From Trichococcus pasteurii (GTDB lineage: Bacteria > Bacillota > Bacilli > Lactobacillales > Aerococcaceae): a stretch of 64,000 nucleotides of DNA. The notes under the pieces are model-generated. The model was not told where the DNA came from, made no database searches, and saw nothing but the letters and a program-made list of their open reading frames with translations. Position numbers and translations under genes: made by a program. Shown here piece by piece: positions 1 to 64,000 of this stretch. The first letter of the stretch is position 1. Each line of letters begins with the position of its first letter. Where the stretch lies: assembly GCF_900112935.1 (NCBI RefSeq), contig NZ_FONM01000001.1, positions 292,045 through 356,044 of the forward strand, given 5' to 3'.

Positions 1-180
1 GGCTTCGACAATCAGCCGTTCACCGCGATGCTGGCGGTCCAACTGACGACGATTGCGCAACCGGTGGATGCATTGGGAAGAGAAGCCACGAAGGTGTTGG
101 TAGCGCAGATCGAAGAGATTGCTTATCAGATAGATACGACAGATTTGAAATTAGAATTGATCAAACGGGAATCCGCTTAG
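1..180 (+). CDS. LacI-family transcriptional regulator, C-terminal fragment
   Basis: The window opens inside this gene; 59 C-terminal residues and the TAG stop are visible. The stretch FTAMLAVQLTTIAQPVDALG is typical of the end of the ligand-binding domain of LacI/GalR regulators (conserved LTTI-QP--LG pattern before the last helix). The DNA-binding domain is outside the window. It lies 55 nt upstream of a glucosidase-PTS operon on the same strand, with an 18-bp perfect palindrome between them, so it is probably the local repressor of alpha-glucoside use. The family call is fairly secure; the effector is inference. Confidence 0.8.
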   Translation, partial: GFDNQPFTAMLAVQLTTIAQPVDALGREATKVLVAQIEEIAYQIDTTDLKLELIKRESA

Positions 181-202
181 GCGGGTTCTCAAAAAACAGA
201 AA

Positions 203-220
203 TGTGGTATCGATACCACA
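203..220. promoter_or_regulatory. Palindromic operator, likely LacI-type
   Basis: Perfect 18-bp palindrome TGTGGTATCGATACCACA with a central CG step, as in LacI-family operators. It ends 15 nt before the glucosidase start codon and just before the ribosome binding site CGGAGGAG. Its placement between the regulator gene and the catabolic operon suggests that the upstream LacI-type protein binds here. No good -10/-35 was located in the 55-nt gap, so the operon may be read through from the regulator gene. Confidence 0.6.
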
Positions 221-235
221 AACGGAGGAGTCAGC

Positions 236-1960
236 ATGAAAAACGCAATCAGGGAAAGAACGGACAGCGAACACATGGAACAAAAGCAATGGTGGAAAGA
301 GGATGTCGTCTATCAGATTTACCCGAAAAGTTTTTACGACAGCGATAACGACGGCAGCGGCGATATCAAAGGCATCACGCAGAAATTGCCTTACCTGGAG
401 GAACTGGGGATCACGATGCTGTGGATCTGTCCGATCTTCACTTCGCCGATGGTAGACAATGGCTATGACATTTCCGATTACCAAGGAATCCAGCCCGAGT
501 TCGGTTCGATGGCTGATTTTGAGGAATTGCTGGATGAAGCCAAAAAGCGTGACATCAGCATCATCCTGGATTTGGTCGTGAACCATACTTCTGATGAACA
601 TGCCTGGTTCCAGCAGGCTTTACGCGAACCAAAAAGCAAATATCGGGATTATTATATATTCAGAGAAGGCAAGAACGGAAACCCTCCGAACAACTGGCGC
701 TCCATTTTCGGAGGCAGCGTCTGGGAAAAAGTTCCGGGAGAAGAAAACAATTACTATTTCCATACCTTCGACAAAAGGCAACCGGACCTGAACTGGGAAA
801 ATCCAGCCTTGCGCGAGGAAATTTACGCGATGATCAATTGGTGGCTGGAAAAAGGCATTGCCGGTTTCCGCATCGACTCCATCACCTTCATCAAAAAGGA
901 TCAGGATTACGGCGATGCGCCAGCTGATGGGGCCGATGGATTGGCCAGCGTGAAGCACAAGGGGAGGAACCGCCCGGGAATTGCTGATTTCTTGGCGGAA
1001 CTGAACCAAAAAACATTCAACAAGTATCCATGCGCTTCTGTTGGCGAAGCGCCCGGTGTGACTTATGATGAGTTTGACCAATACATCGGGGAAGGCGGCT
1101 ATTTCAACATGATCTTCGATTTCCACTATGCGGATATCGATGTGGAGAACGGCAGCGAATGGTTCCGCAAAACCGATTGGAAGCCGAAGGAACTGAAGGA
1201 ACTGATATTCGAAAGCCAGAACGCCCTCCAAAAATCCGGCTGGGGAGCGAACTTCCTGGAAAACCACGATCAGCCGCGGTCCCTTTCCAAGTACATCAAG
1301 GATGAGGCTTACCAGAACGCTATCGGCGCCAAAGCCTTGGGAACTCTCTTCTTCTTTTTGCGGGGGACTCCATACATCTATCAAGGGCAGGAAATCGGGA
1401 TGAAAAATTTCAAACGGGATACGATCGCTGACTTCAATGATGTGTCCAGCCTGGATAATTATCCGCGCGCGATGCTGGAAGGTTTCACTGCGGAAGAATC
1501 GCTCGCCTTTGTGAACCAGCGCTCCCGCGACAACGGGCGCACGCCTTTCCAATGGAATGCCACGAAAAATGCCGGCTTCAATGAGGGGGCGGAACCTTGG
1601 CTCAAGCTGGTCGGCGATCACGAAGAAGTCAATGCAGCGGGCCAAGTGAACGATCCGGATTCCATCTTCAGCTTCTATAAAAAGATGATCCGACTCAGAA
1701 ATCAGTCCATCCATAAGGAGGCGCTTATCTATGGAGCCTTCAAACCATTGGAGACGTCGGATGAGGTGGTCGGCTATGAGCGCGCCGGAGATGAGGTCAT
1801 CCAGATTTTAGTGAACATGAGCAGTAAAGAAACTGTAGTCGAGAAGGTTTCCGGAGAAATTCTGTTGAACAACTATGCAACCCTTGAACAATCCGGAACG
1901 CAAGCGCTTTTGAAACCATACCAAGCCATTATGATCAGAAAGGATGAAGAAAATGTCTAA
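236..1960 (+). CDS. GH13 alpha-glucosidase (oligo-1,6-glucosidase / phospho-alpha-glucosidase type)
   Basis: 574 residues. A cytoplasmic glycoside hydrolase family 13 enzyme that would cleave alpha-glucosides brought in by the adjoining PTS. The N-terminal WWKEDVVYQIYPKSF motif opens the (beta/alpha)8 barrel. Catalytic residues are visible: nucleophile Asp214 in GFRIDS, acid/base Glu271 in VGEAP, and transition-state Asp345 in ENHDQPR. The residue after the nucleophile Asp, which in this subfamily helps choose alpha-1,6 (Val) or alpha-1,4 (Thr/Ala) bonds, is Ser. The substrate is therefore not obvious; trehalose-6-P, isomaltose-P or sucrose isomers are all possible. The start is chosen for CGGAGGAG 5 nt upstream; an in-frame ATG at 275 has no comparable site. 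The 3' end overlaps the PTS gene by 8 nt. Confidence 0.88.
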   Translation: MKNAIRERTDSEHMEQKQWWKEDVVYQIYPKSFYDSDNDGSGDIKGITQKLPYLEELGITMLWICPIFTSPMVDNGYDISDYQGIQPEFGSMADFEELLDEAKKRDISIILDLVVNHTSDEHAWFQQALREPKSKYRDYYIFREGKNGNPPNNWRSIFGGSVWEKVPGEENNYYFHTFDKRQPDLNWENPALREEIYAMINWWLEKGIAGFRIDSITFIKKDQDYGDAPADGADGLASVKHKGRNRPGIADFLAELNQKTFNKYPCASVGEAPGVTYDEFDQYIGEGGYFNMIFDFHYADIDVENGSEWFRKTDWKPKELKELIFESQNALQKSGWGANFLENHDQPRSLSKYIKDEAYQNAIGAKALGTLFFFLRGTPYIYQGQEIGMKNFKRDTIADFNDVSSLDNYPRAMLEGFTAEESLAFVNQRSRDNGRTPFQWNATKNAGFNEGAEPWLKLVGDHEEVNAAGQVNDPDSIFSFYKKMIRLRNQSIHKEALIYGAFKPLETSDEVVGYERAGDEVIQILVNMSSKETVVEKVSGEILLNNYATLEQSGTQALLKPYQAIMIRKDEENV

Positions 1961-3374
1961 ATTACCGAATTACCAGGAGATTGCCAGAAAAATAGTAGCG
2001 CTAGTGGGGGACGATAATATCGTCTCCGCTACCCACTGCGCGACGCGTTTGCGCCTGCAGGTGAAGGACCGCAAAGCGATCGATGACGACCAAGTGGAGG
2101 AAGTGGAAGAAGTCAAAGGCGTATTCTATAACGCCGGGCAATATCAGATCATCCTCGGATCCGGCATCGTCAACAAAGTATACGCCGAATTGCAAACGCT
2201 GTATTCCTTCAACGAAGCTTCCAAAGATGAGATCGCGAGGGATGAATCATCGGCATTGCAGCGGGGAGTGCGCAATATCGCGGATATCTTTGTCCCGATC
2301 ATCCCGATCCTGGGCGCAACCGGTTTGTTTTTAGGACTGAAGGGCGTGCTGTTCAATGAGACCGTACTCGGTGCGATGGGATTTACGCCTGATGCCATCC
2401 CGGCTTGGCTGAGCGCCAGCGTGACCGTTTTGACGGATACCGCATTTGGCTTCCTGACCGCGTTCATCTGCTGGTCGGCGTTCAAAAAGGTCGGCGGCTT
2501 GCCGATCATCGGCTTCCTGATCGGATTGATGCTCGTTTTTCCGGCCTTGCCGAATGCCTATGCGGTAGCGGGAGGTACGGCGGAGCCAATCATGGCTTTC
2601 GGCGTCATTCCGTTGGTCGGTTACCAGGGCTCCATTTTGACAGCCTTGATCACCGGGATCATCGGCGCCAATCTGGAGAAGAAGCTGCGGAAGGTGATGC
2701 CGAACGCGATGGACCTGATTTTTACGCCCTTTATCGTCATCCTGGTTTCCGTATTCATCGCGCTGTTTGTGCTCGGACCCTTGGTGCACGGTTTTGAAGC
2801 GCAGGCCGTCAAACTGATCGAAATGTTCCTGCATCTGCCTTTTGGTATCGGCGGCTTGATCATCGGCTTCCTCTATCCGATAGCGGTCATGACCGGCATG
2901 CACCATATGTTTATCATGATTGAAACGTCGCTGATTGCGTCAACCGGATTCAACCCGCTGATCACGGTTTGTGCGATGTATGGCTTTGCGAACGCCGCCG
3001 TATGTTTGGCGATAGCCTTGCGGACCAACAGCGCCGCGGTAAAAACGGCCGGCATTTCCGCGACAGTCACCCAGATGCTTGGCATCAGCGAACCGGCGCT
3101 GTTCGGGGTCGTGATGCGCACAGGAATGAAAGCAATCGGCGTGATGTTGGCGAGTTCCGCTCTGGGAGGTATGGCTCTTTCGCTGCTAGGGATACAGGCG
3201 AACAGTTACGGATTGGCAGTGTTGTTGTCGCCACTGATGTATATTTACGATCCATACCAATTGACGATGTATGTTGTGATCGGCATCGCAACCTTCATCT
3301 TGGCGTTTGTTTTGACGAACGTGCTGGTGATGGGGAATGAAACAATTGTGACAAAGGTCAAAATACAACATTAA
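1953..3374 (+). CDS. PTS alpha-glucoside transporter subunit EIIBC
   Basis: 473 residues. A glucose/sucrose/trehalose-class PTS permease that would import and phosphorylate an alpha-glucoside. Residues 1-80 form the EIIB domain with phospho-accepting Cys29 (THCATRLRL). From about residue 110 there is a multi-span EIIC domain rich in Ile/Leu/Gly, including the MTGMHHMF motif typical of EIIC. No EIIA domain is fused, so phosphate must come from an EIIA encoded elsewhere. The start at 1953 is preferred over the in-frame ATG at 1944 because GAAAGGA is 8 nt upstream. The 8-nt overlap with the glucosidase indicates translational coupling. Confidence 0.88.
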   Translation: MSKLPNYQEIARKIVALVGDDNIVSATHCATRLRLQVKDRKAIDDDQVEEVEEVKGVFYNAGQYQIILGSGIVNKVYAELQTLYSFNEASKDEIARDESSALQRGVRNIADIFVPIIPILGATGLFLGLKGVLFNETVLGAMGFTPDAIPAWLSASVTVLTDTAFGFLTAFICWSAFKKVGGLPIIGFLIGLMLVFPALPNAYAVAGGTAEPIMAFGVIPLVGYQGSILTALITGIIGANLEKKLRKVMPNAMDLIFTPFIVILVSVFIALFVLGPLVHGFEAQAVKLIEMFLHLPFGIGGLIIGFLYPIAVMTGMHHMFIMIETSLIASTGFNPLITVCAMYGFANAAVCLAIALRTNSAAVKTAGISATVTQMLGISEPALFGVVMRTGMKAIGVMLASSALGGMALSLLGIQANSYGLAVLLSPLMYIYDPYQLTMYVVIGIATFILAFVLTNVLVMGNETIVTKVKIQH

Positions 3375-3380
3375 TTTTCA

Positions 3381-3425
3381 GACCAACTATCCAAAGTAAC
3401 ATATGGATAGCTGGTCTTTTTGGTA
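3381..3425 (+). terminator. Rho-independent terminator after the PTS operon
   Basis: Inverted repeat GACCAACTATCCA / TGGATAGCTGGTC (one mismatch) followed by a run of five T. It closes the glucosidase-PTS operon. Confidence 0.85.
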
Positions 3426-3501
3426 TCGTTTACATAGTTGGTGGATCAAGAATAGGACAGATATCGTGAAAAACGTTCACAAATTGTTAATAATAAATCC
3501 A

Positions 3502-3530
3502 TTGTATGCGGAAAAAATGCGTGGTATATT
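3502..3530 (+). promoter_or_regulatory. Sigma-A-type promoter of the GPH symporter gene
   Basis: TTGTAT (3502-3507), a 17-bp spacer and TATATT (3525-3530) with an upstream TGG that makes it an extended -10. The predicted start of transcription is near 3537, giving a leader of about 138 nt before the symporter gene. Confidence 0.6.
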
Positions 3531-3558
3531 CTGTGTGTAAATGTTACGACGTCTCATT

Positions 3559-3572
3559 TGAAAACGTTTATC
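3559..3572 (+). promoter_or_regulatory. Catabolite-responsive element (cre) candidate
   Basis: TGAAAACGTTTATC matches 12 of 14 positions of the CcpA cre consensus TGWAANCGNTNWCA. It lies about 22 nt downstream of the predicted transcription start, a position typical of roadblock-type carbon catabolite repression. A second 12/14 match, TGGTATCGTTTACA, is at 3421-3434, upstream of the promoter. Confidence 0.55.
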
Positions 3573-3674
3573 GTTTTTTAATCGAAACCAAGTATCGCAT
3601 AGTGAAATTGTCGCTATTCATTTTATCAACCGGTTCAGCGTCGTTTTATCAAATATAAGAAAAGGGGTCATGAA

Positions 3675-5123
3675 ATGCAACACGCAAGCGCAAATAAAGT
3701 ACAAAATGTAACCGATGACAAAAGAAATGTAAGGGAATTCGGTCTGATCGATAAATTAGCCTATATGGCGGGGGACATCGCAAATGACTTATTCTTCATT
3801 TTCTCAAGTTCTTTCTTGATGTTGTTCTACACGAAAGTATTGGGCATCAGCGGAGCAGTTGTAGGTACGTTGTTCTTGTCAGCAAGGGTTGTCGATGCTT
3901 TTACGGATATGGGGATGGGACGTCTTGTTGATACGCTGAAGCCTTCAAAAGACGGCCGCTTCCGGGTTTGGATCAAACGCGTAGCGCCATTCGCTGTTAT
4001 CGCTGGTTTCCTGATGTTCTTGTCAGTTGTTCAAAACTGGTCCATGACTGCAAAAATCGTCTACATCTTTGTAACGTACCTGTTCTGGGGCAGCATCTGC
4101 TACACAGCAATCAACATCCCTTATGGATCGATGGCATCCGTAATCAGCGAGAAGCCTGAAGACCGTGCTTCCCTTTCTGTATTCCGCAGCATGGGAGCCA
4201 GCCTTGCCAGCATCTTCATTTCCTTCTTTGTTCCGTTGTTCGTCTACACAACCGACGCAAACGGCGCGCAAATCGTTATTCCTGAACGCTTCACACTCTT
4301 GGCCGGTGTTTTTGCTGTTCTTGCTTTCGCACTGTATCAATTCTGTTATCACTTCACGATCGAGCGTGTACAGATTCCACAAAAACCGGAAACTGAAAAA
4401 CAATCTTTCGGTAAAGAAATGGCAGTTCTAATCAAAGGCTTATCTACAAACCGCGCACTAGGCGGCATCATCGCAGCTGCAATCTTCCTGTTATTGTCCA
4501 TGCTGTTGGTGAACACGATGAATGCTTATCTGTACGCCGATTATTTCAAGAGCTCCAAGACATTGGCTGTAGCCGGTATCCTGGGTACTGTCGGAACATT
4601 GATGCTTGCGCCTTTCGCAAACAAAATCGCTTCCCGTTTCGGTAAAAAAGAATCAGCGACAGTAGCGTTGTTCTTCTCGGCAATTGTATACGCAGTCCTG
4701 TACTTCATCCATACAGACAATGTAATGGTCTTCCTTCCGATGGCATTTCTTGCAAGTCTGGGAATGAACTACTTCAACGTAGTCATCTGGGCTTTCATCA
4801 CGGACATCATCGACTACCAAGAAGTCAAAACCGGCACTGCGGACAGTGGTACAGTATACGCCGTCTACTCCTTCTCTAGAAAACTTGGCCAAGCTTTGGC
4901 CGGCGGTTTGGGTGGTTTCGCTCTGGCTGCTATCGGTTATGCATCAGCTGCGGCAACACAAGAAGCAGCTGTTCTTGACAGCATCTACGATGTGGCTACG
5001 CTCGTACCGGCTATCGGATATACCTGCGTTGCGCTATGCCTATGGTTCATCTACCCGCTGACTAAAGCAAAAGTTGCAGAAAACGTGGCAATCTTGTCAG
5101 AACGCCGTAAAGCAGCAAAATAA
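3675..5123 (+). CDS. GPH-family (MFS) sugar:cation symporter
   Basis: 482 residues with about 12 hydrophobic spans. The glycoside-pentoside-hexuronide family signature is clear: KLAYMAGDIANDLFF near the N-terminus, DAFTDMGMGRLVDT in loop 2-3 and a central hydrophilic loop. These permeases take up lactose, melibiose, xylosides or glucuronides with Na+ or H+. There is no fused EIIA-like domain as in LacS, and no neighbouring glycosidase in this transcription unit, so the substrate cannot be given. The gene is monocistronic, bounded by terminators, with a cre-like site in its leader, so glucose repression is likely. Confidence 0.88.
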   Translation: MQHASANKVQNVTDDKRNVREFGLIDKLAYMAGDIANDLFFIFSSSFLMLFYTKVLGISGAVVGTLFLSARVVDAFTDMGMGRLVDTLKPSKDGRFRVWIKRVAPFAVIAGFLMFLSVVQNWSMTAKIVYIFVTYLFWGSICYTAINIPYGSMASVISEKPEDRASLSVFRSMGASLASIFISFFVPLFVYTTDANGAQIVIPERFTLLAGVFAVLAFALYQFCYHFTIERVQIPQKPETEKQSFGKEMAVLIKGLSTNRALGGIIAAAIFLLLSMLLVNTMNAYLYADYFKSSKTLAVAGILGTVGTLMLAPFANKIASRFGKKESATVALFFSAIVYAVLYFIHTDNVMVFLPMAFLASLGMNYFNVVIWAFITDIIDYQEVKTGTADSGTVYAVYSFSRKLGQALAGGLGGFALAAIGYASAAATQEAAVLDSIYDVATLVPAIGYTCVALCLWFIYPLTKAKVAENVAILSERRKAAK

Positions 5124-5147
5124 AAAGTTAAAATAACTCGTAAAAGG

Positions 5148-5186
5148 GGCGCCATCCTGTTTGATTAGGATGGCGCCTCTTTTTTG
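5148..5186 (+). terminator. Rho-independent terminator after the GPH symporter
   Basis: Perfect 11-bp stem GGCGCCATCCT / AGGATGGCGCC with an 8-nt loop, followed by T-rich sequence. Confidence 0.9.
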
Positions 5187-5218
5187 CGTGCTGTTTTTTT
5201 TGAATGGCTGAAATTCAG

Positions 5219-5347
5219 CTCCGGCCAAGCGAACCTTCGCCGGAGAAGATGACCCTATTTCATCCCCAGCTTCGGCAAGCATTGGCTGACAGGAGCTGAG
5301 GCCCCTGATCATATCCGCTTCTCCGGTCAGGCAAGCCTTCTCCGGAG
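5219..5347. repeat. Two copies of a ~27-nt GC-rich intergenic hairpin repeat
   Basis: Copies at 5219-5245 and 5321-5347, both 27 nt, both starting CTCCGG and ending CCGGAG. Read on the minus strand the first is CTCCGGCGAAG...TTGGCCGGAG, nearly identical at its ends to copies at 27908 and 34721. The rest of the 5187-5448 gap holds no gene that I can see. Confidence 0.7.
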
Positions 5348-5523
5348 AAGGTGATCACCGCAGCCCAATCCGTTTGATGGCACAAAATTTACATTAGAAC
5401 AAAAATTACTTCGTTTACAAAGATGCTACAAAATTTGTATATATTTTATTGTATCTTGACGGGATATTTACAAAACCTTGCTATAGTGGATTAATAAGCA
5501 AAAAGAGGGAGGATGAATCAAAA

Positions 5524-6192
5524 ATGTCCTATCTAACAGCGCACTCCGGCAGTGACGGATTGGCAGACAACAGTATGGAGTTTGTTGCATTCTTCAGCAA
5601 CAAACAGCAAGTTTCAGCCATAGAAGTCGATGTTCGGATGAACAAGGAACGTCATCTTGTTCTGCATCACGATATATTGAAGGATGGGCAGCACTATGTC
5701 TCTTTGGAAGATGTGTTCGCATATATCGCCCGAGAAAAAAGTCCGACCCGCATTAATTGCGACCTGAAAGAAACCGGTCTGGAAGAGGCCGTTTACGGGT
5801 TGGCCGACAAATACGATCTTTGGCCACAAGTGGAACTGAGCGGAACGGTGTCCTGCAGGTATTTGTCAAAGTGGAGCAATCAGATTTTAATGAACATCGA
5901 AAACGGTATGGATGACTCCTTTCATGGCGAACATATTGGGCGATGGGGAGAAAATGTGTTGCTTGAAGCGTTGGCCAAACTGGCCCGCAGCCAAGCGAAA
6001 GTCATCAACATCAATCATCAGTTGTTCACGGAGGCTGTGCAGGAAAAAGGTAAGCAGTTGGCATTGGAGTTTTCCTTGTGGACCGTGAACGACTTGATTT
6101 CGATTGGAAATTACGAAAAGGAAAATATCTACAACATAACGACCAAAAAAGCCTGGACCTATATCCAACAGAAAAGGGAGCAAGCAGAATGA
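5524..6192 (+). CDS. Divergent glycerophosphodiester phosphodiesterase-like protein
   Basis: 222 residues, cytoplasmic. A GDPD-type TIM barrel would hydrolyse glycerophosphodiesters to glycerol-3-phosphate and an alcohol. The N-terminal block is recognisable: AHSG in place of the usual HRG, then NSMEF in place of ENT--AF, followed by IEVDVR and LHHD. The Arg of the HRG motif is replaced by Ser and the PENT motif is degraded, so activity or substrate may differ. The C-terminal LWTVND matches the family's W-V-N motif. The start at 5524 has GGGAGG upstream at 11 nt; a longer frame from 5449 has no site. It stands alone after an AT-rich promoter region. Confidence 0.65.
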   Translation: MSYLTAHSGSDGLADNSMEFVAFFSNKQQVSAIEVDVRMNKERHLVLHHDILKDGQHYVSLEDVFAYIAREKSPTRINCDLKETGLEEAVYGLADKYDLWPQVELSGTVSCRYLSKWSNQILMNIENGMDDSFHGEHIGRWGENVLLEALAKLARSQAKVININHQLFTEAVQEKGKQLALEFSLWTVNDLISIGNYEKENIYNITTKKAWTYIQQKREQAE

Positions 6193-6266
6193 AATACCTA
6201 AATCCAAAACGAATCTACCGCAGGTTCGGAAAAGGTATTGATTATCATCTCTCAAGTGCTCCTTGA
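6189..6266 (+). CDS. Possible 25-residue peptide or truncated gene start
   Basis: A short frame (MKYLNPKRIYRRFGKG...) overlaps the stop of the GDPD-like gene by 4 nt (ATGA) and has AAGGGAG 8 nt upstream, so it may be translated by coupling. It is very basic and ends after 25 residues. It borders a decayed gene, so it could be the stub of a lost downstream gene. I do not recognise it. Confidence 0.25.
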   Translation: MKYLNPKRIYRRFGKGIDYHLSSAP

Positions 6267-6345
6267 CTCTTTTGGTACGGAACATCCGCATTGTCTGCTT
6301 CGGATCAGGTTACAGTCAAATTAATGATCCAGGGGGAGAATTAAA

Positions 6346-6946
6346 ATGAATTATTATGCAATCGAACTGCACTCGCATACGAATCACAGCGATGGCGGCT
6401 TCACGACCGAGGAACTGCTCGGAAGCGCCAAGGATTTCGGTTATGATATCCTGACGATTACCGACCACCATCGAAAGCGAAATGGATAACACGGCTCTGA
6501 GGTACATCGGATTGCGGGAGTTGACGGAAGCTGGCGTCAAGGAGAGCATGGGGAACGGCAACTTTTATATCACGCTCGGTCCGCGGCTGCAGATGCAGAT
6601 CGAACAGAATGGGCGTTCTCATCACCTTGGGCAGGAACTACAGACTGGAGCAGCACGGCTGCACGTCAGACTGGAATCTATTTTACAGGAGAAATTGCGC
6701 AACTTCGGCTTTAAAGGGTAGCGGCTCATTGTCATTCAAAATGAGGAAGTCATCAAAGAAATCGAACTGAAAGAAAATCAATCAAGGGAAGTTCCGCTGA
6801 CGCTCCAACCGGGATATGTGAGGCTGGAACTGTATGGGGAAGCAAAGGGCGAAAAGGGCAGGCTGCTGGTGATCGGAAATCCCTCATTCAAACTGAATAA
6901 AAATGTCCAGATCATAAGGCGTATAGGCCGTTTCGACTGTTTTTGA
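6346..6946 (+). pseudogene. Remnant of a PHP-domain (CehA/McbA-type) metallohydrolase gene
   Basis: A good start (AGGGGGAG upstream of ATG 6346) leads into a PHP-domain N-terminus: ELHSHTNHSDGGFTTEELL and TDHH carry metal-binding histidines. After TDHH the frame shifts and most of the catalytic domain is missing. From about 6470, in another frame, the C-terminal part of the same kind of protein continues (ALRYIGLRELTEAGV, GNGNFYITLGP). That frame is then cut by an in-frame TAG at 6719 and carries on as LIVIQNEEVIKEIELKE and LELYGEAKGEKG to a TGA at 6944. A large internal deletion, a frameshift and a nonsense codon make this a pseudogene. Its tail overlaps the 3' end of the minus-strand gene at 6884. 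Confidence 0.7.
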
Positions 6947-7378
6947 ATCATCCGAATAGAATTTGTAGCGCCCTCCGGTGACATAGACGAATGCAGTGAA
7001 ATCCTTTTTTCCGTAATAAGGGCTTATTTCGTTCCACTGTTCTGCAGGAAGTTTCCCAAGGGACAGGCCCTCAATCATAAGGTTGCCGTCTTTGATGGCC
7101 ACGTTCAGCGTCGTGACTTGTTCGTATTCATAGATCCGCCGATTTGTCCGAGCAATCGCTTCATCCTCAAGCCATCCGAACGGTTTGCAGAAGGGATCTT
7201 CCAGGATAATGTGCTCCGCAACTTTCTGGATAAGGCTGTTATCCGCGAACAGCGCACTGCTTCTCCAACGTGTCTGAAACAGTATCCGGCCAACGCTGTC
7301 GTTTGCATCTTCTGAAGCGTCGGCAACAGGCAGGTCCTTTTCTTTAGCCCCTTTTTTGAAAAAGTCGCGTATACCCAT
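6884..7378 (-). CDS. Hypothetical protein, 164 residues
   Basis: I do not recognise a family. The product is soluble, with no signal peptide or membrane span. It begins MGIRDFFKKGAKEK and has a mixed acidic composition with several Tyr/Phe-rich strands near the end (FTAFVYVTGGRYKFYSDD). The start at 7378 is chosen because GGAGGTG lies 5 nt upstream; an in-frame ATG at 7414 lacks such a site. The gene stands alone between the PHP pseudogene and a promoter for the next plus-strand gene. Its last 63 nt overlap the pseudogene remnant. Confidence 0.65.
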   Translation of the reverse strand: MGIRDFFKKGAKEKDLPVADASEDANDSVGRILFQTRWRSSALFADNSLIQKVAEHIILEDPFCKPFGWLEDEAIARTNRRIYEYEQVTTLNVAIKDGNLMIEGLSLGKLPAEQWNEISPYYGKKDFTAFVYVTGGRYKFYSDDSKTVETAYTPYDLDIFIQFE

Positions 7379-7597
7379 GATGCACCTCCGTTCATTTGTA
7401 ATAGTTCCTTCCATTGTATCACAGCGCCTCCAAGTTCGGAATTGTGGAAAGCAGTTTGAAAAAAACCGATCGGATATAAAGGATGTTTTTTCTTAGGACT
7501 ATCAATCCTGCTTGCTGTGATAGAACCTAACGCGTATTAACGTATATCATCTGTCCATATTCGATTATTCTTAACCTTTTAGAACCAAGTGTTGTGC

Positions 7598-7603
7598 TAT
7601 AAT
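7598..7603 (+). promoter_or_regulatory. Extended -10 promoter of the zinc-ribbon membrane protein gene
   Basis: TGC-TATAAT, an extended -10 with a perfect hexamer, lies 82 nt upstream of the TTG start at 7680. No strong -35 is seen at the usual distance. Confidence 0.5.
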
Positions 7604-7679
7604 GGGACAATAGTGCTTGTTACTGAAGCGTTTTTTCGGCTCTAGGAACAGGCAAACGAAGAATTAAGGGGATAGCCGA

Positions 7680-8090
7680 TTGGAAAAATTAAAAATAAAA
7701 ATAATGAATTTTATGCGCGGAAGATACGGCGCGGATCAGCTTTACAACGCTTTGGTCATTTCCGGTATGGTGCTGTACTTTTTGGGTGCAACGACAAACT
7801 TGGGTATGTTAGTTTTCGTGGCGCAAATCTTGATTTTCTGGGCCCTGTTCAGGGTCTACTCGAAAAAAATCTATAAACGCTCTGAAGAAAACCGCAAATT
7901 CCTGAAATGGTGGCAGCCGAACCAGAAAAAGCTGAAGCTGCTATTCAGAAGGTTCAAGGAAATCAAGGTGGCCCGTTTCCGCAAATGCCCTAACTGCAGG
8001 ACGACTCTGCGTTTGCCCGTCAAACGCGGCAAAAAGACAGTGAAATGTCCGACTTGCCATCAAAAATTCGAATCGCGCATCATTCTATAA
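7680..8090 (+). CDS. Small membrane protein with C-terminal zinc ribbon
   Basis: 136 residues. Two hydrophobic segments (about residues 22-39 and 42-58) are followed by a very basic linker and a C-terminal zinc ribbon with two CPxC knuckles, CPNC and CPTC, spaced by about 20 residues. This layout occurs in uncharacterised Lactobacillales proteins; the function is unknown. The start is TTG with AAGGGG 8 nt upstream. The gene is monocistronic, with an extended -10 promoter before it and a bidirectional terminator after it. Confidence 0.7.
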   Translation: MEKLKIKIMNFMRGRYGADQLYNALVISGMVLYFLGATTNLGMLVFVAQILIFWALFRVYSKKIYKRSEENRKFLKWWQPNQKKLKLLFRRFKEIKVARFRKCPNCRTTLRLPVKRGKKTVKCPTCHQKFESRIIL

Positions 8091-8139
8091 ACAAAAAAGA
8101 AGCCCCGCCAATTAATAAAATTGAGCGGAGGCTTCTTTT
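8091..8139. terminator. Bidirectional terminator
   Basis: Stem AGAAGCCCCGC / GCGGAGGCTTCT with an A run on the left and a T run on the right, so it can end both the plus-strand gene (to 8090) and the minus-strand phosphatase gene (to 8143). Confidence 0.8.
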
Positions 8140-8142
8140 TGT

Positions 8143-9360
8143 CTATACTTCGTGGATGAGTACTTCTTCTTGGGTTCCCAAAAGGATTGTCTTCTCGGAA
8201 GGGCGTAGGCGGCCTTTGTTTTCGTCGCGTCCCTGCAGAACGATGCGCGGGTTCGCGTCCCCGATTGTGCGGAAGGCTTCGCGCGCCAATTTTTGGGTGT
8301 CGTCGTTCAGGTAGCGGTTGAAGAGGACGCAGAGTTTGACGTCCTGTAGTTCCATCATCATATCGTAGTCGCCGGTGCTGTCCCCGAAGAGCATCAGCGG
8401 CTGTTTTTCGTTGTGCTTCGGCATCAGTTGTTCCGTGATGACGGCTGTTTTTCCGGGTCCTTTGGTGATGTTTTTGCCCGGTTGCATGCAAGGTTGGATC
8501 AGACCGTTTTCATCCTTGTTGTAATACATGCCGATGACGTGCTCATTGTCCAAACCGTAGCCGAAGTCCGGATGCGTTGCAGCGACCTGGACGACATCCG
8601 CCGGTGAAGCCGAAATGACATAGACGACGATGCCATTCGCCTTCAGCACATGGTAGAGTTCTTTCAATTCGTTCGGGAAAGCCAAACCGGTATCGTAATG
8701 GGAAACGATGACGCCGGCTTTGCTCGGCAGTTCAGCTGGACTCGTCAAGGTCACGCGCTCGAATTTGCCGTACTGCAACCAGTAGGAGATGGATTGATAA
8801 GCCAGTTGGCGCAGATCTTCGCTTGTGCGTTGCGTGAAAAGATACGTCATCCAAGGATAGCCGGCCTTTCTTTTGAAATCGCCGTTGATGACCGTGTAGA
8901 ACAGACGGATTTTTGCTGCGAATTCTTCATAATAAGAAGTTTTTTTGGCTTCTTCCAACGAGAGGGTACCGCCTTGCATAAAGCCTTCATAATGATCATA
9001 CAGCCAAGCGTAAGCCACTTTAATATCGTCTGCGATATTGCCGATTGTAGCAAGCGGATTGGTCTTATCAAGGAGCGTGTCTTCTGTTGCACCGACATTC
9101 TCGAGACCATCCGTCAAAATCGCGTGGAACTGATCAGGCGTCAAACGGTAATCAAGATGCAACAACATGTAAAGCATCAAGGTATCTTCTATATCCATGA
9201 TGGCCGAAGTATTGTCGAAATCAAATACGACGTAAGGAGGGTCAGTTGGGTCGAATGAACTGTTTTGGTTCCCATAGGCAGCGATGACAGCATTCAGCGC
9301 TTGGTGAGTATGCGGTGCCCAGTTTTTGGAAGAAAGAATTTTATTATGTTTTTCTGGCAA
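8143..9360 (-). CDS. HAD-superfamily phosphatase (phosphoserine-phosphatase-like fold)
   Basis: 405 residues, cytoplasmic. All HAD motifs are present: motif I DFDNT (47-51), motif II VISAS with its Ser in the second third, a Lys in a KGPGK stretch, and motif IV GDSTGDYDM. The large insert between motifs I and II forms an alpha-helical C1-type cap, as in phosphoserine or phosphocholine phosphatases, so a small phosphorylated metabolite is the likely substrate. The start is TTG with AAAGGGG 8 nt upstream. It is a single-gene unit; neighbours do not narrow the substrate. Confidence 0.75.
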   Translation of the reverse strand: MPEKHNKILSSKNWAPHTHQALNAVIAAYGNQNSSFDPTDPPYVVFDFDNTSAIMDIEDTLMLYMLLHLDYRLTPDQFHAILTDGLENVGATEDTLLDKTNPLATIGNIADDIKVAYAWLYDHYEGFMQGGTLSLEEAKKTSYYEEFAAKIRLFYTVINGDFKRKAGYPWMTYLFTQRTSEDLRQLAYQSISYWLQYGKFERVTLTSPAELPSKAGVIVSHYDTGLAFPNELKELYHVLKANGIVVYVISASPADVVQVAATHPDFGYGLDNEHVIGMYYNKDENGLIQPCMQPGKNITKGPGKTAVITEQLMPKHNEKQPLMLFGDSTGDYDMMMELQDVKLCVLFNRYLNDDTQKLAREAFRTIGDANPRIVLQGRDENKGRLRPSEKTILLGTQEEVLIHEV

Positions 9361-9689
9361 AGTAAGTACCCCTTTATCATGGAATTTTCATACTAAATCA
9401 TTTTAACAAAAAAGAATGGGAAGATACACTTAAATGTGCCGGTTTCGGCTGATTCGAGTAAGAACTGCAAAATGAAATGAGAATTAACAATAAATTGTTA
9501 GTCAGACAATATGTTGCGAATGGGATTGTTTTTTTAATATGCTCCATTTACGCGGATTTGACTTAATGAAAGCAATTTCCGTGGAAGGATTTCTCATAAA
9601 ACAGACATAAAATCGGCTATTTTTAAGGATTTAGTAAGTAGATCGAAAAATCGTGTGAGAAAGTCTTACATTCTCGCGGAAGAATTTAA

Positions 9690-9718
9690 TTGATTTTTAA
9701 TCATGCTTTCATTATAAT
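9690..9718 (+). promoter_or_regulatory. Promoter of the amino-acid ABC operon
   Basis: TTGATT (9690-9695), 17-bp spacer, TATAAT (9713-9718): a strong sigma-A promoter about 110 nt before the ATPase start. The rest of the 9361-9828 gap is AT-rich; I see no riboswitch or T-box in it. Confidence 0.7.
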
Positions 9719-9828
9719 TTTGCTTAACGGTATAAATATAAGAAGAGGTCCTTTCTTGACAAGGATCCAATCCATGCTCTTGAAATTAAAGCAGCGTGAT
9801 GGCGAGCATAAAAGGGGTTGAGGCAAAA

Positions 9829-10551
9829 TTGATTAAGTTAGAGCACGTAAACAAGTATTTCGGCGCCAACCATGTGTTGAAGGATATCAACCTTGAAGTT
9901 GCCGAAGGGGAAAAAGTGGTTATTATCGGGCCTTCCGGTTCAGGTAAAAGTACGACAGTCCGTTGTATGAATTTCCTCGAAGAGCCTACAGACGGAAAAG
10001 TTTTTATAGACGGCACAGAAGTCACACCTAAGAACAAGTTGGACATTGTCCGTCATTCCTCTGCAATGGTTTTTCAACAATTTAATTTGTATCCGCATAT
10101 GACCGTGTTAGGCAACCTGACAATCGGCCCTATGAAGCTGCAAGGGAAAACCAAAAAAGAAGCGGAAGAGATGGCTTACGAATATTTGGATATCGTCGGA
10201 TTGCGAGAAAAGGCGAACGTCTATCCTTCAACACTCTCAGGCGGACAACAACAAAGAGTAGCAATCGCAAGAGCACTTTGTTCACAGCGAAAGATCATTC
10301 TTTTTGATGAACCCACTTCGGCATTGGACCCTGAAACGGTTCAGGAAGTATTGGATGTCATGATCAAACTTTCCAGCATGAACATCACGATGGTTGTGGT
10401 GACGCACGAAATGGGTTTTGCGAGACAAGTTGCCGATCGGGTAATCTTCATGGCTGACGGCATGATTGTTGAAGAAGGCACTCCGGAGCACTTTTTCGAC
10501 AATCCGACAAACGAGCGGACGAAAGCCTTCTTGGGTAAAATTTTAAGATAA
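9829..10551 (+). CDS. Polar amino-acid ABC transporter ATPase
   Basis: 240 residues from the TTG at 9829, which has GAGG 5 nt upstream and gives the usual family N-terminus ([11 protein letters not shown]). A longer frame from 9796 is possible but less likely. Walker [10 protein letters not shown], signature LSGGQQQR, Walker [12 protein letters not shown] and the H-loop VTHEM are all intact. This is the GlnQ/GltL class that energises uptake of glutamine, glutamate or aspartate. It is the first gene of a four-gene operon ordered ATPase, binding protein, permease, permease, the same order as gluABCD of actinobacteria. Confidence 0.88.
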
Positions 10552-10591
10552 CCGATCTTTTCGGAATACAACATTATAGGAGGAATTGGGT

Positions 10592-11425
10592 ATGAAAAAG
10601 AAAAATCTATGGGTTTCGTTATGTTTATCGGCTGCATTGTTCTTGGGTGCTTGCGGTAGTGATGCTACGGATACAGCAGATTCTGCGGCTGGTTCCGCAA
10701 CAGATGCTTCCGGTCAAGTGACCGCAGAAACAATCAAAGAAGCAGGCGTATTGAAAGTCGGCGTTAAAGAAGATGTGCCGAATTTTGGATTAAGAAACAC
10801 TGAAACAAACGAAATCGAAGGTTTTGAAATCGACATCGCAAAAAAAATCGCTGAAGAAATCTTAGGCGATGCTGAAGCGATTGAATTGGTTCCGGTAACT
10901 GCAAAAACGCGTGGTCCATTATTGGATAACGGCGAAGTGGATATGGTCATCGCAACATTCACAGTTACAGAAGAACGTAAAGAAACCTATAACTTCTCTG
11001 ATGCTTATTATGTGGATGCAGTCGGCCTGTTGGTTAAGAAAGACAAAGGATACACTGGTCTGGCTGACATGGACGGTGCTACAATCGGGGTTGCCCAAAG
11101 TTCAACAACTGCTGATGCAATCAACGCTGAAGCTGAGCAATACGGCATTTCCTTGAGCTACTCAGAATATGCTACTTATCCAGAAATCAAAGCTGCTTTG
11201 GATTCCGGCCGTGTGGATGCATTCAGCGTGGACAGATCCATCTTGGCTGGCTACTTGGATGATTCAACTCAAATCCTGAAAGACCGCTTCGCTACACAAG
11301 ATTACGGTGTTGCGATCAAGAAATCAAACACAGAATTGGCAACGACTGTTAATGACTTAATCACTGCATGGGGAGAAGACGGCACCCTTGATGCAATGAT
11401 TACTGAGTGGGGATTGGGCGAGTAA
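10592..11425 (+). CDS. Amino-acid ABC transporter substrate-binding lipoprotein
   Basis: 277 residues. A lipoprotein signal peptide ends in the lipobox LGAC. The mature part is a type 3 solute-binding protein (ETIKEAGVLKVGVKED at its start, FEIDIAKKIAEE, MVIATFTVTEER). Lack of the YPPYEW aromatic pocket seen in the arginine-type proteins at 52-53 kb, together with the gene order, favours an acidic amino acid or glutamine as ligand; this is inference. The ATG at 10592 has AGGAGG 8 nt upstream. Its stop overlaps the next start by one base. Confidence 0.85.
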   Translation: MKKKNLWVSLCLSAALFLGACGSDATDTADSAAGSATDASGQVTAETIKEAGVLKVGVKEDVPNFGLRNTETNEIEGFEIDIAKKIAEEILGDAEAIELVPVTAKTRGPLLDNGEVDMVIATFTVTEERKETYNFSDAYYVDAVGLLVKKDKGYTGLADMDGATIGVAQSSTTADAINAEAEQYGISLSYSEYATYPEIKAALDSGRVDAFSVDRSILAGYLDDSTQILKDRFATQDYGVAIKKSNTELATTVNDLITAWGEDGTLDAMITEWGLGE

Positions 11426-12147
11426 TGAGAAGTACCAATCCATTCGCTCTCTGGCGTTGGGAAAGCCTTCTTGAAAACAGCAGCGACATTGGAGCCGGAT
11501 TTATTCGGACACTCCAAGTCGCTGTGTTGGCGTTGTTGCTGGCTTTGGTCATCGGGGTTGTCGTGGGGACCATGTCCACGGCAAAAGGCCGATTGCCTCG
11601 TGCTGTTGCCAGAATATACGTGGAAATGTTTCAGAATATCCCGTTGGTTATCCAAATCTTCTTCATGTACAACGGGCTTGCCATGGCAGGCTTGGTGTTG
11701 AGTGAATTTACGATCGGGGTAGTCGGTGTAGGGATGTATCACGGTGCCTACATCGCTGAAGTCGTTCGTGCAGGTATCCTCGCTGTTCCGAAAGGCCAAG
11801 AAGAGGCAGCTTACTCAGAGGGCTTCAACTACGTTCAAACAATGCGTTACATCATCTTGCCGCAGATGGTCAAAATTATTTTGCCGCCTTTGACCAATCA
11901 AGCTGTCAACTTGATCAAAAATACTTCCGTGTTGGCGATCATCGCTGGAGCGGACCTGATGTATGTAGCCGATTCTTATGCTTCATACAGTCTGAACTAC
12001 GGACCTGCTTACGCAGTTGCCGGATTGCTTTATTTCCTGCTTTGCTTCCCGCTTGCAACATTTGCGCGGAAATACGAGCAAAAACTGAAAGACAATGATA
12101 CGGTTGTCGTCAACGTTGGCGTGGATATTCCGGAGGTGATGGAATGA
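11425..12147 (+). CDS. Amino-acid ABC transporter permease (first)
   Basis: 240 residues, a HisM/GluC-type integral membrane subunit with about five spans. The EAA loop is visible (VVRAGILAVPKGQEEAA...G), where the ATPase docks. The start at 11425 shares one base with the binding-protein stop (TAATG), indicating re-initiation. It pairs with the next permease to form the channel of the operon's transporter. Confidence 0.85.
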   Translation: MRSTNPFALWRWESLLENSSDIGAGFIRTLQVAVLALLLALVIGVVVGTMSTAKGRLPRAVARIYVEMFQNIPLVIQIFFMYNGLAMAGLVLSEFTIGVVGVGMYHGAYIAEVVRAGILAVPKGQEEAAYSEGFNYVQTMRYIILPQMVKIILPPLTNQAVNLIKNTSVLAIIAGADLMYVADSYASYSLNYGPAYAVAGLLYFLLCFPLATFARKYEQKLKDNDTVVVNVGVDIPEVME

Positions 12148-12803
12148 TGGAATCGATCAGAACAGTCTTCACACCATCGAATGTGTCGTTCATGATGGAA
12201 GGATTGAAACTGGCATTGCTGATTTCTATCGGTGTCGTCATCCTTTCGATCATCTTCGGTACGGTATTGGGCCTGTTGCGTAATTATGAGAAAAAAGTAT
12301 TCGGAAAACTGGCTGGTGCCTACATCGAGCTTTTCCGGAATACACCGTTACTTTTATGGATGCTCTCGTGTTCTTTCTTGATACCGGGCAGCACGATCAC
12401 CTTGAAAGGGTCTTTCGCCCTGTTCCTGTACACATCGGCTGTTGTAGCCGAAATCGTGCGCGGCGGATTGAATTCGATACCGAAAGGGCAATTTGAAGCT
12501 GCCCATTCCCAAGGTTTTTCTTTCATGCAGACTTTGTGGTATATCGTTCTGCCGCAAGCATTCAAGAAAATCATCCCTTCGCTGTTGTCGCAAGTGATCA
12601 CCACCATCAAGGATACATCTTTCTTGGCGGGTCTGGGAATCATGGAATTCACAAGAAGTGGACAAGTTATTCTTGGTAAAGTGACGAAAACATCAGAAGT
12701 GTTCATGATTTATGCCTTCCTGGCCTTGGTATACTTCATCATCTGCTTTACGCTTTCGGCCATCGTCAGAAGCTGGCACAAGCGCAATGCAGAACATGCT
12801 TAA
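12144..12803 (+). CDS. Amino-acid ABC transporter permease (second)
   Basis: 219 residues, the partner permease of the same transporter. The EAA loop IVRGGLNSIPKGQFEAAHSQG is present, and there are about five hydrophobic spans. It overlaps the previous gene by 4 nt (ATGA) and has GAGGTG just upstream. It is the last gene of the operon, followed directly by a strong bidirectional terminator. Confidence 0.85.
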   Translation: MMESIRTVFTPSNVSFMMEGLKLALLISIGVVILSIIFGTVLGLLRNYEKKVFGKLAGAYIELFRNTPLLLWMLSCSFLIPGSTITLKGSFALFLYTSAVVAEIVRGGLNSIPKGQFEAAHSQGFSFMQTLWYIVLPQAFKKIIPSLLSQVITTIKDTSFLAGLGIMEFTRSGQVILGKVTKTSEVFMIYAFLALVYFIICFTLSAIVRSWHKRNAEHA

Positions 12804-12815
12804 CAATATAATATG

Positions 12816-12863
12816 AAAAGCCCCCGATTACAGCGTTATAACGCTGCAGTCGGGGGCTTTTTT
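12816..12863. terminator. Strong bidirectional terminator
   Basis: Long stem AAAAGCCCCCGA / TCGGGGGCTTTT, with an inner stem CAGCGTTATAACGCTG. T or A runs on both sides serve the converging amino-acid operon and the aldolase gene. Confidence 0.9.
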
Positions 12864-12871
12864 CGTGACCA

Positions 12872-13759
12872 TCAAACGATGGAGGCGTCATAGATGGATT
12901 GGATCGATTCAGCCAATTTAGTCTTAAATTCATCATCCGTCAGGCCGGCAGTCAAGCCTTCGGACAACGCCCGCGAGAAGCTCGCGATTAATCCTGGATT
13001 GTGGGTCAATTTTTCGTTGGCTTCTTCCCGCGAATAACCGCCGGATAATGCCACGACCCGCACTACTTGCGGATGGGCAATCAGTTCCTTGTAGAAATCA
13101 TCTACGCTCGGAATCGAAAGCTTCAGCATCACAAACTGATCCGGATTCAGCGCATCAAGCGCCAACAACAATTCTTCCTTGAGGATCGCTTCCGATTCAG
13201 CTTTGTCCGCGCTGTGGATGTCGACTTCCGGCTCGATGATCGGGATCAGACCGGCCGCAATGATTTGCTTGCCGACTTCAAACTGCTGGGCGACGACTTT
13301 TTTGATACCTTCACGATTGGCTGATTTGATCACGGAACGCATCTTGGTACCGAAGATATGGCGCTCGTTTGCGCGCGCGAGCAGGGCATCCAAATCCGGA
13401 TTCGGTTTCATCAACTGGACGCCATCAGCTTCAGCATCAAGCCCTTTATCGACTTTCAGGAAGGGCACGATGCGTTTCTTTTCCCAGAGGTAGTCGGCCG
13501 TATAGAGGCCATCGACTTTGCGGTCCATCGTTTGTTCGAACAGGATAGCCCCCAAGATGTGTTCCGAACTGAAAACAGGCGAGGTGACGATGCGGGAGCG
13601 CATCTCATGGACGAGCGTGAACATCTCTTCTTCACCGTTGTAGCTATCTTCCGAAATACCGTACAATGCCAGTGCTTTGGGCGTGCTGCCGCCACTTTGA
13701 TCCAACGCTGCAATGAAACCTTTGCGATTTTTCATGATATCGAATTGCTCTTTGTCCAT
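12872..13759 (-). CDS. fda: Class I fructose-1,6-bisphosphate aldolase
   Basis: 295 residues. It catalyses reversible cleavage of fructose-1,6-bisphosphate to dihydroxyacetone phosphate and glyceraldehyde-3-phosphate in glycolysis. The protein is of the metal-independent bacterial class I type found in staphylococci and lactic bacteria: [14 protein letters not shown] near the N-terminus, [12 protein letters not shown] in the middle, VMLKLSIPS with the Schiff-base Lys region, and [13 protein letters not shown] as the phosphate-binding loop. It is monocistronic and transcribed away from the Wadjet operon. Confidence 0.92.
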
Positions 13760-13943
13760 GATACAAACCCCTTCGATTTTCAGATTTTCGAAATCCGGAT
13801 TCGGTCTTGCTTTTTCGTGGAATGAGGATCTCTAAAGTCAGTATAGCACTAGTTAATTCTGCAGGAAAAGAATTGGAACTGTTGTGATAAAATGGATGTA
13901 TCGTTATATTTTGATGTGGGAACAACGAACTACGGATATTAAT

Positions 13944-15497
13944 ATGGGAAGCTTTTTACATACAATTCATGATCAAGGAGTGAGTATTCTGGCCGACGCA
14001 ATCGAGTACAGTAAAATAAATGAAGCAAGCTATCTGTCAGCGGACAATTTCCAGCGCTACCGTACCATCATGCACTTTTTCTATCAGCAGCATCGGAAGA
14101 TGAACGATTTGCTGTACCGGGGAGATGTGCTGGAGTACATGCAGAGTCTGGATGGATTTGCGGGCTATTCCGAAAAAGAATTGGATCAGGATCTGACCAG
14201 CCTGGTGGGATGGGAAAACCTGGAGACGCGTCAGGAAATGAGCGAACCCAAGAGCATAGCGGAATACAAAAATAAACATTTCCGCTACCAGATTTCCGAA
14301 ACCAGCATCGCGATCGAAGAGATGCTGGAGAAATTGAGCGGCAAGACCGGCCACAGCAGAGGGGCCTTGGATAAGAATACTTTTGAAAGGTTTCTGTCAG
14401 CCATAAGGGAGTTGGATCAACAATCCGACGAGAAGGAACTGTTCAACATTTGGCAGGACACCGTCACGCATTTTACGAGCATCAAAACCAATACATCCGA
14501 CTACATCGGCTATCTGAACAGCGAACGGACGGAAAGCCAGATGCAGACGGAGGCGTTCCTGGTATTCAAAGACCAGTTCGTTTTTTATCTGCGGGACTTC
14601 ATTGTTACGATGCAGAACACTTCCTATCAGATCCAGCACGCTTTGCAGGGAGTATCCAAGGAAAAACTATTGCTCGTCGCCAGATGCGTCATCAACCATG
14701 AAAAAGAGATTCCCCGCTTTGATGAAACGGTTCTGGATGAGGTGAAACTGACGGCTGAGCTTTTTGGGATTTGGGACACGATGCTTGCTTGGTTCATCGA
14801 TGGGCAAGGGAAGTCCAGTGAGTACAGTTCCTTGATGAAACAGACCAATCAGGCCATCAGCAAAATCACCCGGATGATCCAACGTTTCAGCGACCGCATG
14901 CAACAGCATCAGAGCCGGAAAAAGGACTATATCCACTTGGCTGAGTGGTTCCTGCACTGTCGGTCCGTTGAGGAAGCGCATCAGCTTTCCTCGCAGGTAT
15001 TCGGCGCCTTTCACACGCAGCACTATTATGTGAAGCCTTCCGAAACCAGCATCAAATTTGCGGACATCTGGGATATTCCGGCGACCGTCCATGAGACGAT
15101 TCCGCATATCAGAGCGTATCGGGAACGGACAAGCGCGACGGCCTTCTCGCGAAATACCCAGGCGAAGAAAGAAGCCGTAGTGGCCCATCTGCAGCAACGG
15201 CAAGAACTCGAAAAATCCCTGCAGCACTATATCCAGAACGGAAAGATCGATTTGATTGAACATCCCTTTATGGATGCATCAATCCGGAAATTATTGTTGA
15301 AATGGCTGAGCCTGTCTTTCCAGAATGAAGAGAGAACCATCGCAACCGAATTTGGCCAAGTTTTCGCGATCAAGGTTGATAGGAGCGTAAAAGTCATGTT
15401 GGAATCCGAAGATGGCTTTTTGGAGATGCCGAATGTCGTCTATATGCTGATTGACAAGGAAAATACAGGAGGTGACAGGAATGCCGGCAAGCAGTGA
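13944..15497 (+). CDS. jetA: Wadjet protein JetA (DUF2397, kleisin-like)
   Basis: 517 residues from the ATG at 13944. The product matches the DUF2397/TIGR02677 family (EYSKINEASYLSADNFQRYR near the start, FFYQQHRKMN). In Wadjet it is the kleisin-like subunit that closes the SMC ring of the plasmid-recognising complex. The start is uncertain. The best Shine-Dalgarno, AAGGAG at 13975-13980, precedes an in-frame ATT (13986) and CTG (13989), not an ATG, while ATG 13944 lacks a good site. The gene overlaps jetB by 17 nt and heads a four-gene operon. Base composition matches the surrounding chromosome. Confidence 0.85.
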   Translation: MGSFLHTIHDQGVSILADAIEYSKINEASYLSADNFQRYRTIMHFFYQQHRKMNDLLYRGDVLEYMQSLDGFAGYSEKELDQDLTSLVGWENLETRQEMSEPKSIAEYKNKHFRYQISETSIAIEEMLEKLSGKTGHSRGALDKNTFERFLSAIRELDQQSDEKELFNIWQDTVTHFTSIKTNTSDYIGYLNSERTESQMQTEAFLVFKDQFVFYLRDFIVTMQNTSYQIQHALQGVSKEKLLLVARCVINHEKEIPRFDETVLDEVKLTAELFGIWDTMLAWFIDGQGKSSEYSSLMKQTNQAISKITRMIQRFSDRMQQHQSRKKDYIHLAEWFLHCRSVEEAHQLSSQVFGAFHTQHYYVKPSETSIKFADIWDIPATVHETIPHIRAYRERTSATAFSRNTQAKKEAVVAHLQQRQELEKSLQHYIQNGKIDLIEHPFMDASIRKLLLKWLSLSFQNEERTIATEFGQVFAIKVDRSVKVMLESEDGFLEMPNVVYMLIDKENTGGDRNAGKQ

Positions 15498-16683
15498 GGA
15501 TATCCGCGAAGGACTCAGCATCCTCTTTGAAAATTTTTGGATCATACGGGAAACCGATAAGGACGTCTACCATCAGCTTTTGCGCATCGAAAACGACCTG
15601 AAGCGCGTCACCCAGAGAATATTCGGGCTGCGCTTGATTGTGCATGCTAAATTCATCAAGTTGGAAAAAATCCCATTTGAATCCCAGGATTGGATGGGCA
15701 TCACGACTTTCAACGAGCCGATGGATTATGCCCTGTTTGCCTGCGCGATGGCCTATACGGAGGATAAAAGCGAAGGCGAAGCGTTTCTGATCAATGAACT
15801 CGTTGATGAACTGGACCTGTTTTATCCTGAACGGGACCTCCTGGACTGGACCAATTTCAACCACCGAAAAAGCCTAGTGCGCGTTCTGAACGTGATGACT
15901 GACATGCAATTGATCGATACGATCGAGGGGAAGACCGATGATTTCGCGACCTCCGAGTCCAATGAAGTACTCTACAAAGTCAGCCCCTACAGCAAATATT
16001 TCATGCGTTCCTATCCAGAAGACATCACCCAATTCCAGGATTGGCGGGAATTGATGCAGATGGAACGGGAGCGGGCCGAAGAAGAGACGAGCACGGTCGC
16101 TTTCAGACGGCTGATGATGGAACCGGCGATCCTGCGCACCGAAGAGAACGACAGATTGTTTTATTATCTGCGCAATCAGCAACAGTACATCAGTGCTTTT
16201 TTTGAAAAAAATACGCCATACACCTTCGAGTTGACGAAGGATGTGGCGATGTTGACGCTGGAGGAGCGCCTGAAGCAGCAGACTTATTTCCCAATGCTGA
16301 AATCTGCCGACGAGAGCCTGCTGCAGCTGGCGGAGATGGTCCGCACTTCGGATTATGCAGCGGACGCATATGGGTGCATCCATTTATCGAAAAATCAATG
16401 GCTGGCTCTGATCGGCCAGCATGCCACCCAGAACAGGAAGGGCTGGTCGAAGGAATACCGCGAGAGCGTTGATAAAAAATTGGCCAGATTGATACTGGAG
16501 AATGGCATCAAGTGGCGTTTCTTTGCAGAAGATGGAGACGGAAACGTCACGATCCTCCCGACATTTGCGCGCAATACAGGCAAGTACCCGCAGGATTTTC
16601 TTCAGAAATTGTTGGAGGAAGATGATATGCCTGAGGAAGAATTTGATGGAGATGAGGGAGACAGCAGTGAACAAAACGAATAA
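15481..16683 (+). CDS. jetB: Wadjet protein JetB (DUF2398, MukE/KITE-like)
   Basis: 400 residues. The product belongs to the DUF2398/TIGR02678 family (EGLSILFENFWIIRETDKD, NFNHRKSLVRVLNVMTD), predicted winged-helix subunit that binds the kleisin in the Wadjet SMC complex. The start at 15481 has AGGAGGTG 7 nt upstream. It overlaps jetA by 17 nt and jetC by 17 nt. The C-terminus is strongly acidic (EEDDMPEEEFDGDEGD), which may be a disordered contact tail. Confidence 0.85.
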   Translation: MPASSEDIREGLSILFENFWIIRETDKDVYHQLLRIENDLKRVTQRIFGLRLIVHAKFIKLEKIPFESQDWMGITTFNEPMDYALFACAMAYTEDKSEGEAFLINELVDELDLFYPERDLLDWTNFNHRKSLVRVLNVMTDMQLIDTIEGKTDDFATSESNEVLYKVSPYSKYFMRSYPEDITQFQDWRELMQMERERAEEETSTVAFRRLMMEPAILRTEENDRLFYYLRNQQQYISAFFEKNTPYTFELTKDVAMLTLEERLKQQTYFPMLKSADESLLQLAEMVRTSDYAADAYGCIHLSKNQWLALIGQHATQNRKGWSKEYRESVDKKLARLILENGIKWRFFAEDGDGNVTILPTFARNTGKYPQDFLQKLLEEDDMPEEEFDGDEGDSSEQNE

Positions 16684-19600
16684 ATGGGTAATGAACAGAA
16701 CCGGCATCGTCAATTTCTGGTACTATGATGAACAATATTTTGAGTTCGCTGATGGGAAAATGTTGTTGCGCGGCTCCAACGGATCGGGTAAATCGGTGAC
16801 GATGCAGAGTCTGCTGCCTACCTTGTTGGACGGCAAAACGGACCCGACCCGGCTGGATTCTTTCGGAAGCCGCGCCAGAAAGATGGAAGATTATCTTTTG
16901 GGTGAGGAGCAGGTGTCGAAGATTCAGGAACGGACAGGTTATCTCTTCCTGGAATTCAAACGGAAAGAACAGGATTCCTATTTGACGGTCGGCATCGGAC
17001 TGCAGGCCAAACGGGGAGGCTCGTTGGGGAAATGGTACTTCGGAATCACGGACGGCAGGCGAATAGGCATGGACTTCAGCCTGTTTGAGGAGCTGAAAAG
17101 GGAGCAGCTGCAGCCTTTGTCCAAACGCCAATTAACCAACCGAATTGCCGAGGGCGGAAAAGTGATGTCTTCCCAGAAGGAATACCAGGAATTTGTGAAC
17201 GAACGCATTTTTGGGTTCGACAGTCTGGGCCAATTTGAAGATTGCATCAAATTGTTGATGGAATTGCGCAGCCCAAAATTATCCAGGGCATTCACGCCGA
17301 CAGAAATCTACAAAATTTTGACGAATTCCCTACCAGCACTGAAGGAAGATGATCTCCAACCGGTTTCGCGGACATTGGAACAGATCGATGCCAGCCGCGA
17401 ACGGCTCGGCCAGTTCGAGCGCGAATCCAAGGCGGTAGGCAAAATCCAACAGAGCTACGAAAGTTTGTACGAAGAGAAACTGAGGCAGTTGGCGAACCGT
17501 TGGCTGGAGAACGACCAAATGACGAAGCAGAAGCAAGCCAAGATAGACGCCGATACGGCCCAACGGGATGAACTTACCAGCATCTTGGCTGCGCTGCAGA
17601 AGGAGCAGGAAGAGCTGGAACAGAATCTTTTGCTCTGGCGTCAGGAACAGGATGAACTGAAACAGAATGAGGCCTATCAGCTGATCGAGAAGGGAACCCA
17701 GCTCAAACAAAGTCTGGAGAGCAGCAAGTTGGCTCTGGATATATATAGTGGCAGGGTAAGCAAGAAAGAGCAGCAGGTGGCTGAAACTCTTAACAAGTTG
17801 GAAGATTACATCCGGAATCTGGAGCGGGCCGAAAAGGAATTGGTTGCTTTGGCTGACGAAATGGCGGAACACGCAGAGGGATCCGGTTACCTTGTTGAAA
17901 ATGAACAGCATCTGGCCGACTTCGAAAGAAAGACAAGGGAACATTCCTTTGAGTTTTGGAAATCAAAGAACCTAGTATATAGGGATCATTTGCGCTACAT
18001 GGTCTCGCTGTTCAAGGACCTGAACGCAGCGGTGGACGTCCAGAAACGCATCGACAAGGAACTGGGTGACATAGCCGAAAAACTGGAGGCTGACCGGAAA
18101 AATGAGCGGCAATGGCAGGGAATCTTTACTGATGAAAAGGAAAAACTCATCAGCGATTTCAGCCACTGGCAGAACCAAGCACATTTCACGGTGCCACAAA
18201 CCGAGTACAGCGAGGTCCTTCGTAGACTGGAAGGCCTGTATGCGAAAACGATCCGGTTTACGCAGGTCACTGAGCCGATTTACAGGGCCGCAAATGATGA
18301 AAAACAACGCATCAGCAATGTTCTGCTGCCGATCAGGAGCCGGATGCAATCGATCAGGAAAACCATTGCAGAGCACGAAAAAGAAATGCGCGCCTGGAAA
18401 GATGAGAAGGATCCAATTCCGGAGCGGAGCAAGGCCAGTCAAAACTATCGCGAACAATTGGCGCAAGCGAGTATTGCGGCTGAACCGTTCTACTCCTGTG
18501 TCGATTTCAGATCCAACTTGGCCGACGAGAAACGCAATGCTATTGAAAGTGCATTGATGGAGACCGGATTTTTGGATGCCTTACTTTCTGAAGAAAAGTT
18601 GGTATTGGAAGGCGACAGACAATTGTTGCCGAATCCGCAGTTCTTCACCCAGACCCTGGCTGATTACCTTGTCCCCGATAGCAGTGGGCGCAGCGTGGAT
18701 GCCGGCTATGTGCAGGACATTCTCCAATCGATTGAAGTGATCGACGGTGGCGAGTTCGAATCCACAGCCCCGATCATTTCAGAAGACGGCAGTTACCGGC
18801 TGTTTTCGCTGAGAGGTAAAGCGGACACGGACTATCGAGCCAGCTATATCGGCAAAGCCAGTCGGGAACGCTACAGGATGGAAAAAATCCGGTCATTGGA
18901 GGAAGAAATCGAGCGCCTGGATGCAGAACTGCAGACGACTCTGGTGGAGGAGAGCGGATTATTGGCTACCATGAATGCTGTTGATGCCGACCTGACGCTT
19001 CTTCCTGACGACAAGGAACTCGCTTTTGCCAACCACAACATTTTGGAGATGGAGATGGAGATCAGTCGCGGCGAGAGCGAGTTGGAACGAAAACAAAGAG
19101 AACTGCAGGAAATCAAAAACAAGGCAGATAATTTGAGGATCACACTACATCAATCGGCTAAAGGAAACACGATTGGTTTTACTTTGGCTGAATACGAAGG
19201 GGCCGAAAAATCATTCGATTATTATCAACTTTCATTTCAAAATTGGACTGAAGTGACGAGGAAAAAAAGCTATATTGCTGATAACAGTGCAGAGACAGAA
19301 AAGCAATTGAATATGCTACGTGAAGATTTTCAGGAATCGCTAGCGGACTACGATGAAGAGGCAGCGAATCAGCATAAGCTTGAAAGGCTATTGGACTCAA
19401 ATTTGGAACTGCAGAAAATCAACAATGTCGCCGAAATAACGGAACGGATCGAGTCTTGCATTCGAAACATCACGGATGGAGAAGGGCGCAGGAAAACTAT
19501 TCAGCAAGAGCAACACGATCATGGCACCAAGTACACAGTCATCAAAATGAACCTGAAACAGCTCGAGGAACAGATCCGCTTCGACAAGCCGTATACACAA

Positions 19601-20824
19601 CTATGGAGGGATACCTTTGCGAAAGAGATTGCCAGATACGGCAAAGGTGGAGATAAATCTTTGACAGCTTTAGCCGAAGACTACCTAATAAATTGGGCCA
19701 ATCAGGAGAATCGCTTGGTGCAGTTGGAGGGAAATCTGGATGCCATCCATCGGCAAATGGAATCGGACCTGATCGACTACCGTCCGAAAATCATCCAGGA
19801 ACAGATCGTTACAGAGCCGACTTGGTTCAACGAGTTCGAGGCTCAGGAATTCCGCGACAAAATGGAGATTTGGCATCATGCAAATCAAATCAGGATCTAC
19901 CAAGTGAACTCGGAGGGGGCATGGAGAAGTCCGAATGACCTGAAAAAGAGCTTAGAGGACCAGATTGAAAAAACCAAATTGGTGCTGCGCAAAGACGATA
20001 AGGAATTGTTCGAACAGATCATATTCCATTCGATCGGGAATGTCCTGCGGACGCTAATCGGCAATGCCCAAAAATGGGTGTCCAAGATGAATGATATCCT
20101 CGAACATCAGGACAATTCTTCCGGGCTGACGCTTTCAATCCGATGGAAACCCAATGCGGCGGATAGTGACGAGAGTTTGTCGACGGCGCGGCTGGTGGAG
20201 TTGTTGCGGAAAGACAGAAATATCATGAAGGAAAGCGATAGGGATGCGATCAAGCAGCATTTCCAGGACCGCATCGAGCAGGCCAAGCTAATGCGGGATG
20301 AATCTAATGGCGAAGACAGCCTTTATCAGGTGCTGCAGGAAGTGTTGGATTACCGGAAATGGTTCAGCTTCGAACTGTGGCATCACCGCAAAAATGAGGT
20401 CATGAAGGAACTTTCCAATAACAAGTTCAATCAGTTCAGCGGGGGCGAAAAAGCAATCGCGATGTACTTACCGCTGTTCACCGCCATGTATTCCCGCTAC
20501 CAGGATGCCGGGAAGGACGCCCCGTACATCATCACGCTGGATGAGGCGTTTGCCGGCATCGACGACCTGAACATCGCCGAATTGTTCAAGGCAACGGAGC
20601 AACTGGAGTTCAACTATATGATGAATTCCCAGGCGCTCTACGGGGAATATCAAACGGTCTCCAGCTTGAACACGTACGAACTGATCAGGCCCAAGAATGC
20701 ACCGACCGTCTCGACGATCCAGTACCACTGGGACGGGAAAGTGAAAACGTTGCTGCTGCCGGATGAAGTTGATCTTTATGAAGATGCCGATCCGGAAAGC
20801 GCTGGGGGTGGCCAAGCTGGATGA
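16667..20824 (+). CDS. jetC: Wadjet SMC-like ATPase JetC
   Basis: 1385 residues from the GTG at 16667 (GAGGGAG 6 nt upstream). This MukB/SMC-like motor extrudes DNA loops and detects small circular plasmids. Walker A GSNGSGKS is at about residues 36-43. A long heptad-rich coiled coil with a hinge fills the centre. The C-terminal head carries the signature FSGGEKA (about 1255) and Walker B IITLDEAF (about 1288). Length and layout match the TIGR02680 family. A frame continues upstream to 16502 but lies inside jetB and is not the start. It overlaps jetB and jetD by 17 nt each. Confidence 0.9.
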   Translation: MNKTNKWVMNRTGIVNFWYYDEQYFEFADGKMLLRGSNGSGKSVTMQSLLPTLLDGKTDPTRLDSFGSRARKMEDYLLGEEQVSKIQERTGYLFLEFKRKEQDSYLTVGIGLQAKRGGSLGKWYFGITDGRRIGMDFSLFEELKREQLQPLSKRQLTNRIAEGGKVMSSQKEYQEFVNERIFGFDSLGQFEDCIKLLMELRSPKLSRAFTPTEIYKILTNSLPALKEDDLQPVSRTLEQIDASRERLGQFERESKAVGKIQQSYESLYEEKLRQLANRWLENDQMTKQKQAKIDADTAQRDELTSILAALQKEQEELEQNLLLWRQEQDELKQNEAYQLIEKGTQLKQSLESSKLALDIYSGRVSKKEQQVAETLNKLEDYIRNLERAEKELVALADEMAEHAEGSGYLVENEQHLADFERKTREHSFEFWKSKNLVYRDHLRYMVSLFKDLNAAVDVQKRIDKELGDIAEKLEADRKNERQWQGIFTDEKEKLISDFSHWQNQAHFTVPQTEYSEVLRRLEGLYAKTIRFTQVTEPIYRAANDEKQRISNVLLPIRSRMQSIRKTIAEHEKEMRAWKDEKDPIPERSKASQNYREQLAQASIAAEPFYSCVDFRSNLADEKRNAIESALMETGFLDALLSEEKLVLEGDRQLLPNPQFFTQTLADYLVPDSSGRSVDAGYVQDILQSIEVIDGGEFESTAPIISEDGSYRLFSLRGKADTDYRASYIGKASRERYRMEKIRSLEEEIERLDAELQTTLVEESGLLATMNAVDADLTLLPDDKELAFANHNILEMEMEISRGESELERKQRELQEIKNKADNLRITLHQSAKGNTIGFTLAEYEGAEKSFDYYQLSFQNWTEVTRKKSYIADNSAETEKQLNMLREDFQESLADYDEEAANQHKLERLLDSNLELQKINNVAEITERIESCIRNITDGEGRRKTIQQEQHDHGTKYTVIKMNLKQLEEQIRFDKPYTQLWRDTFAKEIARYGKGGDKSLTALAEDYLINWANQENRLVQLEGNLDAIHRQMESDLIDYRPKIIQEQIVTEPTWFNEFEAQEFRDKMEIWHHANQIRIYQVNSEGAWRSPNDLKKSLEDQIEKTKLVLRKDDKELFEQIIFHSIGNVLRTLIGNAQKWVSKMNDILEHQDNSSGLTLSIRWKPNAADSDESLSTARLVELLRKDRNIMKESDRDAIKQHFQDRIEQAKLMRDESNGEDSLYQVLQEVLDYRKWFSFELWHHRKNEVMKELSNNKFNQFSGGEKAIAMYLPLFTAMYSRYQDAGKDAPYIITLDEAFAGIDDLNIAELFKATEQLEFNYMMNSQALYGEYQTVSSLNTYELIRPKNAPTVSTIQYHWDGKVKTLLLPDEVDLYEDADPESAGGGQAG

Positions 20825-22124
20825 AAGGCTTAATGAGAAACTGAAGGCGGAAGCCATCCACTATTTTGCAAGCAAACCGGTAATGGTCATCTGTATCAAA
20901 CAAATCCATAAAAAATATGAGAGCTTTGGACGCTTCACCGGCACGATCAGCAAGTCGCTATTCAAAAAAGTCGATACAGAGCCGTTGCTGACGTTCATGG
21001 GCCTTGCGCAATGGGAATGGGAAATAAGCAAAAATATCAAAATCAGCGATTTCAAGCGCAATTACGAGGGGAGTAAATTCGAGCCGATCCCTTTTGAGAT
21101 TGTGGTTGAAAGCGTAATCGGAAAGCAACTTAAAACGAAACAGGAACTGGCGGATGATGCAGAGGCGGAATACGCTGCATTCCTGGCGGAAATCGGTGGT
21201 ATTTATCCACTGTTCAGGGAGGTCTTCAGCCGAAACCGTAACGCCGTTTATTCGGACTGCTTCCAGAAGGAGCCGTCTGCCTGCTTGGCTACCTTCAGGA
21301 ACGTTGCGGAGGCACTGCACAATCTCCCGCAGGAATATACGAAATTGCCCGTCTTCGCGCACCGCATCACCAGTAATCCGCATGCCTTCGACTCAAACGG
21401 TCTGACCGGACAGCTGCTTTTCATGATGCTGTATCATCAGTATGCGGAGGCTGACTCAGCTCAGGCGATGAACGGGTTCTTGTCAAAAGCGGAACTGGAA
21501 AATGAAATCTACGGACTGTTCAAGATCATAAAGGATGACATCATGAATTTCACCGCCGTGAACGGACTGCTCGCTTATCGTGGGGAGGATCCGATCGCCA
21601 TGTGGCAGGATGCCTGTCTGGACCGGATACCGTGGAATGTGCCGGTTCGCCAGCTTTTGGATATCTCATGGATCCGGCCCGGCAAAGGAAAGCAGATTTT
21701 CCTGATCGAAAATTCAGGCGTGTATTCCATCTTGTTGGATGCCTTCCCGGACTGTCCGATGGTCTGCACGAACGGCCAGTTCCGCTATGCGGTCTGGCTG
21801 TTGCTGGAACGGATTCCGGATGAGGGGATCACGTTGTACTATTCCGGCGATTTCGATCCGGAAGGATTGCTGATGGCTGATACGCTGAAACGACGGTACG
21901 GTGAAAAGCTTCAGTTGATTGGGATGACCACCGACCACTATTTGGCCTCAAAACCGGCAGCGGAAGTCGATGACAAAAGGCTGCAGAAGCTGAAGCGGGT
22001 CCAATCTGGTGAGCTCCTCGGTCTGGCGGACCTGATGGCGGAAAAGAAAGTCGCCGGCTATCAGGAAGGGATTTTGGATGCATTGCTTGATGAAATCAGG
22101 ATTCTCCGCGGTGGTGGATCTTGA
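20808..22124 (+). CDS. jetD: Wadjet nuclease JetD (DUF2399, Toprim-type)
   Basis: 438 residues from the GTG at 20808. JetD cuts the plasmid captured by the JetABC motor. The C-terminal half has a Toprim-like metal site: the glutamate in IENSGV (about residue 301) and the DxD pair in GDFDPEG (about 347). The N-terminal half contacts JetABC. The chosen start gives the same 17-nt overlap as the two upstream junctions and the expected N-terminus (AKLDERLNEKLKAEAIHYF); ATGs at 20763, 20778 and 20784 lack good sites. Family: TIGR02679. Confidence 0.85.
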   Translation: MAKLDERLNEKLKAEAIHYFASKPVMVICIKQIHKKYESFGRFTGTISKSLFKKVDTEPLLTFMGLAQWEWEISKNIKISDFKRNYEGSKFEPIPFEIVVESVIGKQLKTKQELADDAEAEYAAFLAEIGGIYPLFREVFSRNRNAVYSDCFQKEPSACLATFRNVAEALHNLPQEYTKLPVFAHRITSNPHAFDSNGLTGQLLFMMLYHQYAEADSAQAMNGFLSKAELENEIYGLFKIIKDDIMNFTAVNGLLAYRGEDPIAMWQDACLDRIPWNVPVRQLLDISWIRPGKGKQIFLIENSGVYSILLDAFPDCPMVCTNGQFRYAVWLLLERIPDEGITLYYSGDFDPEGLLMADTLKRRYGEKLQLIGMTTDHYLASKPAAEVDDKRLQKLKRVQSGELLGLADLMAEKKVAGYQEGILDALLDEIRILRGGGS

Positions 22125-22284
22125 TGTTCCGGGAGATATAGTGTGTTCTTTGGATACCGGAGGGCTGCGTACCGTTCATTTTTTTGTTGAAACCTTTTTG
22201 AAATAGGAGTAGAGTTGCTTTATGGGATTTTTAAAGCACTTATAAAGAGCATATCAACAAAATCGAACGAAAGAAGGCGTGCAG

Positions 22285-22497
22285 ATGATTTTTTGGCTGA
22301 AATCGGACAAAACAAATGCGGAATATACGGAACTTAATGTCTACAAACGGGGTATCCTGATGGGCGGAATTTCTCATCATAAGGACGACGATTTCTGGCA
22401 ATGGTGGGTGGAAGGCGTCGGCAAGAAGAAAACCCGCACAATGTACAAAGAAGCAACTGAGGACGAAGCCAGGCGGGCTGTCGAGTACGAAATCTGA
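22285..22497 (+). CDS. Hypothetical protein, 70 residues
   Basis: A small, probably globular protein (MIFWLKSDKTNAEYTEL...FWQWWVEGVGKKKT) that I do not recognise. The start at 22285 has AAGAAGG 7 nt upstream; an in-frame GTG at 22279 is less likely. It lies 160 nt after jetD and could be co-transcribed, but no known Wadjet accessory looks like this. No membrane span or cysteine motif is present. Confidence 0.5.
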   Translation: MIFWLKSDKTNAEYTELNVYKRGILMGGISHHKDDDFWQWWVEGVGKKKTRTMYKEATEDEARRAVEYEI

Positions 22498-22593
22498 TGG
22501 TGAAATAGTGGCGCAGGGCAGGGATCATTCTTAGGATGAGACTTGGCCTGCGTTTTTGGTTTTGGGGTTGTCGGCTTTTATGTGCGAAAGAGT

Positions 22594-22775
22594 GTCGAAC
22601 AGCCGACAAAAACTTCAGCCGTCGACTGTTGCCGGAAAGACGAATGCGGAACAGTCAACACAAGCTTAGGCTGTCGACTGTTGTGGGAAGAATGAATGAC
22701 GAACAGTCAACAGGTACTCATTTCGTTGGCTGATCTGTAAGGAACGAATGCGGAACAGCCGACGAAAGGTGCCAG
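22594..22775. repeat. 52-bp tandem repeat, about 3.5 units
   Basis: Units begin at 22594, 22646, 22698 and 22750 (last one partial), each exactly 52 bp. Each unit opens with GAACAG(T/C)C and, in the first two, has GTCGACTGTTG about 30 nt later. The arms AACAGTC-AC and GTCGACTGTT are inverted, so each unit can fold as a hairpin. The array spans noncoding sequence between the 70-residue gene and a terminator. The same family with the same period recurs at 53.9 kb. Confidence 0.75.
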
Positions 22776-22781
22776 AAACGC

Positions 22782-22817
22782 AAAAGCAGCCAAGGGGACT
22801 CCCTTCGGCTGCTTTTT
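22782..22817. terminator. Rho-independent terminator
   Basis: Stem AAAAGCAGCC-AAGGG / CCCTTCGGCTGCTTTT with a four-base loop and T run; A-rich on the other side, so it may work in both directions. Confidence 0.75.
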
Positions 22818-22818
22818 T

Positions 22819-22930
22819 ACAAATCTACAAATCTACAAATCTACAAATCTACAAATCTACAAATCTACAAATCTACAAATCTACAAATCTACAAATCTAC
22901 AAATCTACAAATCTACAAATCTACAAATCT
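22819..22930. repeat. 8-bp microsatellite (ACAAATCT) x14
   Basis: Fourteen perfect head-to-tail copies of ACAAATCT, 112 bp. The last two bases form part of the TAG stop codon (22929-22931, minus strand) of the reductase gene. No interruptions are seen, which suggests a young, slippage-prone array. Confidence 0.95.
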
Positions 22931-23948
22931 ACAGACTAAACTGTTTATTTTTCTCAACGAAGGCTTCGTTGTGTGAGGACACCATCGCGTGCTTTTCAGC
23001 GGTGGGGTTCAGGTATTGTTTGACGCTGTTCACAGCGTTCACGGCATCCTGGAAGGTGCCGACCAGCAGATTGACTTTGCCGGTATAAGCGATCGCATCC
23101 CCGGCGGCAAAGATGCCGGGATAGCCGATTGTGCTGTCAGGACTGCCTTCGATGAAATTACTGTCGTTGAACTGGAGTCCCAGCGTTTCCCCAAAAGCGA
23201 TGGCTTGTTTGCTGGCGAAGCCGTGGTTGACGATGACCGCATCCACGGCTACAGTCCGGTCCTCACCGCCGACCGAAAGGGAAACGGCTTCGATTTCGCC
23301 TTGGCGGTTGGAACGGAATGCTCGGATCTGCGTTTCCAGAAGCAGTGTTCCACCGTTATTGCGGAAGGATTCCACGATATGTTCATGCGCGCGCAGTTCA
23401 TTGCTGCGGCAAGCAAGCGTCACGCCGTTTGCGATGGCCAATAATTCGTTCGCTTGCTCGATCGCCGTATTCCCGCCTCCCGAAAGGAAAACCTGTTTGT
23501 TGCGGAACGCATGCAGGCTATTCGGGATGTAATGCAGATTGGTCCTTTCGAACTGCTCCGCACCGTCCACCGCCAGCTTGTTCGGCGTGATGATGCCGCT
23601 GCCGTATGCAAGGATCACCGCTTTCGTGTAATGATGGTCGCCGTTGCTGGCGCGGATATCGAAAATGCCGGCGATTTTGGTGATCTGGCTGACTTCCGTA
23701 TTCAGACAGACGGTCGGATGAAAAGTCAGACCTTGCGTGATGCAATTGGAAAGGAATTTTTTGCCGGTGATCGGCGTCAGACCGCCGACATCCCACAAAA
23801 TTTTGTCCGGGTACAGGTTGACTTTGCCGCCGAGGACGGACTGGGATTCGATCAGCTTCGTCTTCAGATTGCGCAAACCACTGTAGAAAGCACTGTACAG
23901 ACCCGAAGGACCGCCACCGATTATCGTTACGTCATATACTTCGTTCAA
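22929..23948 (-). CDS. FAD/NAD(P)-dependent reductase of the thioredoxin-reductase-like class (siderophore or ferredoxin reductase)
   Basis: 339 residues. The FAD-binding site GGGPSGLYSAF is at the N-terminus, the NAD(P)H site GGGNTAIEQA near residue 165, and the C-terminal FAD motif GIFAAGDA follows. The redox CxxC of true thioredoxin reductases is absent, as in ferredoxin-NADP reductases of the YumC type and the staphylococcal siderophore/haem reductase IruO. It is divergent from an iron-siderophore ABC operon across a shared Fur box, so its likely job is to reduce and release iron in the cytoplasm. The 3' end runs directly into an 8-bp microsatellite. Confidence 0.78.
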   Translation of the reverse strand: MNEVYDVTIIGGGPSGLYSAFYSGLRNLKTKLIESQSVLGGKVNLYPDKILWDVGGLTPITGKKFLSNCITQGLTFHPTVCLNTEVSQITKIAGIFDIRASNGDHHYTKAVILAYGSGIITPNKLAVDGAEQFERTNLHYIPNSLHAFRNKQVFLSGGGNTAIEQANELLAIANGVTLACRSNELRAHEHIVESFRNNGGTLLLETQIRAFRSNRQGEIEAVSLSVGGEDRTVAVDAVIVNHGFASKQAIAFGETLGLQFNDSNFIEGSPDSTIGYPGIFAAGDAIAYTGKVNLLVGTFQDAVNAVNSVKQYLNPTAEKHAMVSSHNEAFVEKNKQFSL

Positions 23949-24012
23949 AAGACCACCTCATTTTCTGTTGACTAATTGGTTGTTATGAATGATAATGGAA
24001 TAAATTATAAAT

Positions 24013-24031
24013 GAGAATGATTCTCATTATC
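24013..24031. promoter_or_regulatory. Fur box in the divergent iron-uptake promoter region
   Basis: GAGAATGATTCTCATTATC matches 16 of 19 positions of the classical Fur box GATAATGATAATCATTATC. It lies between the reductase gene (minus) and the ABC operon (plus), so both should be repressed when iron is plentiful. Confidence 0.85.
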
Positions 24032-24115
24032 AATTAAATAATTTTTATTCAAAAATGTCAAGAACGATCCGGCAATGGATCGCTTCTGCAAGGATAAAGA
24101 AAGGGGAACGAAGGC

Positions 24116-24910
24116 ATGTGCAGCCTGAAAGTTGAGGAGGTGCAAATCAAATACGACAAGCAGATCATTGTGAAGAACATCTCAGTCACCATTGCGCCGC
24201 AAAAAATCACGACGATCATCGGGCCGAACGGTTGCGGCAAATCGACCTTGTTGAAGGCGATGTCGCGCATCCTGACTTGCTCAAGCGGCGACATTCTGCT
24301 GGACGGTGTTTCGATCTTTACGATGGATACGAAACGGTTGGCGAAACGGATCGCCATCCTGCTGCAGCGTCAGGAAAACCTTTCCGGCATAACGGTCGAG
24401 GAGATCGTCTCGTACGGAAGGTTTCCGCACCGGAAAGGCTTAAGGGGATTGGGTAGCGAGGACAAGGAAATCATCGACTGGGCCATCAAGAAGACGCAAA
24501 TCGACGAGCTCCGTCACCGCTATATCGATGAACTGTCGGGCGGGCAGCGGCAACGGGTCTGGTTAGCGATGGCCTTGGCGCAAAAGACCGACATCATCTT
24601 TTTGGATGAGCCGACGACCTATCTGGACATCAGTTACCAGTTGGAGATTTTGGAACTGCTGAAGAAACTCAACGAAGAGGAAGGCTATACGATCGTGATG
24701 GTGCTGCATGACATCAATCAAGCTTCACTTTATTCCGACCATATCGTTGCGCTCGCGGATGGCAAAGTCGTCTGCCAGGGCGGAGCGGAGGAAGTCGTCA
24801 CCGAAGCGAATATCGCGTCCATCTTCAATATCCGCCCGACCATCCAGCCGGACGAAAAGACAAAAAAACCCGTCATCATCGGGTATGAATTGATAAAAAG
24901 AGGAGAATAA
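24116..24910 (+). CDS. Iron-siderophore ABC transporter ATPase (FecE/FhuC type)
   Basis: 264 residues. Walker A GPNGCGKST, Q-loop LLQRQENL, signature LSGGQRQR and Walker B IIFLDEPTTYLD identify the cobalamin/Fe3+-siderophore ATPase family. It has AAAGGGGAACGAAGG before the ATG. It is the first gene of a four-gene operon (ATPase, binding lipoprotein, two permeases) under a Fur box. Confidence 0.88.
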   Translation: MCSLKVEEVQIKYDKQIIVKNISVTIAPQKITTIIGPNGCGKSTLLKAMSRILTCSSGDILLDGVSIFTMDTKRLAKRIAILLQRQENLSGITVEEIVSYGRFPHRKGLRGLGSEDKEIIDWAIKKTQIDELRHRYIDELSGGQRQRVWLAMALAQKTDIIFLDEPTTYLDISYQLEILELLKKLNEEEGYTIVMVLHDINQASLYSDHIVALADGKVVCQGGAEEVVTEANIASIFNIRPTIQPDEKTKKPVIIGYELIKRGE

Positions 24911-24912
24911 AT

Positions 24913-25842
24913 ATGAAAAAAATGAATAAGCTATCACTGACAATGCTATTGAGTGCCGGATTAATCCTGGGAGCCTGCTCCGCAACGGATACATCCGAAG
25001 GAACGAGCGAAAGCGCAGCAACCGAAACGGTCACGTACACAACGAGCGACGGCGAAGAAATCGCAGTTCCCGCAAACCCGGAACGGGTAGTGGTGCTGTC
25101 GTCCTATGCTGGGGACCTCATCAACTTCGACGTCAACATCGTCGGCGTGGATGCTTGGTCAGCAGGCAACCCGAATTTCAGTGAAGGGCTCAGCGGCGTC
25201 GCAGTCGTTTCGAATGCCGACGTCGAAAAAATCCTCGAATTGGAACCGGATCTGATCATCGGCTTGGACAACATCGAGAATGCCGACCAATTGTCGGAAA
25301 TCGCGCCGACCGTTCTGTTCACATACGGCGAACTTTCCTATCTGGATCAGATCGTGGAAATCGGTAAAGTAGTCAACAAGGAAGAGGAAGCTGTCGCATG
25401 GGTCGATGAATTCCAAGCTGAAGCACAAACGGTTGGTGAAGAAATCAAAGCGGCCATCGGCGAGGACGCAACAGTCACGGTTGCCGAGAACTTCGAGAAA
25501 CAGATGTATATTTTCGGCGACAACTGGGCACGTGGCACGGAGATCCTTTATCAGGAAATGGGTCTGAATATGCCTGAATCGGTCAAGGGAACTGCATTGG
25601 AGGCAGGGTATTATGCGATTTCGGAAGAAGTGCTCGGCGATTACATCGGCGATTATCTGATTTTGAGTTTGGCCGCAACAGATCCGGAATCAAGCTTCTT
25701 GGATGCCGATTGGTTCCAGAATATCCCGGCCGTGCAGAACAACCAAGTGTTTGTGGCGGATGCCGAAACATTTTATTTCAATGATTCGCTATCGTTGGAT
25801 TACCAACTGGACTTCTTTGAGGAATCCTTTTTAGCGGAATAA
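24913..25842 (+). CDS. Iron-siderophore substrate-binding lipoprotein
   Basis: 309 residues. The signal peptide ends in the lipobox LGAC. The mature protein is a class III (FhuD/BtuF-like) binding protein, with PANPERVVVLSSYAGDLI at the start and repeated EPDLIIGL-type motifs. AGGAG precedes the ATG by 8 nt, and only 2 nt separate it from the ATPase gene. The exact siderophore cannot be read from sequence. It hands its ligand to the two downstream permeases. Confidence 0.87.
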   Translation: MKKMNKLSLTMLLSAGLILGACSATDTSEGTSESAATETVTYTTSDGEEIAVPANPERVVVLSSYAGDLINFDVNIVGVDAWSAGNPNFSEGLSGVAVVSNADVEKILELEPDLIIGLDNIENADQLSEIAPTVLFTYGELSYLDQIVEIGKVVNKEEEAVAWVDEFQAEAQTVGEEIKAAIGEDATVTVAENFEKQMYIFGDNWARGTEILYQEMGLNMPESVKGTALEAGYYAISEEVLGDYIGDYLILSLAATDPESSFLDADWFQNIPAVQNNQVFVADAETFYFNDSLSLDYQLDFFEESFLAE

Positions 25843-25857
25843 GAGGGGAAGAGTGCA

Positions 25858-26862
25858 GTGAGTAAACGGAAACGAAATGCTTTCGGAAGCTATCTTGCGG
25901 TCACGGTCTTGTTGTTGATCGCGGCAGCGGTCCTGGCGCTTTACACAGGAGCGGCGGATACGGATTGGTCGGACCTGATTGAGGCGCTCATCGGGGAAGG
26001 TGGCGGAGATTATTACCTTGTCCTGCGGGGCATCCGTTTCCCGCGTATTCTGGGTGCCTTCTTCGTGGGTAGTTCCTTGGCTGTGGCCGGAGCGATCATG
26101 CAGGCGCTGACGCGGAATCCGTTGGCCGACCCTGGGCTTTTGGGGCTGACTTCCGGAGCGAACATCGCGGTGGCTTTGGTCTATGCCTTGGCTCCGCAGA
26201 GTTCCTACCTGCTCGTTTCCATCGCCTGTTTCGTGGGTGCGGGTCTAGCGATGCTGTTCGTCTATGGTCTCAGCAATGCGACGAGGAGCGGCCAATCACC
26301 CTTGAACCTGATCCTGATCGGGGCAGCCGTCTCGTTCTTTTTCCAGGCCATCGCGGACGGGGTTGCGATCTGGTTCCGCATTTCCAAGGACGTTTCGATG
26401 TGGACTTCCGGCGGCTTGATGGGTGTGGACTGGAACATTTTGAGCATTACCCCGGTCATCGGACTGGCGTTGCTGTTGAGCTTGGTGTTCAGCGGCCAGT
26501 TGACGGTGCTGAGCTTGGGCGAGGAAACGGCGATCAGCATGGGGCAACGGACCAATCTGATCCGGACCGTCCTGATCATCTTGATCACCTTACTTGCGGG
26601 CAGCGCAGTCGCCATCGCCGGCAATCTGGCCCTGATCGGCCTGATGATCCCGCATGTCGTGCGCAAGATGGTCGGGCAGGATTACCGCAAAATCATCCCG
26701 TTGTGCATCACGGTCGGCGGGACCTTTATGATTTTGGCCGATTATCTTGGCCGTACGGTCGTCAGTCCATTCGAAATTCCTGTAGTGGCGATCGTTTCCG
26801 TGATCGGCGTGCCTTTCTACGTGACGATCGCCAGAAAAGGGGGGATCAAAGCTGTTCAATGA
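25858..26862 (+). CDS. Iron-siderophore ABC permease (FecCD family, first)
   Basis: 334 residues, GTG start with GAGGGGA 8 nt upstream. The family blocks RFPRILGAFFVGSSLAVAGAIMQ, NPLADPGLLG and GLMIPHVVRKMVG (ATPase contact) are clear. About ten membrane spans are expected. It forms a heterodimer with the next gene's product. Confidence 0.88.
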   Translation: MSKRKRNAFGSYLAVTVLLLIAAAVLALYTGAADTDWSDLIEALIGEGGGDYYLVLRGIRFPRILGAFFVGSSLAVAGAIMQALTRNPLADPGLLGLTSGANIAVALVYALAPQSSYLLVSIACFVGAGLAMLFVYGLSNATRSGQSPLNLILIGAAVSFFFQAIADGVAIWFRISKDVSMWTSGGLMGVDWNILSITPVIGLALLLSLVFSGQLTVLSLGEETAISMGQRTNLIRTVLIILITLLAGSAVAIAGNLALIGLMIPHVVRKMVGQDYRKIIPLCITVGGTFMILADYLGRTVVSPFEIPVVAIVSVIGVPFYVTIARKGGIKAVQ

Positions 26863-26887
26863 ATGGAATCCGACTTATCGGAAAAAA

Positions 26888-27859
26888 TTGTGGCTATTCG
26901 TCCTTTTGTTCGTGGCGGCTTTCATCGCCGCCTTGTCCATGGGTTATTCCTCACTTCCATTGGACCGCATCCTGCAGGTGCTGTCAGGGAATGGGGCTTT
27001 TAAAGAAAACTACGTCTTTTACCAGATCCGCTTGCCGCGGGCTTTGGTATTGGCGATGGCCGGCGCCTGCCTGGCAGGGGCCGGCATCATCCTGCAGACT
27101 TTGAGCAACAACGACCTGGCCGATTCGGGCCTCTTGGGCATCAATTCCGGAGCCGGGCTCGGCGTGGCGATCTTCTATCTGTTTGCGGGCGAAGGCATGC
27201 TGCAGTTTTCGGCGGTCCTGCCGCTTGTCGCATTCATCAGCGCGCTGGTGGCGTCCTCCGCTGTCTATCTGCTCAGTTACAGCCGCAGCCACAAGCAGCA
27301 CGCGATGCAGTTGGTGGTCATCGGAGCGGGGATCTCCTCCGCTTTCTCGGGGTTGATCGTCCTGCTGATGTCCGCTTCAGACCGTACCGACGTCAGCTTC
27401 ATCACCGCTTGGATGTCGGGGAACATCTGGGGATCGACCTGGCCGTTCGTTTTCACGATCCTTCCCGGTTGGCTGTTGGCGATGGGAATCCTCTTCCTGA
27501 AGGCCCCGGCGCTTAACATTCTCGTGTTGGGGGAGGAGACCGCTGTTGCTTTGGGATTGAAACTCCGGAATGAAAAACTGATTCTGCTGCTCTGTGCGGT
27601 TGCCATCGCTTCAGCGGCGATCTCGTTGACGGGCAACATCGGCTTCATCGGTCTGATGTCCCCGCACATCGCCAAAAAACTGGTTGGCAAACGACATGAA
27701 CGCTACAGTTGGATCGCATTGCTGATCGGCAGCATCATCCTGTTGATCGCCGATGCGATCGGCCGCACGGTGATGGATACCGCCTTTCCGACCGGTATCG
27801 TCGTTTCCCTGATCGGGGCGCCTTATTTTCTGTATTTGCTGTTTGCGAGGATGCGCTGA
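26888..27859 (+). CDS. Iron-siderophore ABC permease (FecCD family, second)
   Basis: 323 residues from the TTG at 26888. Family blocks RLPRALVLAMAGACLAGAG, DSGLLGINSGAG and GLMSPHIAKKLVG are present. The start is doubtful. A strong site, AAGGGGGG, sits 7 nt before an in-frame CTG at 26852, which would add LFNEWNPTYRKK to the N-terminus and overlap the previous gene by 11 nt. Such a cytoplasmic extension is common in the family, so a CTG start may be used. Last gene of the iron operon. Confidence 0.85.
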   Translation: MWLFVLLFVAAFIAALSMGYSSLPLDRILQVLSGNGAFKENYVFYQIRLPRALVLAMAGACLAGAGIILQTLSNNDLADSGLLGINSGAGLGVAIFYLFAGEGMLQFSAVLPLVAFISALVASSAVYLLSYSRSHKQHAMQLVVIGAGISSAFSGLIVLLMSASDRTDVSFITAWMSGNIWGSTWPFVFTILPGWLLAMGILFLKAPALNILVLGEETAVALGLKLRNEKLILLLCAVAIASAAISLTGNIGFIGLMSPHIAKKLVGKRHERYSWIALLIGSIILLIADAIGRTVMDTAFPTGIVVSLIGAPYFLYLLFARMR

Positions 27860-27907
27860 GTCGATTTAAGTACGGTTCGGCCTTTGCGGCCCGGATCGAT
27901 TGCTCTT

Positions 27908-27984
27908 CTCCGGCGAAGCCGGTGTGGCCGGAGTAACCGGCCCGAAACAAGTAGTCTTCTCCTGCCGAGCGGTTTCGGCCGGAG
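27908..27984. repeat. Two copies of the ~27-nt GC-rich hairpin repeat
   Basis: Copies at 27908-27933 (CTCCGGCGAAG...TGGCCGGAG) and 27959-27984 (CTCCTGCCGAG...CGGCCGGAG). They fill the gap between the iron operon and the next terminator together with other GC-rich sequence in which I see no gene. Confidence 0.65.
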
Positions 27985-28079
27985 GAAATGGTCCAGATCT
28001 GCCGTCACTTCCGGGGAAGGATCTCCTGACCGTAGCTGACGGAGAACATAACAAATCTTTATTACCGAAAACATCAAAA

Positions 28080-28125
28080 AACCGCGCCATCAGCCGAAAA
28101 AGGGCTTGATGGCGCGGTTTTTATT
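28080..28125. terminator. Terminator between converging operons
   Basis: Stem AACCGCGCCATCA / TGATGGCGCGGTT with a T run; an A-rich left side allows use in both directions. Confidence 0.85.
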
Positions 28126-28126
28126 T

Positions 28127-28891
28127 TCACAAAGCAGTCTTATTGAAAAGTCTCACTGCGGTAAAGAGGCTTGAAGCAATCACCAATCCGGTCATCAGCA
28201 GCGGCTTCAGAAGTTCCTCCAGCAGCAATGTCCCCTGCAGCATGTCCATATTGCGCGAGGCCAGCACCAGCGGGTTCCACTCGGCCGTTTCCGGGAACAG
28301 GTTCCACAAAAACAGCACCATCAGGAACGCACCGGTCAACAAAAGCGGCCCGTAGGCATTTTTGAACAGGACAGCTCCGAGCAGCAGAACGGCAATCAGC
28401 AGGATACCGAACAGATAGAGGCTGATGACGGAAAGGGCCAGGTTTTCGGTCGTGCCATCAGGGAAGTAATAAAGCGTGTACCCCAAAGTGATGAGAAAGC
28501 AGAGCCAATAGCTGACTGTCCAAAGCAGCAGGGCGCCTGTGAATTTTGAATAGAGTATTGTCCGGCGAGGCAGTCCTTTCGTGACCATATTGATGAGCGT
28601 GCCTTTTTCGTATTCCTTCGCCATCATGCCGCTCAAGAGGATGACGATGATGAACAGGCCGGTCTGGGTGCCGTTTTTGAAGAATTGGATCCAGGAATCG
28701 AGGTTCGTCGGTTCCGCAATCAGGATCGTGATCCCTTCCGGCATGAAGTTCGCCAGCAGATCAGGCAAAAATTTGGCCGTCAGCGGATTCATGATGCCCA
28801 ACAACGCAAACAAGGCGATCGCCAGGAACAGCTTGAAGTTGCGGGTATATTCGGTCAGTTCCTTTTTTGTGAAGGCAACATACGCTCTCAT
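28127..28891 (-). CDS. ABC-2 type transporter permease
   Basis: 254 residues with about six membrane spans and the ABC-2 pattern: an N-terminal amphipathic start (AFTKKELTEYTRN), a large loop, then GMMAKEYEKGTLINMVTKGLPR, the cytoplasmic coupling segment. It is the membrane partner of the ATPase just upstream (4-nt overlap). The substrate (drug, peptide or lipid) cannot be told. It is the last gene of a three-gene minus-strand operon. Confidence 0.8.
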   Translation of the reverse strand: MRAYVAFTKKELTEYTRNFKLFLAIALFALLGIMNPLTAKFLPDLLANFMPEGITILIAEPTNLDSWIQFFKNGTQTGLFIIVILLSGMMAKEYEKGTLINMVTKGLPRRTILYSKFTGALLLWTVSYWLCFLITLGYTLYYFPDGTTENLALSVISLYLFGILLIAVLLLGAVLFKNAYGPLLLTGAFLMVLFLWNLFPETAEWNPLVLASRNMDMLQGTLLLEELLKPLLMTGLVIASSLFTAVRLFNKTAL

Positions 28892-29808
28892 CGGACCACC
28901 TCCAGGAAAATATCCTCCAATTTGGGTTCGGCTGTTTCCAAGCGGAGCGGAACCAACCTGGTGTCGCCCAAAATTCGGATGATCAGTGCCATGGTCACTT
29001 CCGGGTCATCGGCTTGGATGGTGACGGAAGGCTCCTTTGCACGCAAAGCGGCATTCGTCAGTTTTATTCGGGGATCAGCCTGGAAAACAGCGGCATCCGC
29101 CGGCGTCCGGAAAGTGACTGTACATGAATGTCTGGAGTAGGTGTTTTTCAGTTCTGATACCGAACCGGTCAGGACGATTTTTCCTCCGTCAAGGATGCCC
29201 ACCCGATCGCAGATGGCTTCCACATCGGTCAGGACATGCGTCGAAAAGATCACGGTTGTCCGTTCCTTCACCTTCAGCAGGATATCCAGTATTTCCCTGC
29301 GCCCGATCGGATCCAAGGCGGAAGTCGGTTCGTCGCAGATCAAGAGACGCGGTTCGTTCAGCAAAGCCTGGGCAATCCCCAAGCGTTGCTTCATGCCGCG
29401 GGAAAACGTTCCGATGCGTTTTTTCACATCCGCCAGCCCGACCAGATCCAACAGCTCCGCGGATTTCGTTTGGATTAGCGCGGACGGCATGCCTGTAATG
29501 TCGCCGCACAGCCGCAAATATTCCTTTGCGGTCATGAAACCGTAGAATTCCGGTACATCCGGCAGATAGCCGATGAAGCGGTTCGTCCTTGTGTCGCCGT
29601 AATGCACTTTTTCGCCGCAGACGCTGATTTCTCCGGCATCAGACTGCAGCAAGCCCAAAACGATTTTCATGGTCGTCGTTTTTCCGGATCCGTTTTTTCC
29701 GATGAAACCGTAGATCGTGCCTTCAGGTACGGAGAAGGATAGGTCATCGAGCACGCGTTGGTTCCCGAAGGATTTCCCCAATCCGGCGATCGTGAGGATA
29801 TCCATCAC
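28888..29808 (-). CDS. ABC transporter ATPase (exporter type)
   Basis: 306 residues. Walker A GKNGSGKT, signature FSRGMKQRLG, Walker [13 protein letters not shown] and H-loop STHVL are intact; a C-terminal extension of about 90 residues is typical of the CcmA/BcrA-like ATPases paired with ABC-2 permeases. Overlaps both neighbours by 4 nt, so the three genes are one translationally coupled operon. Confidence 0.85.
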   Translation of the reverse strand: MMDILTIAGLGKSFGNQRVLDDLSFSVPEGTIYGFIGKNGSGKTTTMKIVLGLLQSDAGEISVCGEKVHYGDTRTNRFIGYLPDVPEFYGFMTAKEYLRLCGDITGMPSALIQTKSAELLDLVGLADVKKRIGTFSRGMKQRLGIAQALLNEPRLLICDEPTSALDPIGRREILDILLKVKERTTVIFSTHVLTDVEAICDRVGILDGGKIVLTGSVSELKNTYSRHSCTVTFRTPADAAVFQADPRIKLTNAALRAKEPSVTIQADDPEVTMALIIRILGDTRLVPLRLETAEPKLEDIFLEVVR

Positions 29809-30008
29809 TCATCGCCCCTTCCGATCAGGAAATACAGGACCGGACCGACGATGTTCAGGAAAATGATGATGAAGGTCCACAGATTTTTGCTGCCTATTTT
29901 TACTTGGGGATGCTTGTTCAGGTGGAGCAGGGCTGTGATCAACAGAATGATCTGGATCACGACCAAAGGGATCAGGATGGGTAAGTATGGCTGCAGTTCT
30001 TCAAACAT
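29805..30008 (-). CDS. PLDc_N-type small membrane protein
   Basis: 67 residues. Two hydrophobic spans frame a short loop, with the PLD-nuclease N-terminal pattern KNLWTFIIIFLNIVGPVLYFLIGR. Such proteins are often the first gene of ABC-2 operons in Firmicutes and may be immunity or regulatory subunits. AAGGCGAG lies upstream of the ATG at 30008, and the stop overlaps the ATPase start by 4 nt. Confidence 0.75.
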   Translation of the reverse strand: MFEELQPYLPILIPLVVIQIILLITALLHLNKHPQVKIGSKNLWTFIIIFLNIVGPVLYFLIGRGDE

Positions 30009-30161
30009 AAAAGCTCGCCTTCTTTCTTTATTCCTATTGTTCGTTATATAACAAGTATAACACTGATGGTGGGATTTGCAAGTCGGAAGAGTGGCAAGAG
30101 CCATCACGCATGGAGGCCTAACCAAGGTTCACGGCTATATGGGACGGGTGCTGTCCTGTGC

Positions 30162-30167
30162 TATAAT
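30162..30167 (+). promoter_or_regulatory. Extended -10 promoter of the hydrolase/acyltransferase operon
   Basis: TGC-TATAAT, with a perfect -10 hexamer, about 50 nt before the hydrolase ATG. No clear -35. Confidence 0.5.
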
Positions 30168-30217
30168 GAAACAAAGATACCAGAACAGCCAAGTGCTGTC
30201 AGAGGAAGGACAACAGG

Positions 30218-31138
30218 ATGAATCCATTTTTTAAATTTGTGCTTAAGTTGATGTCTTCACCAAAAATCAACATGCAGGAAGACTATGCCCGTGTCCGCAA
30301 AGTGCAGCATATACTGGCTCCCAAGCCGAAAAAGGGCTATATCATCATGGACCACAAAATCTATTCGGAGGACCGTTCCCATGATATTCCCGTGCGCGTC
30401 TTCTATCCGAAAGAGCGCCTGTATAAAGAACCGTTGCTGTTTTTCCATGGCGGCGGCTGGGTCATCGGTGACATCGAAACGTATACGAATGCCTGCATCA
30501 ATATGGCGGATCTGACCGGCAGGACCGTCTATTCCGTCGATTATCGCCTGGCTCCGGAGCATCCGTATCCGGCTGGCCTTTACGATTGTTACAGGGTGGC
30601 GGAAGTGCTGCTCAAGCACTTGGAAATGAGCGGTCTGTCGGATGAAAAGGACCTGATTCTGATCGGCGATTCAGCCGGCGGAAATTTGGCTGCAGCCGTG
30701 TCTTTGCTGCTCCGCGACAGAGGCCAAGCGACTCCGATCAAACAGATTTTATTGTATCCCGTCACCTATTGGGATCATTCGGAAGCATCTTCGTTCGAAT
30801 CGATCCGCACGAATGGGCATGATTACGGACTGACTGCAAAAAAAATGGAAGAATATATGGCGCTGTACCAGCCTGATCCCGAGCTGCGCAAGAATGGATA
30901 TGTCGCACCTTTGATGGCGGAAGACCTGTCGAACCAGCCGGAAACGCTGGTGATCACGGCCGAATTTGATCCATTGCGGGATGAAGGCGAAGCCTACGCG
31001 GAAGCGTTGCAGAAAGCTGGCAATAAGGTGCAGCTCCATCGCGTGAACGGCATCGTCCATGGCTTCATCACCTATCCGAAGACGGCCGAATCGGTTGTGG
31101 AAGCCTACGAAGTCATCAATGCGTTTCTGAATGCATAA
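30218..31138 (+). CDS. Alpha/beta hydrolase of the hormone-sensitive-lipase (HSL) family
   Basis: 306 residues, cytoplasmic. The oxyanion motif HGGG is at about residue 76, followed by the nucleophile elbow GDSAGG (about 150), the catalytic Asp in EFDPLRDEG and the His in GIVHGF. It would hydrolyse short- or medium-chain esters. It is the first gene of a three-gene unit with a condensation-fold acyltransferase and a zinc-ribbon membrane protein. The trio suggests making or removing an acyl ester, but the product is unknown. Confidence 0.85.
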   Translation: MNPFFKFVLKLMSSPKINMQEDYARVRKVQHILAPKPKKGYIIMDHKIYSEDRSHDIPVRVFYPKERLYKEPLLFFHGGGWVIGDIETYTNACINMADLTGRTVYSVDYRLAPEHPYPAGLYDCYRVAEVLLKHLEMSGLSDEKDLILIGDSAGGNLAAAVSLLLRDRGQATPIKQILLYPVTYWDHSEASSFESIRTNGHDYGLTAKKMEEYMALYQPDPELRKNGYVAPLMAEDLSNQPETLVITAEFDPLRDEGEAYAEALQKAGNKVQLHRVNGIVHGFITYPKTAESVVEAYEVINAFLNA

Positions 31139-31183
31139 GCCAAGAGCACTATTCTATAGAACAAGAGGAAAGGGGGAGCAGGA

Positions 31184-32563
31184 GTGAACCGAAAAAAGTG
31201 GGTACGTTTGGATAATGCCTCCAATATATTTTTGGCGGCCATGACGAACAGCGATACGAAGGTCTTCCGCATGAGTGCGGAATTGACGGATTCCGTGGAT
31301 CCACAGTTGTTGCAGCGGGCACTTGATGAAGTCTATGAGAACTATGTGCTGTACCACAGTGTGCTTAGGCGCGGATTTTTTTGGTACTATCTTGAAGAAA
31401 GCGACCTGAAGCCGAAAGTGAGGGCTGACGTGTTGCCGCCTTGTGCACAGATTTATCATTTTGACCGGAGAGAACTGTTATTCCGCGTCTTCTATAACCA
31501 AAATCGGATTCACTTGGAGCTCTTCCATGCCTTGTCGGATGGCACCGGTGCGCTCTGGTTTTTCGAGGATCTGCTGAAGGCCTACATCATGCTTCGTCAT
31601 CCTGAGGCTTTTGAAGGCTTGGATGCCGCCGCGCACGACCGTTTGAACCACCAATTGGAAGACAGTTTTGCGCATTATTTCCGCAAGGACAAGAAACAGA
31701 ATTTTACGGATGCGGCGCAATCCGCGATCCGCTCCGTCGCGAAAGTCAGTCAATTGACAGGCAAAAGCCATGCGCAAAAGAGCGCCTTGCTTGAGGAAAA
31801 TAAGCAGAAGCGACGGGTGCATCAGTTCCGCGGCAAAAAGACGCCGGACAACAGGCCGCATGTCATCGAGCTGGAGATGCCGGTCAAGGACGTGCTTGCG
31901 TTGGCCCGTGAACAACAAACTTCACTGACTTTGTATCTGACTGCAGTATTTATGCTGGCTGTGCGCAGAGCCAGTCCCGATTTTAAACCCGGATCGGCTA
32001 TGGCCGTTTCTGTTCCGGTCAACTTACGGCAGTTCTTCCCGTCCAATTCAGCCAGGAATTTTTTCAGCACAACCCGCCTGATCTATACCACAAATGAAAA
32101 TGAAGAGGCGGATGACATTGCCGCAATCGGCCAAACGCTAAAAGAGCAATTCCAGCAACAGATTACGCCGGAAAGTCTGGAGGAAAAGCTGCGGACGTTG
32201 ATTGCATTCGAGTACAGTCCCTTCACGCGGATGGTATTCCGACCGATCAAAGACTTCGTTCTGAAGCTCGTCAATTACATCAGCAACCGGAATTTGACGA
32301 TAGCGATCTCTAATTTGGGCAAGGTTACCTTACCTGATCCGATCAACGGCTATATCAAGAAAATGTATTTCCATACTTCGGCAGTCCGCCCGCAATTTTG
32401 CGCCATCAGTCATGGGGAACATCTGACTGTCAGTTTCACTTCTCCATTTGTCGATTCCACGATCGAGGAACAGTTTGTCAGGGTATTGACCGATGCCGGT
32501 GTGGCTGTCACTGTCGCAGCGAACAAAGTCACCAGTGAAGATTTGGAAGGTGAGTCATCATGA
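31184..32563 (+). CDS. Condensation-fold acyltransferase (alcohol acetyltransferase-like)
   Basis: 459 residues. The CoA-dependent acyltransferase/condensation fold is shown by the active-site motif HALSDGTG (HxxxDG) near residue 112 and by a C-terminal half with the SNLGKV pattern. The enzyme would transfer an acyl group to an alcohol or amine. GTG start with GGGGGAGCAGGA upstream. It overlaps the following zinc-ribbon gene by 4 nt, so the two are translationally coupled. Confidence 0.75.
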   Translation: MNRKKWVRLDNASNIFLAAMTNSDTKVFRMSAELTDSVDPQLLQRALDEVYENYVLYHSVLRRGFFWYYLEESDLKPKVRADVLPPCAQIYHFDRRELLFRVFYNQNRIHLELFHALSDGTGALWFFEDLLKAYIMLRHPEAFEGLDAAAHDRLNHQLEDSFAHYFRKDKKQNFTDAAQSAIRSVAKVSQLTGKSHAQKSALLEENKQKRRVHQFRGKKTPDNRPHVIELEMPVKDVLALAREQQTSLTLYLTAVFMLAVRRASPDFKPGSAMAVSVPVNLRQFFPSNSARNFFSTTRLIYTTNENEEADDIAAIGQTLKEQFQQQITPESLEEKLRTLIAFEYSPFTRMVFRPIKDFVLKLVNYISNRNLTIAISNLGKVTLPDPINGYIKKMYFHTSAVRPQFCAISHGEHLTVSFTSPFVDSTIEEQFVRVLTDAGVAVTVAANKVTSEDLEGESS

Positions 32564-33225
32564 GACACTGCCAACATTGCAACGCGACCATCAAGGGAGA
32601 ATGGGATCAATGTCCCTTGTGCAAAACGATATTGGATGAAGCCGTCGATCCGGTGTTGCCGGATCCATACCCGAAGGTTCCTTTGCGTTTCAACAAAGAG
32701 GTTGTCTGGAAATATCTGACCTTGATTTCCTTTGTTTTGATCATTGCTTTTCTATTGATTGAATTGATCTGGATTGGACGGATGGAAAATATTCAGCTCG
32801 CCCTGTTCGGAATCATGAGCATGTGGCTTTCCGTTTTAATCCTGATCCGGAAAAGAAGGAATATCGCAAAAGGCATTGTTTATCTGATCGTCTCCTTGTC
32901 GCTCCTTTGCATTTATTTGGATTATCTGTCCGGGTGGAGCGGGTGGTCGACTACCTATGCTGTGCCGATCATCTGCAGCTTTGCGATCGTATCCTTATAT
33001 ATCGCAGTTCGCCTCGTCAATTTGGGCGTCAGGGACTATGTGTTGTACCTGTTGACAGCCGCTTTGTTGGGGCTGCTGCCCGCGCTGTTCCTGACGTTAG
33101 ATTGGGTCACGACCCCATTGCCTTCAAGCCTGTCGGTCATGATGAGCGCAGTCACTCTAGTCATCATCCTGCTTTATCACGGCGGAGAGATATGGCGCGA
33201 GCTGGAAAAACGGATGCATGTTTAA
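32560..33225 (+). CDS. Zinc-ribbon membrane protein (DUF6320-like)
   Basis: 221 residues. An N-terminal zinc ribbon (CQHC and CPLC knuckles in the first 22 residues) is followed by about six hydrophobic spans. This architecture is found next to condensation-type acyltransferases in Firmicutes. The function is unknown; a membrane partner for the acyltransferase is a reasonable guess. It ends 7 nt before a terminator. Confidence 0.7.
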   Translation: MRHCQHCNATIKGEWDQCPLCKTILDEAVDPVLPDPYPKVPLRFNKEVVWKYLTLISFVLIIAFLLIELIWIGRMENIQLALFGIMSMWLSVLILIRKRRNIAKGIVYLIVSLSLLCIYLDYLSGWSGWSTTYAVPIICSFAIVSLYIAVRLVNLGVRDYVLYLLTAALLGLLPALFLTLDWVTTPLPSSLSVMMSAVTLVIILLYHGGEIWRELEKRMHV

Positions 33226-33229
33226 GATA

Positions 33230-33258
33230 ACGAAAAAACCCCGTGTTTGGGGTTTTTA
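33230..33258. terminator. Short bidirectional terminator
   Basis: Stem AAAAACCCC / GGGGTTTTT with a six-base loop, between converging genes. Confidence 0.7.
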
Positions 33259-33273
33259 GTTTGGATGAAGTTG

Positions 33274-33603
33274 TTACTGCATCGGGTAGTATTCGTCCCA
33301 ATAGCCGTAAACATAAGTATTTTTGATGCGCCACTGCTGGAAACGGATCGGTACAACAAAAGAGTACAGGCCCAAAGTCAGGATCGAAAAAAGAGTCCAT
33401 TTCAGCAAGGAAAGCCACAGGTCAAAAGTTTTTCCGATAAAATGCAATTGGCGGCCTTCGATGTAGGTATGCTTGGCGACCCATCTTTCCCGGTAACAGA
33501 AAGCCCAAGGCGCAGCCAGCCCAAACGTGAAAAAGCCCGCGAGAAAGCTGACAAGAATAATACCAAAATACTCAAAATAGCGTTCCGGTGAAATAAGAAT
33601 CAT
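33274..33603 (-). CDS. DUF898 (YjgN-like) small membrane protein
   Basis: 109 residues from the ATG at 33603. The pattern APWAFCYRERWVAKHTYIEG, with two hydrophobic spans and a closing VPIRFQQWRIKNTYV, matches part of the DUF898/YjgN membrane family. The start is uncertain: AAAGGAG is 20 nt upstream, and the frame is open further upstream without a better ATG. Function unknown. It stands alone on the minus strand, divergent from the SDR gene. Confidence 0.6.
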   Translation of the reverse strand: MILISPERYFEYFGIILVSFLAGFFTFGLAAPWAFCYRERWVAKHTYIEGRQLHFIGKTFDLWLSLLKWTLFSILTLGLYSFVVPIRFQQWRIKNTYVYGYWDEYYPMQ

Positions 33604-33784
33604 TATGATGGCGCAAAATATCACTCCTTTATATTTACTTAATGATATAATACGACGCTTTTTTGTTTTTTTATCTATAAATATACTGATGTTATTTTGC
33701 AAAGGTGTCTTATGATTGCCCTTGACGCGTAAATGCGATACGCTAAAGACAGCAAGCATATTGACGAAACGCGAGGGACAAAAA

Positions 33785-34549
33785 ATGACAAACAAAATAG
33801 CGCTCATCACAGGTGCCAGTGCGGGCATAGGCAAAGAGTTCGCCAAAAATTTGAGCCAACAAGGGTACGATCTGATTCTGGTTGCGAGGCGTGAGGATCG
33901 GCTTGTGGAAATCAGCAAACAATTGCCGACCAAAAGCCAAATCATCACAGCGGACTTGGCGAAGGTGGAAGAATGCTACCGTCTGTACGAAGAAACGAAG
34001 GACAGAAACATTTCCATGCTGATCAACTGCGCCGGTTTCGGTGATTTTGGAGCATTCACGACGACCAGTCTCGACAAGGAACTGGAGATGATCGATGTCA
34101 ACATCAAGGCGGTCCATATCCTGACCAAGAAATTTCTGCCGGATATGATCGCAAGGAATGAAGGTTACATCCTGAATGTGGCTTCGGTTGCCGGACTGAT
34201 GCCGGCGGGGCCTTACATGGCGACTTATTATGCGACCAAGGCCTACGTAACGAGTTTCACTTCCGCGATCGCCGAAGAGCTGGAAGAGAAGAAGAGCAAT
34301 GTTTATGTCGGTTCGTTATGCCCGGGACCGGTCGATACGGAGTTCAATCAAGTGGCGGATGTGAAGTTCAATCTGAAAGGCATCACTTCTGAATACTGCG
34401 TCAATTATGCCTTGGATAAAATGTACAAACGCAAGAAAATCATCGTTCCGACGATGTTGCTGAAGGGAGCGCTCTTCTCGTCGAAGCTGGCGCCGCGCAA
34501 CTTGGTCGTGCGCCTGACGAGCAGGCAGCAAAAGAAAAAACAAGGATAA
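33785..34549 (+). CDS. Short-chain dehydrogenase/reductase (YqjQ/DltE-like)
   Basis: 254 residues. Cofactor site TGASAGIG at the N-terminus, the NCAGFGDFG block, and the catalytic Ser-Tyr-Lys (NVASVAG...YYATKAY). An NAD(P)H-dependent classical SDR; the substrate cannot be deduced. The C-terminus is basic (SRQQKKKQG). The ATG has GAGGGA upstream. It is monocistronic and followed by a repeat-rich gap. Confidence 0.85.
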   Translation: MTNKIALITGASAGIGKEFAKNLSQQGYDLILVARREDRLVEISKQLPTKSQIITADLAKVEECYRLYEETKDRNISMLINCAGFGDFGAFTTTSLDKELEMIDVNIKAVHILTKKFLPDMIARNEGYILNVASVAGLMPAGPYMATYYATKAYVTSFTSAIAEELEEKKSNVYVGSLCPGPVDTEFNQVADVKFNLKGITSEYCVNYALDKMYKRKKIIVPTMLLKGALFSSKLAPRNLVVRLTSRQQKKKQG

Positions 34550-34560
34550 TGAATGCGGGG

Positions 34561-34747
34561 GGCCAGCTGGCGCAAGCGAAGCTGGCCGAAAGAAACCGAA
34601 CTGGATTCAGCTGTTTTTCTCCGGTGAGTTCTGATGCGGCCGGAGGAGACGCTTAAATGGGGCTCCTGAACTCCGGTGAAGCAATCTTCACCTGAGGAGG
34701 CAACCCGAAACCAAGTTTTCCTCCGGCGAAGCTCCTCTTGGCCGGAG
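34561..34747. repeat. Cluster of four ~27-nt GC-rich hairpin repeats
   Basis: Copies at 34561-34587 (GGCCAGC...GCTGGCC variant), 34619-34645, 34671-34699 and 34721-34747. The last, CTCCGGCGAAG...TTGGCCGGAG, is nearly identical at its ends to the copies at 5219 and 27908. The cluster fills most of the 34550-34800 gap; no gene is seen there. Confidence 0.7.
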
Positions 34748-34800
34748 AACGCGAGCAAAAATGATAGCCGAATTTCCGCCGTAGCCCTGTAAGCAGAAAA

Positions 34801-34852
34801 AAATAACGTCCAAGCGACCAGTGTAACGCTGCTGGCCGCTTGGACGTTATTT
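34801..34852. terminator. Rho-independent terminator
   Basis: Long stem AAATAACGTCCAAGCG / CGCTTGGACGTTATTT with an imperfect loop, after the SDR gene and repeats. Confidence 0.75.
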
Positions 34853-34893
34853 ATCGTGCTTCATCGAGAAGCCAGCAGACTACGGCCTCCCGT

Positions 34894-34922
34894 TTGGTGC
34901 CTAAGCGTTTTCTTGGTAAAAT
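34894..34922 (+). promoter_or_regulatory. Promoter of the epimerase-like gene
   Basis: TTGGTG (34894-34899), 17-bp spacer, TAAAAT (34917-34922) with an upstream TGG. Transcription would start near 34929, consistent with the chosen start codon at 35013. Confidence 0.5.
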
Positions 34923-35012
34923 AGATACAAACGGGTGGTGGAACAAAATCAGCTGAAAAAGCCGCTGCCTTATCCCGGATTAGAAAGCGTGCCGGTGAAG
35001 AGAGGGGTTTTG

Positions 35013-36122
35013 ATGATGAAAATCGACAGAATTGAAATTGGGGAAGTGGCCATCCCGCTGCGGACGCCATTCAAAACAGCGTCGCGCACGGTTGATGCCG
35101 TGAATAACATCCTGATCCGCATCGTGACGGACAGCGGTACTGCAGGCTATGGGGAGGCACCACCGACAGCCTTGATCACCGGCGAAACAAAGGCTTCCAT
35201 CCGCGAGGCCATCATGCAATATATCGCTCCGAGCATCATCGGGATGGAAATTTTCGACCTGGATACCATCATGCAAAGGCTGCATGCCAGCATCGTCAAC
35301 AACACATCGGCTAAAGCTGCCGTTGACATGGCTGTCTACGACTTATATGCCAAAACGCTCGGCCAACCTTTGTACAAAGTACTGGGCGGAGCGAAACGGA
35401 AAATCGAGACTGCCTACACCATCAGCGACAATCCCATCGATGAGATGCTGCGCGACAGTATGCAGGCCGTTCAGGACGGCTTCAGCATCCTGAATGTGAA
35501 TGTCGGTAAGCAAAGGCTCAAAGATGTGGATAGTTTGCTGGCTATCCGCAAGGCCGTCGGACCGGGCATCCGCATCCGGGTCGAGGCAAATCAAGGCTGG
35601 AGTCCCCAGGATGCGGTCCGCATCATCAGTCTGCTGGAGGATAAGGGCATGCAGACCGAGCTGGTGGAACAGCCGGTGAGGGCGCACGATCTGGCCGGCC
35701 TGAAATTTGTGAAGCAACATGTCCAAACACCGATAGTGGCCGACGAGAGTATTTTTTCCATGAAGGATGCCCTCCATATAATCCAGACACAATCAGCCGA
35801 CCTCATCAACATCAAACTGATGAAAACCGGAGGCATTCACGAGGCCCTCAAAATCTGCACCGTGGCGGAAACCTACGGGGTGGATTGTATGATCGGTTGC
35901 ATGCTGGAAAGCAAGATTTCGGTCAGTGCAGCGGCCCATCTGGCAGCCGCTAAAAACTGCATCACGATGGTCGACCTCATTGGGCCGTCGTTCTACAAAA
36001 TCGAATCCTATGAGGGCGGTCCGCTGTTCACCGGAGGCACAATCAAGCTGGGGGATGCGAACGGCATCGGCATCAGTGCCTTTCCGAAGGCCCATTTCAA
36101 AAAGCTTGGAGTCATAAAATAA
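35013..36122 (+). CDS. Enolase-superfamily protein, dipeptide-epimerase-like with altered active site
   Basis: 369 residues. The fold and most motifs are those of L-Ala-D/L-Glu epimerase: N-terminal IEIGEVAIPLRTPFKTA, metal ligands Glu219 (VEQP) and Asp244 (VADES), Lys268 (INIKLMKTGG). Key positions differ. The KxK base motif at the end of strand 2 reads N161-V-N163 (LNVNVGK). The first metal ligand, normally Asp, is Glu191 (RVEANQGW). The DxD substrate motif reads D321-L-I323. Without the lysine on one face it should not racemise by the usual two-base mechanism. It may have a new reaction or be inactive. Start at 35013 with GAGAGGGG upstream. Confidence 0.75.
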   Translation: MMKIDRIEIGEVAIPLRTPFKTASRTVDAVNNILIRIVTDSGTAGYGEAPPTALITGETKASIREAIMQYIAPSIIGMEIFDLDTIMQRLHASIVNNTSAKAAVDMAVYDLYAKTLGQPLYKVLGGAKRKIETAYTISDNPIDEMLRDSMQAVQDGFSILNVNVGKQRLKDVDSLLAIRKAVGPGIRIRVEANQGWSPQDAVRIISLLEDKGMQTELVEQPVRAHDLAGLKFVKQHVQTPIVADESIFSMKDALHIIQTQSADLINIKLMKTGGIHEALKICTVAETYGVDCMIGCMLESKISVSAAAHLAAAKNCITMVDLIGPSFYKIESYEGGPLFTGGTIKLGDANGIGISAFPKAHFKKLGVIK

Positions 36123-36158
36123 AAGATTTTTCCAGAGCGGTCAAGGAAGGGGATTTCC

Positions 36159-36266
36159 ATGAAGTTGAGGGAGTTCTATGTGAAGCGAGCCATCGGTTTT
36201 GTCATTGTTATGCTTCTTGTACTGATTATTTTATTGGTAAATAAATATCTGCTGCATCTTTTCTGA
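36159..36266 (+). CDS. Putative 35-residue single-span membrane peptide
   Basis: A short frame with a good site (AAGGAAGGGG) before its ATG. It encodes KLREFYVKRA, a basic head, and then one hydrophobic helix ending in NKYLLHLF. It follows the epimerase-like gene by 36 nt and precedes a strong terminator, so it is probably the last gene of that unit. The function is unknown. Confidence 0.5.
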   Translation: MKLREFYVKRAIGFVIVMLLVLIILLVNKYLLHLF

Positions 36267-36274
36267 CAAATACA

Positions 36275-36316
36275 AAACCCCTTCCGGAAATAAAAATTAT
36301 TCCGGAAGGGGTTTTT
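36275..36316. terminator. Bidirectional terminator
   Basis: Perfect stem AAAACCCCTTCCGGAA / TTCCGGAAGGGGTTTT, between the small membrane peptide and the converging dapA. Confidence 0.9.
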
Positions 36317-36324
36317 GGGTTGTT

Positions 36325-37212
36325 CTAGATCAAACCAACTTTTTTCATGGCTGCGGCCAAACGGTCGATGACTGCTTGATCGGCATCCGTCAAAGGCAGA
36401 CGCATCGGTCCGACATTGAAGCCCAACAATTGCATTCCTGCTTTGACTGGAATCGGATTCGGCTCCACGAACAGGCAGTCGATCAGTTCTTTGTACTCGG
36501 CCTGCATTGCTGCAGCTTTTTTGATGTCGCCATCTAGCCAAGCGTGGGTCATTTCGGCTGTCGCTTTCGGTGCGATATTGGCAAGGACGGAGATGACGCC
36601 TTTTGCGCCCAAGCTCATCAGCGGGATGATCGTGTCATCGTTACCCGAGTAGATGTCCAAACGATCGCCCAAAAGACGCAGGTTGTCCACTGCCTGGCCG
36701 AAGTTGCCGGTAGCATCCTTCAACGAAACGATGTTGTCGATTTTCGCCAACTCCACCAAAGATTCTGGGGTAATATTCTGACCGGTACGGCCAGGCACAT
36801 TGTAAAGGACGATCGGCACTTTCACGCTGTTGGCGATAGCTTTGTAATGTTCAATCAAGCCTTTTTGCGATGTTTTGTTGTAGTAAGGGGTGACGCTGAG
36901 GATTGCATCCACACCCGTTGCTTCGACAGCGCGCGTCAATCCGACGCCGTGGCGCGTATCGTTGCTTCCGGCACCGCCGATGACGGGTACGCGGCCATTG
37001 ACTTTTTCGACAGTGAAGCGGATCAGATCCAGCTGTTCCTCATCCGTCAGCGTGGAAGCCTCTCCGGTTGTTCCTGCGATAATGATCGAGTCGGTTCCGT
37101 TCGCAATCTGGAACTCGATCAGTTCTTCCAATACCTCGTAGTTGATTTCTTGGTTCTCCGTGTCTTTAAACGGCGTAACAATAGCGACGCCTGAGCCTTC
37201 AAAAATAGCCAT
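36325..37212 (-). CDS. dapA: 4-hydroxy-tetrahydrodipicolinate synthase
   Basis: 295 residues. It condenses pyruvate with aspartate semialdehyde, the first committed step of lysine and diaminopimelate synthesis. The TIM-barrel motifs are complete: GTTGEASTL (pyruvate carboxylate binding), the catalytic Tyr in LYNVPGRTG, the Schiff-base Lys in VSLKDATG, and GAKGVISVLANI. The gene stands alone behind a lysine riboswitch, so its expression falls when lysine is abundant. Confidence 0.95.
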   Translation of the reverse strand: MAIFEGSGVAIVTPFKDTENQEINYEVLEELIEFQIANGTDSIIIAGTTGEASTLTDEEQLDLIRFTVEKVNGRVPVIGGAGSNDTRHGVGLTRAVEATGVDAILSVTPYYNKTSQKGLIEHYKAIANSVKVPIVLYNVPGRTGQNITPESLVELAKIDNIVSLKDATGNFGQAVDNLRLLGDRLDIYSGNDDTIIPLMSLGAKGVISVLANIAPKATAEMTHAWLDGDIKKAAAMQAEYKELIDCLFVEPNPIPVKAGMQLLGFNVGPMRLPLTDADQAVIDRLAAAMKKVGLI

Positions 37213-37251
37213 GCTTATCTTCCTCCTGAATTCTGTGTTTTATTTATGAAT

Positions 37252-37500
37252 AGACAAAAAACGACTATGAGCAAATGGTCTCATAGTCGTTCAAAACAGG
37301 CTGCTTAAGCTGAAACATTGCATCCAGATAGTGAATTCCACCAATTTGCCCCAACGTGAGAAGCTCACCGAACAAAGCTGGGCGGCTTTGTCCGACAGTG
37401 CCAGATTTATTCAACCTTGGCCCCAATACAGAGTATTTCGGCAGCAACACCTTTCAGGGAACCCCTTACTGATTGTTAACCGCGACCTCTTCATCACATC
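37252..37500 (-). promoter_or_regulatory. Lysine riboswitch (L box) with terminator, upstream of dapA
   Basis: Reading the minus strand from about 37495, conserved L-box blocks appear in order: AGAGGTCGCGG, CAGTAAGGGG, CTGAAAGGTGTTGC, GCCGAAAT, TTGAATAAAT and GGCACTGTC. An intrinsic terminator follows (AACGACTATGAG / CTCATAGTCGTT plus T run, 37256-37292), 44 nt before the dapA start. Lysine binding should favour the terminator. A TTGACA -35 candidate lies at 37545-37550. The remaining gap to 37789 shows no gene I would defend. Confidence 0.9.
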
Positions 37501-37789
37501 GAATCGTATTTTGTTAACTCCACACTATCAAATACAAATCAGTCTGTCAATCATATTCTGAGTGGATGCTGAGAAAATGCTTTGAAAAAAATGGCAAAAA
37601 AGACACATTCGGTGACAGTGCATCCGGATGCTCCGGGAAAGCATATGCGCCAGCAATGTGATAAAATCAGGTTGAGGGAACGCTTTCGAAGGAAGTCCAG
37701 AAAGGGATTCCGGGATGTTTTGTTGCAGGCCATCCGCGCAGAGTTTGTCTCCAGCGCACCGGCAAGGATTTGAGAGGACGTGAAAACTT

Positions 37790-38170
37790 ATGAAGATTGA
37801 ACATGTTGCAGTGTGGGTGGACGATTTGGAGCTGATGCGCGATTTTTATGTTCGTTTTTTTGACGGAAAGGCCAATAAATTATACCGGAACCCTGAAAAA
37901 GACTTCCAATCTTACTTTATTACTTTCCGTGAAGGGGCCCGTTTGGAACTTATGAAAAGGATGGACGTCAATGAACGCTATCCCCTTGATATGCTGGGCT
38001 GGGCGCATCTGGCCATTTCGGTCGGAAACAAGCAGAACGTAGATTATTTCACGGACAGACTCATCAAAGCGGGATACACGTGCAAAAGCCAACCGCGCGT
38101 GACGGGGGATGGCTACTATGAGAGCATGTTTCTCGACCCGGAAAAAAACGTCATCGAAATCACGATCTGA
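37790..38170 (+). CDS. VOC-family (glyoxalase/bleomycin-resistance fold) protein
   Basis: 126 residues. Paired beta-alpha-beta-beta-beta modules start at KIEHVAVWVDDLELMRDFY and WAHLAISVGNKQNVDYF. Metal ligands of the fold are apparent (His5, Glu near 53, His near 73, Glu124 in NVIEI). This family includes lactoylglutathione lyase-like enzymes and resistance proteins; the actual reaction cannot be assigned. It is followed by a DUF1345 gene and a persulfide dioxygenase in the same direction. Confidence 0.8.
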   Translation: MKIEHVAVWVDDLELMRDFYVRFFDGKANKLYRNPEKDFQSYFITFREGARLELMKRMDVNERYPLDMLGWAHLAISVGNKQNVDYFTDRLIKAGYTCKSQPRVTGDGYYESMFLDPEKNVIEITI

Positions 38171-38205
38171 AAGGATAGTCAGGCCGAAAAAGCAGGGGGA
38201 TAGCC

Positions 38206-38868
38206 ATGAAGAAAAGAAGCCATCTATTTGCCGATCAAACGAAAGCCGGAAGGGATATGCGCAAAAAGAGGACGCGCTTTCTGATTGCCGGAGCGATCGG
38301 TACGGGCATCGGGCTGGCAGCCGGCTTCCTGTTGCGTTGGGAATTGGCCCCTTTGATCGGTTGGGACAGTGCTGCAATCATTTTATTGTATTTGCTGTGG
38401 AAGGATTTTCATCCGCATGATGGGACGGAAACGGAGCGGATTGCGCAAGAAGAGGACATCCAATACTCGACGATCGATTTTTTTGTCCTGTTGGCATGCC
38501 TGATCAGCATCGGGGCTGTCGCATTGATGTTGACCACCCAAGAACGCAGTTTCGAGACTATCGGGTTTGGCCTGTTCAGCATAGTGCTCTCTTGGACGAC
38601 GGTGCATGGCCTCTATATGTTACGGTATGCGGAACTTTATTATCGCGATGTGAACGGCGGCGTCATCTTTGAAGGTACCGAAAAGCCTAATTTTTGGGAT
38701 TTCGCTTATTTGGCGTTTACGATCGGGATGACTTATCAGGTCTCCGACACGACCTTCACGACGCCGGAATTCCGGAAGGCCGCGCTTGGCCATGCGCTGT
38801 TGTCCTTCATTTTCGGGACAGCCATCATCGCCACGACCATCAACTTTGTCGCAAGCCTGAGCAGATGA
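38206..38868 (+). CDS. DUF1345 membrane protein
   Basis: 220 residues with about five hydrophobic spans. The conserved DUF1345 blocks are present: LLYLLWKDF, LSWTTVHGLYMLRYAELYY, FWDFAYLAFTIGMTYQVSDT. Function unknown in any organism I know of. AGGGGGATAGCC precedes the ATG. It lies between the VOC gene and the persulfide dioxygenase and may be co-transcribed with them. Confidence 0.85.
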   Translation: MKKRSHLFADQTKAGRDMRKKRTRFLIAGAIGTGIGLAAGFLLRWELAPLIGWDSAAIILLYLLWKDFHPHDGTETERIAQEEDIQYSTIDFFVLLACLISIGAVALMLTTQERSFETIGFGLFSIVLSWTTVHGLYMLRYAELYYRDVNGGVIFEGTEKPNFWDFAYLAFTIGMTYQVSDTTFTTPEFRKAALGHALLSFIFGTAIIATTINFVASLSR

Positions 38869-38910
38869 ATCATATTGAATTTTCGCCAGTGTAAAAGGGG
38901 GAGTTTATGC

Positions 38911-40275
38911 ATGTTTTTTAAATCATTTTTCAATCCGCAAGTAGCGCAATTTTCCTATTTGGTGGGTTGTCAAAAAACCGGGGAAGCCATCATTATCGAT
39001 CCCCTGCGTGCGTTGGATGATTATATCAAGGCAGCCGAAGACGAAGGATTGGTCATAACTGCAGCTACGGAAACGCATATCCATGCTGATTATGCATCCG
39101 GCCTGCGGGAAACCGGGAGCCGACTAGGGGCCAAACTTTATGTATCTGATATGGGCGGGGATGACTGGCGCTACCAGGATCTGCCTGAAGGAAGTGTACT
39201 GCTGCAGGATGGGGACATCATTTCCGTAGGGAAGGTCAAACTGGAGGTGCTGCATACGCCAGGGCATACGCCCGAGAGTGTGTCCTTCTTGTTGACGGAC
39301 ATCGGCGGCGGTTCGGACATTCCGATGGGACTGTTCACCGGCGATTTTATCTTTGTGGGGGACGTCGGCCGGCCTGACTTGCTGGAAGAGGCTGCGCACA
39401 TGCAAGGGACCACTGAAATCGGAGCAAAAGCGATGTTCCGTTCCCTGCAGAAAATGGCTGACTATCCGGACCATCTGCAGATCTGGCCGGGTCACGGTGC
39501 CGGCAGCGCCTGCGGGAAGTCGTTGGGGGCCGTTCCGATGACCACTTTGGGCTACGAAAAACACAACAACTGGGCTTTCCAATATGACGAAGAAACGAGC
39601 TTCATCGAGGCGTTGACTCAGGATCAGCCTGAGCCGCCTACCTATTTTGCCCGGATGAAGAAAATCAACAAACTGGACAGCGACGCCTATATGCCTTATC
39701 CGGTTTTCCCGCTGCAGCAAGCCGGCCCGAATGACAGGGTGATCGATCTGCGCGTGAAAGAAATGTATCAGGCCGGACACATCGAAAGAACGCTGAATTT
39801 TCCGCTGAACAAAAAGTTTTTGACTTACGCTGGATGGTTCCTGGATTACGAAGGGCAAGTGACCCTCATTGGAACCAAAGAAGATGCTCAATCGGCAGCC
39901 CGCCAACTGCAGCTGATCGGGTTCGACCAAGTCAGAGGCTATCTGGATGCCGGGCAAATCGCGGATGATAAGATGACCGAAACGATCACCGCAGCCGCCT
40001 TCATCGCATTGCGCCAAGAAAAGGACCTGCAGATATTGGATGTGCGTTCGAAGAGCGAATGGGATGAGGGGCATCTGTCTGATGCCAAACGCGTGATCCT
40101 CGGAAAGCTCTTGGAGGACCCGTTGCCGTTCAAAAGGGATGAACCCTTGTACGTCCATTGCCAATCCGGTGTCCGCTCTTCAGTTGCCATCGGAGCATTG
40201 GAAGAGAGGGGATTCAAAAAGATCGTCAATATCCTGGGAGGGTACACTGCGATCGAAAACAGCCTCAATGGATAG
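38911..40275 (+). CDS. MBL-fold persulfide dioxygenase with rhodanese domains (CstB-like)
   Basis: 454 residues. Residues 1-250 form a metallo-beta-lactamase domain of the ETHE1/CstB class, with THIHADYASG as the metal motif, HTPGHTPES and GDFIF following. Two rhodanese domains come after it; the last has the active cysteine in HCQSGVRSS. Such proteins oxidise low-molecular-weight persulfides to sulfite/thiosulfate and protect against sulfide stress. The start at 38911 has GGGGGAG 7 nt upstream; the frame is open further upstream without a site. No CsoR-like repressor gene is adjacent. Confidence 0.85.
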   Translation: MFFKSFFNPQVAQFSYLVGCQKTGEAIIIDPLRALDDYIKAAEDEGLVITAATETHIHADYASGLRETGSRLGAKLYVSDMGGDDWRYQDLPEGSVLLQDGDIISVGKVKLEVLHTPGHTPESVSFLLTDIGGGSDIPMGLFTGDFIFVGDVGRPDLLEEAAHMQGTTEIGAKAMFRSLQKMADYPDHLQIWPGHGAGSACGKSLGAVPMTTLGYEKHNNWAFQYDEETSFIEALTQDQPEPPTYFARMKKINKLDSDAYMPYPVFPLQQAGPNDRVIDLRVKEMYQAGHIERTLNFPLNKKFLTYAGWFLDYEGQVTLIGTKEDAQSAARQLQLIGFDQVRGYLDAGQIADDKMTETITAAAFIALRQEKDLQILDVRSKSEWDEGHLSDAKRVILGKLLEDPLPFKRDEPLYVHCQSGVRSSVAIGALEERGFKKIVNILGGYTAIENSLNG

Positions 40276-40323
40276 ACACAAATGCGCGAGGACCTGCAAA
40301 AAGGTAATCAGCACAACAAAATG

Positions 40324-40370
40324 AGCCGGAAGGAAGAGCTGCAAAAGGCCCTTCCTTCCGGCTGCTTTTT
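40324..40370 (+). terminator. Rho-independent terminator
   Basis: Stem AGCCGGAAGGAAG / CTTCCTTCCGGCT, T run to 40370; closes the persulfide dioxygenase unit. Confidence 0.85.
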
Positions 40371-40429
40371 GATTTAAATCGTTTCTATCAAGACGCGGGG
40401 AATAAATAGCCAGAATCCCTGTACGATGG

Positions 40430-40454
40430 TATACTACTAAATGTCGCATTTAGT
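40430..40454 (+). promoter_or_regulatory. helD promoter -10 with overlapping palindromic operator
   Basis: Extended -10 TGG-TATACT at 40430-40435 is followed at once by the palindrome ACTAAATG-TCG-CATTTAGT (40436-40454), which would cover the transcription start. Outer arms CTACTAAATG and CATTTAGT-GA-AGTAG extend the symmetry. A dedicated repressor is likely; none is encoded next to it. Confidence 0.5.
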
Positions 40455-40505
40455 GAAGTAGACCGAATAGTCCATGAGTTTTTTTAAGAAAGAGGTGTCG
40501 GTTGG

Positions 40506-42749
40506 TTGCATAAAGATCTAACGAAAGAACAGGAACGTGTCCATCGCGTCATTCAAGTCATCAACAAGGAAAGAACGCGATTGGCCGAGCAAGTAGAAGA
40601 AAAGAGTGAAAAGCAAAGACAGCAATTAAAGGAATCCAAAGAGATCAAAATCAGCCAAGGGTCCTCAGAAAGCGTCTGGGAATCATCGGCGGAACTGCGG
40701 GCTTTCGAGCAGGAGCTGATGATCCGCAACAACGAACTGCAGAACAGCGCCGAGCGTGTCGCAGTATTGGAAAAAATGCAGGATGAGCCTTACTTCGGCC
40801 GTATCGATTATCACGATGATTACGGCAATGAAACGATCTATATCGGAATCGGATCTTTGTTCGAGAAAGATGAGAACCTGATCGTTGACTGGCGGTCGCC
40901 GATTGCATCGCTTTATTATGAAGGCAGCAAAGGCGAAAAAGTGAAGCTGATGATAGCAGATCAACCGATGTCATACGGCGTAGACCTGAAGCGGCAATTT
41001 CTGATCAGACATGCGGAAATCGTCCGCATGATGGACACGGATAATGTCATGGGCGATCCGTATTTGCTGGAAGTTTTGGAGGGACCTTCATCCTATCAGA
41101 TGGGCACGGTCGTATCCACCTTGCAGAAAGAACAGAACCAGATCGTCAGGGAAACAAAAGCAGCCGTTACGCTGATAGAAGGGGTTGCCGGATCAGGAAA
41201 AACGGTTGTGCTGATGCAGAAAATCGCGTACTTGCTGTACGCTTTCCGGGACCAATTGCAATCGGAAGAAGTCGTCCTTTTTTCCCCGAATAAAATATTC
41301 CAGGAATACGTGTCCCAGGTGTTGCCTGCACTGGGTGAATTGAACGTTGGGAACACGACCTTCAGTGAATTCATGGAGCGGAAGGTGACTGGTTTTTCTT
41401 TGCGCGCCGATCAAGAGGACAATTTGGCGAAGGTTACGGTACTGAAGGGCAGTCTGGCATTTTATGAAGCGTTGCAGAAATACGGAACGCTTCTGAAGAA
41501 ACGCTACCTGAAATTCTCGGATATCCGTTTCCGCGATGACATCATCCTTTCGCAAAAGGAGATCGAGTCGGCCTTCTACAGCATCGATAGCCAAGGTTCG
41601 TTGGCCAGCAAGTTGGACATTCTCCAAAGACACTTGCTGCAGCGCGTGGAACGCATCCAACAATCGCAAAAAGGCAAGCCATGGGTCGAAAAAGAAATGA
41701 TCGCCATGTCCGACCTGGATCTGTACCGGTACGAAAAAGAGACCCACAATCAAAAAGCGATGGAAGAGGCCATGACAGCGGATATCCTGGAGGACGCTTT
41801 CGAACCGATCGTCGCGAGGATCGAAGCGTTGGCCTTCATCCGCTATAAGAATCAATACATCCATTTCCTGCGGGCTGTCCCTAAACTGCTCTCGTTGGAT
41901 GCTTTCGGCTTGGATGAGGATGAATGGCGCGCCCACATCGCAGTGGTTGCGGAACATATGGCCGATAAGAGTGTGCTGCTGGAAGATCTGGATGCCTATT
42001 ACAGTCTGCGCTTGTTGCTGAAGGGACCATCCAGCGATATGAAATACCAATACATTTGTCTGGATGAGGTGCAGGATTTTTCACCTTTCCAACTGCAGAT
42101 GCTGCAGCATGCCTACCCGAGCGCACGCTTCATCCTGAGCGGAGACCTGAATCAGAATATCCTGAACAGACGCCTTTCCTTTGATGATCTCCGGACCATC
42201 TTTTCCGAAAGCACGTTCCGTTCCTATCGTTTGCTGACAAGCTACCGGTCAACGAATGAAATCGTCCGTTTCTCGGAAAGCTTCATCGAAGGCGAAAAAC
42301 CGGAAGGTACCTACATCCGCTCCGGCAAGAAACCGGAAGTGCTGCTGACTGACGATGGCAGGCTCGATATGGGCTACATCAGGCAGAAGGTGGAGGCGAG
42401 TGTCGCGGCCGGCATGCGCGTGGCTTTCATCAGCCGCAATGCGGAAGACGCAGAGCGCATCAGCCAAGACCTGACTCTAGTCGGCATTGACTACAAACTG
42501 GTGCAGCAGGATACCGACAACAGCCATCACCCGGTATTGATCATGCCGGCCCGTTTGGCAAAAGGTCTGGAATTTGATGTCGTTTTTGCGATTTGCCATT
42601 ATCCGGCCAAAGCTGCCAAGAACGAACTGCAGATCCTCTATACAATCTGCACCCGGGCGATGCACGAACTCTATCTGACCGTATCCGAACAGGAAGCTGG
42701 TCTGTTGCAGCGCGTTGATCCGGATTATTATGACGTAAGAAAAATGTGA
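40506..42749 (+). CDS. helD: RNA polymerase recycling motor HelD (UvrD/Rep-like helicase)
   Basis: 747 residues. HelD releases stalled RNA polymerase from DNA using ATP. The N-terminal coiled coil (residues 1-85, rich in Glu/Lys/Arg) is the finger that enters the polymerase channel. Then come Walker A EGVAGSGKT (about 225), motif II CLDEVQDFSP, LTSYRST and the C-terminal AKGLEFDVV motif. TTG start with GAGGTG upstream. Monocistronic between a palindromic operator and a strong terminator. Confidence 0.9.
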   Translation: MHKDLTKEQERVHRVIQVINKERTRLAEQVEEKSEKQRQQLKESKEIKISQGSSESVWESSAELRAFEQELMIRNNELQNSAERVAVLEKMQDEPYFGRIDYHDDYGNETIYIGIGSLFEKDENLIVDWRSPIASLYYEGSKGEKVKLMIADQPMSYGVDLKRQFLIRHAEIVRMMDTDNVMGDPYLLEVLEGPSSYQMGTVVSTLQKEQNQIVRETKAAVTLIEGVAGSGKTVVLMQKIAYLLYAFRDQLQSEEVVLFSPNKIFQEYVSQVLPALGELNVGNTTFSEFMERKVTGFSLRADQEDNLAKVTVLKGSLAFYEALQKYGTLLKKRYLKFSDIRFRDDIILSQKEIESAFYSIDSQGSLASKLDILQRHLLQRVERIQQSQKGKPWVEKEMIAMSDLDLYRYEKETHNQKAMEEAMTADILEDAFEPIVARIEALAFIRYKNQYIHFLRAVPKLLSLDAFGLDEDEWRAHIAVVAEHMADKSVLLEDLDAYYSLRLLLKGPSSDMKYQYICLDEVQDFSPFQLQMLQHAYPSARFILSGDLNQNILNRRLSFDDLRTIFSESTFRSYRLLTSYRSTNEIVRFSESFIEGEKPEGTYIRSGKKPEVLLTDDGRLDMGYIRQKVEASVAAGMRVAFISRNAEDAERISQDLTLVGIDYKLVQQDTDNSHHPVLIMPARLAKGLEFDVVFAICHYPAKAAKNELQILYTICTRAMHELYLTVSEQEAGLLQRVDPDYYDVRKM

Positions 42750-42761
42750 AACCTGAATGAG

Positions 42762-42817
42762 AACAGCCCCGGCGGAATCTGCAGTCCATAAGCAGATTCC
42801 GCCGGGGCTGTTTTTTG
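42762..42817. terminator. Strong bidirectional terminator
   Basis: Perfect long stem AACAGCCCCGGCGGAATCTG and its complement around an 8-9 nt loop, T run after; between converging helD and nucleotidase genes. Confidence 0.95.
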
Positions 42818-42830
42818 TTGGGGTGGGGAG

Positions 42831-44264
42831 TCAGACAATATGATAGGTTCCGCGCAGGTCTTTTTCATAAGGCCCCATCTCAGCCAGATAATCCATCATC
42901 GCTTCGACTGCATGCTTTTCCAGATTCTTGTGTTCTTTTCCGAATTTCTTCGGAACGCCCTGATTCGTCACGTAGCTGACGGTATACTCTTTATCCGGGA
43001 TGACTTCTTCGCCGCCGATGAAGAGCTTCTGGACACGGGTGCCTTTCGGATTCTCAAGTTTCAGGTAAGCGTGCAAGCCCATCGCCCGTTTCAGGTAGCC
43101 GCCCATCTGATCAAATGGGTCCGCTGCATAGGTGCTCTCGAGGTTTTCTTCCAGCAGAGCGACTATTTCCGAACCTGTCAGGACAGCGGTGGAAATCGGC
43201 GGATCCATCGGGATGATCTGGTACAATTCCCTCAGCGTCACAGGGCCTTTCAGGATCGGAACCCCGTAGCGCCAGCCGTTGGAAAAGGCCAGATCCGTTT
43301 TCGTGTGGTACAGGATGGCATCCAAGAGAAAATTATCCATTGTTGTTTCAACGCTCCAGCCGCGGTGCAGCACTTTTTTGGTTTCGCCGACTTGGCGACC
43401 CAATTTTTCGCGGTAAGGGGCCAAGGCTTCTTCGACCAATACTTTCATTTCAGCGTCTTCCGGGATGTCCTGCGTAACCGGAATAAGTTGATGTTCGATG
43501 TTTTGGATTGCGCCGTCTTCAAGGGTCAGTTCGAGCGCGCCGAGGAAAGAGCCGTGCGAACCGGATTGGATGACTGCCGTTTCGCCGACCTGGACGATGT
43601 GTTCCTGACGGTTATGGGTGTGGCCGCTCAGGCAGATCGCCACTCCCTCGACTTCGCTCATCAGTTTCAGATCCTGCGGAAAACCGAGATGGGACAAAAC
43701 GATGATCAGGTCGACTGACTTTTCCTTCAGTTCCGCCACATAGCCGGGCAGCTCCGACCGGCCTGAAGTGAAGGAGAGGCCTTCGCTGAAATGGGGCGGC
43801 ATCGTTTTGTCGATGATGTTGGAGGCAATGCCGATCACGCCGATGGAAAGCTCACCGACGGACAGGATTTTGTAAGGTTCGAACGTCAAATCGCCGCTTT
43901 CCTTTTCATAGGCATTGATTGCAAGAATCGGGTAATCCAATTGCTTTCCGATTTGTTTCAGATTTTCCGGACCAAAACCGGTGTCCCAGTGGAACGTCAT
44001 GGCATCGAAGCCGACTTCGTTCAGCACCGGCAGCATATGCCAACCTTTCGTAGCGACCGCTTCATAAGTACCGTGGATCGTGTCGCCGTTATCGAAAACG
44101 AGTGTCGGATTTTTGCTGCGGAAATCTTTGATCAGGCTTTGGATGCGGGCATAGCCGCCTGCTTTGCGGAACGCCAAAGTTTCCTTTTCGTAGAACAGTT
44201 CGTTGTGCAGCTCCAAGTAGCTGTGGGTGTCGTTGATCTGAAGGATCGTCAATTTTTCTTGCAT
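42831..44264 (-). CDS. Bifunctional metallophosphatase/5'-nucleotidase, cytoplasmic
   Basis: 477 residues. The N-terminal metallophosphatase domain has QINDTHSYLE, FDNGDTIHGT, LSHLGFP and LSGHTHNRQE. The C-terminal 5'-nucleotidase domain has the substrate-stacking region VSYVTNQG. No signal peptide or anchor is present, unlike UshA, so it acts inside the cell on nucleotides or related phosphoesters. The start at 44264 has AAAGGTGG 6 nt upstream; the frame runs further to 44306 but without a site. Confidence 0.85.
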   Translation of the reverse strand: MQEKLTILQINDTHSYLELHNELFYEKETLAFRKAGGYARIQSLIKDFRSKNPTLVFDNGDTIHGTYEAVATKGWHMLPVLNEVGFDAMTFHWDTGFGPENLKQIGKQLDYPILAINAYEKESGDLTFEPYKILSVGELSIGVIGIASNIIDKTMPPHFSEGLSFTSGRSELPGYVAELKEKSVDLIIVLSHLGFPQDLKLMSEVEGVAICLSGHTHNRQEHIVQVGETAVIQSGSHGSFLGALELTLEDGAIQNIEHQLIPVTQDIPEDAEMKVLVEEALAPYREKLGRQVGETKKVLHRGWSVETTMDNFLLDAILYHTKTDLAFSNGWRYGVPILKGPVTLRELYQIIPMDPPISTAVLTGSEIVALLEENLESTYAADPFDQMGGYLKRAMGLHAYLKLENPKGTRVQKLFIGGEEVIPDKEYTVSYVTNQGVPKKFGKEHKNLEKHAVEAMMDYLAEMGPYEKDLRGTYHIV

Positions 44265-44485
44265 AGGGATCCACCTTTCCGGATGAAATGTGACAGTCGT
44301 GTTCATTATATTGCTGCTTCTATTCTAGCATTCTGTCCGCCAAATCCGGACCGATATGCTCTGCTTCCGGGTCTGTAATGGCTATCCAAAATCAGAAAAC
44401 TGAACTGAAAGCTGTAGGAACAGGCCGGAACTGTGTTAGAATTTGGATATATAGAAATGGATGGGACAGGGGAGGCGTTCGGGTT

Positions 44486-45409
44486 TTGGATGTTAGGGTT
44501 GTATTTGGTAGGATGATCATGCTGGTTTTGATCATGTTTGTGGGCTATCTCGCGACGGTCATGAAGGTTTTCGACAAGCACGCGAACGCCAATTTTGCGG
44601 CATTGATTACCTACGTCACGGTGCCGGCGCTCGTCATTGCTTCCGTTGAGGGCGCAGGAGAAGTGGGCACGAAATCGGACACACTCTTCGTCTTGCTGAC
44701 CGCGACGCTGATGTATCTTTTCACGGTCGGACTGGCCAAGTTCAGTCCCAAACTGTTCCGCGCGGACGAAGAAACGGAAGGGACCATCGCGTTCCTGACC
44801 ATCTTCACGAACAACGGCTTCATGGGATTGCCGGTCGTGCAAGCCATTTTCGGAACCGGCGCGCTGTTTTATGCGTCACTGTACGGCATTCCCAACAACC
44901 TGCTGATCTACTCTTTGGGCGTCTTCCTGATTGCGAAAGGCTCCAAAAAGTCGCGGGCGAACTGGAAAGCGATCCTGTTGAATCCGGGTAATATCGCTTC
45001 ATTGTTCGCGGTTTTCGTTTTCCTGTTCGACATCAAATTGCCGACGTTGGTGATGGATACAGCCACCAGTATCGGAAACATTACATCCCCGTTGGCGATG
45101 ATCATCATCGGCGCGTCTTTGGCGGACATCGATATCCTCGGCGCCTTCAAAGAATGGAAAATCTATCTGTTTGCGTTCTACCGCATGATCGTGATTCCGC
45201 TTTTCCTTTGGTGGGCTTTGAAGGGCATCCTGACGAACCCGACCATGCTGGGGATCCTCGTCATCATCGCGGCCATGCCCGGCCCTGCGATGGCTGTCGC
45301 ATTGTCGATGCAGTACGGAGGCAATACGGCCTTCTCAACACGCTATGTTTTCATTTCGACGCTGCTTTCGGTGTTCACAATCCCGTTTTTGGCTGCTCTG
45401 CTATTTTGA
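44486..45409 (+). CDS. AEC-family (auxin efflux carrier) transporter
   Basis: 307 residues from the TTG at 44486, which has GGGGAGG 10 nt upstream and gives the usual family length. About ten hydrophobic spans; family features include YVTVPALVIASVEG, FLTIFTNNGFMGLPV and PLAMIIIGASLADID. In lactic bacteria such carriers often exchange malate or other organic acids; the substrate here is not evident. The frame is open back to 44378, but that would add an atypical hydrophilic leader. Confidence 0.78.
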   Translation: MDVRVVFGRMIMLVLIMFVGYLATVMKVFDKHANANFAALITYVTVPALVIASVEGAGEVGTKSDTLFVLLTATLMYLFTVGLAKFSPKLFRADEETEGTIAFLTIFTNNGFMGLPVVQAIFGTGALFYASLYGIPNNLLIYSLGVFLIAKGSKKSRANWKAILLNPGNIASLFAVFVFLFDIKLPTLVMDTATSIGNITSPLAMIIIGASLADIDILGAFKEWKIYLFAFYRMIVIPLFLWWALKGILTNPTMLGILVIIAAMPGPAMAVALSMQYGGNTAFSTRYVFISTLLSVFTIPFLAALLF

Positions 45410-45423
45410 AAGGCATGCATGTT

Positions 45424-45468
45424 AAAAGAACGCCCACTCCGCGAACCGTGCGGAGTGGGCGTTCTTTT
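45424..45468. terminator. Bidirectional terminator
   Basis: Perfect stem AAAAGAACGCCCACTCCGC and its complement around a six-base loop, between the converging AEC and ECF genes. Confidence 0.95.
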
Positions 45469-45496
45469 CGGATTTCATCGCTTGCGCGCACATTCG

Positions 45497-45994
45497 TCAT
45501 TTCAATTTCTTCGTGATGTAAGGGTTCAACCAACGGTACAACAACGTGGACAAGAACGCTCCTACGAGACCTTGCGCGATGTTCAGCGGGAATGAAGCGA
45601 TCGCGGCACCGAAGCCGAAAAGGATCGTGTCCCCGATGGCGTATCCGATTGCCATCCAGATACCGGCGATCACTGTGGCAACCAACGGCTTCTTGTGATC
45701 CATTTTCTGGAACAACCAGCCGGCAAAGAATCCTTCCAAGCCTTTCACGACAAAGGTGATTGGCGCATAGAAGGCATAACCGGCGAACAGGTCGGCCAGC
45801 ATGCTGCCGAGTGAGCCGACGAAGAAGCCTGCGCTGCCGCCGAAGGACAGTCCGGCCAACAGGAGCACCATGTCTCCTAAGTTGACGTAGCCGTAAGGAA
45901 TCGGGATGCGGAACAATAGGGTCATGACGACAGTAAGCGCCATAAACAAGGCCAAAACAACCAATCTGTAAGTACTGCTTTTTTCAGTTTTCAT
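45497..45994 (-). CDS. ECF transporter S component, probably for vitamin B6
   Basis: 165 residues with about five to six spans. The S-component hallmarks YGYVNLGDMVLLLAGLSFGG and the GSLGSMLADLFAGY segment place it in the HmpT/ThiW/PdxU-like group. It needs the shared EcfAA'T module encoded elsewhere. It is divergent from pyridoxal kinase at 46165 across a 170-nt gap, which suggests a pyridoxine-type ligand; thiamine precursor transport is the main alternative. The start at 45994 has GGAGGCG 6 nt upstream. Confidence 0.78.
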   Translation of the reverse strand: MKTEKSSTYRLVVLALFMALTVVMTLLFRIPIPYGYVNLGDMVLLLAGLSFGGSAGFFVGSLGSMLADLFAGYAFYAPITFVVKGLEGFFAGWLFQKMDHKKPLVATVIAGIWMAIGYAIGDTILFGFGAAIASFPLNIAQGLVGAFLSTLLYRWLNPYITKKLK

Positions 45995-46164
45995 GCGACT
46001 CGCCTCCAAGCATTATTTTTAATTATAGCCTTTATGCCCAAGTTTGCACTCTTTTTCTCATCGTTTTCATAATTAGTTTCAAAATGATGGAAAAATGAGG
46101 AAATCCAATGAAAAGATGATAGAATGGGAATAATTGAGTTTCAAAAGTAAAGGGGTGCAAGCAT

Positions 46165-47028
46165 TTGAGTCAACCGAGAGTACTGATTATCCAAGATATT
46201 TCCGCCAGTTGCCGCATTTCGATGAACGTGGCGGTTCCTGTAGTGAGCTGCCTGGACAATTGGGTGAGCATCCTGCCGACAGCGCTGTTGTCCACCCATA
46301 CGGGGAAAGAATTTGAAGGCTATACCTTTTTGGATCTGACCCAGGAAATGGGCGGCATCCTGCAGCATTGGCAATCATTGGGCATCGAATTCGACGGCAT
46401 CCTGATCGGATATTTGGGTTCGCGCCAGCAGATTGATATCGTTCGGGGGATCATCCAGACTTTTGCAGCCGAGGATGCCCATATTGTTCTCGATCCGGCA
46501 ATGGGTGATCAAGGCGTGCTCTATCCGGGCTTCACGCTGGAATATGTGGATGAGATGGCGGCGCTCTGCAATGAAGCGACAGTGATTACGCCGAACGTGA
46601 CGGAAGCCTGCTTTTTGACGAAACGCCCTATGTTGAAGAAGCCATACAAGGAAGCTGAGGTTGCGGAATTGTTGGCTGATTTGCGGGTGCTGAATCCGAA
46701 AAGTGTCATCCTGACAGGGGTTGCCCTGGAAATGGAAACGATAGGAGCCGTCTGCGTCAGCCAAAACGAACCTGAAGCCCATTATGCCTTCGCGAAACAT
46801 TTTCCCGGCCATTATGACGGCGCGGGCGATCTGTTCACGAGCGTCATCGCGGGGTTGCTTTTCCAGGATCTGCCGCTGACCGTAGCCACCGAAACGGCCG
46901 TCCACTACAACAGCAGAGTGATCGAGCGCACGCTGAAAAGCGGCCGCGAACTGCACTATGGCGTCCAATTCGAGACGGATTTGCCGTATCTTATCGATCA
47001 GTTGCGCAAATACAAACCGGTTGAATAG
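46165..47028 (+). CDS. pdxY: Pyridoxal/pyridoxamine kinase (PdxY-like)
   Basis: 287 residues. A ribokinase-fold enzyme that phosphorylates pyridoxal to the cofactor form. Visible: QDISASCRISMNVAVPVVS substrate loop at the N-terminus, VLDPAMGDQG for nucleotide/Mg binding, TPNVTEACFLT, and the anion hole with catalytic Asp in HYDGAGDLFTSV. TTG start with AAAGGGGTG 7 nt upstream. Paired head-to-head with the ECF S component; panE follows 41 nt downstream in the same direction. Confidence 0.88.
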   Translation: MSQPRVLIIQDISASCRISMNVAVPVVSCLDNWVSILPTALLSTHTGKEFEGYTFLDLTQEMGGILQHWQSLGIEFDGILIGYLGSRQQIDIVRGIIQTFAAEDAHIVLDPAMGDQGVLYPGFTLEYVDEMAALCNEATVITPNVTEACFLTKRPMLKKPYKEAEVAELLADLRVLNPKSVILTGVALEMETIGAVCVSQNEPEAHYAFAKHFPGHYDGAGDLFTSVIAGLLFQDLPLTVATETAVHYNSRVIERTLKSGRELHYGVQFETDLPYLIDQLRKYKPVE

Positions 47029-47069
47029 ATGAAATTATACAAGAATCTTTCGGAAAGAGGCGTGATTAA

Positions 47070-47987
47070 ATGAAAATAGAAACTGTCGCGATCGTCGGAT
47101 TGGGTGCCCTGGGGATTCTCTACGGTCACCATTTCACGAAAGCCATCGGAAAGGATCGCGTGCGCATCGTCGTCAACAAAGAGCGGATGGCGCGCTATCA
47201 GGAACAAGGCATTTCCTTCAACGGAGAGCCATGCGATTTCCAATACGTCGACGAAACGGAAGCCAGTCTGGAACCTGCAGACCTTGTCATTTTGGCCGTA
47301 AAAGGAACCCAATTGGACGAAGCAATCGAAACCGCCCGCCATCAGGTCGGTCCGGATACGACCATCATTTCGGTCCTGAACGGGATCTCCAGCGAAGAAG
47401 TCATCGGGGCGGCTTTCGGCGGCGAGAAGGTCGTCCACTGCGTAGCCCAAGGGATGGACGCGTTGCGCATCGGCAATGATGTGAAGTCTGTCCACATCGG
47501 TGAATTGCGGATCGGTATCGACGCTCCGGAAAAACAGGATCGTTTGGATGCGGTGACAGCTTTCTTCGAAGAAACGGCCTTGCCGCATGTAGTCGAAGCG
47601 GATATCCTGCACCGCATATGGGCGAAATTCATGCTGAATGTCGGCGTGAACCAAGTGCTGATGGTGAAGGAAGGCACATTCCGCGACATCCACAAAGAGG
47701 GACCAAACCGCGAGCTGATGATCGCCGCCATGCGCGAAGTCTTGCCGATCGCCCAGAAGGAAGGCGTCAACCTGACGGAAACCGACCTGGAGAATGATTT
47801 GGCGATCATCGACAGACTGACGCCGCGGGGGATGCCGTCGATGCGCCAGGATGGGATCGCAAAACGTCCTTCCGAGGTCGAACTCTTTTCAGGCACCATA
47901 CTGAAAAAAGCGAAAAAATACGGATTGCCTGCGCCAACGAACCAGTACCTCTATGACCAGGTCCAAGCCATCGAAGCAACTTACTGA
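47070..47987 (+). CDS. panE: 2-dehydropantoate 2-reductase
   Basis: 305 residues. NADPH-dependent reduction of ketopantoate to pantoate in coenzyme A synthesis. The N-terminal dinucleotide site is GLGALGILYG; the catalytic lysine and the family pattern are in RIWAKFMLNVGVNQVL, with a C-terminal PSMRQDGIAKRPSEVELFSG substrate block. Likely co-transcribed with pdxY, joining two vitamin-related functions. GAAAGAGGCG precedes the ATG. Confidence 0.88.
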   Translation: MKIETVAIVGLGALGILYGHHFTKAIGKDRVRIVVNKERMARYQEQGISFNGEPCDFQYVDETEASLEPADLVILAVKGTQLDEAIETARHQVGPDTTIISVLNGISSEEVIGAAFGGEKVVHCVAQGMDALRIGNDVKSVHIGELRIGIDAPEKQDRLDAVTAFFEETALPHVVEADILHRIWAKFMLNVGVNQVLMVKEGTFRDIHKEGPNRELMIAAMREVLPIAQKEGVNLTETDLENDLAIIDRLTPRGMPSMRQDGIAKRPSEVELFSGTILKKAKKYGLPAPTNQYLYDQVQAIEATY

Positions 47988-48023
47988 GAGAACGGATTAC
48001 CAGCCTTCGCGGGCGAAGGCATC

Positions 48024-48046
48024 AAGCCCTCGCTAGCGGGGGCTTT
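48024..48046 (+). terminator. Short terminator after panE
   Basis: Stem AAGCCCTCGC / GCGGGGGCTT with a two-base loop (TA) and a short T run. Confidence 0.6.
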
Positions 48047-48145
48047 TGCATTGGTGCCATCCGACACCGGCAGCATTTTTTTGTTATAATGGAAACAATC
48101 ATTCGAGATTCGTCAAAAAGCACGAGTAAAAGGAGCAAAAAAATC

Positions 48146-49954
48146 ATGACACAAGAACAACTGAAAACCCGCGCGGAGATTCCGGAGGCATTGACTTGGG
48201 ACGTGACCGCCCTCTATAAAACAAGAGCAGACTTCGAGGCAGCATTGACTGGTCTCAAGGCAGCAACAGCAACCTTCACTGCGACCTACGAAGGCAAACT
48301 CACGGATGTCGAAACGATCCTTGCCGCGATGAAGGAATATGAAAAGCTCATCGAAACCGCCACATTGGCAGATCACTATGCGATGATGCCGGAAGCGACC
48401 GACCTGACCGATCCTGACAACGTCGAACTGTCCCGCCAAACAGCCAATGCGATGGCGGACATCAGCGCCCAGCTGACCTTTTTTGAATCGGAACTGATCG
48501 GCTGCAACACCGCTGTCCTCGATCAGGTCGTTTCGGAAGAAGCGCGTTTCGCTTCCTATATCCGCCACATCAAGAAAAACAAAAAGATCCAGTTGGCGCC
48601 TGAAGTCGAAAAGGCCTTGGCTCAGCTGGCTCCGACGTTGGATGCGCCGAGTGCCATCTATGAACAGGCCCGCCTTGGCGATATGGACTTCGGCACCTTC
48701 TCGGTCGATGGGAAGGAATATCCGCTGAGCTTCGTGCTTTACGAAGATTACTACATGTACCATGACGACACGGCTGTCCGTCGCGCGGCTTTCGATAAGT
48801 TCTCGGCTGTCCTCAGCGATTACGAGAACGTGGTCGCAACGGCCTACTACACCCAGCTGCAGAAGGAAAAGACGCTGGCGACAATGCGCGGTTTTGATTC
48901 CGTGATCGACTATCTGCTCTATGGGCAGGAAGTGACGCGCGATCTTTATAACCGCCAAATCGACACGATCATGAGCGATCTAGCCCCGGTGATGCAGAAA
49001 TACATCACCCACCTGAAGGAAATCCGCGGACTGGACAAGATGACTTATGCCGACTTGAAGATCGCGCTGGATCCGGAATATTCGCCGGAAGTATCGATCG
49101 AGGAATCGCAGACGATGGTCGAGGATGCCATAGCGGTTTTGGGCCAGGATTATACCGACCGGATCATGAAGGCCTATCCAGAGCGTTGGATCGATTTTGC
49201 CCAGAACATCGGCAAATCGACCGGCGGATTCTGCACGAGCCCGTACGGCACGCACCCTTACATCCTGATGTCATGGGCGAACCAACTTTCCGATGTGTAT
49301 ACGCTGATCCATGAATTGGGACATGCCGGGCAGATGATCCTTTCGAACGAAAACAACAGCATCCTCGGAGCGGAGCCATCGTTGTATCTGATCGAAGGAC
49401 CATCCACCTTCAATGAACTGCTGTTGACGGAATCATTGGCGCGCAAGAGCACGGATGCGCGCATGCAGCGCTTCGCTTTGACGAAGATGCTATCCGACAC
49501 TTATTTCCACAATTTCGTCACGCACCTGCTTGAGGCGGCCTATCAAAGGGAAGTCTACAACTTGATTGACGCGGGCAAGAGCTTCGATGCCGGCAAATTG
49601 AGCGAAATCAAACGGAGCGTGCTGGAGCGATTCTGGGGTGATGCTGTGGAAATCAACGCCGGAGCGGAGCTGACATGGATGCGCCAGATCCATTACTACA
49701 TGGGGCTGTATTCCTACACCTATTCGGCCGGATTGACGATTGCGACTCAGGCTTTCCTGCGCGTCAAAGCAGAAGGGGAATCGGCTGTCGAAAAATGGTT
49801 GGCATTCCTTGCGCTCGGAGACCAATTGGAAGCTGCCGAAGCTGCAGCTTTGGCAGGCGTGGACATCAAAACGGATCAGGCGCTGCACGATACGATCCAC
49901 TATTTGGACGAAGCAGTCGATCAAATCATCACACTAAGCAAAGAGCTTGCTTAA
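48146..49954 (+). CDS. pepF: Oligoendopeptidase F (M3B metallopeptidase)
   Basis: 602 residues, cytoplasmic; it trims short peptides. Zinc motif HELGH in TLIHELGHAGQM with the downstream Glu ligand about 28 residues on (NSILGAEPS region). The N-terminal RAEIPEALTWDVTALYKT block is the usual PepF start. The ATG at 48146 has AAAGGAG 10 nt upstream; the frame extends to 48089 without a site. The ywbE-like gene follows after 13 nt. Confidence 0.92.
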   Translation: MTQEQLKTRAEIPEALTWDVTALYKTRADFEAALTGLKAATATFTATYEGKLTDVETILAAMKEYEKLIETATLADHYAMMPEATDLTDPDNVELSRQTANAMADISAQLTFFESELIGCNTAVLDQVVSEEARFASYIRHIKKNKKIQLAPEVEKALAQLAPTLDAPSAIYEQARLGDMDFGTFSVDGKEYPLSFVLYEDYYMYHDDTAVRRAAFDKFSAVLSDYENVVATAYYTQLQKEKTLATMRGFDSVIDYLLYGQEVTRDLYNRQIDTIMSDLAPVMQKYITHLKEIRGLDKMTYADLKIALDPEYSPEVSIEESQTMVEDAIAVLGQDYTDRIMKAYPERWIDFAQNIGKSTGGFCTSPYGTHPYILMSWANQLSDVYTLIHELGHAGQMILSNENNSILGAEPSLYLIEGPSTFNELLLTESLARKSTDARMQRFALTKMLSDTYFHNFVTHLLEAAYQREVYNLIDAGKSFDAGKLSEIKRSVLERFWGDAVEINAGAELTWMRQIHYYMGLYSYTYSAGLTIATQAFLRVKAEGESAVEKWLAFLALGDQLEAAEAAALAGVDIKTDQALHDTIHYLDEAVDQIITLSKELA

Positions 49955-49967
49955 GAAAGAGGAAACT

Positions 49968-50171
49968 ATGGACGGAAAACTCAGAAAAAACATCAAAATT
50001 GGCGCTTTGGTCGATATCGTCTTGAAGAAAGACCAACGCACAGGGAAACTGACAAGAGGGCATGTGAAACGGCTTTTGACGAATAGCCCCAACCATCCGC
50101 ACGGCATCAAAGTCATGTTGGTTGAAGGCGACCAAGTCGGGCGCGTGCAACAAATTGTGGATGAGTCATAA
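49968..50171 (+). CDS. YwbE-family small basic protein
   Basis: 67 residues. The conserved pattern GALVDIVLKKDQRTGKLT, GHVKRLLTNSPNHPHGIKV and GRVQQIV is typical of YwbE, a predicted small RNA- or nucleotide-binding beta-barrel-like protein of unknown role. AGAGGAA lies 4 nt before the ATG. It closes the pepF unit. Confidence 0.85.
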   Translation: MDGKLRKNIKIGALVDIVLKKDQRTGKLTRGHVKRLLTNSPNHPHGIKVMLVEGDQVGRVQQIVDES

Positions 50172-50259
50172 AAAGGGAGCGAAAATGAGAAAAAACTCGA
50201 CTGACCGCTACTTTTCTCAGAAAAAGGAATCATATGAAAATCCGATGATAGTTTTTTTG

Positions 50260-50288
50260 TTGACAGTTCTTTTCAAATCTTATATTAT
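50260..50288 (+). promoter_or_regulatory. Promoter of the arginine T-box operon
   Basis: TTGACA (50260-50265), 17-bp spacer, TATTAT (50283-50288): a near-consensus sigma-A promoter 30 nt before the T-box stem I. Confidence 0.75.
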
Positions 50289-50317
50289 GATTTCATACCA
50301 CAACTGAATAAAACAAA

Positions 50318-50567
50318 GTCAGTGATGAAGAGAGTAGATTTGAATATTTTCTCCAGCGAGCCGGGACAGAGTGGAAGCCCAGCAGTGAAATATCAGATTG
50401 AAGCGCACTTCGGATGACGAAAAGGTGAATTTTCAGTAGCCTTTTACGCACTTTATGCGTTAATATAATCGAGGTGGATTTGTTGTTTCGCAGCAGATCA
50501 ACTAGAGTGGTACCGCGGAATCAAACATTGACCCGTCTCTTGTAGCAATACAAGGGGCGGTTTTTTA
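50318..50567 (+). promoter_or_regulatory. T-box leader with arginine (CGC) specifier
   Basis: Stem I closes between GTCA (50318) and TGAC near 50415, with GAAGAGAGTAG in its 5' side. The specifier loop GAAGCGCA (50400-50407), aligned to glyQ-type loops, puts codon CGC (Arg) at 50404-50406. The T-box antiterminator AGAGTGGTACCGCGG is at about 50505-50519. The terminator GACCCGTCTCTTGTA / TACAAGGGGCGG-T6 ends near 50567. Uncharged tRNA-Arg should allow read-through into the amino-acid ABC operon. Confidence 0.88.
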
Positions 50568-50623
50568 GTACCCGGATAACGGGTGTTGTATCAATAATTA
50601 TTTAAAAAGGGGATTATACACAA

Positions 50624-51274
50624 ATGGATTTATCATTTCTAGAGACCTATCTGCCGGTCTACTATCAAGGTGCAGGCTATACGATCGGCCTTTCGATCAG
50701 CGCAATCGTACTGGGCGTCATATTGGGGACGGGATTGGCATTGATGAGGATGTCGCCGAACAAAATCCTCAGCTGGATTGCCTATGGCTACATCCAAATC
50801 GTGCGCGGCACACCGCTGATGGTGCAATTATTCATCATTTATTACGGCCTTTACGTCATCAACATCGAGTTGCCTGACTTCCTTTCTGGAGTCATCGCCG
50901 TATCCTTGAACTCAGCAGCCTACATTGCCGAAATCATCCGTTCCGGTATCCAAGCTGTGGACAAAGGCCAGATGGAAGCTGCCCGCTCGATTGGGATGAG
51001 CAAAGCGATGGCCATGCAAAAAATCATCTATCCGCAGGCAATCAAGAATATTTTGCCTGCTTTGGGTAATGAGTTCGTCACCCTGATCAAGGAAACATCG
51101 ATCGTTTCCGTTTTGGGCTTGCGCGACCTGATGTTCGCCGCCAATACGGTCCGCGGTGCGACTTTCCTGCCGTTCGCGCCACTGGTGGTCGCTGCCGTGA
51201 TGTATTTCATCATGACTTCGATCGTCTCCAAATTAGTGGACATTCTAGAAAAGAGGTTGAAACAAAGTGATTAA
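50624..51274 (+). CDS. Arginine-type amino-acid ABC transporter permease
   Basis: 216 residues, about five spans, with the docking loop [23 protein letters not shown]. HisM/GlnP family. It is the first gene behind the CGC T-box, and the single permease presumably acts as a homodimer. The substrate is inferred as arginine from the specifier codon. It overlaps the ATPase gene by 8 nt. Confidence 0.87.
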
Positions 51275-51989
51275 GACAGAAAAACTGACGAAGTCCTACG
51301 GCGACAAACAGGTCCTGAAAGGCATCGATGAACAAATCAACTCTGGAGAAGTGGTCGTTATCATCGGACCATCCGGATCGGGTAAAAGCACGTTTCTGCG
51401 TTGTATGAATTTGCTGGAGGAACCGACTTCCGGCAAAGTGATCTTCGAAGGCCAGGAAATCAACAAAAAGGGTGTGAACATCGATTCCATCCGCACGAAA
51501 ATGGGCATGGTATTCCAAAGCTTCAATCTTTTCCCGCATCTGACGGTATTGGACAACATCATGATCGGACCGCAACAGGTCAAGAAAGTACCAAAGGACA
51601 AAGCCGAAGCGATTGCCAGAAAATTGTTGGCGCGCATGGGCATGTCCGAAAAGGCCGATGTTTATCCGCAATCATTATCGGGTGGACAGAAACAACGGAT
51701 CGCAATCGCACGGGCCTTGGCGATGGAGCCGGACATGATGCTCTTCGACGAACCGACATCCGCGCTCGATCCGGAAATGGTCGGCGAAGTGCTGCAGGTA
51801 ATGAAAGACCTTGCTTTGGAAGGCATGACGATGGTAGTCGTGACGCACGAAATGGGATTCGCGAAAGAAGTCGGCGACCGCATCCTGTTCATGGATGAAG
51901 GCCAAGTGATGGAGCAAGGCACACCGGATGAGATTTTTAATCATCCAAAAAATGAGCGGACAAAGGATTTCTTATCGAAAGTCCTATAA
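51267..51989 (+). CDS. Arginine-type amino-acid ABC transporter ATPase
   Basis: 240 residues, GTG start with AAGAGG 8 nt upstream. Walker [10 protein letters not shown], signature LSGGQKQR, Walker [12 protein letters not shown]-loop VTHEM. Same class as the ATPase at 9829 and clearly paralogous to it. Energises the T-box-controlled transporter. Confidence 0.88.
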
Positions 51990-52017
51990 AAACAAAAACA
52001 TATTTGGAGGGGTTAGG

Positions 52018-52869
52018 ATGAAAAAAGGATTATTGAAATTAGCTTTGGGTGCAATGAGCATTCTTGCTTTGGCGGCATGCGGCAATACAAGCGAAACAGC
52101 GGACAGCTCCGCAACGGATTCAGCAGCAACAACAACGACAGATAAATTGCAGGAAATCAAGGACAGCGGCAAATTGGTGATGGGTACATCTGCGGATTAT
52201 CCTCCATACGAGTGGCATCTTGTGAAAGACGGTAAAGATACAGTAGTCGGCTTTGATATCGATATCGCACAAGCAATCGCTGATGAATTGGGCGTTGAGT
52301 TGGAAGTCAAAGACATGGACTTCGACGGTCTGATCCCGGCCCTGACGACAGGCAAGATCGACATGATCATCGCCGGCATGAACCCTACTGAAGAAAGAAA
52401 ACAAAGCGTCGACTTCACTGACATCTACTACACACAAAAAGACGTATTGGTGATCAGATCAGCAGACGCTGCAACCATCACATCTGAAGATGCATTGAAG
52501 ACTGCTGCATTGGCAACACAAAAAGCGACAATCCAAGAAGATTACCTGCTGGAAAACTTCCCGGATGCTGAAATCCAATCCGTACCGAAATGGAACACAG
52601 CCATCATGTCTTTGACAACCGGAAAAGTGGACGCTGTCTTGATGGTTGAAACGGTTGCGAAACAATTCGTTTCCCAAAATCCTGATTTGATGATCGCCGA
52701 ATTCGACGTAAACAGCGAATTGAACCAATCTGCAATCGCAGTCGCTAAAAATGGCGGAGATTTCCTTGAAACAGTCAACGGCATTTTGACTGAAATGCAG
52801 GAAAGCGGAAAAATCGAAGAATTGATCCAAGTCAATACACAATTGATGGAAGACAACACAGCAGAATAA
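52018..52869 (+). CDS. Arginine-type substrate-binding lipoprotein (first copy)
   Basis: 283 residues. Signal peptide with lipobox LAAC; a Thr/Ser-rich linker; then a type 3 binding domain with TSADYPPYEWH, GFDIDIAQAIADELG and AGMNPTEERKQSVDF. The ligand is probably arginine (T-box specifier). The start at 52018 has GGAGGGG upstream. A terminator follows, separating it from the second copy. Confidence 0.87.
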   Translation: MKKGLLKLALGAMSILALAACGNTSETADSSATDSAATTTTDKLQEIKDSGKLVMGTSADYPPYEWHLVKDGKDTVVGFDIDIAQAIADELGVELEVKDMDFDGLIPALTTGKIDMIIAGMNPTEERKQSVDFTDIYYTQKDVLVIRSADAATITSEDALKTAALATQKATIQEDYLLENFPDAEIQSVPKWNTAIMSLTTGKVDAVLMVETVAKQFVSQNPDLMIAEFDVNSELNQSAIAVAKNGGDFLETVNGILTEMQESGKIEELIQVNTQLMEDNTAE

Positions 52870-52893
52870 AAACGCAACAAACCAATAAAAGTG

Positions 52894-52926
52894 CAAGGAT
52901 GCTCTGAAAAGGGCATCCTTTTTTTA
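52894..52926 (+). terminator. Terminator between the two binding-protein genes
   Basis: Stem AAGGATGC / GCATCCTT with T run; limits transcription into the second copy. Confidence 0.8.
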
Positions 52927-52958
52927 AAGGCAATTGAAGGAATCTGGAGGAATCACGA

Positions 52959-53795
52959 TTGAAAAAAGGGTTTATGAAAATGGTTTTGGGAGCGGTGAGC
53001 CTCTTGGCATTGGCGGCATGCGGAAACACGAACGGGATCGGGAACAGCGTTGCGACGGACGGAAGCAGCGCCCTTCAGGAAATCAAGGACAGCGGCAAAT
53101 TGGTCGTCGGAACCTGTGCCGATTATCCCCCGTATGAATGGCATCTGGTGCAGGACGGGGAAGACAAAATCATCGGCTTCGATATCGCCATCGCCCAAGC
53201 CATCGCGGATGAACTGGGGGTCGAGCTGGAGGTCCAGGACATGGATTTCGACGGCCTGATCCCTGCCTTGTCCGCAGGCGAGGTCGATATGGTCATCGCC
53301 GGCATGAACCCTACGGAAGAAAGAAAAGAGAGCGTCGATTTCACGGACATTTATTATACTCAAAAGGATGCACTGGTGATCAAGTCGGAGGATGCGAAGG
53401 ATATCCGGTCTGAGGATGATTTGAAGAAGGCCAGCCTGGCGACGCAAACGGCGACGATCCAAGAAACGTACCTGCTGGAAAACTTCCCGGATGCGGAAAT
53501 CCAGTCCGTGCCGAAATGGAACACGGCCATCTTGAATTTGGTGACCGGCAAAGCGGATGCCGTATTGATGGTTGAGACCGTTGCGAGGCGATACGTCGAA
53601 GAGAACGAAGGCCTTGAACTCGCCGATTTCGACGTCGCCAGCACGCCGAACGAATCCGCCATCGCTGTCGCGAAAGACAGCTATGATTTTCTGGATGCGG
53701 TGAATGACATCCTTGATGAAATGGAAGACAGCGGCAAAATCGAGGAATTGATGCGCACGAATATTGAGATTATGGATGAGAATACCGGGGAATAG
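52959..53795 (+). CDS. Substrate-binding lipoprotein (second, diverged copy)
   Basis: 278 residues, TTG start with GGAGG 8 nt upstream. A tandem paralogue of the preceding gene: the same lipobox LAAC, CADYPPYEWH, GFDIAIAQAIADELG, AGMNPTEERKESVDF. It has a shorter, Gly-rich linker and Thr is Cys before ADYPPYEW. The binding pocket seems conserved, so it may take the same or a similar ligand (lysine, ornithine, citrulline) to the shared permease. It lies beyond a terminator, so it should be expressed at a lower level. Confidence 0.85.
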   Translation: MKKGFMKMVLGAVSLLALAACGNTNGIGNSVATDGSSALQEIKDSGKLVVGTCADYPPYEWHLVQDGEDKIIGFDIAIAQAIADELGVELEVQDMDFDGLIPALSAGEVDMVIAGMNPTEERKESVDFTDIYYTQKDALVIKSEDAKDIRSEDDLKKASLATQTATIQETYLLENFPDAEIQSVPKWNTAILNLVTGKADAVLMVETVARRYVEENEGLELADFDVASTPNESAIAVAKDSYDFLDAVNDILDEMEDSGKIEELMRTNIEIMDENTGE

Positions 53796-53812
53796 TTAAA
53801 TACATGTATAAT

Positions 53813-53842
53813 GGGCCATCTCGATTTTCGAGGTGGCCCTTT
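53813..53842 (+). terminator. Terminator after the second binding-protein gene
   Basis: Stem GGGCCATCTCG / CGAGGTGGCCC with a four-base loop. Confidence 0.75.
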
Positions 53843-53874
53843 GTCTGGCGTTTCAGCATATTGCGAGGTGAAAA

Positions 53875-54120
53875 CCCGAGAGATAGTCGAAGTGTCGGTT
53901 GATTTGGATCGGTTGCATCGCGAACAACCGAGAGATAGTCGAAGTGTCGGGTGTTCCGGATCGATTGCATCGCGAACAACCGAGAGATAGTCGAAGTGTC
54001 GGGTGTTCCGGATCTATTGCATCGCGAACAGCCGAGAGATAGTCGAAGTGTCGGGTGTTCCGGATCGATAGCATTGTGAACAGCCGAGAGATTCCGCAAC
54101 TGTCGACTGTTCAGCGATTG
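53875..54120. repeat. 52-bp tandem repeat, about 4.7 units
   Basis: Units start at 53875, 53927, 53979 and 54031, with a diverged partial unit from 54083. Period exactly 52 bp. Units are highly alike: CCGAGAGATAGTCGAAGTG, then TCGGGTGTTCCGGAT, then GCATCGCGAACA. The last unit ends with GTCGACTGTTC, the same motif as the 22.6-kb repeat. No gene is seen in 53843-54160. Confidence 0.85.
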
Positions 54121-54161
54121 CAACCGTCACAAAACCCGACACCAATCTATTTTAGGCACAA

Positions 54162-54216
54162 AATAAGAATGGGACCGGTTCATTTAACGCAATGAACAGA
54201 CCCCATTCTTTTATTT
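54162..54216. terminator. Bidirectional terminator
   Basis: Long imperfect stem AATAAGAATGGG-CC-GTTCATT and its complement around TAACGC; flanked by A and T runs. Serves the minus-strand gene at 54245. Confidence 0.8.
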
Positions 54217-54244
54217 GTAGACTTTTTTGATAGTTTCCGATATC

Positions 54245-55225
54245 TTACTTTTTCTTTCTAAGATCCATGTAACCGTTGTAGACAGTCGCGAAGATCCCGA
54301 AGAGGATACCGACGATCGGGAAAATGATCCAAGCGGTCGCCCACATGCCGTAAACAAACCCGGCGATCAGATAGACTGCGGCCGCCAGCGGAAAGACGAC
54401 ACCCGCAACGATACCGACCACTTTGTTCTTCTCGGCCTTATCCTTCGCGAACTCACCGATCGACAGCAGTTTCTCGTACGTTTCGTCCTGGATGCCATAA
54501 AAGATAAACAGGAAGACACCGATCGCGATGAAGCTGAGCAGAAACACAAGCGACAGACCATTCTCTTCCCCGAGCAGGACGACGGAAAGCAGCATCGAGA
54601 CGGGCGCCAGGATGCAGAGCGCGACCCCGATTGCGACAGCGACCGCCAGCCGCGGCCGGAAATTTTTGTGTTCAGCTTTCAGCCTGGCGTAGGTTGCGGT
54701 ATCGAGCTGGACCCGTTTCTCCTCTAGCTCAAATTGCTGCTCCTTCATGCCATAAAGGATGAACAGCGCGACGCCGGCTGCTATAAAGAGGAACAGCGGT
54801 ACAATCGTCAGGATATCCAACAATTCACTCGTGCGGCCTCCCCTGAAACCGGTGAGGTATTGGCCAAGGAACAGGCTGGCCGGCCCCATGATGCACAAGA
54901 AAACACCGGTCGCCATCGCCCAAGCGAAGTGGTGGCGATGATTGATGTATTCGTCGACTTGTTCGGGAGAAAGGAAGACCTCGTTTTCAGGGGTTGCTGC
55001 AGGTGCAGCCGAAGCGGATGCTGTGGACGATGAGGTGAAGTCATCGATGTTTCCGTGAGCTGCTATGGCGCCGCTGATTGCCTCGTGCTCGCTTTTGCCT
55101 TCAGCTTTCAGTTGTTGGTACTTATCCTGCATTTTCGTTAGCATGGCGTTCTTTTGCTCTGATACTTCGGGAGTGGTTGGTAACTGTGCGAAGACGGAAT
55201 CTACATAATTGCTGATCGTATCCAT
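54245..55225 (-). CDS. Membrane protein with permease prefix domain
   Basis: 326 residues. The N-terminal soluble part (MDTISNYVDSVFAQLP, QDKYQQLKAEGKSEHEAISGAIAAHG) is the permease prefix type 1 domain. After a Ser/Ala-rich linker come about six to eight hydrophobic segments in repeated pairs. Function unknown; related proteins often sit with PadR regulators, but none is adjacent here. The start at 55225 has GGAGAG 8 nt upstream; the frame is open to 55285. Confidence 0.75.
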   Translation of the reverse strand: MDTISNYVDSVFAQLPTTPEVSEQKNAMLTKMQDKYQQLKAEGKSEHEAISGAIAAHGNIDDFTSSSTASASAAPAATPENEVFLSPEQVDEYINHRHHFAWAMATGVFLCIMGPASLFLGQYLTGFRGGRTSELLDILTIVPLFLFIAAGVALFILYGMKEQQFELEEKRVQLDTATYARLKAEHKNFRPRLAVAVAIGVALCILAPVSMLLSVVLLGEENGLSLVFLLSFIAIGVFLFIFYGIQDETYEKLLSIGEFAKDKAEKNKVVGIVAGVVFPLAAAVYLIAGFVYGMWATAWIIFPIVGILFGIFATVYNGYMDLRKKK

Positions 55226-55629
55226 AGTTTTTTCTCTCCATTCCTGAGGATGATTCTGATTTGAAAGTCGTTGTGAGTGCCCCATGTGGACTGTACATAA
55301 TTAAACCTGATGATTGCTTTTATATCAACTAAAGTGTAGCACTTTTAGATGGGGCGGGGAAATGATATGAGCGGAATTAAGAAGTGGAAATGATGGAGAA
55401 AAGTGATGAAAATGATTTGATTATCAAACTATATAGATGTATGCTTTATAGTATGGAAATCACTGAGCGGTGGTGTTTATGACGGAAAGAGACTCAAAAG
55501 GAAACAATGATAAAAAGACTCAAAACGACTAAACCCAAAAATTGGAGATTAACAAATTGAGGAGACTCATGAAATAGTAAATTGCTGAGCTTAGGACAAT
55601 TGACTCTGAAAAATTAGTATTACAGAACA

Positions 55630-55772
55630 AAAAAATAGCCCGTGCAGAACATGAAAATTCTGCACGGGCACTTATATCTATTAAGATATAGAAATAATTT
55701 CAATCCACGCATACGCGACAATGTAATATTACATGATAGGTAAAGGAAATTCAAATTTTTTATTTGTTAGGG
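55630..55772 (-). ncRNA. Predicted Cas-regulating guide RNA (CreR-like) of the type I-C system
   Basis: A small minus-strand transcription unit. Promoter TTAATA (55807-55802), 17-bp spacer, TATAAT (55784-55779), start near 55772. A single shortened type I-C repeat at 55719-55697 (GTCGCGTATGCG then TGGATTGAAAT) keeps the 11-nt 5' handle and a 3-bp CGC/GCG hairpin but has lost about 9 nt. Then come a 26-27 nt guide-like segment (55696-55671) and a terminator hairpin (GCCCGTGCAGAA / TTCTGCACGGGC plus T7, 55669-55632). The guide matches the cas3 promoter region at 55792-55808 beside a TTC PAM, except at positions 6 and 12. I infer a Cascade guide for repression of cas genes. No second repeat is present. 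Confidence 0.65.
55697..55719 (-). repeat. Solitary degenerate type I-C CRISPR repeat
   Basis: Twenty-three nt, reading GTCGCG-TATGCG-TGGATTGAAAT on the minus strand. Typical I-C repeats are 32 nt, start GTCGC and end GCGTGGATTGAAAT; both ends are kept while the central hairpin is shortened. A 14-bp palindrome ATGTAATATTACAT lies just 5' of it (55721-55734). Confidence 0.85.
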
Positions 55773-55788
55773 ATTTTCATTATAAAGA

Positions 55789-55808
55789 TTCTATTTATAT
55801 ATATTAAT
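55789..55808 (+). promoter_or_regulatory. Putative Cascade target site (PAM plus 17-nt match) in the cas3 promoter region
   Basis: TTC at 55789-55791, the known I-C PAM, followed by 17 nt matching the guide at 15 positions; mismatches are only at 6 (C/A) and 12 (C/A). Homology stops at position 18. A full 34-35 nt footprint would reach about 55825 and cover the cas3 -35 (55811-55816) and the guide RNA's own -35 (55802-55807). Confidence 0.6.
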
Positions 55809-55810
55809 TA

Positions 55811-55839
55811 TTGCAATTAGAAAATGAGTATGCTATATT
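55811..55839 (+). promoter_or_regulatory. Predicted cas operon promoter
   Basis: TTGCAA (55811-55816), 17-bp spacer, TATATT (55834-55839) with TGC directly before it (extended -10). Transcription would begin near 55846, just before the cas3 ribosome binding site, so the leader is only about 14 nt. Confidence 0.6.
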
Positions 55840-55859
55840 ACCATCAAGAGGTGACAATC

Positions 55860-58340
55860 ATGATAATTGCACATAGAGAATCAAATACAGATGGGAAAAA
55901 ACAATCGTTATCAGAGCATCTATTCTCCGTTGCTGAATATTGTGAAGAGACAGGTGCTCATATTGAATTATCCAACTTTATGTATTTAGTAGGGATACTG
56001 CATGATCTTGGTAAGGCGGATCGTCGTTTTCAGCATTATATCAACAATGGAACAAAAGACCGGGTGAACCATTCTTCGGCAGGTGGGAAATACCTTGTTA
56101 ATGTTTTAGGGAAAAGTCCAATTAAAAGATCTCAGAAGGTAATGAACGAAATTATCCAGTACATAGTTTTTTCACATCATGGTTTGTTTGATGTGGTAAA
56201 TTTTGAATGCGATTACATTATGGAGAGACGGATAACATACGATAAAACTGAAGAGTATCATTTTGAAGAGGACGTCATACCATTCGTGAATCAATTGAAG
56301 GAAGATATATTCAAGCAAAAAGGGAAAACTTTGGAGGACTTTTATTCTGATGCTTTAATGGAATTTGAGGCAATAGATAGTAAAATACTTAAATTATGCA
56401 ATCAGAAAAATAAAAAATTACTAAAGAACGCCTATGCGTACTATTTACACTGCATTGTTCGGTTGGGATTATCAATATTAAAAGAGGGTGATATTTACGA
56501 CTCTGCGAATGTATTTGAAGACGATAGAACTAAGAAGATAGATGAAACTGAAAAGGAGGATTTTTTCAAAAGAAGCCTACAAGAAGTTGAAAATATCGCA
56601 CGGCAATTTAGTGAATCTGAAAATCCGAGTGAGCTTAATAAAAATCGTGTGTTTCTTTCGGAACAGCTTCGTGTTGCCGGCATACAAAATAATTATGGCA
56701 TATACAAACTGGAAATGCCAACCGGATCTGGCAAAACTCATGCTTCTTTGCGCTATGCTATAAACAACGCTTGTTCGCACAATAAAAAACGCATTTTTTA
56801 CATAACTGCCTTTCTATCTGTTCTCGAACAAAATGCTGCGGTTATAAAAAAAACATTATCTGATTCAGATTATATTTTGGAGCATCATTCCAACATCATA
56901 AGCGAAAGAGACACTAATTCAGATGAGGAATCCTCAACTTTAGATTATCGACAAAAACAGTATTTGATTGATTCATGGAACAGCCCAGTGGTACTAACAA
57001 CAATGGTTCAGTTTTTTCAAACGATGTTTAAAGATAAGAGCAGTAATATTCGACGGTTCCATCAATTCATTGATGGCATAATTATTATTGATGAGGTCCA
57101 AAGTTTGCCAGTTAATGTGCTCTATCATTTCAATCTGATGATGAACTTTATGAGTACTATCATGAAGACCAATATTGTTTTGTGTACTGCCACTCAACCT
57201 ACCTTAGATTATTCGGAACTAGACTATCCAATAGAATATACTCAGAATTCTAATTTCAACGCTGATTTGGCAATTCTTGATGAAACAATGAAAAAGAGTT
57301 TTGCCAGAGTAGATGCGTATAATTTAATAGGGAAAAATCAGCAGACATTGAATACAAGTGAACTCATATATAAGATAAACTATGATTTAAGCAACTATAA
57401 AAGTGTCTTGATAATCCTGAATACAAAAAAAGCTGTTCTAACCTTATACGAAGAATTAAAAAAAGTTAGTAAGTCTAAGATATTCTATTTAACCACTAAT
57501 TTATGTGCGGCACATAGGATTAAAATTATTAATGAAATTAAGGATTACACTGAAAAGATTACTCTTAAAGAAGTGACCGATCCTGAAAAAATTATCGTGG
57601 TCAGCACTCAATTAGTTGAATCTGGTGTGGATTTTGACTTTAATGTTGTCTACCGTTCCTTAAGCGGAGTGGATTCTTTGATTCAGGCAGCCGGTCGCTG
57701 TAATCGAAACGGTAAATTATCTCGTGGTTTATTTAAAATTTTTAAATACGAAGAAGAAAATTTGAAGAGTCTAAAAGAAATTGAAGAAGCAAGGAATGCA
57801 AGCTTATATGCCATGAATCAATTGAACATTACGGATAACGACCAAATATTCCATTTAGAGGAATTACAGGAATTGTATTATGAAAAACATTATGCAAATC
57901 AGACCTCGTTAATGGGTTACAACACGAATGGAACTAACTTGATAGAATTATTAGGATACAACAAAGAAGCCCGGGATAGTTGCAATGAACTGAATAATTC
58001 TTTGTTTATAGCGCAATCTTTTTTGACAGCTGGTAAAAGTTTTGATCTGATTAAACAAGAAACCGTCACAGTCATAGTTCCTTATTTCTTTTCAGATACC
58101 CATAGCGACGTATTGGATTACATAGAAGAACTACATGAATCAATACAAAAATATGAATTCAATAATGTGAAAAAAGTTTTAAAAAAATTGCAACCGTATA
58201 CAATACAGGTGTATGATATAGGTAAAATGAAAGATTACGTTGAAGAGTTAATGGATGGCTCGATAAATATTTTGTTGAAGGAATATTACGATGAAAAAAT
58301 TGGATTAAACATAAGTGCATTGCAATTGCTTTTACCGTAA
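55860..58340 (+). CDS. cas3: Type I-C CRISPR-associated helicase-nuclease Cas3
   Basis: 826 residues. Cas3 is recruited to Cascade-bound DNA and shreds it. N-terminal HD nuclease: His20 (SEHLFSVAEYC), His48-Asp49 (ILHDLGK) and the downstream HHG. Superfamily 2 helicase: Walker A PTGSGKT (from residue 287), DEVQ box (411 on), and motif VI QAAGRCNRNG (about 609). The start at 55860 has AGAGGTGA 5-6 nt upstream. An in-frame ATG at 55824 lies before the predicted transcription start and is unlikely. First gene of the AT-rich seven-gene operon. Confidence 0.95.
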   Translation: MIIAHRESNTDGKKQSLSEHLFSVAEYCEETGAHIELSNFMYLVGILHDLGKADRRFQHYINNGTKDRVNHSSAGGKYLVNVLGKSPIKRSQKVMNEIIQYIVFSHHGLFDVVNFECDYIMERRITYDKTEEYHFEEDVIPFVNQLKEDIFKQKGKTLEDFYSDALMEFEAIDSKILKLCNQKNKKLLKNAYAYYLHCIVRLGLSILKEGDIYDSANVFEDDRTKKIDETEKEDFFKRSLQEVENIARQFSESENPSELNKNRVFLSEQLRVAGIQNNYGIYKLEMPTGSGKTHASLRYAINNACSHNKKRIFYITAFLSVLEQNAAVIKKTLSDSDYILEHHSNIISERDTNSDEESSTLDYRQKQYLIDSWNSPVVLTTMVQFFQTMFKDKSSNIRRFHQFIDGIIIIDEVQSLPVNVLYHFNLMMNFMSTIMKTNIVLCTATQPTLDYSELDYPIEYTQNSNFNADLAILDETMKKSFARVDAYNLIGKNQQTLNTSELIYKINYDLSNYKSVLIILNTKKAVLTLYEELKKVSKSKIFYLTTNLCAAHRIKIINEIKDYTEKITLKEVTDPEKIIVVSTQLVESGVDFDFNVVYRSLSGVDSLIQAAGRCNRNGKLSRGLFKIFKYEEENLKSLKEIEEARNASLYAMNQLNITDNDQIFHLEELQELYYEKHYANQTSLMGYNTNGTNLIELLGYNKEARDSCNELNNSLFIAQSFLTAGKSFDLIKQETVTVIVPYFFSDTHSDVLDYIEELHESIQKYEFNNVKKVLKKLQPYTIQVYDIGKMKDYVEELMDGSINILLKEYYDEKIGLNISALQLLLP

Positions 58341-58360
58341 AGAAAAGGAAGGAGTAAAAA

Positions 58361-59116
58361 ATGGATAGACAATTTAAGTCGAAACCTTTTTATTATCGCT
58401 TGACAGGAGAATATGCTTTATTTACGGATCCGGTCACAAAAGGGGGAGGAGAGAAATTTACCTATCCAATCCCTACATATCAGGCTATGAAAGGAATTAC
58501 AGAGGGTATTTATTGGAAGCCAACACTGCTTTTTTTTATCGATGAATTGAAAGTGATGAATCCAATCCAGACTGAAACGATGGGTATGCGGCCGATAATT
58601 ACGACCGGAAACGGAGGCAATGATCTTAGTTACTATACGTATCTCACAAAAGTTGAATACTTGGTGAAATTTCATTTTGAATGGAATCTTAATCGTCCTG
58701 ATTTGAAGAACGATAGACAAGAGATAAAGCATCAACAAATATTGTTGCGTTCACTAGACAGAGGTGGACGACGGGATGTTTTTATTGGGACTAGGGAATG
58801 CATTGGAGCGGTAGAAAGAATAAGCGCGACTGACTATCAAGATGCAGTCCCTTACTATCATGACAAATCTATTAATTTTGGGATTATGTTTCATTCATTT
58901 TCTTATCCAGGAGAATCATATGATGAATCTTCAGCTGGAAAATTAGTATCCAACTTTTCAGCTATTCAGATGCATGAAGGTGTGATTACATTCGGGCGAC
59001 CTGAGGAGTGCGTAATTCGTCAAGAACTCAGAGATTATTCTATCAAAAATTTTACGCTTGATGGAATAACATCAGTAGATGAGGAATACGAAAAATGTAA
59101 AATGGAGGAGGTGTAG
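58361..59116 (+). CDS. cas5c: Type I-C Cascade protein Cas5c (pre-crRNA endonuclease)
   Basis: 251 residues. In I-C systems this RAMP protein cuts the repeat and holds the 11-nt 5' handle of the crRNA, replacing Cas6. Visible: N-terminal YRLTGEYALFTDPVTKGGGEKFTYP with the family's Gly-rich start, YWKPTLLFFIDEL, the QILLRS-DRGGRRDVFIGTREC block and the C-terminal FGRPEECV. AAGGAAGGAG precedes the ATG. Confidence 0.93.
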   Translation: MDRQFKSKPFYYRLTGEYALFTDPVTKGGGEKFTYPIPTYQAMKGITEGIYWKPTLLFFIDELKVMNPIQTETMGMRPIITTGNGGNDLSYYTYLTKVEYLVKFHFEWNLNRPDLKNDRQEIKHQQILLRSLDRGGRRDVFIGTRECIGAVERISATDYQDAVPYYHDKSINFGIMFHSFSYPGESYDESSAGKLVSNFSAIQMHEGVITFGRPEECVIRQELRDYSIKNFTLDGITSVDEEYEKCKMEEV

Positions 59117-59121
59117 ATAAA

Positions 59122-61059
59122 TTGAATGTATTTACTGCTTTATATAAAACTTATCTGAGTTGTGAAGAGAGCGATTTGGTTGATGATGTGGATAATTTAA
59201 ATAATAGTGCAGTATTGCTACCGATATTTCATACTAACAAACGCTCTAATAACGGAAAAGATATCATTGAAATAACACTAAGCGAAGAGGGAGACTTTTT
59301 AAGGGCGAACTACCTTGAAAAAAATGAAATTATCATTTTCCCCGTAACGGAAGCTTCTGTTGCAAGGGCAAATGATAAGGCACCACATCCTCTGTGTGAT
59401 GAATTATCCTATATCACTAGCGCTTTTTCACAAGAAAAATTTGATGCGTACATTTCGAATCTTGAAAAATGGGTAAACTTTAATGATGGAGACAATGGAA
59501 ATATCGTATTGAACAGTATATGGAAATATCTGAAACAAGATACCCTCTTAAGCGACATAATACTCTATCTTTATCCTCGTTCAGCATATAAAATCGATGC
59601 TAATAAAATTATGGTATCGGCTGATGATAGTAATTTCACTCTATCCTCGAAAGATTTTATTACATTTTGCATTGAAACAAAGTCAAAAAGAAACCGGAAA
59701 GTTTCAAAGGATAAGGAATTACATAAAAACTATATCAGCTTTGTTGAAAGTGAATTAGACAAATTACCAAAAGAGATATGTGATATTAGTGGGCTACAAA
59801 CCTATTGTACTAAAAAACACCGCGGCCTTATGGGGAATGCGAAATTAATTTCAGTTAGTAACCACATTGAGACGTATTATGGTCGATTCGAGGATGGTTC
59901 TTCTGTTACCAAAGTGGGATATGTCACCTCTCAGAAAATTCATAATATGTTGAAGTATCTACTGGAAAATAAAAGTACCAGTCACATGCTGGATGCTAGT
60001 TCTAGGGTCGTAACTTGGCCGAGTGTAGATTTGCAGGACTATGATTATGATTTTATGGGTGAACAAACATTTTCACAGGCTCAAGTTGAGGATGATTCGT
60101 TATCTTTTTGGGATGACACGGAAGAATATACGATAACTTCTAACAAAGCGCAGATTGTAAATGATCATATCCGTGGGGAAATGCTGAGTACACATTCTGC
60201 TTTATACCAAGACTTTGATAGCTTACGTTTCTATGTACTAATTATTGATAAAGTTAGTAATGGAAGAATATCCGTCAAATATTTCAGGGAAATATTTATG
60301 GGGGATTTGACCACTCGCGTCAGCAACTGGTATGCAACAACAAATTGGCAGTATGGTTATGGGAAATATCTAAAAGTAAAGACACCTTCATTGTCTCAAA
60401 TTGCCAATGTTACATATGGACATTTTAATAAAGATTCAAAACGCATTGAAATGTATGATGATGCCTTGCGGAAAAAAACTGTGGAGCGATTGCTGCCATC
60501 TATAGTGGATGGGAAAAAAATATCGATGGATATTGTGAATAAGACAATGAATAATCTATCGAAACGCATTGCTTACAAAGAAGGATGGGATACGCTGTTA
60601 AACACTGCATGTTCTGTATTAAAAAAATATAAATGGGATTACAAACGGGAGGAAGTGACAAGTAAGTTGGACGAGATGAATAATAGTAGGGATTACTTGT
60701 ATGGTAGGTTACTGGCTGTAATTGAACTAATCGAAACGACTGCAACAAGTAGTGATAAAATTACTAACGCTGAAAAACTTTGGGCGACATATATGCAGTC
60801 ACCTCAAAAAACGTACGGAATACTTATCAAGAGAATCAGACCTTACCTGGATCGATTGAAAAAAAACAATAAATATTATTATTACTATGATGCTTTGCTG
60901 TCAGAAGTGACTAATGCAATCAATGAGTTAAATTTAAGCAGTGGACAACAAAATTCAAGATTGAACGAAGATTTTATTTTCGGTTACTACGCTCAAAAAA
61001 AACAAACTTATACAAAAAAAATGAATCAAGGGGAGGAAAATAATCATGACGAAGTTTGA
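59122..61059 (+). CDS. cas8c: Type I-C Cascade large subunit Cas8c
   Basis: 645 residues, TTG start with GGAGGAGGTG upstream. Cas8c recognises the PAM and stabilises the opened DNA; in I-C an internal start usually also yields a small Cas11c subunit from its C-terminal part. Family patterns: LPIFHTNKRSNNGKDIIEITL, RHRG-type loop TKKHRGLMGNAKLISVSNH, and a C-terminal helical bundle rich in Lys/Tyr. It overlaps cas7 by 14 nt. Confidence 0.9.
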   Translation: MNVFTALYKTYLSCEESDLVDDVDNLNNSAVLLPIFHTNKRSNNGKDIIEITLSEEGDFLRANYLEKNEIIIFPVTEASVARANDKAPHPLCDELSYITSAFSQEKFDAYISNLEKWVNFNDGDNGNIVLNSIWKYLKQDTLLSDIILYLYPRSAYKIDANKIMVSADDSNFTLSSKDFITFCIETKSKRNRKVSKDKELHKNYISFVESELDKLPKEICDISGLQTYCTKKHRGLMGNAKLISVSNHIETYYGRFEDGSSVTKVGYVTSQKIHNMLKYLLENKSTSHMLDASSRVVTWPSVDLQDYDYDFMGEQTFSQAQVEDDSLSFWDDTEEYTITSNKAQIVNDHIRGEMLSTHSALYQDFDSLRFYVLIIDKVSNGRISVKYFREIFMGDLTTRVSNWYATTNWQYGYGKYLKVKTPSLSQIANVTYGHFNKDSKRIEMYDDALRKKTVERLLPSIVDGKKISMDIVNKTMNNLSKRIAYKEGWDTLLNTACSVLKKYKWDYKREEVTSKLDEMNNSRDYLYGRLLAVIELIETTATSSDKITNAEKLWATYMQSPQKTYGILIKRIRPYLDRLKKNNKYYYYYDALLSEVTNAINELNLSSGQQNSRLNEDFIFGYYAQKKQTYTKKMNQGEENNHDEV

Positions 61060-61894
61060 AAAAAAGGTTGATTTTATTGTAACAGTACAAGTTGTGGACG
61101 CTAATCCTAATGGGGACCCATTAAATGGAAATTATCCCAGAACCGACTTAGAGGGCCTAGGAGTAATGAGTGATGTCAGTATTAAAAGGAAAATTCGCAA
61201 TCGCATGCAGGATATGGGATATAATATTTTTGTAAAGTCTAATGATCGTATTGACGATGGATTCCGTTCTCTTCAAAAAAGATATCAAAATTTATTTTCA
61301 CCTAAAGACATTGATGATGAAATCTATAAACGAGCATGCGATGAATGGCTCGACGTAAGAAGTTTCGGACAGGTTATTACATTCGACAAAAAATCGATTG
61401 GCATACGTGGTCCAGTATCAATCAGCATGGCCAAAAGTCTCTCTCCTGTAAATATTACTTCAATGCAAATCACTCGTAGCACAAACGGAATGGAGGCAGA
61501 GGGAAGATCTTCAGATACCATGGGAACAAAACCATTTGTGGAGTACGGAGTATACTTAATTAAAGGAAGCATAAATGCTTATTTTGCAGAAAAAACCGGC
61601 TTTTCGAATGAAGATGTTGATATACTTAAGGAAAGTCTTCGTACTCTTTTTGTAAACGATTCTTCTTCTGCAAGACCTGAAGGGAGCATGGATGTGAAAG
61701 AGATATACTGGTTCACACATCCTTCTAAGTTAGGTGTGATATCAAGTTCTAAAGTGTTTGATATGTTAACTTATAAGCAATTGGATTCGTTTGACGTTCA
61801 TTCTTATGAAGACTATCAAATCCATTTGGATGAAAAGAAAATTGAGGAAGCAGGATTGCTGGGTCTTAAGTTTGAACATATGTATGGTCTATGA
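61046..61894 (+). CDS. cas7c: Type I-C Cascade backbone protein Cas7c
   Basis: 282 residues. Cas7 subunits polymerise along the spacer and force every sixth base out of the guide-target duplex. Typical start VQVVDANPNGDPLNGNYPR, then SDVSIKRKIRNRMQ, RSFGQVI, and the thumb-like segment ITRSTNGMEAEGRSSDTMGTK (first 20 residues of it seen clearly). GGGGAGG precedes the ATG. It overlaps cas4 by 11 nt. Confidence 0.94.
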   Translation: MTKFEKKVDFIVTVQVVDANPNGDPLNGNYPRTDLEGLGVMSDVSIKRKIRNRMQDMGYNIFVKSNDRIDDGFRSLQKRYQNLFSPKDIDDEIYKRACDEWLDVRSFGQVITFDKKSIGIRGPVSISMAKSLSPVNITSMQITRSTNGMEAEGRSSDTMGTKPFVEYGVYLIKGSINAYFAEKTGFSNEDVDILKESLRTLFVNDSSSARPEGSMDVKEIYWFTHPSKLGVISSSKVFDMLTYKQLDSFDVHSYEDYQIHLDEKKIEEAGLLGLKFEHMYGL

Positions 61895-62555
61895 TAGCGA
61901 TGATTTTCTGATGCTGTCAGGGATACAGCATTTTTACTTTTGCAAACGGCAGTGGTGCTTAATACACATTGAACAGCAATGGAGCGAAAACAGATGGACG
62001 ATGGAAGGACAATTGCTTCATACGAAAGCGGATAATCCGTATGTAAAGGAAAAAAGGAAAGACCGATTTTTTTCTAGAGCCATGCCGGTTGCCTCATCCC
62101 TGTTAGGTTTGAGTGGTGTGTTAGATGTTGTAGAATTTACAAAAGATGACATAAATGGAATTTCGGTACCTGGTAAGAGGGGGAAATGGTCTCCTGTAAT
62201 CGTAGAATTTAAGCGGGGAAAACAAAAAAAAGATTTACGTGATATCGTCCAACTGGTGGCGGAAGTTATTTGCTTGGAGGAAAAGTTAAATATAAAAATT
62301 CCAAAATCCTATCTGTACTATAATCAAACAAATAAGAAGATAGAAGTGGACATTACTGAAGAGCTGAGAAATTTAGTTTTTCACCTATCGAATGAAATGC
62401 ATCATCTTTATGAACAGAATATCACTACACCCGCAGAAATATCAAAAAATTGCAAAGAATGCTCTCTTGTTGATATTTGTATGCCTAGAATAACTAAGAA
62501 AAAAGTAAGCATAGCAAATTATATGTCGCAGCGATTGGATGAGGATTTGACATGA
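61884..62555 (+). CDS. cas4: CRISPR-associated exonuclease Cas4
   Basis: 223 residues from the ATG at 61884. Cas4 trims prespacers and checks the PAM before integration. Iron-sulfur cysteines: FCKRQWC near the N-terminus and NCKECSLVDIC at the C-terminus. RecB-type nuclease motifs GVLDVVEF and VEFKRGK with the downstream Gln/Tyr. The frame runs upstream inside cas7 but has no better start. Overlaps cas1 by 4 nt. Confidence 0.92.
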   Translation: MVYDSDDFLMLSGIQHFYFCKRQWCLIHIEQQWSENRWTMEGQLLHTKADNPYVKEKRKDRFFSRAMPVASSLLGLSGVLDVVEFTKDDINGISVPGKRGKWSPVIVEFKRGKQKKDLRDIVQLVAEVICLEEKLNIKIPKSYLYYNQTNKKIEVDITEELRNLVFHLSNEMHHLYEQNITTPAEISKNCKECSLVDICMPRITKKKVSIANYMSQRLDEDLT

Positions 62556-63577
62556 GAAAACTGTTAAATACGCTATACATAACAAATGAAGAATACTATC
62601 TTGCTCGTGACGGCGAGAATATAATTATCAAAGAAGATGGTAAGACCATTCGGAGATTCCCAATACATATACTTGAAGGTATCGTATGTTTTAATTACGT
62701 CGGAGCAAGTCCTGGTGTTGTAAAATTATGCAATGAAAACAATATTTCAATTACCTTTTTAACTCCTAATGGTAGATTTTGCGGGAAGTTTATTGGTGTT
62801 ACAAATGGGAACGTTCTTTTAAGACGGACGCAATATCGGATATCGGATGATGATCGCTCTTTGATGATTGCCAAGCGGTGCATTGAAGCTAAGTTAATTA
62901 ACAGCAGGAAGGTATATTTAAGACTACTGAGAGATCACCCAGATAAAATTGATTCCCAGAAGATCCAAAAGGTAACAGATTACTTATATAACCAAATCCA
63001 AGTTGTGAATGATATTAGAGAAAAAGAGAGTTTAAGAGGTGTCGAGGGTGATGCTGCTAGGATTTACTTTCAACAATTCGATTCTTTAATATTGAGTCAG
63101 CAAGAGGATTTCAAATTTGTTATGAGAAGTAAGCGACCTCCTATGAATAGGGTCAATGCTATGTTATCCTTTTTATATAGCATGCTTACGTACGAGGTTC
63201 AAGCAGCCTTAGAAACTATAGGGTTAGATAGTTACGTAGGTTTTTTCCATACTGATAGACCAGGAAGGGCAAGTCTAGCTTTAGATATGATAGAAGAATT
63301 GAGGGCATACATGGTTGATCGCTTGGTATTGACTATGATTAATCGTAATCAAATATCAAAGAGTGATTTTGAAGTGAAAGAAAATGATGCAGTCCTTTTA
63401 AACGAAAAAGGAAGAGAGAAAATATTAACCGAATGGCAAAAAAGGAAACAAATCGAAATTACACATCCTTTCATAAAAGAGACGATTCCGATTGGACTAA
63501 TTCCTTATGTTCAAGCACAACTGTTGTCAAGACATATTCGTGGTGATCTGGATGAATATCCACCGTTTATCTCATAG
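62552..63577 (+). CDS. cas1: CRISPR integrase Cas1 (type I-C)
   Basis: 341 residues. Cas1 integrates new spacers at the leader-repeat junction. Family features: N-terminal beta domain (LYITNEEYYLARDGENIIIK), LEGIVCFNYVGASPGV, the metal-binding Glu in RGVEGDAARIYF, the His in GFFHTDRPGRASLALD, and Glu/Asp residues just after it. ATGA overlap with cas4 indicates coupling. Confidence 0.95.
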   Translation: MRKLLNTLYITNEEYYLARDGENIIIKEDGKTIRRFPIHILEGIVCFNYVGASPGVVKLCNENNISITFLTPNGRFCGKFIGVTNGNVLLRRTQYRISDDDRSLMIAKRCIEAKLINSRKVYLRLLRDHPDKIDSQKIQKVTDYLYNQIQVVNDIREKESLRGVEGDAARIYFQQFDSLILSQQEDFKFVMRSKRPPMNRVNAMLSFLYSMLTYEVQAALETIGLDSYVGFFHTDRPGRASLALDMIEELRAYMVDRLVLTMINRNQISKSDFEVKENDAVLLNEKGREKILTEWQKRKQIEITHPFIKETIPIGLIPYVQAQLLSRHIRGDLDEYPPFIS

Positions 63578-63591
63578 AGGTGATGATTCTG

Positions 63592-63885
63592 ATGATGGTA
63601 TTAATAACGTATGATGTAAATACTGAAGATCCATCTGGAAGGAAGAGATTGAGAAAAGTTGCAAAAACGTGTATCAACTATGGTCAGAGAGTTCAGAATT
63701 CGGTTTTTGAATGCACGATTGATCCAGCTCAATTTGTTAAAGTAAAATCACAATTGGACGGCATAATTGATCATCAAAAAGATTCACTTCGATTCTACTT
63801 ACTTGGAAAAAATTGGATAAGTAGAGTAGAAACTATGGGGAGAGATGGGGCATATAATCCCGAATCGGATGTTTTCTTATTGTAG
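63592..63885 (+). CDS. cas2: CRISPR adaptation protein Cas2
   Basis: 97 residues from the ATG at 63592 (GAGGTG upstream). It bridges two Cas1 dimers. The ferredoxin-like core starts MMVLITYDVNTED and runs through RLRKVAKTCINYGQRVQNSVFEC to a C-terminal SRVETMGRDG. In-frame start options exist 3-12 nt upstream. Last gene of the cas operon. Confidence 0.95.
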   Translation: MMVLITYDVNTEDPSGRKRLRKVAKTCINYGQRVQNSVFECTIDPAQFVKVKSQLDGIIDHQKDSLRFYLLGKNWISRVETMGRDGAYNPESDVFLL

Positions 63886-64000
63886 CGAACCTGTGTTGAG
63901 CATAAAAAGTCGGGTCAGTCGCGCTAAAAAAGGATTATTTATCTGGATAATATACAAAATATCTTCACTATTTCGCTTATGTAGTGTAGATATTGGATAG
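63886..64000 (+). promoter_or_regulatory. Start of the CRISPR leader
   Basis: 115 nt of AT-rich noncoding sequence right after cas2, beginning GCGAACCTGTGTTGAGCATA, a layout typical of I-C leaders. No repeat has appeared by the window end; the array should begin just beyond position 64000. Confidence 0.7.

Follow-up and report, generated by a model that had tools for sequence, protein, structure and literature searches.

A candidate CreR-like RNA directed at the predicted cas3 promoter of a type I-C CRISPR-Cas locus in Trichococcus pasteurii

Results

The type I-C locus and its solitary repeat unit

The window analysed here is a 64,000-nucleotide stretch of Trichococcus pasteurii DNA (G000:C26:292045-356044), the last 8 kb of which are filled by a complete type I-C operon, cas3-cas5c-cas8c-cas7-cas4-cas1-cas2. 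Every gene scored above its NCBIfam cut-off. The first gene, cas3 (55860..58340, plus strand; TIGR01587 and TIGR01596), is followed on the same strand by cas5c (58361..59116; TIGR01876), cas8c (59122..61059; TIGR01863), cas7c (61046..61894; TIGR02589), cas4 (61791..62555; TIGR00372; true start uncertain), cas1c (62552..63577; TIGR03640), and cas2 (63580..63885; TIGR01573). The gap between cas3 and cas5c is 20 nt, and the other cas genes are likewise spaced by small gaps. The CRISPR array lies past the end of the window, downstream of cas2 (G000:C26:357509 onward), where 30 repeat tails were read with some stretches masked; its usual repeat is GTCGCACTCTACACGAGTGCGTGGATTGAAAT (32 nt). The assignment to type I-C is based on the gene content of the operon together with the GTCGC...GTGGATTGAAAT form of this repeat. 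Elsewhere in the window, two adjoining 52-nt direct repeats that are 81% alike were seen at 54000-54103, beyond the end of a DUF-like membrane gene.

Ahead of cas3, on the minus strand, is a solitary degenerate type I-C repeat of 23 nt (55697..55719, GTCGC-GTAT-GCGTGGATTGAAAT). Its stem is shortened to CGC/GCG (3 bp) around a GTAT loop and its 3' part, GCGTGGATTGAAAT, is intact, so that it is 9 nt shorter than the 32-nt repeat of the array. A genome search found 31 copies of GCGTGGATTGAAAT, of which the solitary repeat is the sole one on the minus strand. An earlier sequence-only reading had spoken of a "mini-CRISPR", a term that implies two repeats; there is only one repeat, and the element is a solitary repeat unit. 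A remnant of the array was also considered and rejected, the array itself being downstream of cas2 and in the opposite orientation.

The repeat is followed by a 27-nt guide that reaches to the terminator stem (55670..55696, minus strand, TATTTCTATATCTTAATAGATATAAGT; guide positions 1-17 correspond to 55696-55680) and then by an intrinsic terminator (55628..55669, minus strand) made of a 13-pair stem (55669-55638) and TATTTTTTTG, for which the mean in shuffles was 0.0. The sequence-only reading had rightly cautioned that the guide is self-complementary: its nucleotides 7-24 fold as a 7-bp hairpin (-5.1 kcal/mol), and no guide in the 33 matched rows of the survey described below folds more strongly; this hairpin could weaken loading. 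The candidate promoter of the RNA, TTGAAT-17-TAATAT (55726..55754, minus strand), is weak and falls below the threshold of the scanner; its -10 ends 6 nt ahead of the repeat, which would place the transcription start at the repeat. An Rfam search of 55300-55950 returned no family near its gathering score.

The guide matches a PAM-flanked site ahead of cas3

The guide finds its target on the plus strand at 55792..55808 (17 nt, TATTTATATATATTAATTATTGC), directly behind a TTC PAM read from the sequence at 55789..55791; at the guide's own locus the corresponding bases are AAT. Guide and target are identical at positions 1-5, 7-11, and 13-17 and differ at 6, 12, and 18. Direct reading of the sequence thus bears out the match, the two internal mismatches, and the TTC/AAT difference that the sequence-only reading had reported. 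Its statement that homology ends at 18 needs a qualification. Position 18 is indeed mismatched, but in type I-E structures every sixth base is flipped out (PMC5965380), and since 18 is also a multiple of six, mismatches at pairing positions begin only at 19. The flipped-base rule as used here for type I-C is carried over from those type I-E structures. Counted by this rule, 15 of 15 pairing positions up to 17 are matched.

Among the 3,100 TTC sites on both strands of the window, this is the only one that reaches 15 of 15 pairing positions, the runner-up reaching 11. The region has an A+T content of 74%, and the shuffled-sequence test that the sequence-only reading had called for did not reproduce the match: in 20,000 dinucleotide shuffles of 55697-55859 the top score was 14, seen once, and a score of 15 against the real region was obtained with 2 of 20,000 shuffled guides. 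When the PAM requirement was dropped, the best score among 5,000 shuffles was 14 (22 shuffles).

The predicted cas3 promoter (55811..55839, plus strand; TTGCAA-17-TATATT, with TG ahead of the -10; score 9/12) sits between the guide target and cas3, with its -35 at guide positions 20-25. Taken alone this call is weak, the region holding 5 promoter-like sites versus 2.5 in shuffles. The target is followed by cas3, 51 nt on, and no ORF that could be an overlapping gene or a toxin was found between them, the sole earlier start codon being in frame with cas3. The best promoter-like score of the region (10/12) belongs to a minus-strand site, TTAATA-17-TATAAT (55807-55779), that overlaps the target. 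Cascade sitting on the target might also affect leftward transcription through this site.

Solitary repeat units beside other cas3 relatives

Searches with the window's cas3 gave relatives in 4 of 13 genus-level genomes (E 1e-20) and, at E 1e-40, in 5 of 76 family-level, 31 of 395 order-level, 62 of 398 class-level, and 111 of 398 phylum-level genomes. The loci taken were the best 30 or fewer relatives per search, plus 7 loci from one further search, and are therefore a top-scoring set and not a random sample. A first scan of 37 loci required TTC and scored pairing positions only. It found a solitary repeat with at least 12 of 15 matches in 20 loci, plus two (L044 and L045) with CTC. Since this scoring favours mismatches at 6, 12, and 18, the scan was replaced by a blind one, in which the best ungapped identity to guide positions 1-18 was sought within 1,200 nt, with equal weights and no PAM requirement, in 90 loci (L024-L113).

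In 49 loci, the blind scan picked up 55 solitary repeat-like motifs, of which some are clearly intragenic. A unique best site with at least 14 of 18 matches was found for 37 motifs, preceded by TTC in 31 cases, CTC in 2, and another trinucleotide in 4. Thus 33 of the 55 solitary motifs near cas3 relatives have a unique local match behind TTC or CTC. Under the same rule, shuffled guides gave 258 unique sites in 2,200 trials and 16 with TTC or CTC (0.4 per 55), and reversed guides gave 4 of 55 and 0 of 55, respectively. A chance match in AT-rich DNA was rejected on the shuffle tests, both in the window and for the blind-scan guides. The four rows dropped for their PAMs were L025 (ACC), L039 (AAT), L077 (ATA), and L107 (TTT), and two more (L071 and L084) had tied best sites. 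When rescored on TTC sites alone, L039 and L071 reached 15/18, L077 14/18, L084 13/18, and L107 only 11/18. In L039, the RNA unit stands after cas3 and its best TTC target before cas3, about 2.6 kb away. The two CTC targets (L044:1202 and L045:1197) are matched at 14 of 15 pairing positions.

Among the 33 rows are three from the window's own lineage as well as other near relatives. Trichococcus flocculiformis DSM 2094 (L024) has a cas3 protein identical to that of the window. Guide and target are also identical to those of the window in this genome and in G003 (L032, possibly the same strain), with one SNP at 55780. The lineage of the window, being invariant in guide and target, therefore contributes no covariation of its own. 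A stem of at least 3 bp was found in 32 of the 33 rows and one of at least 5 bp in 18, in a tally made without a control in which the window rows gave CAT/ATG instead of CGC/GCG. A tally of terminators over the relatives is uncalibrated.

Many type I-C-like loci lack the element, and the solitary unit is far from universal. Among 18 further loci (14 + 4), one (L120) has the unit together with TTC and is mismatched at 6 and 12, though at 12/18 it falls below the cut-off; another (L130) is a doubtful case. At a Lachnospiraceae I-C locus (L025:3532, minus strand), both a solitary repeat and a strong terminator lie ahead of cas3, and no convincing target was found.

Mismatches follow a six-base period

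Guides were grouped greedily at 13/18 into 24 clusters. The clusters of L025, L039, and L107 were excluded, which left 21, each with one representative; L077 falls inside a kept cluster without being its representative. Across these 21 clusters, the numbers of mismatches at positions 1 to 18 are 0, 0, 0, 0, 0, 17, 0, 1, 1, 3, 1, 13, 1, 0, 0, 4, 8, and 15, and positions 19-24 have 14-17 each. Matching therefore fades at 16-17 and is at background level from 18 on. If guide and target were unrelated, 16.3 mismatches would be expected at position 6, 15.0 at 12, and 15.0 at 18. The observed numbers are close to these, so 6, 12, and 18 behave as free positions and the others as held. Selection in favour of mismatch at 6 or 12 was considered and found unsupported, the observed 17 and 13 standing against 16.3 and 15.0 under independence. 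Position 6 is matched in 4 of 21 clusters, which is no more than chance; for E. coli type I-E off-target sites, a match at position 6 is given as 45% (PMC5904413). A hypergeometric P of 1e-25 for the pattern overstates independence, because the rows include near relatives and clusters such as those of L044 and L050 may share descent.

The sequence-only reading had named independent drift of guide and target in relatives as grounds for rejecting the match. No such drift was seen, positions 1-5 and 7-11 having 0-3 mismatches each in the 21 clusters. Five pairs of relatives compared by eye show 8 changes within positions 1-15, 6 of them at 6 or 12. Two other Trichococcus loci (L033 and L034) have guides that differ at 6 and 12 only. 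L069 and L081 share a guide and have targets that differ at 12 and 17, and L067 and L068 share a guide and have targets that differ at 12, 17, and 18. The targets of L044 and L047 differ at 6, 14, 17, and 18, and those of L046 and L049 at 6 and 9.

Genes that follow the targets

Of the 33 sites, 7 have cas3 as the next gene after the target and 10 have cas5; another 9 are followed by a small hydrophobic ORF, and 7 by something different or by nothing recognised. Hydrophobicity and two of the cas3 assignments were judged by hand. In the two other Trichococcus loci (L033 and L034), whose cas3 is 33-34% identical to that of the window, the unit is placed between cas3 and cas5 and is directed at cas5, so that compared with the window the design is common and the guide and promoter are different. 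The hydrophobic ORFs, of 27-62 aa, stand directly after the target, in the stretch from the solitary repeat to the following cas gene or beside it, in L030, L040, L042, L044, L045, L047, L050, L051, and L054, and in six of these loci (L040, L044, L045, L047, L050, and L051) one recognisable type of peptide is found beside cas3. A Pfam and NCBIfam search with three of the small hydrophobic peptides found no family above cut-off. We regard these nine loci as candidates for guarded toxins of a CreTA/CrePA-like kind in type I-C. In L067 (4024-4150), the target is followed by a 97-aa ORF in the place that cas5 occupies in the related locus L068; we take this ORF to resemble the first ORF of a transposase.

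Discussion

Other subtypes are already known to repress their cas genes through crRNA-like RNAs (CreR): one source names types I-B, I-E, and V-A (PMC13131331), and another speaks in looser terms of "Type I and Type V-A" (PMC12737573). Like CreR (Liu et al. 2023, Cell Host Microbe), the element in the window would be a crRNA-like RNA encoded in the cas locus by a degenerate repeat unit, with a PAM, no toxin, and limited complementarity to the cas promoter. It differs in being of type I-C, in having a repeat of the kind cut by Cas5c, and in having one shortened repeat with a terminator hairpin as its 3' end. A related principle is described for the long-form tracrRNA of Cas9, whose guide is partly complementary to the cas promoter and represses its own operon (PMC8730458). 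There too the effector represses its own operon through a partly matching guide; unlike the window, that system is of type II, is derived from the tracrRNA, and uses a 9-bp match. For I-C systems, one source lists a candidate RNA of palindromic form some 300 bases ahead of cas3, in a passage that gives it no function (PMC9067536).

A literature search of partial coverage found no report of a type I-C CreR, and a prediction for I-C may already be in print. Standalone repeats, mostly of type I, with spacers partly complementary to cas promoters were reportedly collected by Shmakov et al. (2023, NAR), and the element in the window resembles these predicted crRNA-like elements or mini-arrays in its standalone repeat and its spacer partly complementary to the cas promoter.

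We consider it very probable that the element is a type I-C CreR, that is, an RNA that steers Cascade to its own cas promoter and represses the operon without cutting. The CreR reading is built on the solitary repeat, guide, and terminator, on the PAM, the match, and its mismatch pattern, on the complete I-C operon behind the target, and on the same anatomy, with different guides, found in other I-C loci. As in CreR, the RNA gene joins a guide to a degenerate copy of the repeat used in this locus, the guide is partly complementary to a predicted cas promoter beside the PAM of the subtype, and a complete cognate effector is encoded in the same locus.

Transcription of the RNA would begin beside the repeat and end at the terminator, whose hairpin would substitute for a second repeat. 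Cas5c would take the place of Cas6 and cut the shortened 3-bp hairpin, or the RNA might be used nearly as made; Cas5c is described as cutting type I-C repeats and staying on the 3' hairpin (PMC5965380). The RNA would load into the genome's own Cascade, which would attach to the TTC site by seed pairing and additional base pairs. In E. coli, five seed pairs and a PAM are given as enough for Cascade to bind and extensive pairing as needed for Cas3 to cut (PMC5904413), and in type I-B a 24-bp spacer is described as repressing without interference or priming (PMC10989794). Cascade lying over guide positions 1-27 (55792-55818) would cover the -35 and block RNA polymerase, and Cas3 would stay inactive since the match goes no further than 17. 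Pairing too short for cutting seems to be a conserved feature, as matching ends at 16-17 in the 21 clusters; from this we infer that the targets are not cut. Repression of the cas3 promoter would lower the whole cas operon, and because the Cascade genes lie inside it, a negative feedback loop would close. The loop would ease when array crRNAs or anti-CRISPRs draw Cascade away, as is described for CreR in other subtypes (PMC12737573; PMC13131331).

The mismatch pattern and the genes after the targets also bear on other explanations. Elements of the CreTA/CrePA type, in which the creA antitoxin RNA guards Cascade, are described with one or two degenerate repeats, partial complementarity, and, in haloarchaea, a TTC PAM (PMC9458426), and the element in the window is like them in its degenerate repeat, its partial complementarity, and its TTC. 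If it guarded a toxin in this manner, Cascade and the RNA would repress a toxin gene that the loss of Cascade would free, and the small hydrophobic ORFs right after the target in nine of the 33 loci of the same anatomy suggest such a toxin-promoter target there. The known targets are toxin promoters, whereas that of the window is the cas operon, with cas3 following directly, and the three peptides examined match no known family above cut-off. A toxic RNA without an ORF might still be present here. For the window, we judge a toxin guard to be very improbable. The guide might instead be the AT-rich spacer of an orphan repeat, left over from a decaying array, that resembles the promoter by chance. 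The A+T content of the region, the loss of 9 nt from the repeat, and the existence of solitary repeats without a target (L025) are all compatible with such decay. We hold this to be highly improbable in view of the shuffle tests, the conservation of the PAM and of the six-base mismatch period in 21 clusters, and the perfect terminator after the guide.

A solitary repeat could also act as an RNA anti-CRISPR (Racr) that occupies Cas5c and Cas7 and targets nothing. RacrIC1 is a type I-C example made of a solitary repeat RNA, and it is described as a prophage-borne inhibitor downstream of acrIC5 (PMC10651486), not as a promoter-directed guide. The unit in the window lies on a 488-kb contig, inside the host's own cas locus and beside its cas operon, and not on a virus or plasmid as a Racr does; it also has a conserved target, and a decoy has no need of conserved matching between guide and target. 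We find a decoy hardly credible here. The same slight weight is given to self-control, in which the main target would be the divergent promoter of the RNA itself (55807-55779, minus strand), with or without control of cas3. That minus-strand site does have the top promoter-like score of the region, but of the 20 loci (among 42 rows) that have a -10-like hexamer with 5 or 6 of 6 matches, 15 have it 5-8 nt before the repeat in an uncalibrated tally, and cas3 or cas5 comes next after the target in 17 of 33.

With the CreR reading, RNA-guided Cas autorepression would extend to type I-C, with simple and testable candidates. The natural guide-target pairs would serve to gauge which guide positions are read by I-C Cascade at a promoter and how long pairing may grow before it is unsafe, and the footprint over 21 clusters is the part that we expect to be new. 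The same anatomy ahead of small hydrophobic ORFs flags candidate CRISPR-guarded toxins. A broader proposition, to which we give an even chance, is that solitary-repeat guides are a widespread and fast-retargeting form of I-C control in Bacillota, in which one RNA gene design alternates between silencing of the cas operon (as CreR) and silencing of a small membrane toxin next to it (as CreTA/CrePA), and that the guide-target pairs record an evolutionary footprint of I-C Cascade. If this is true, the footprint would be pairing at 1-5, 7-11, and 13-16 with 6, 12, and 18 free, and a limit near 17 would keep Cas3 off.
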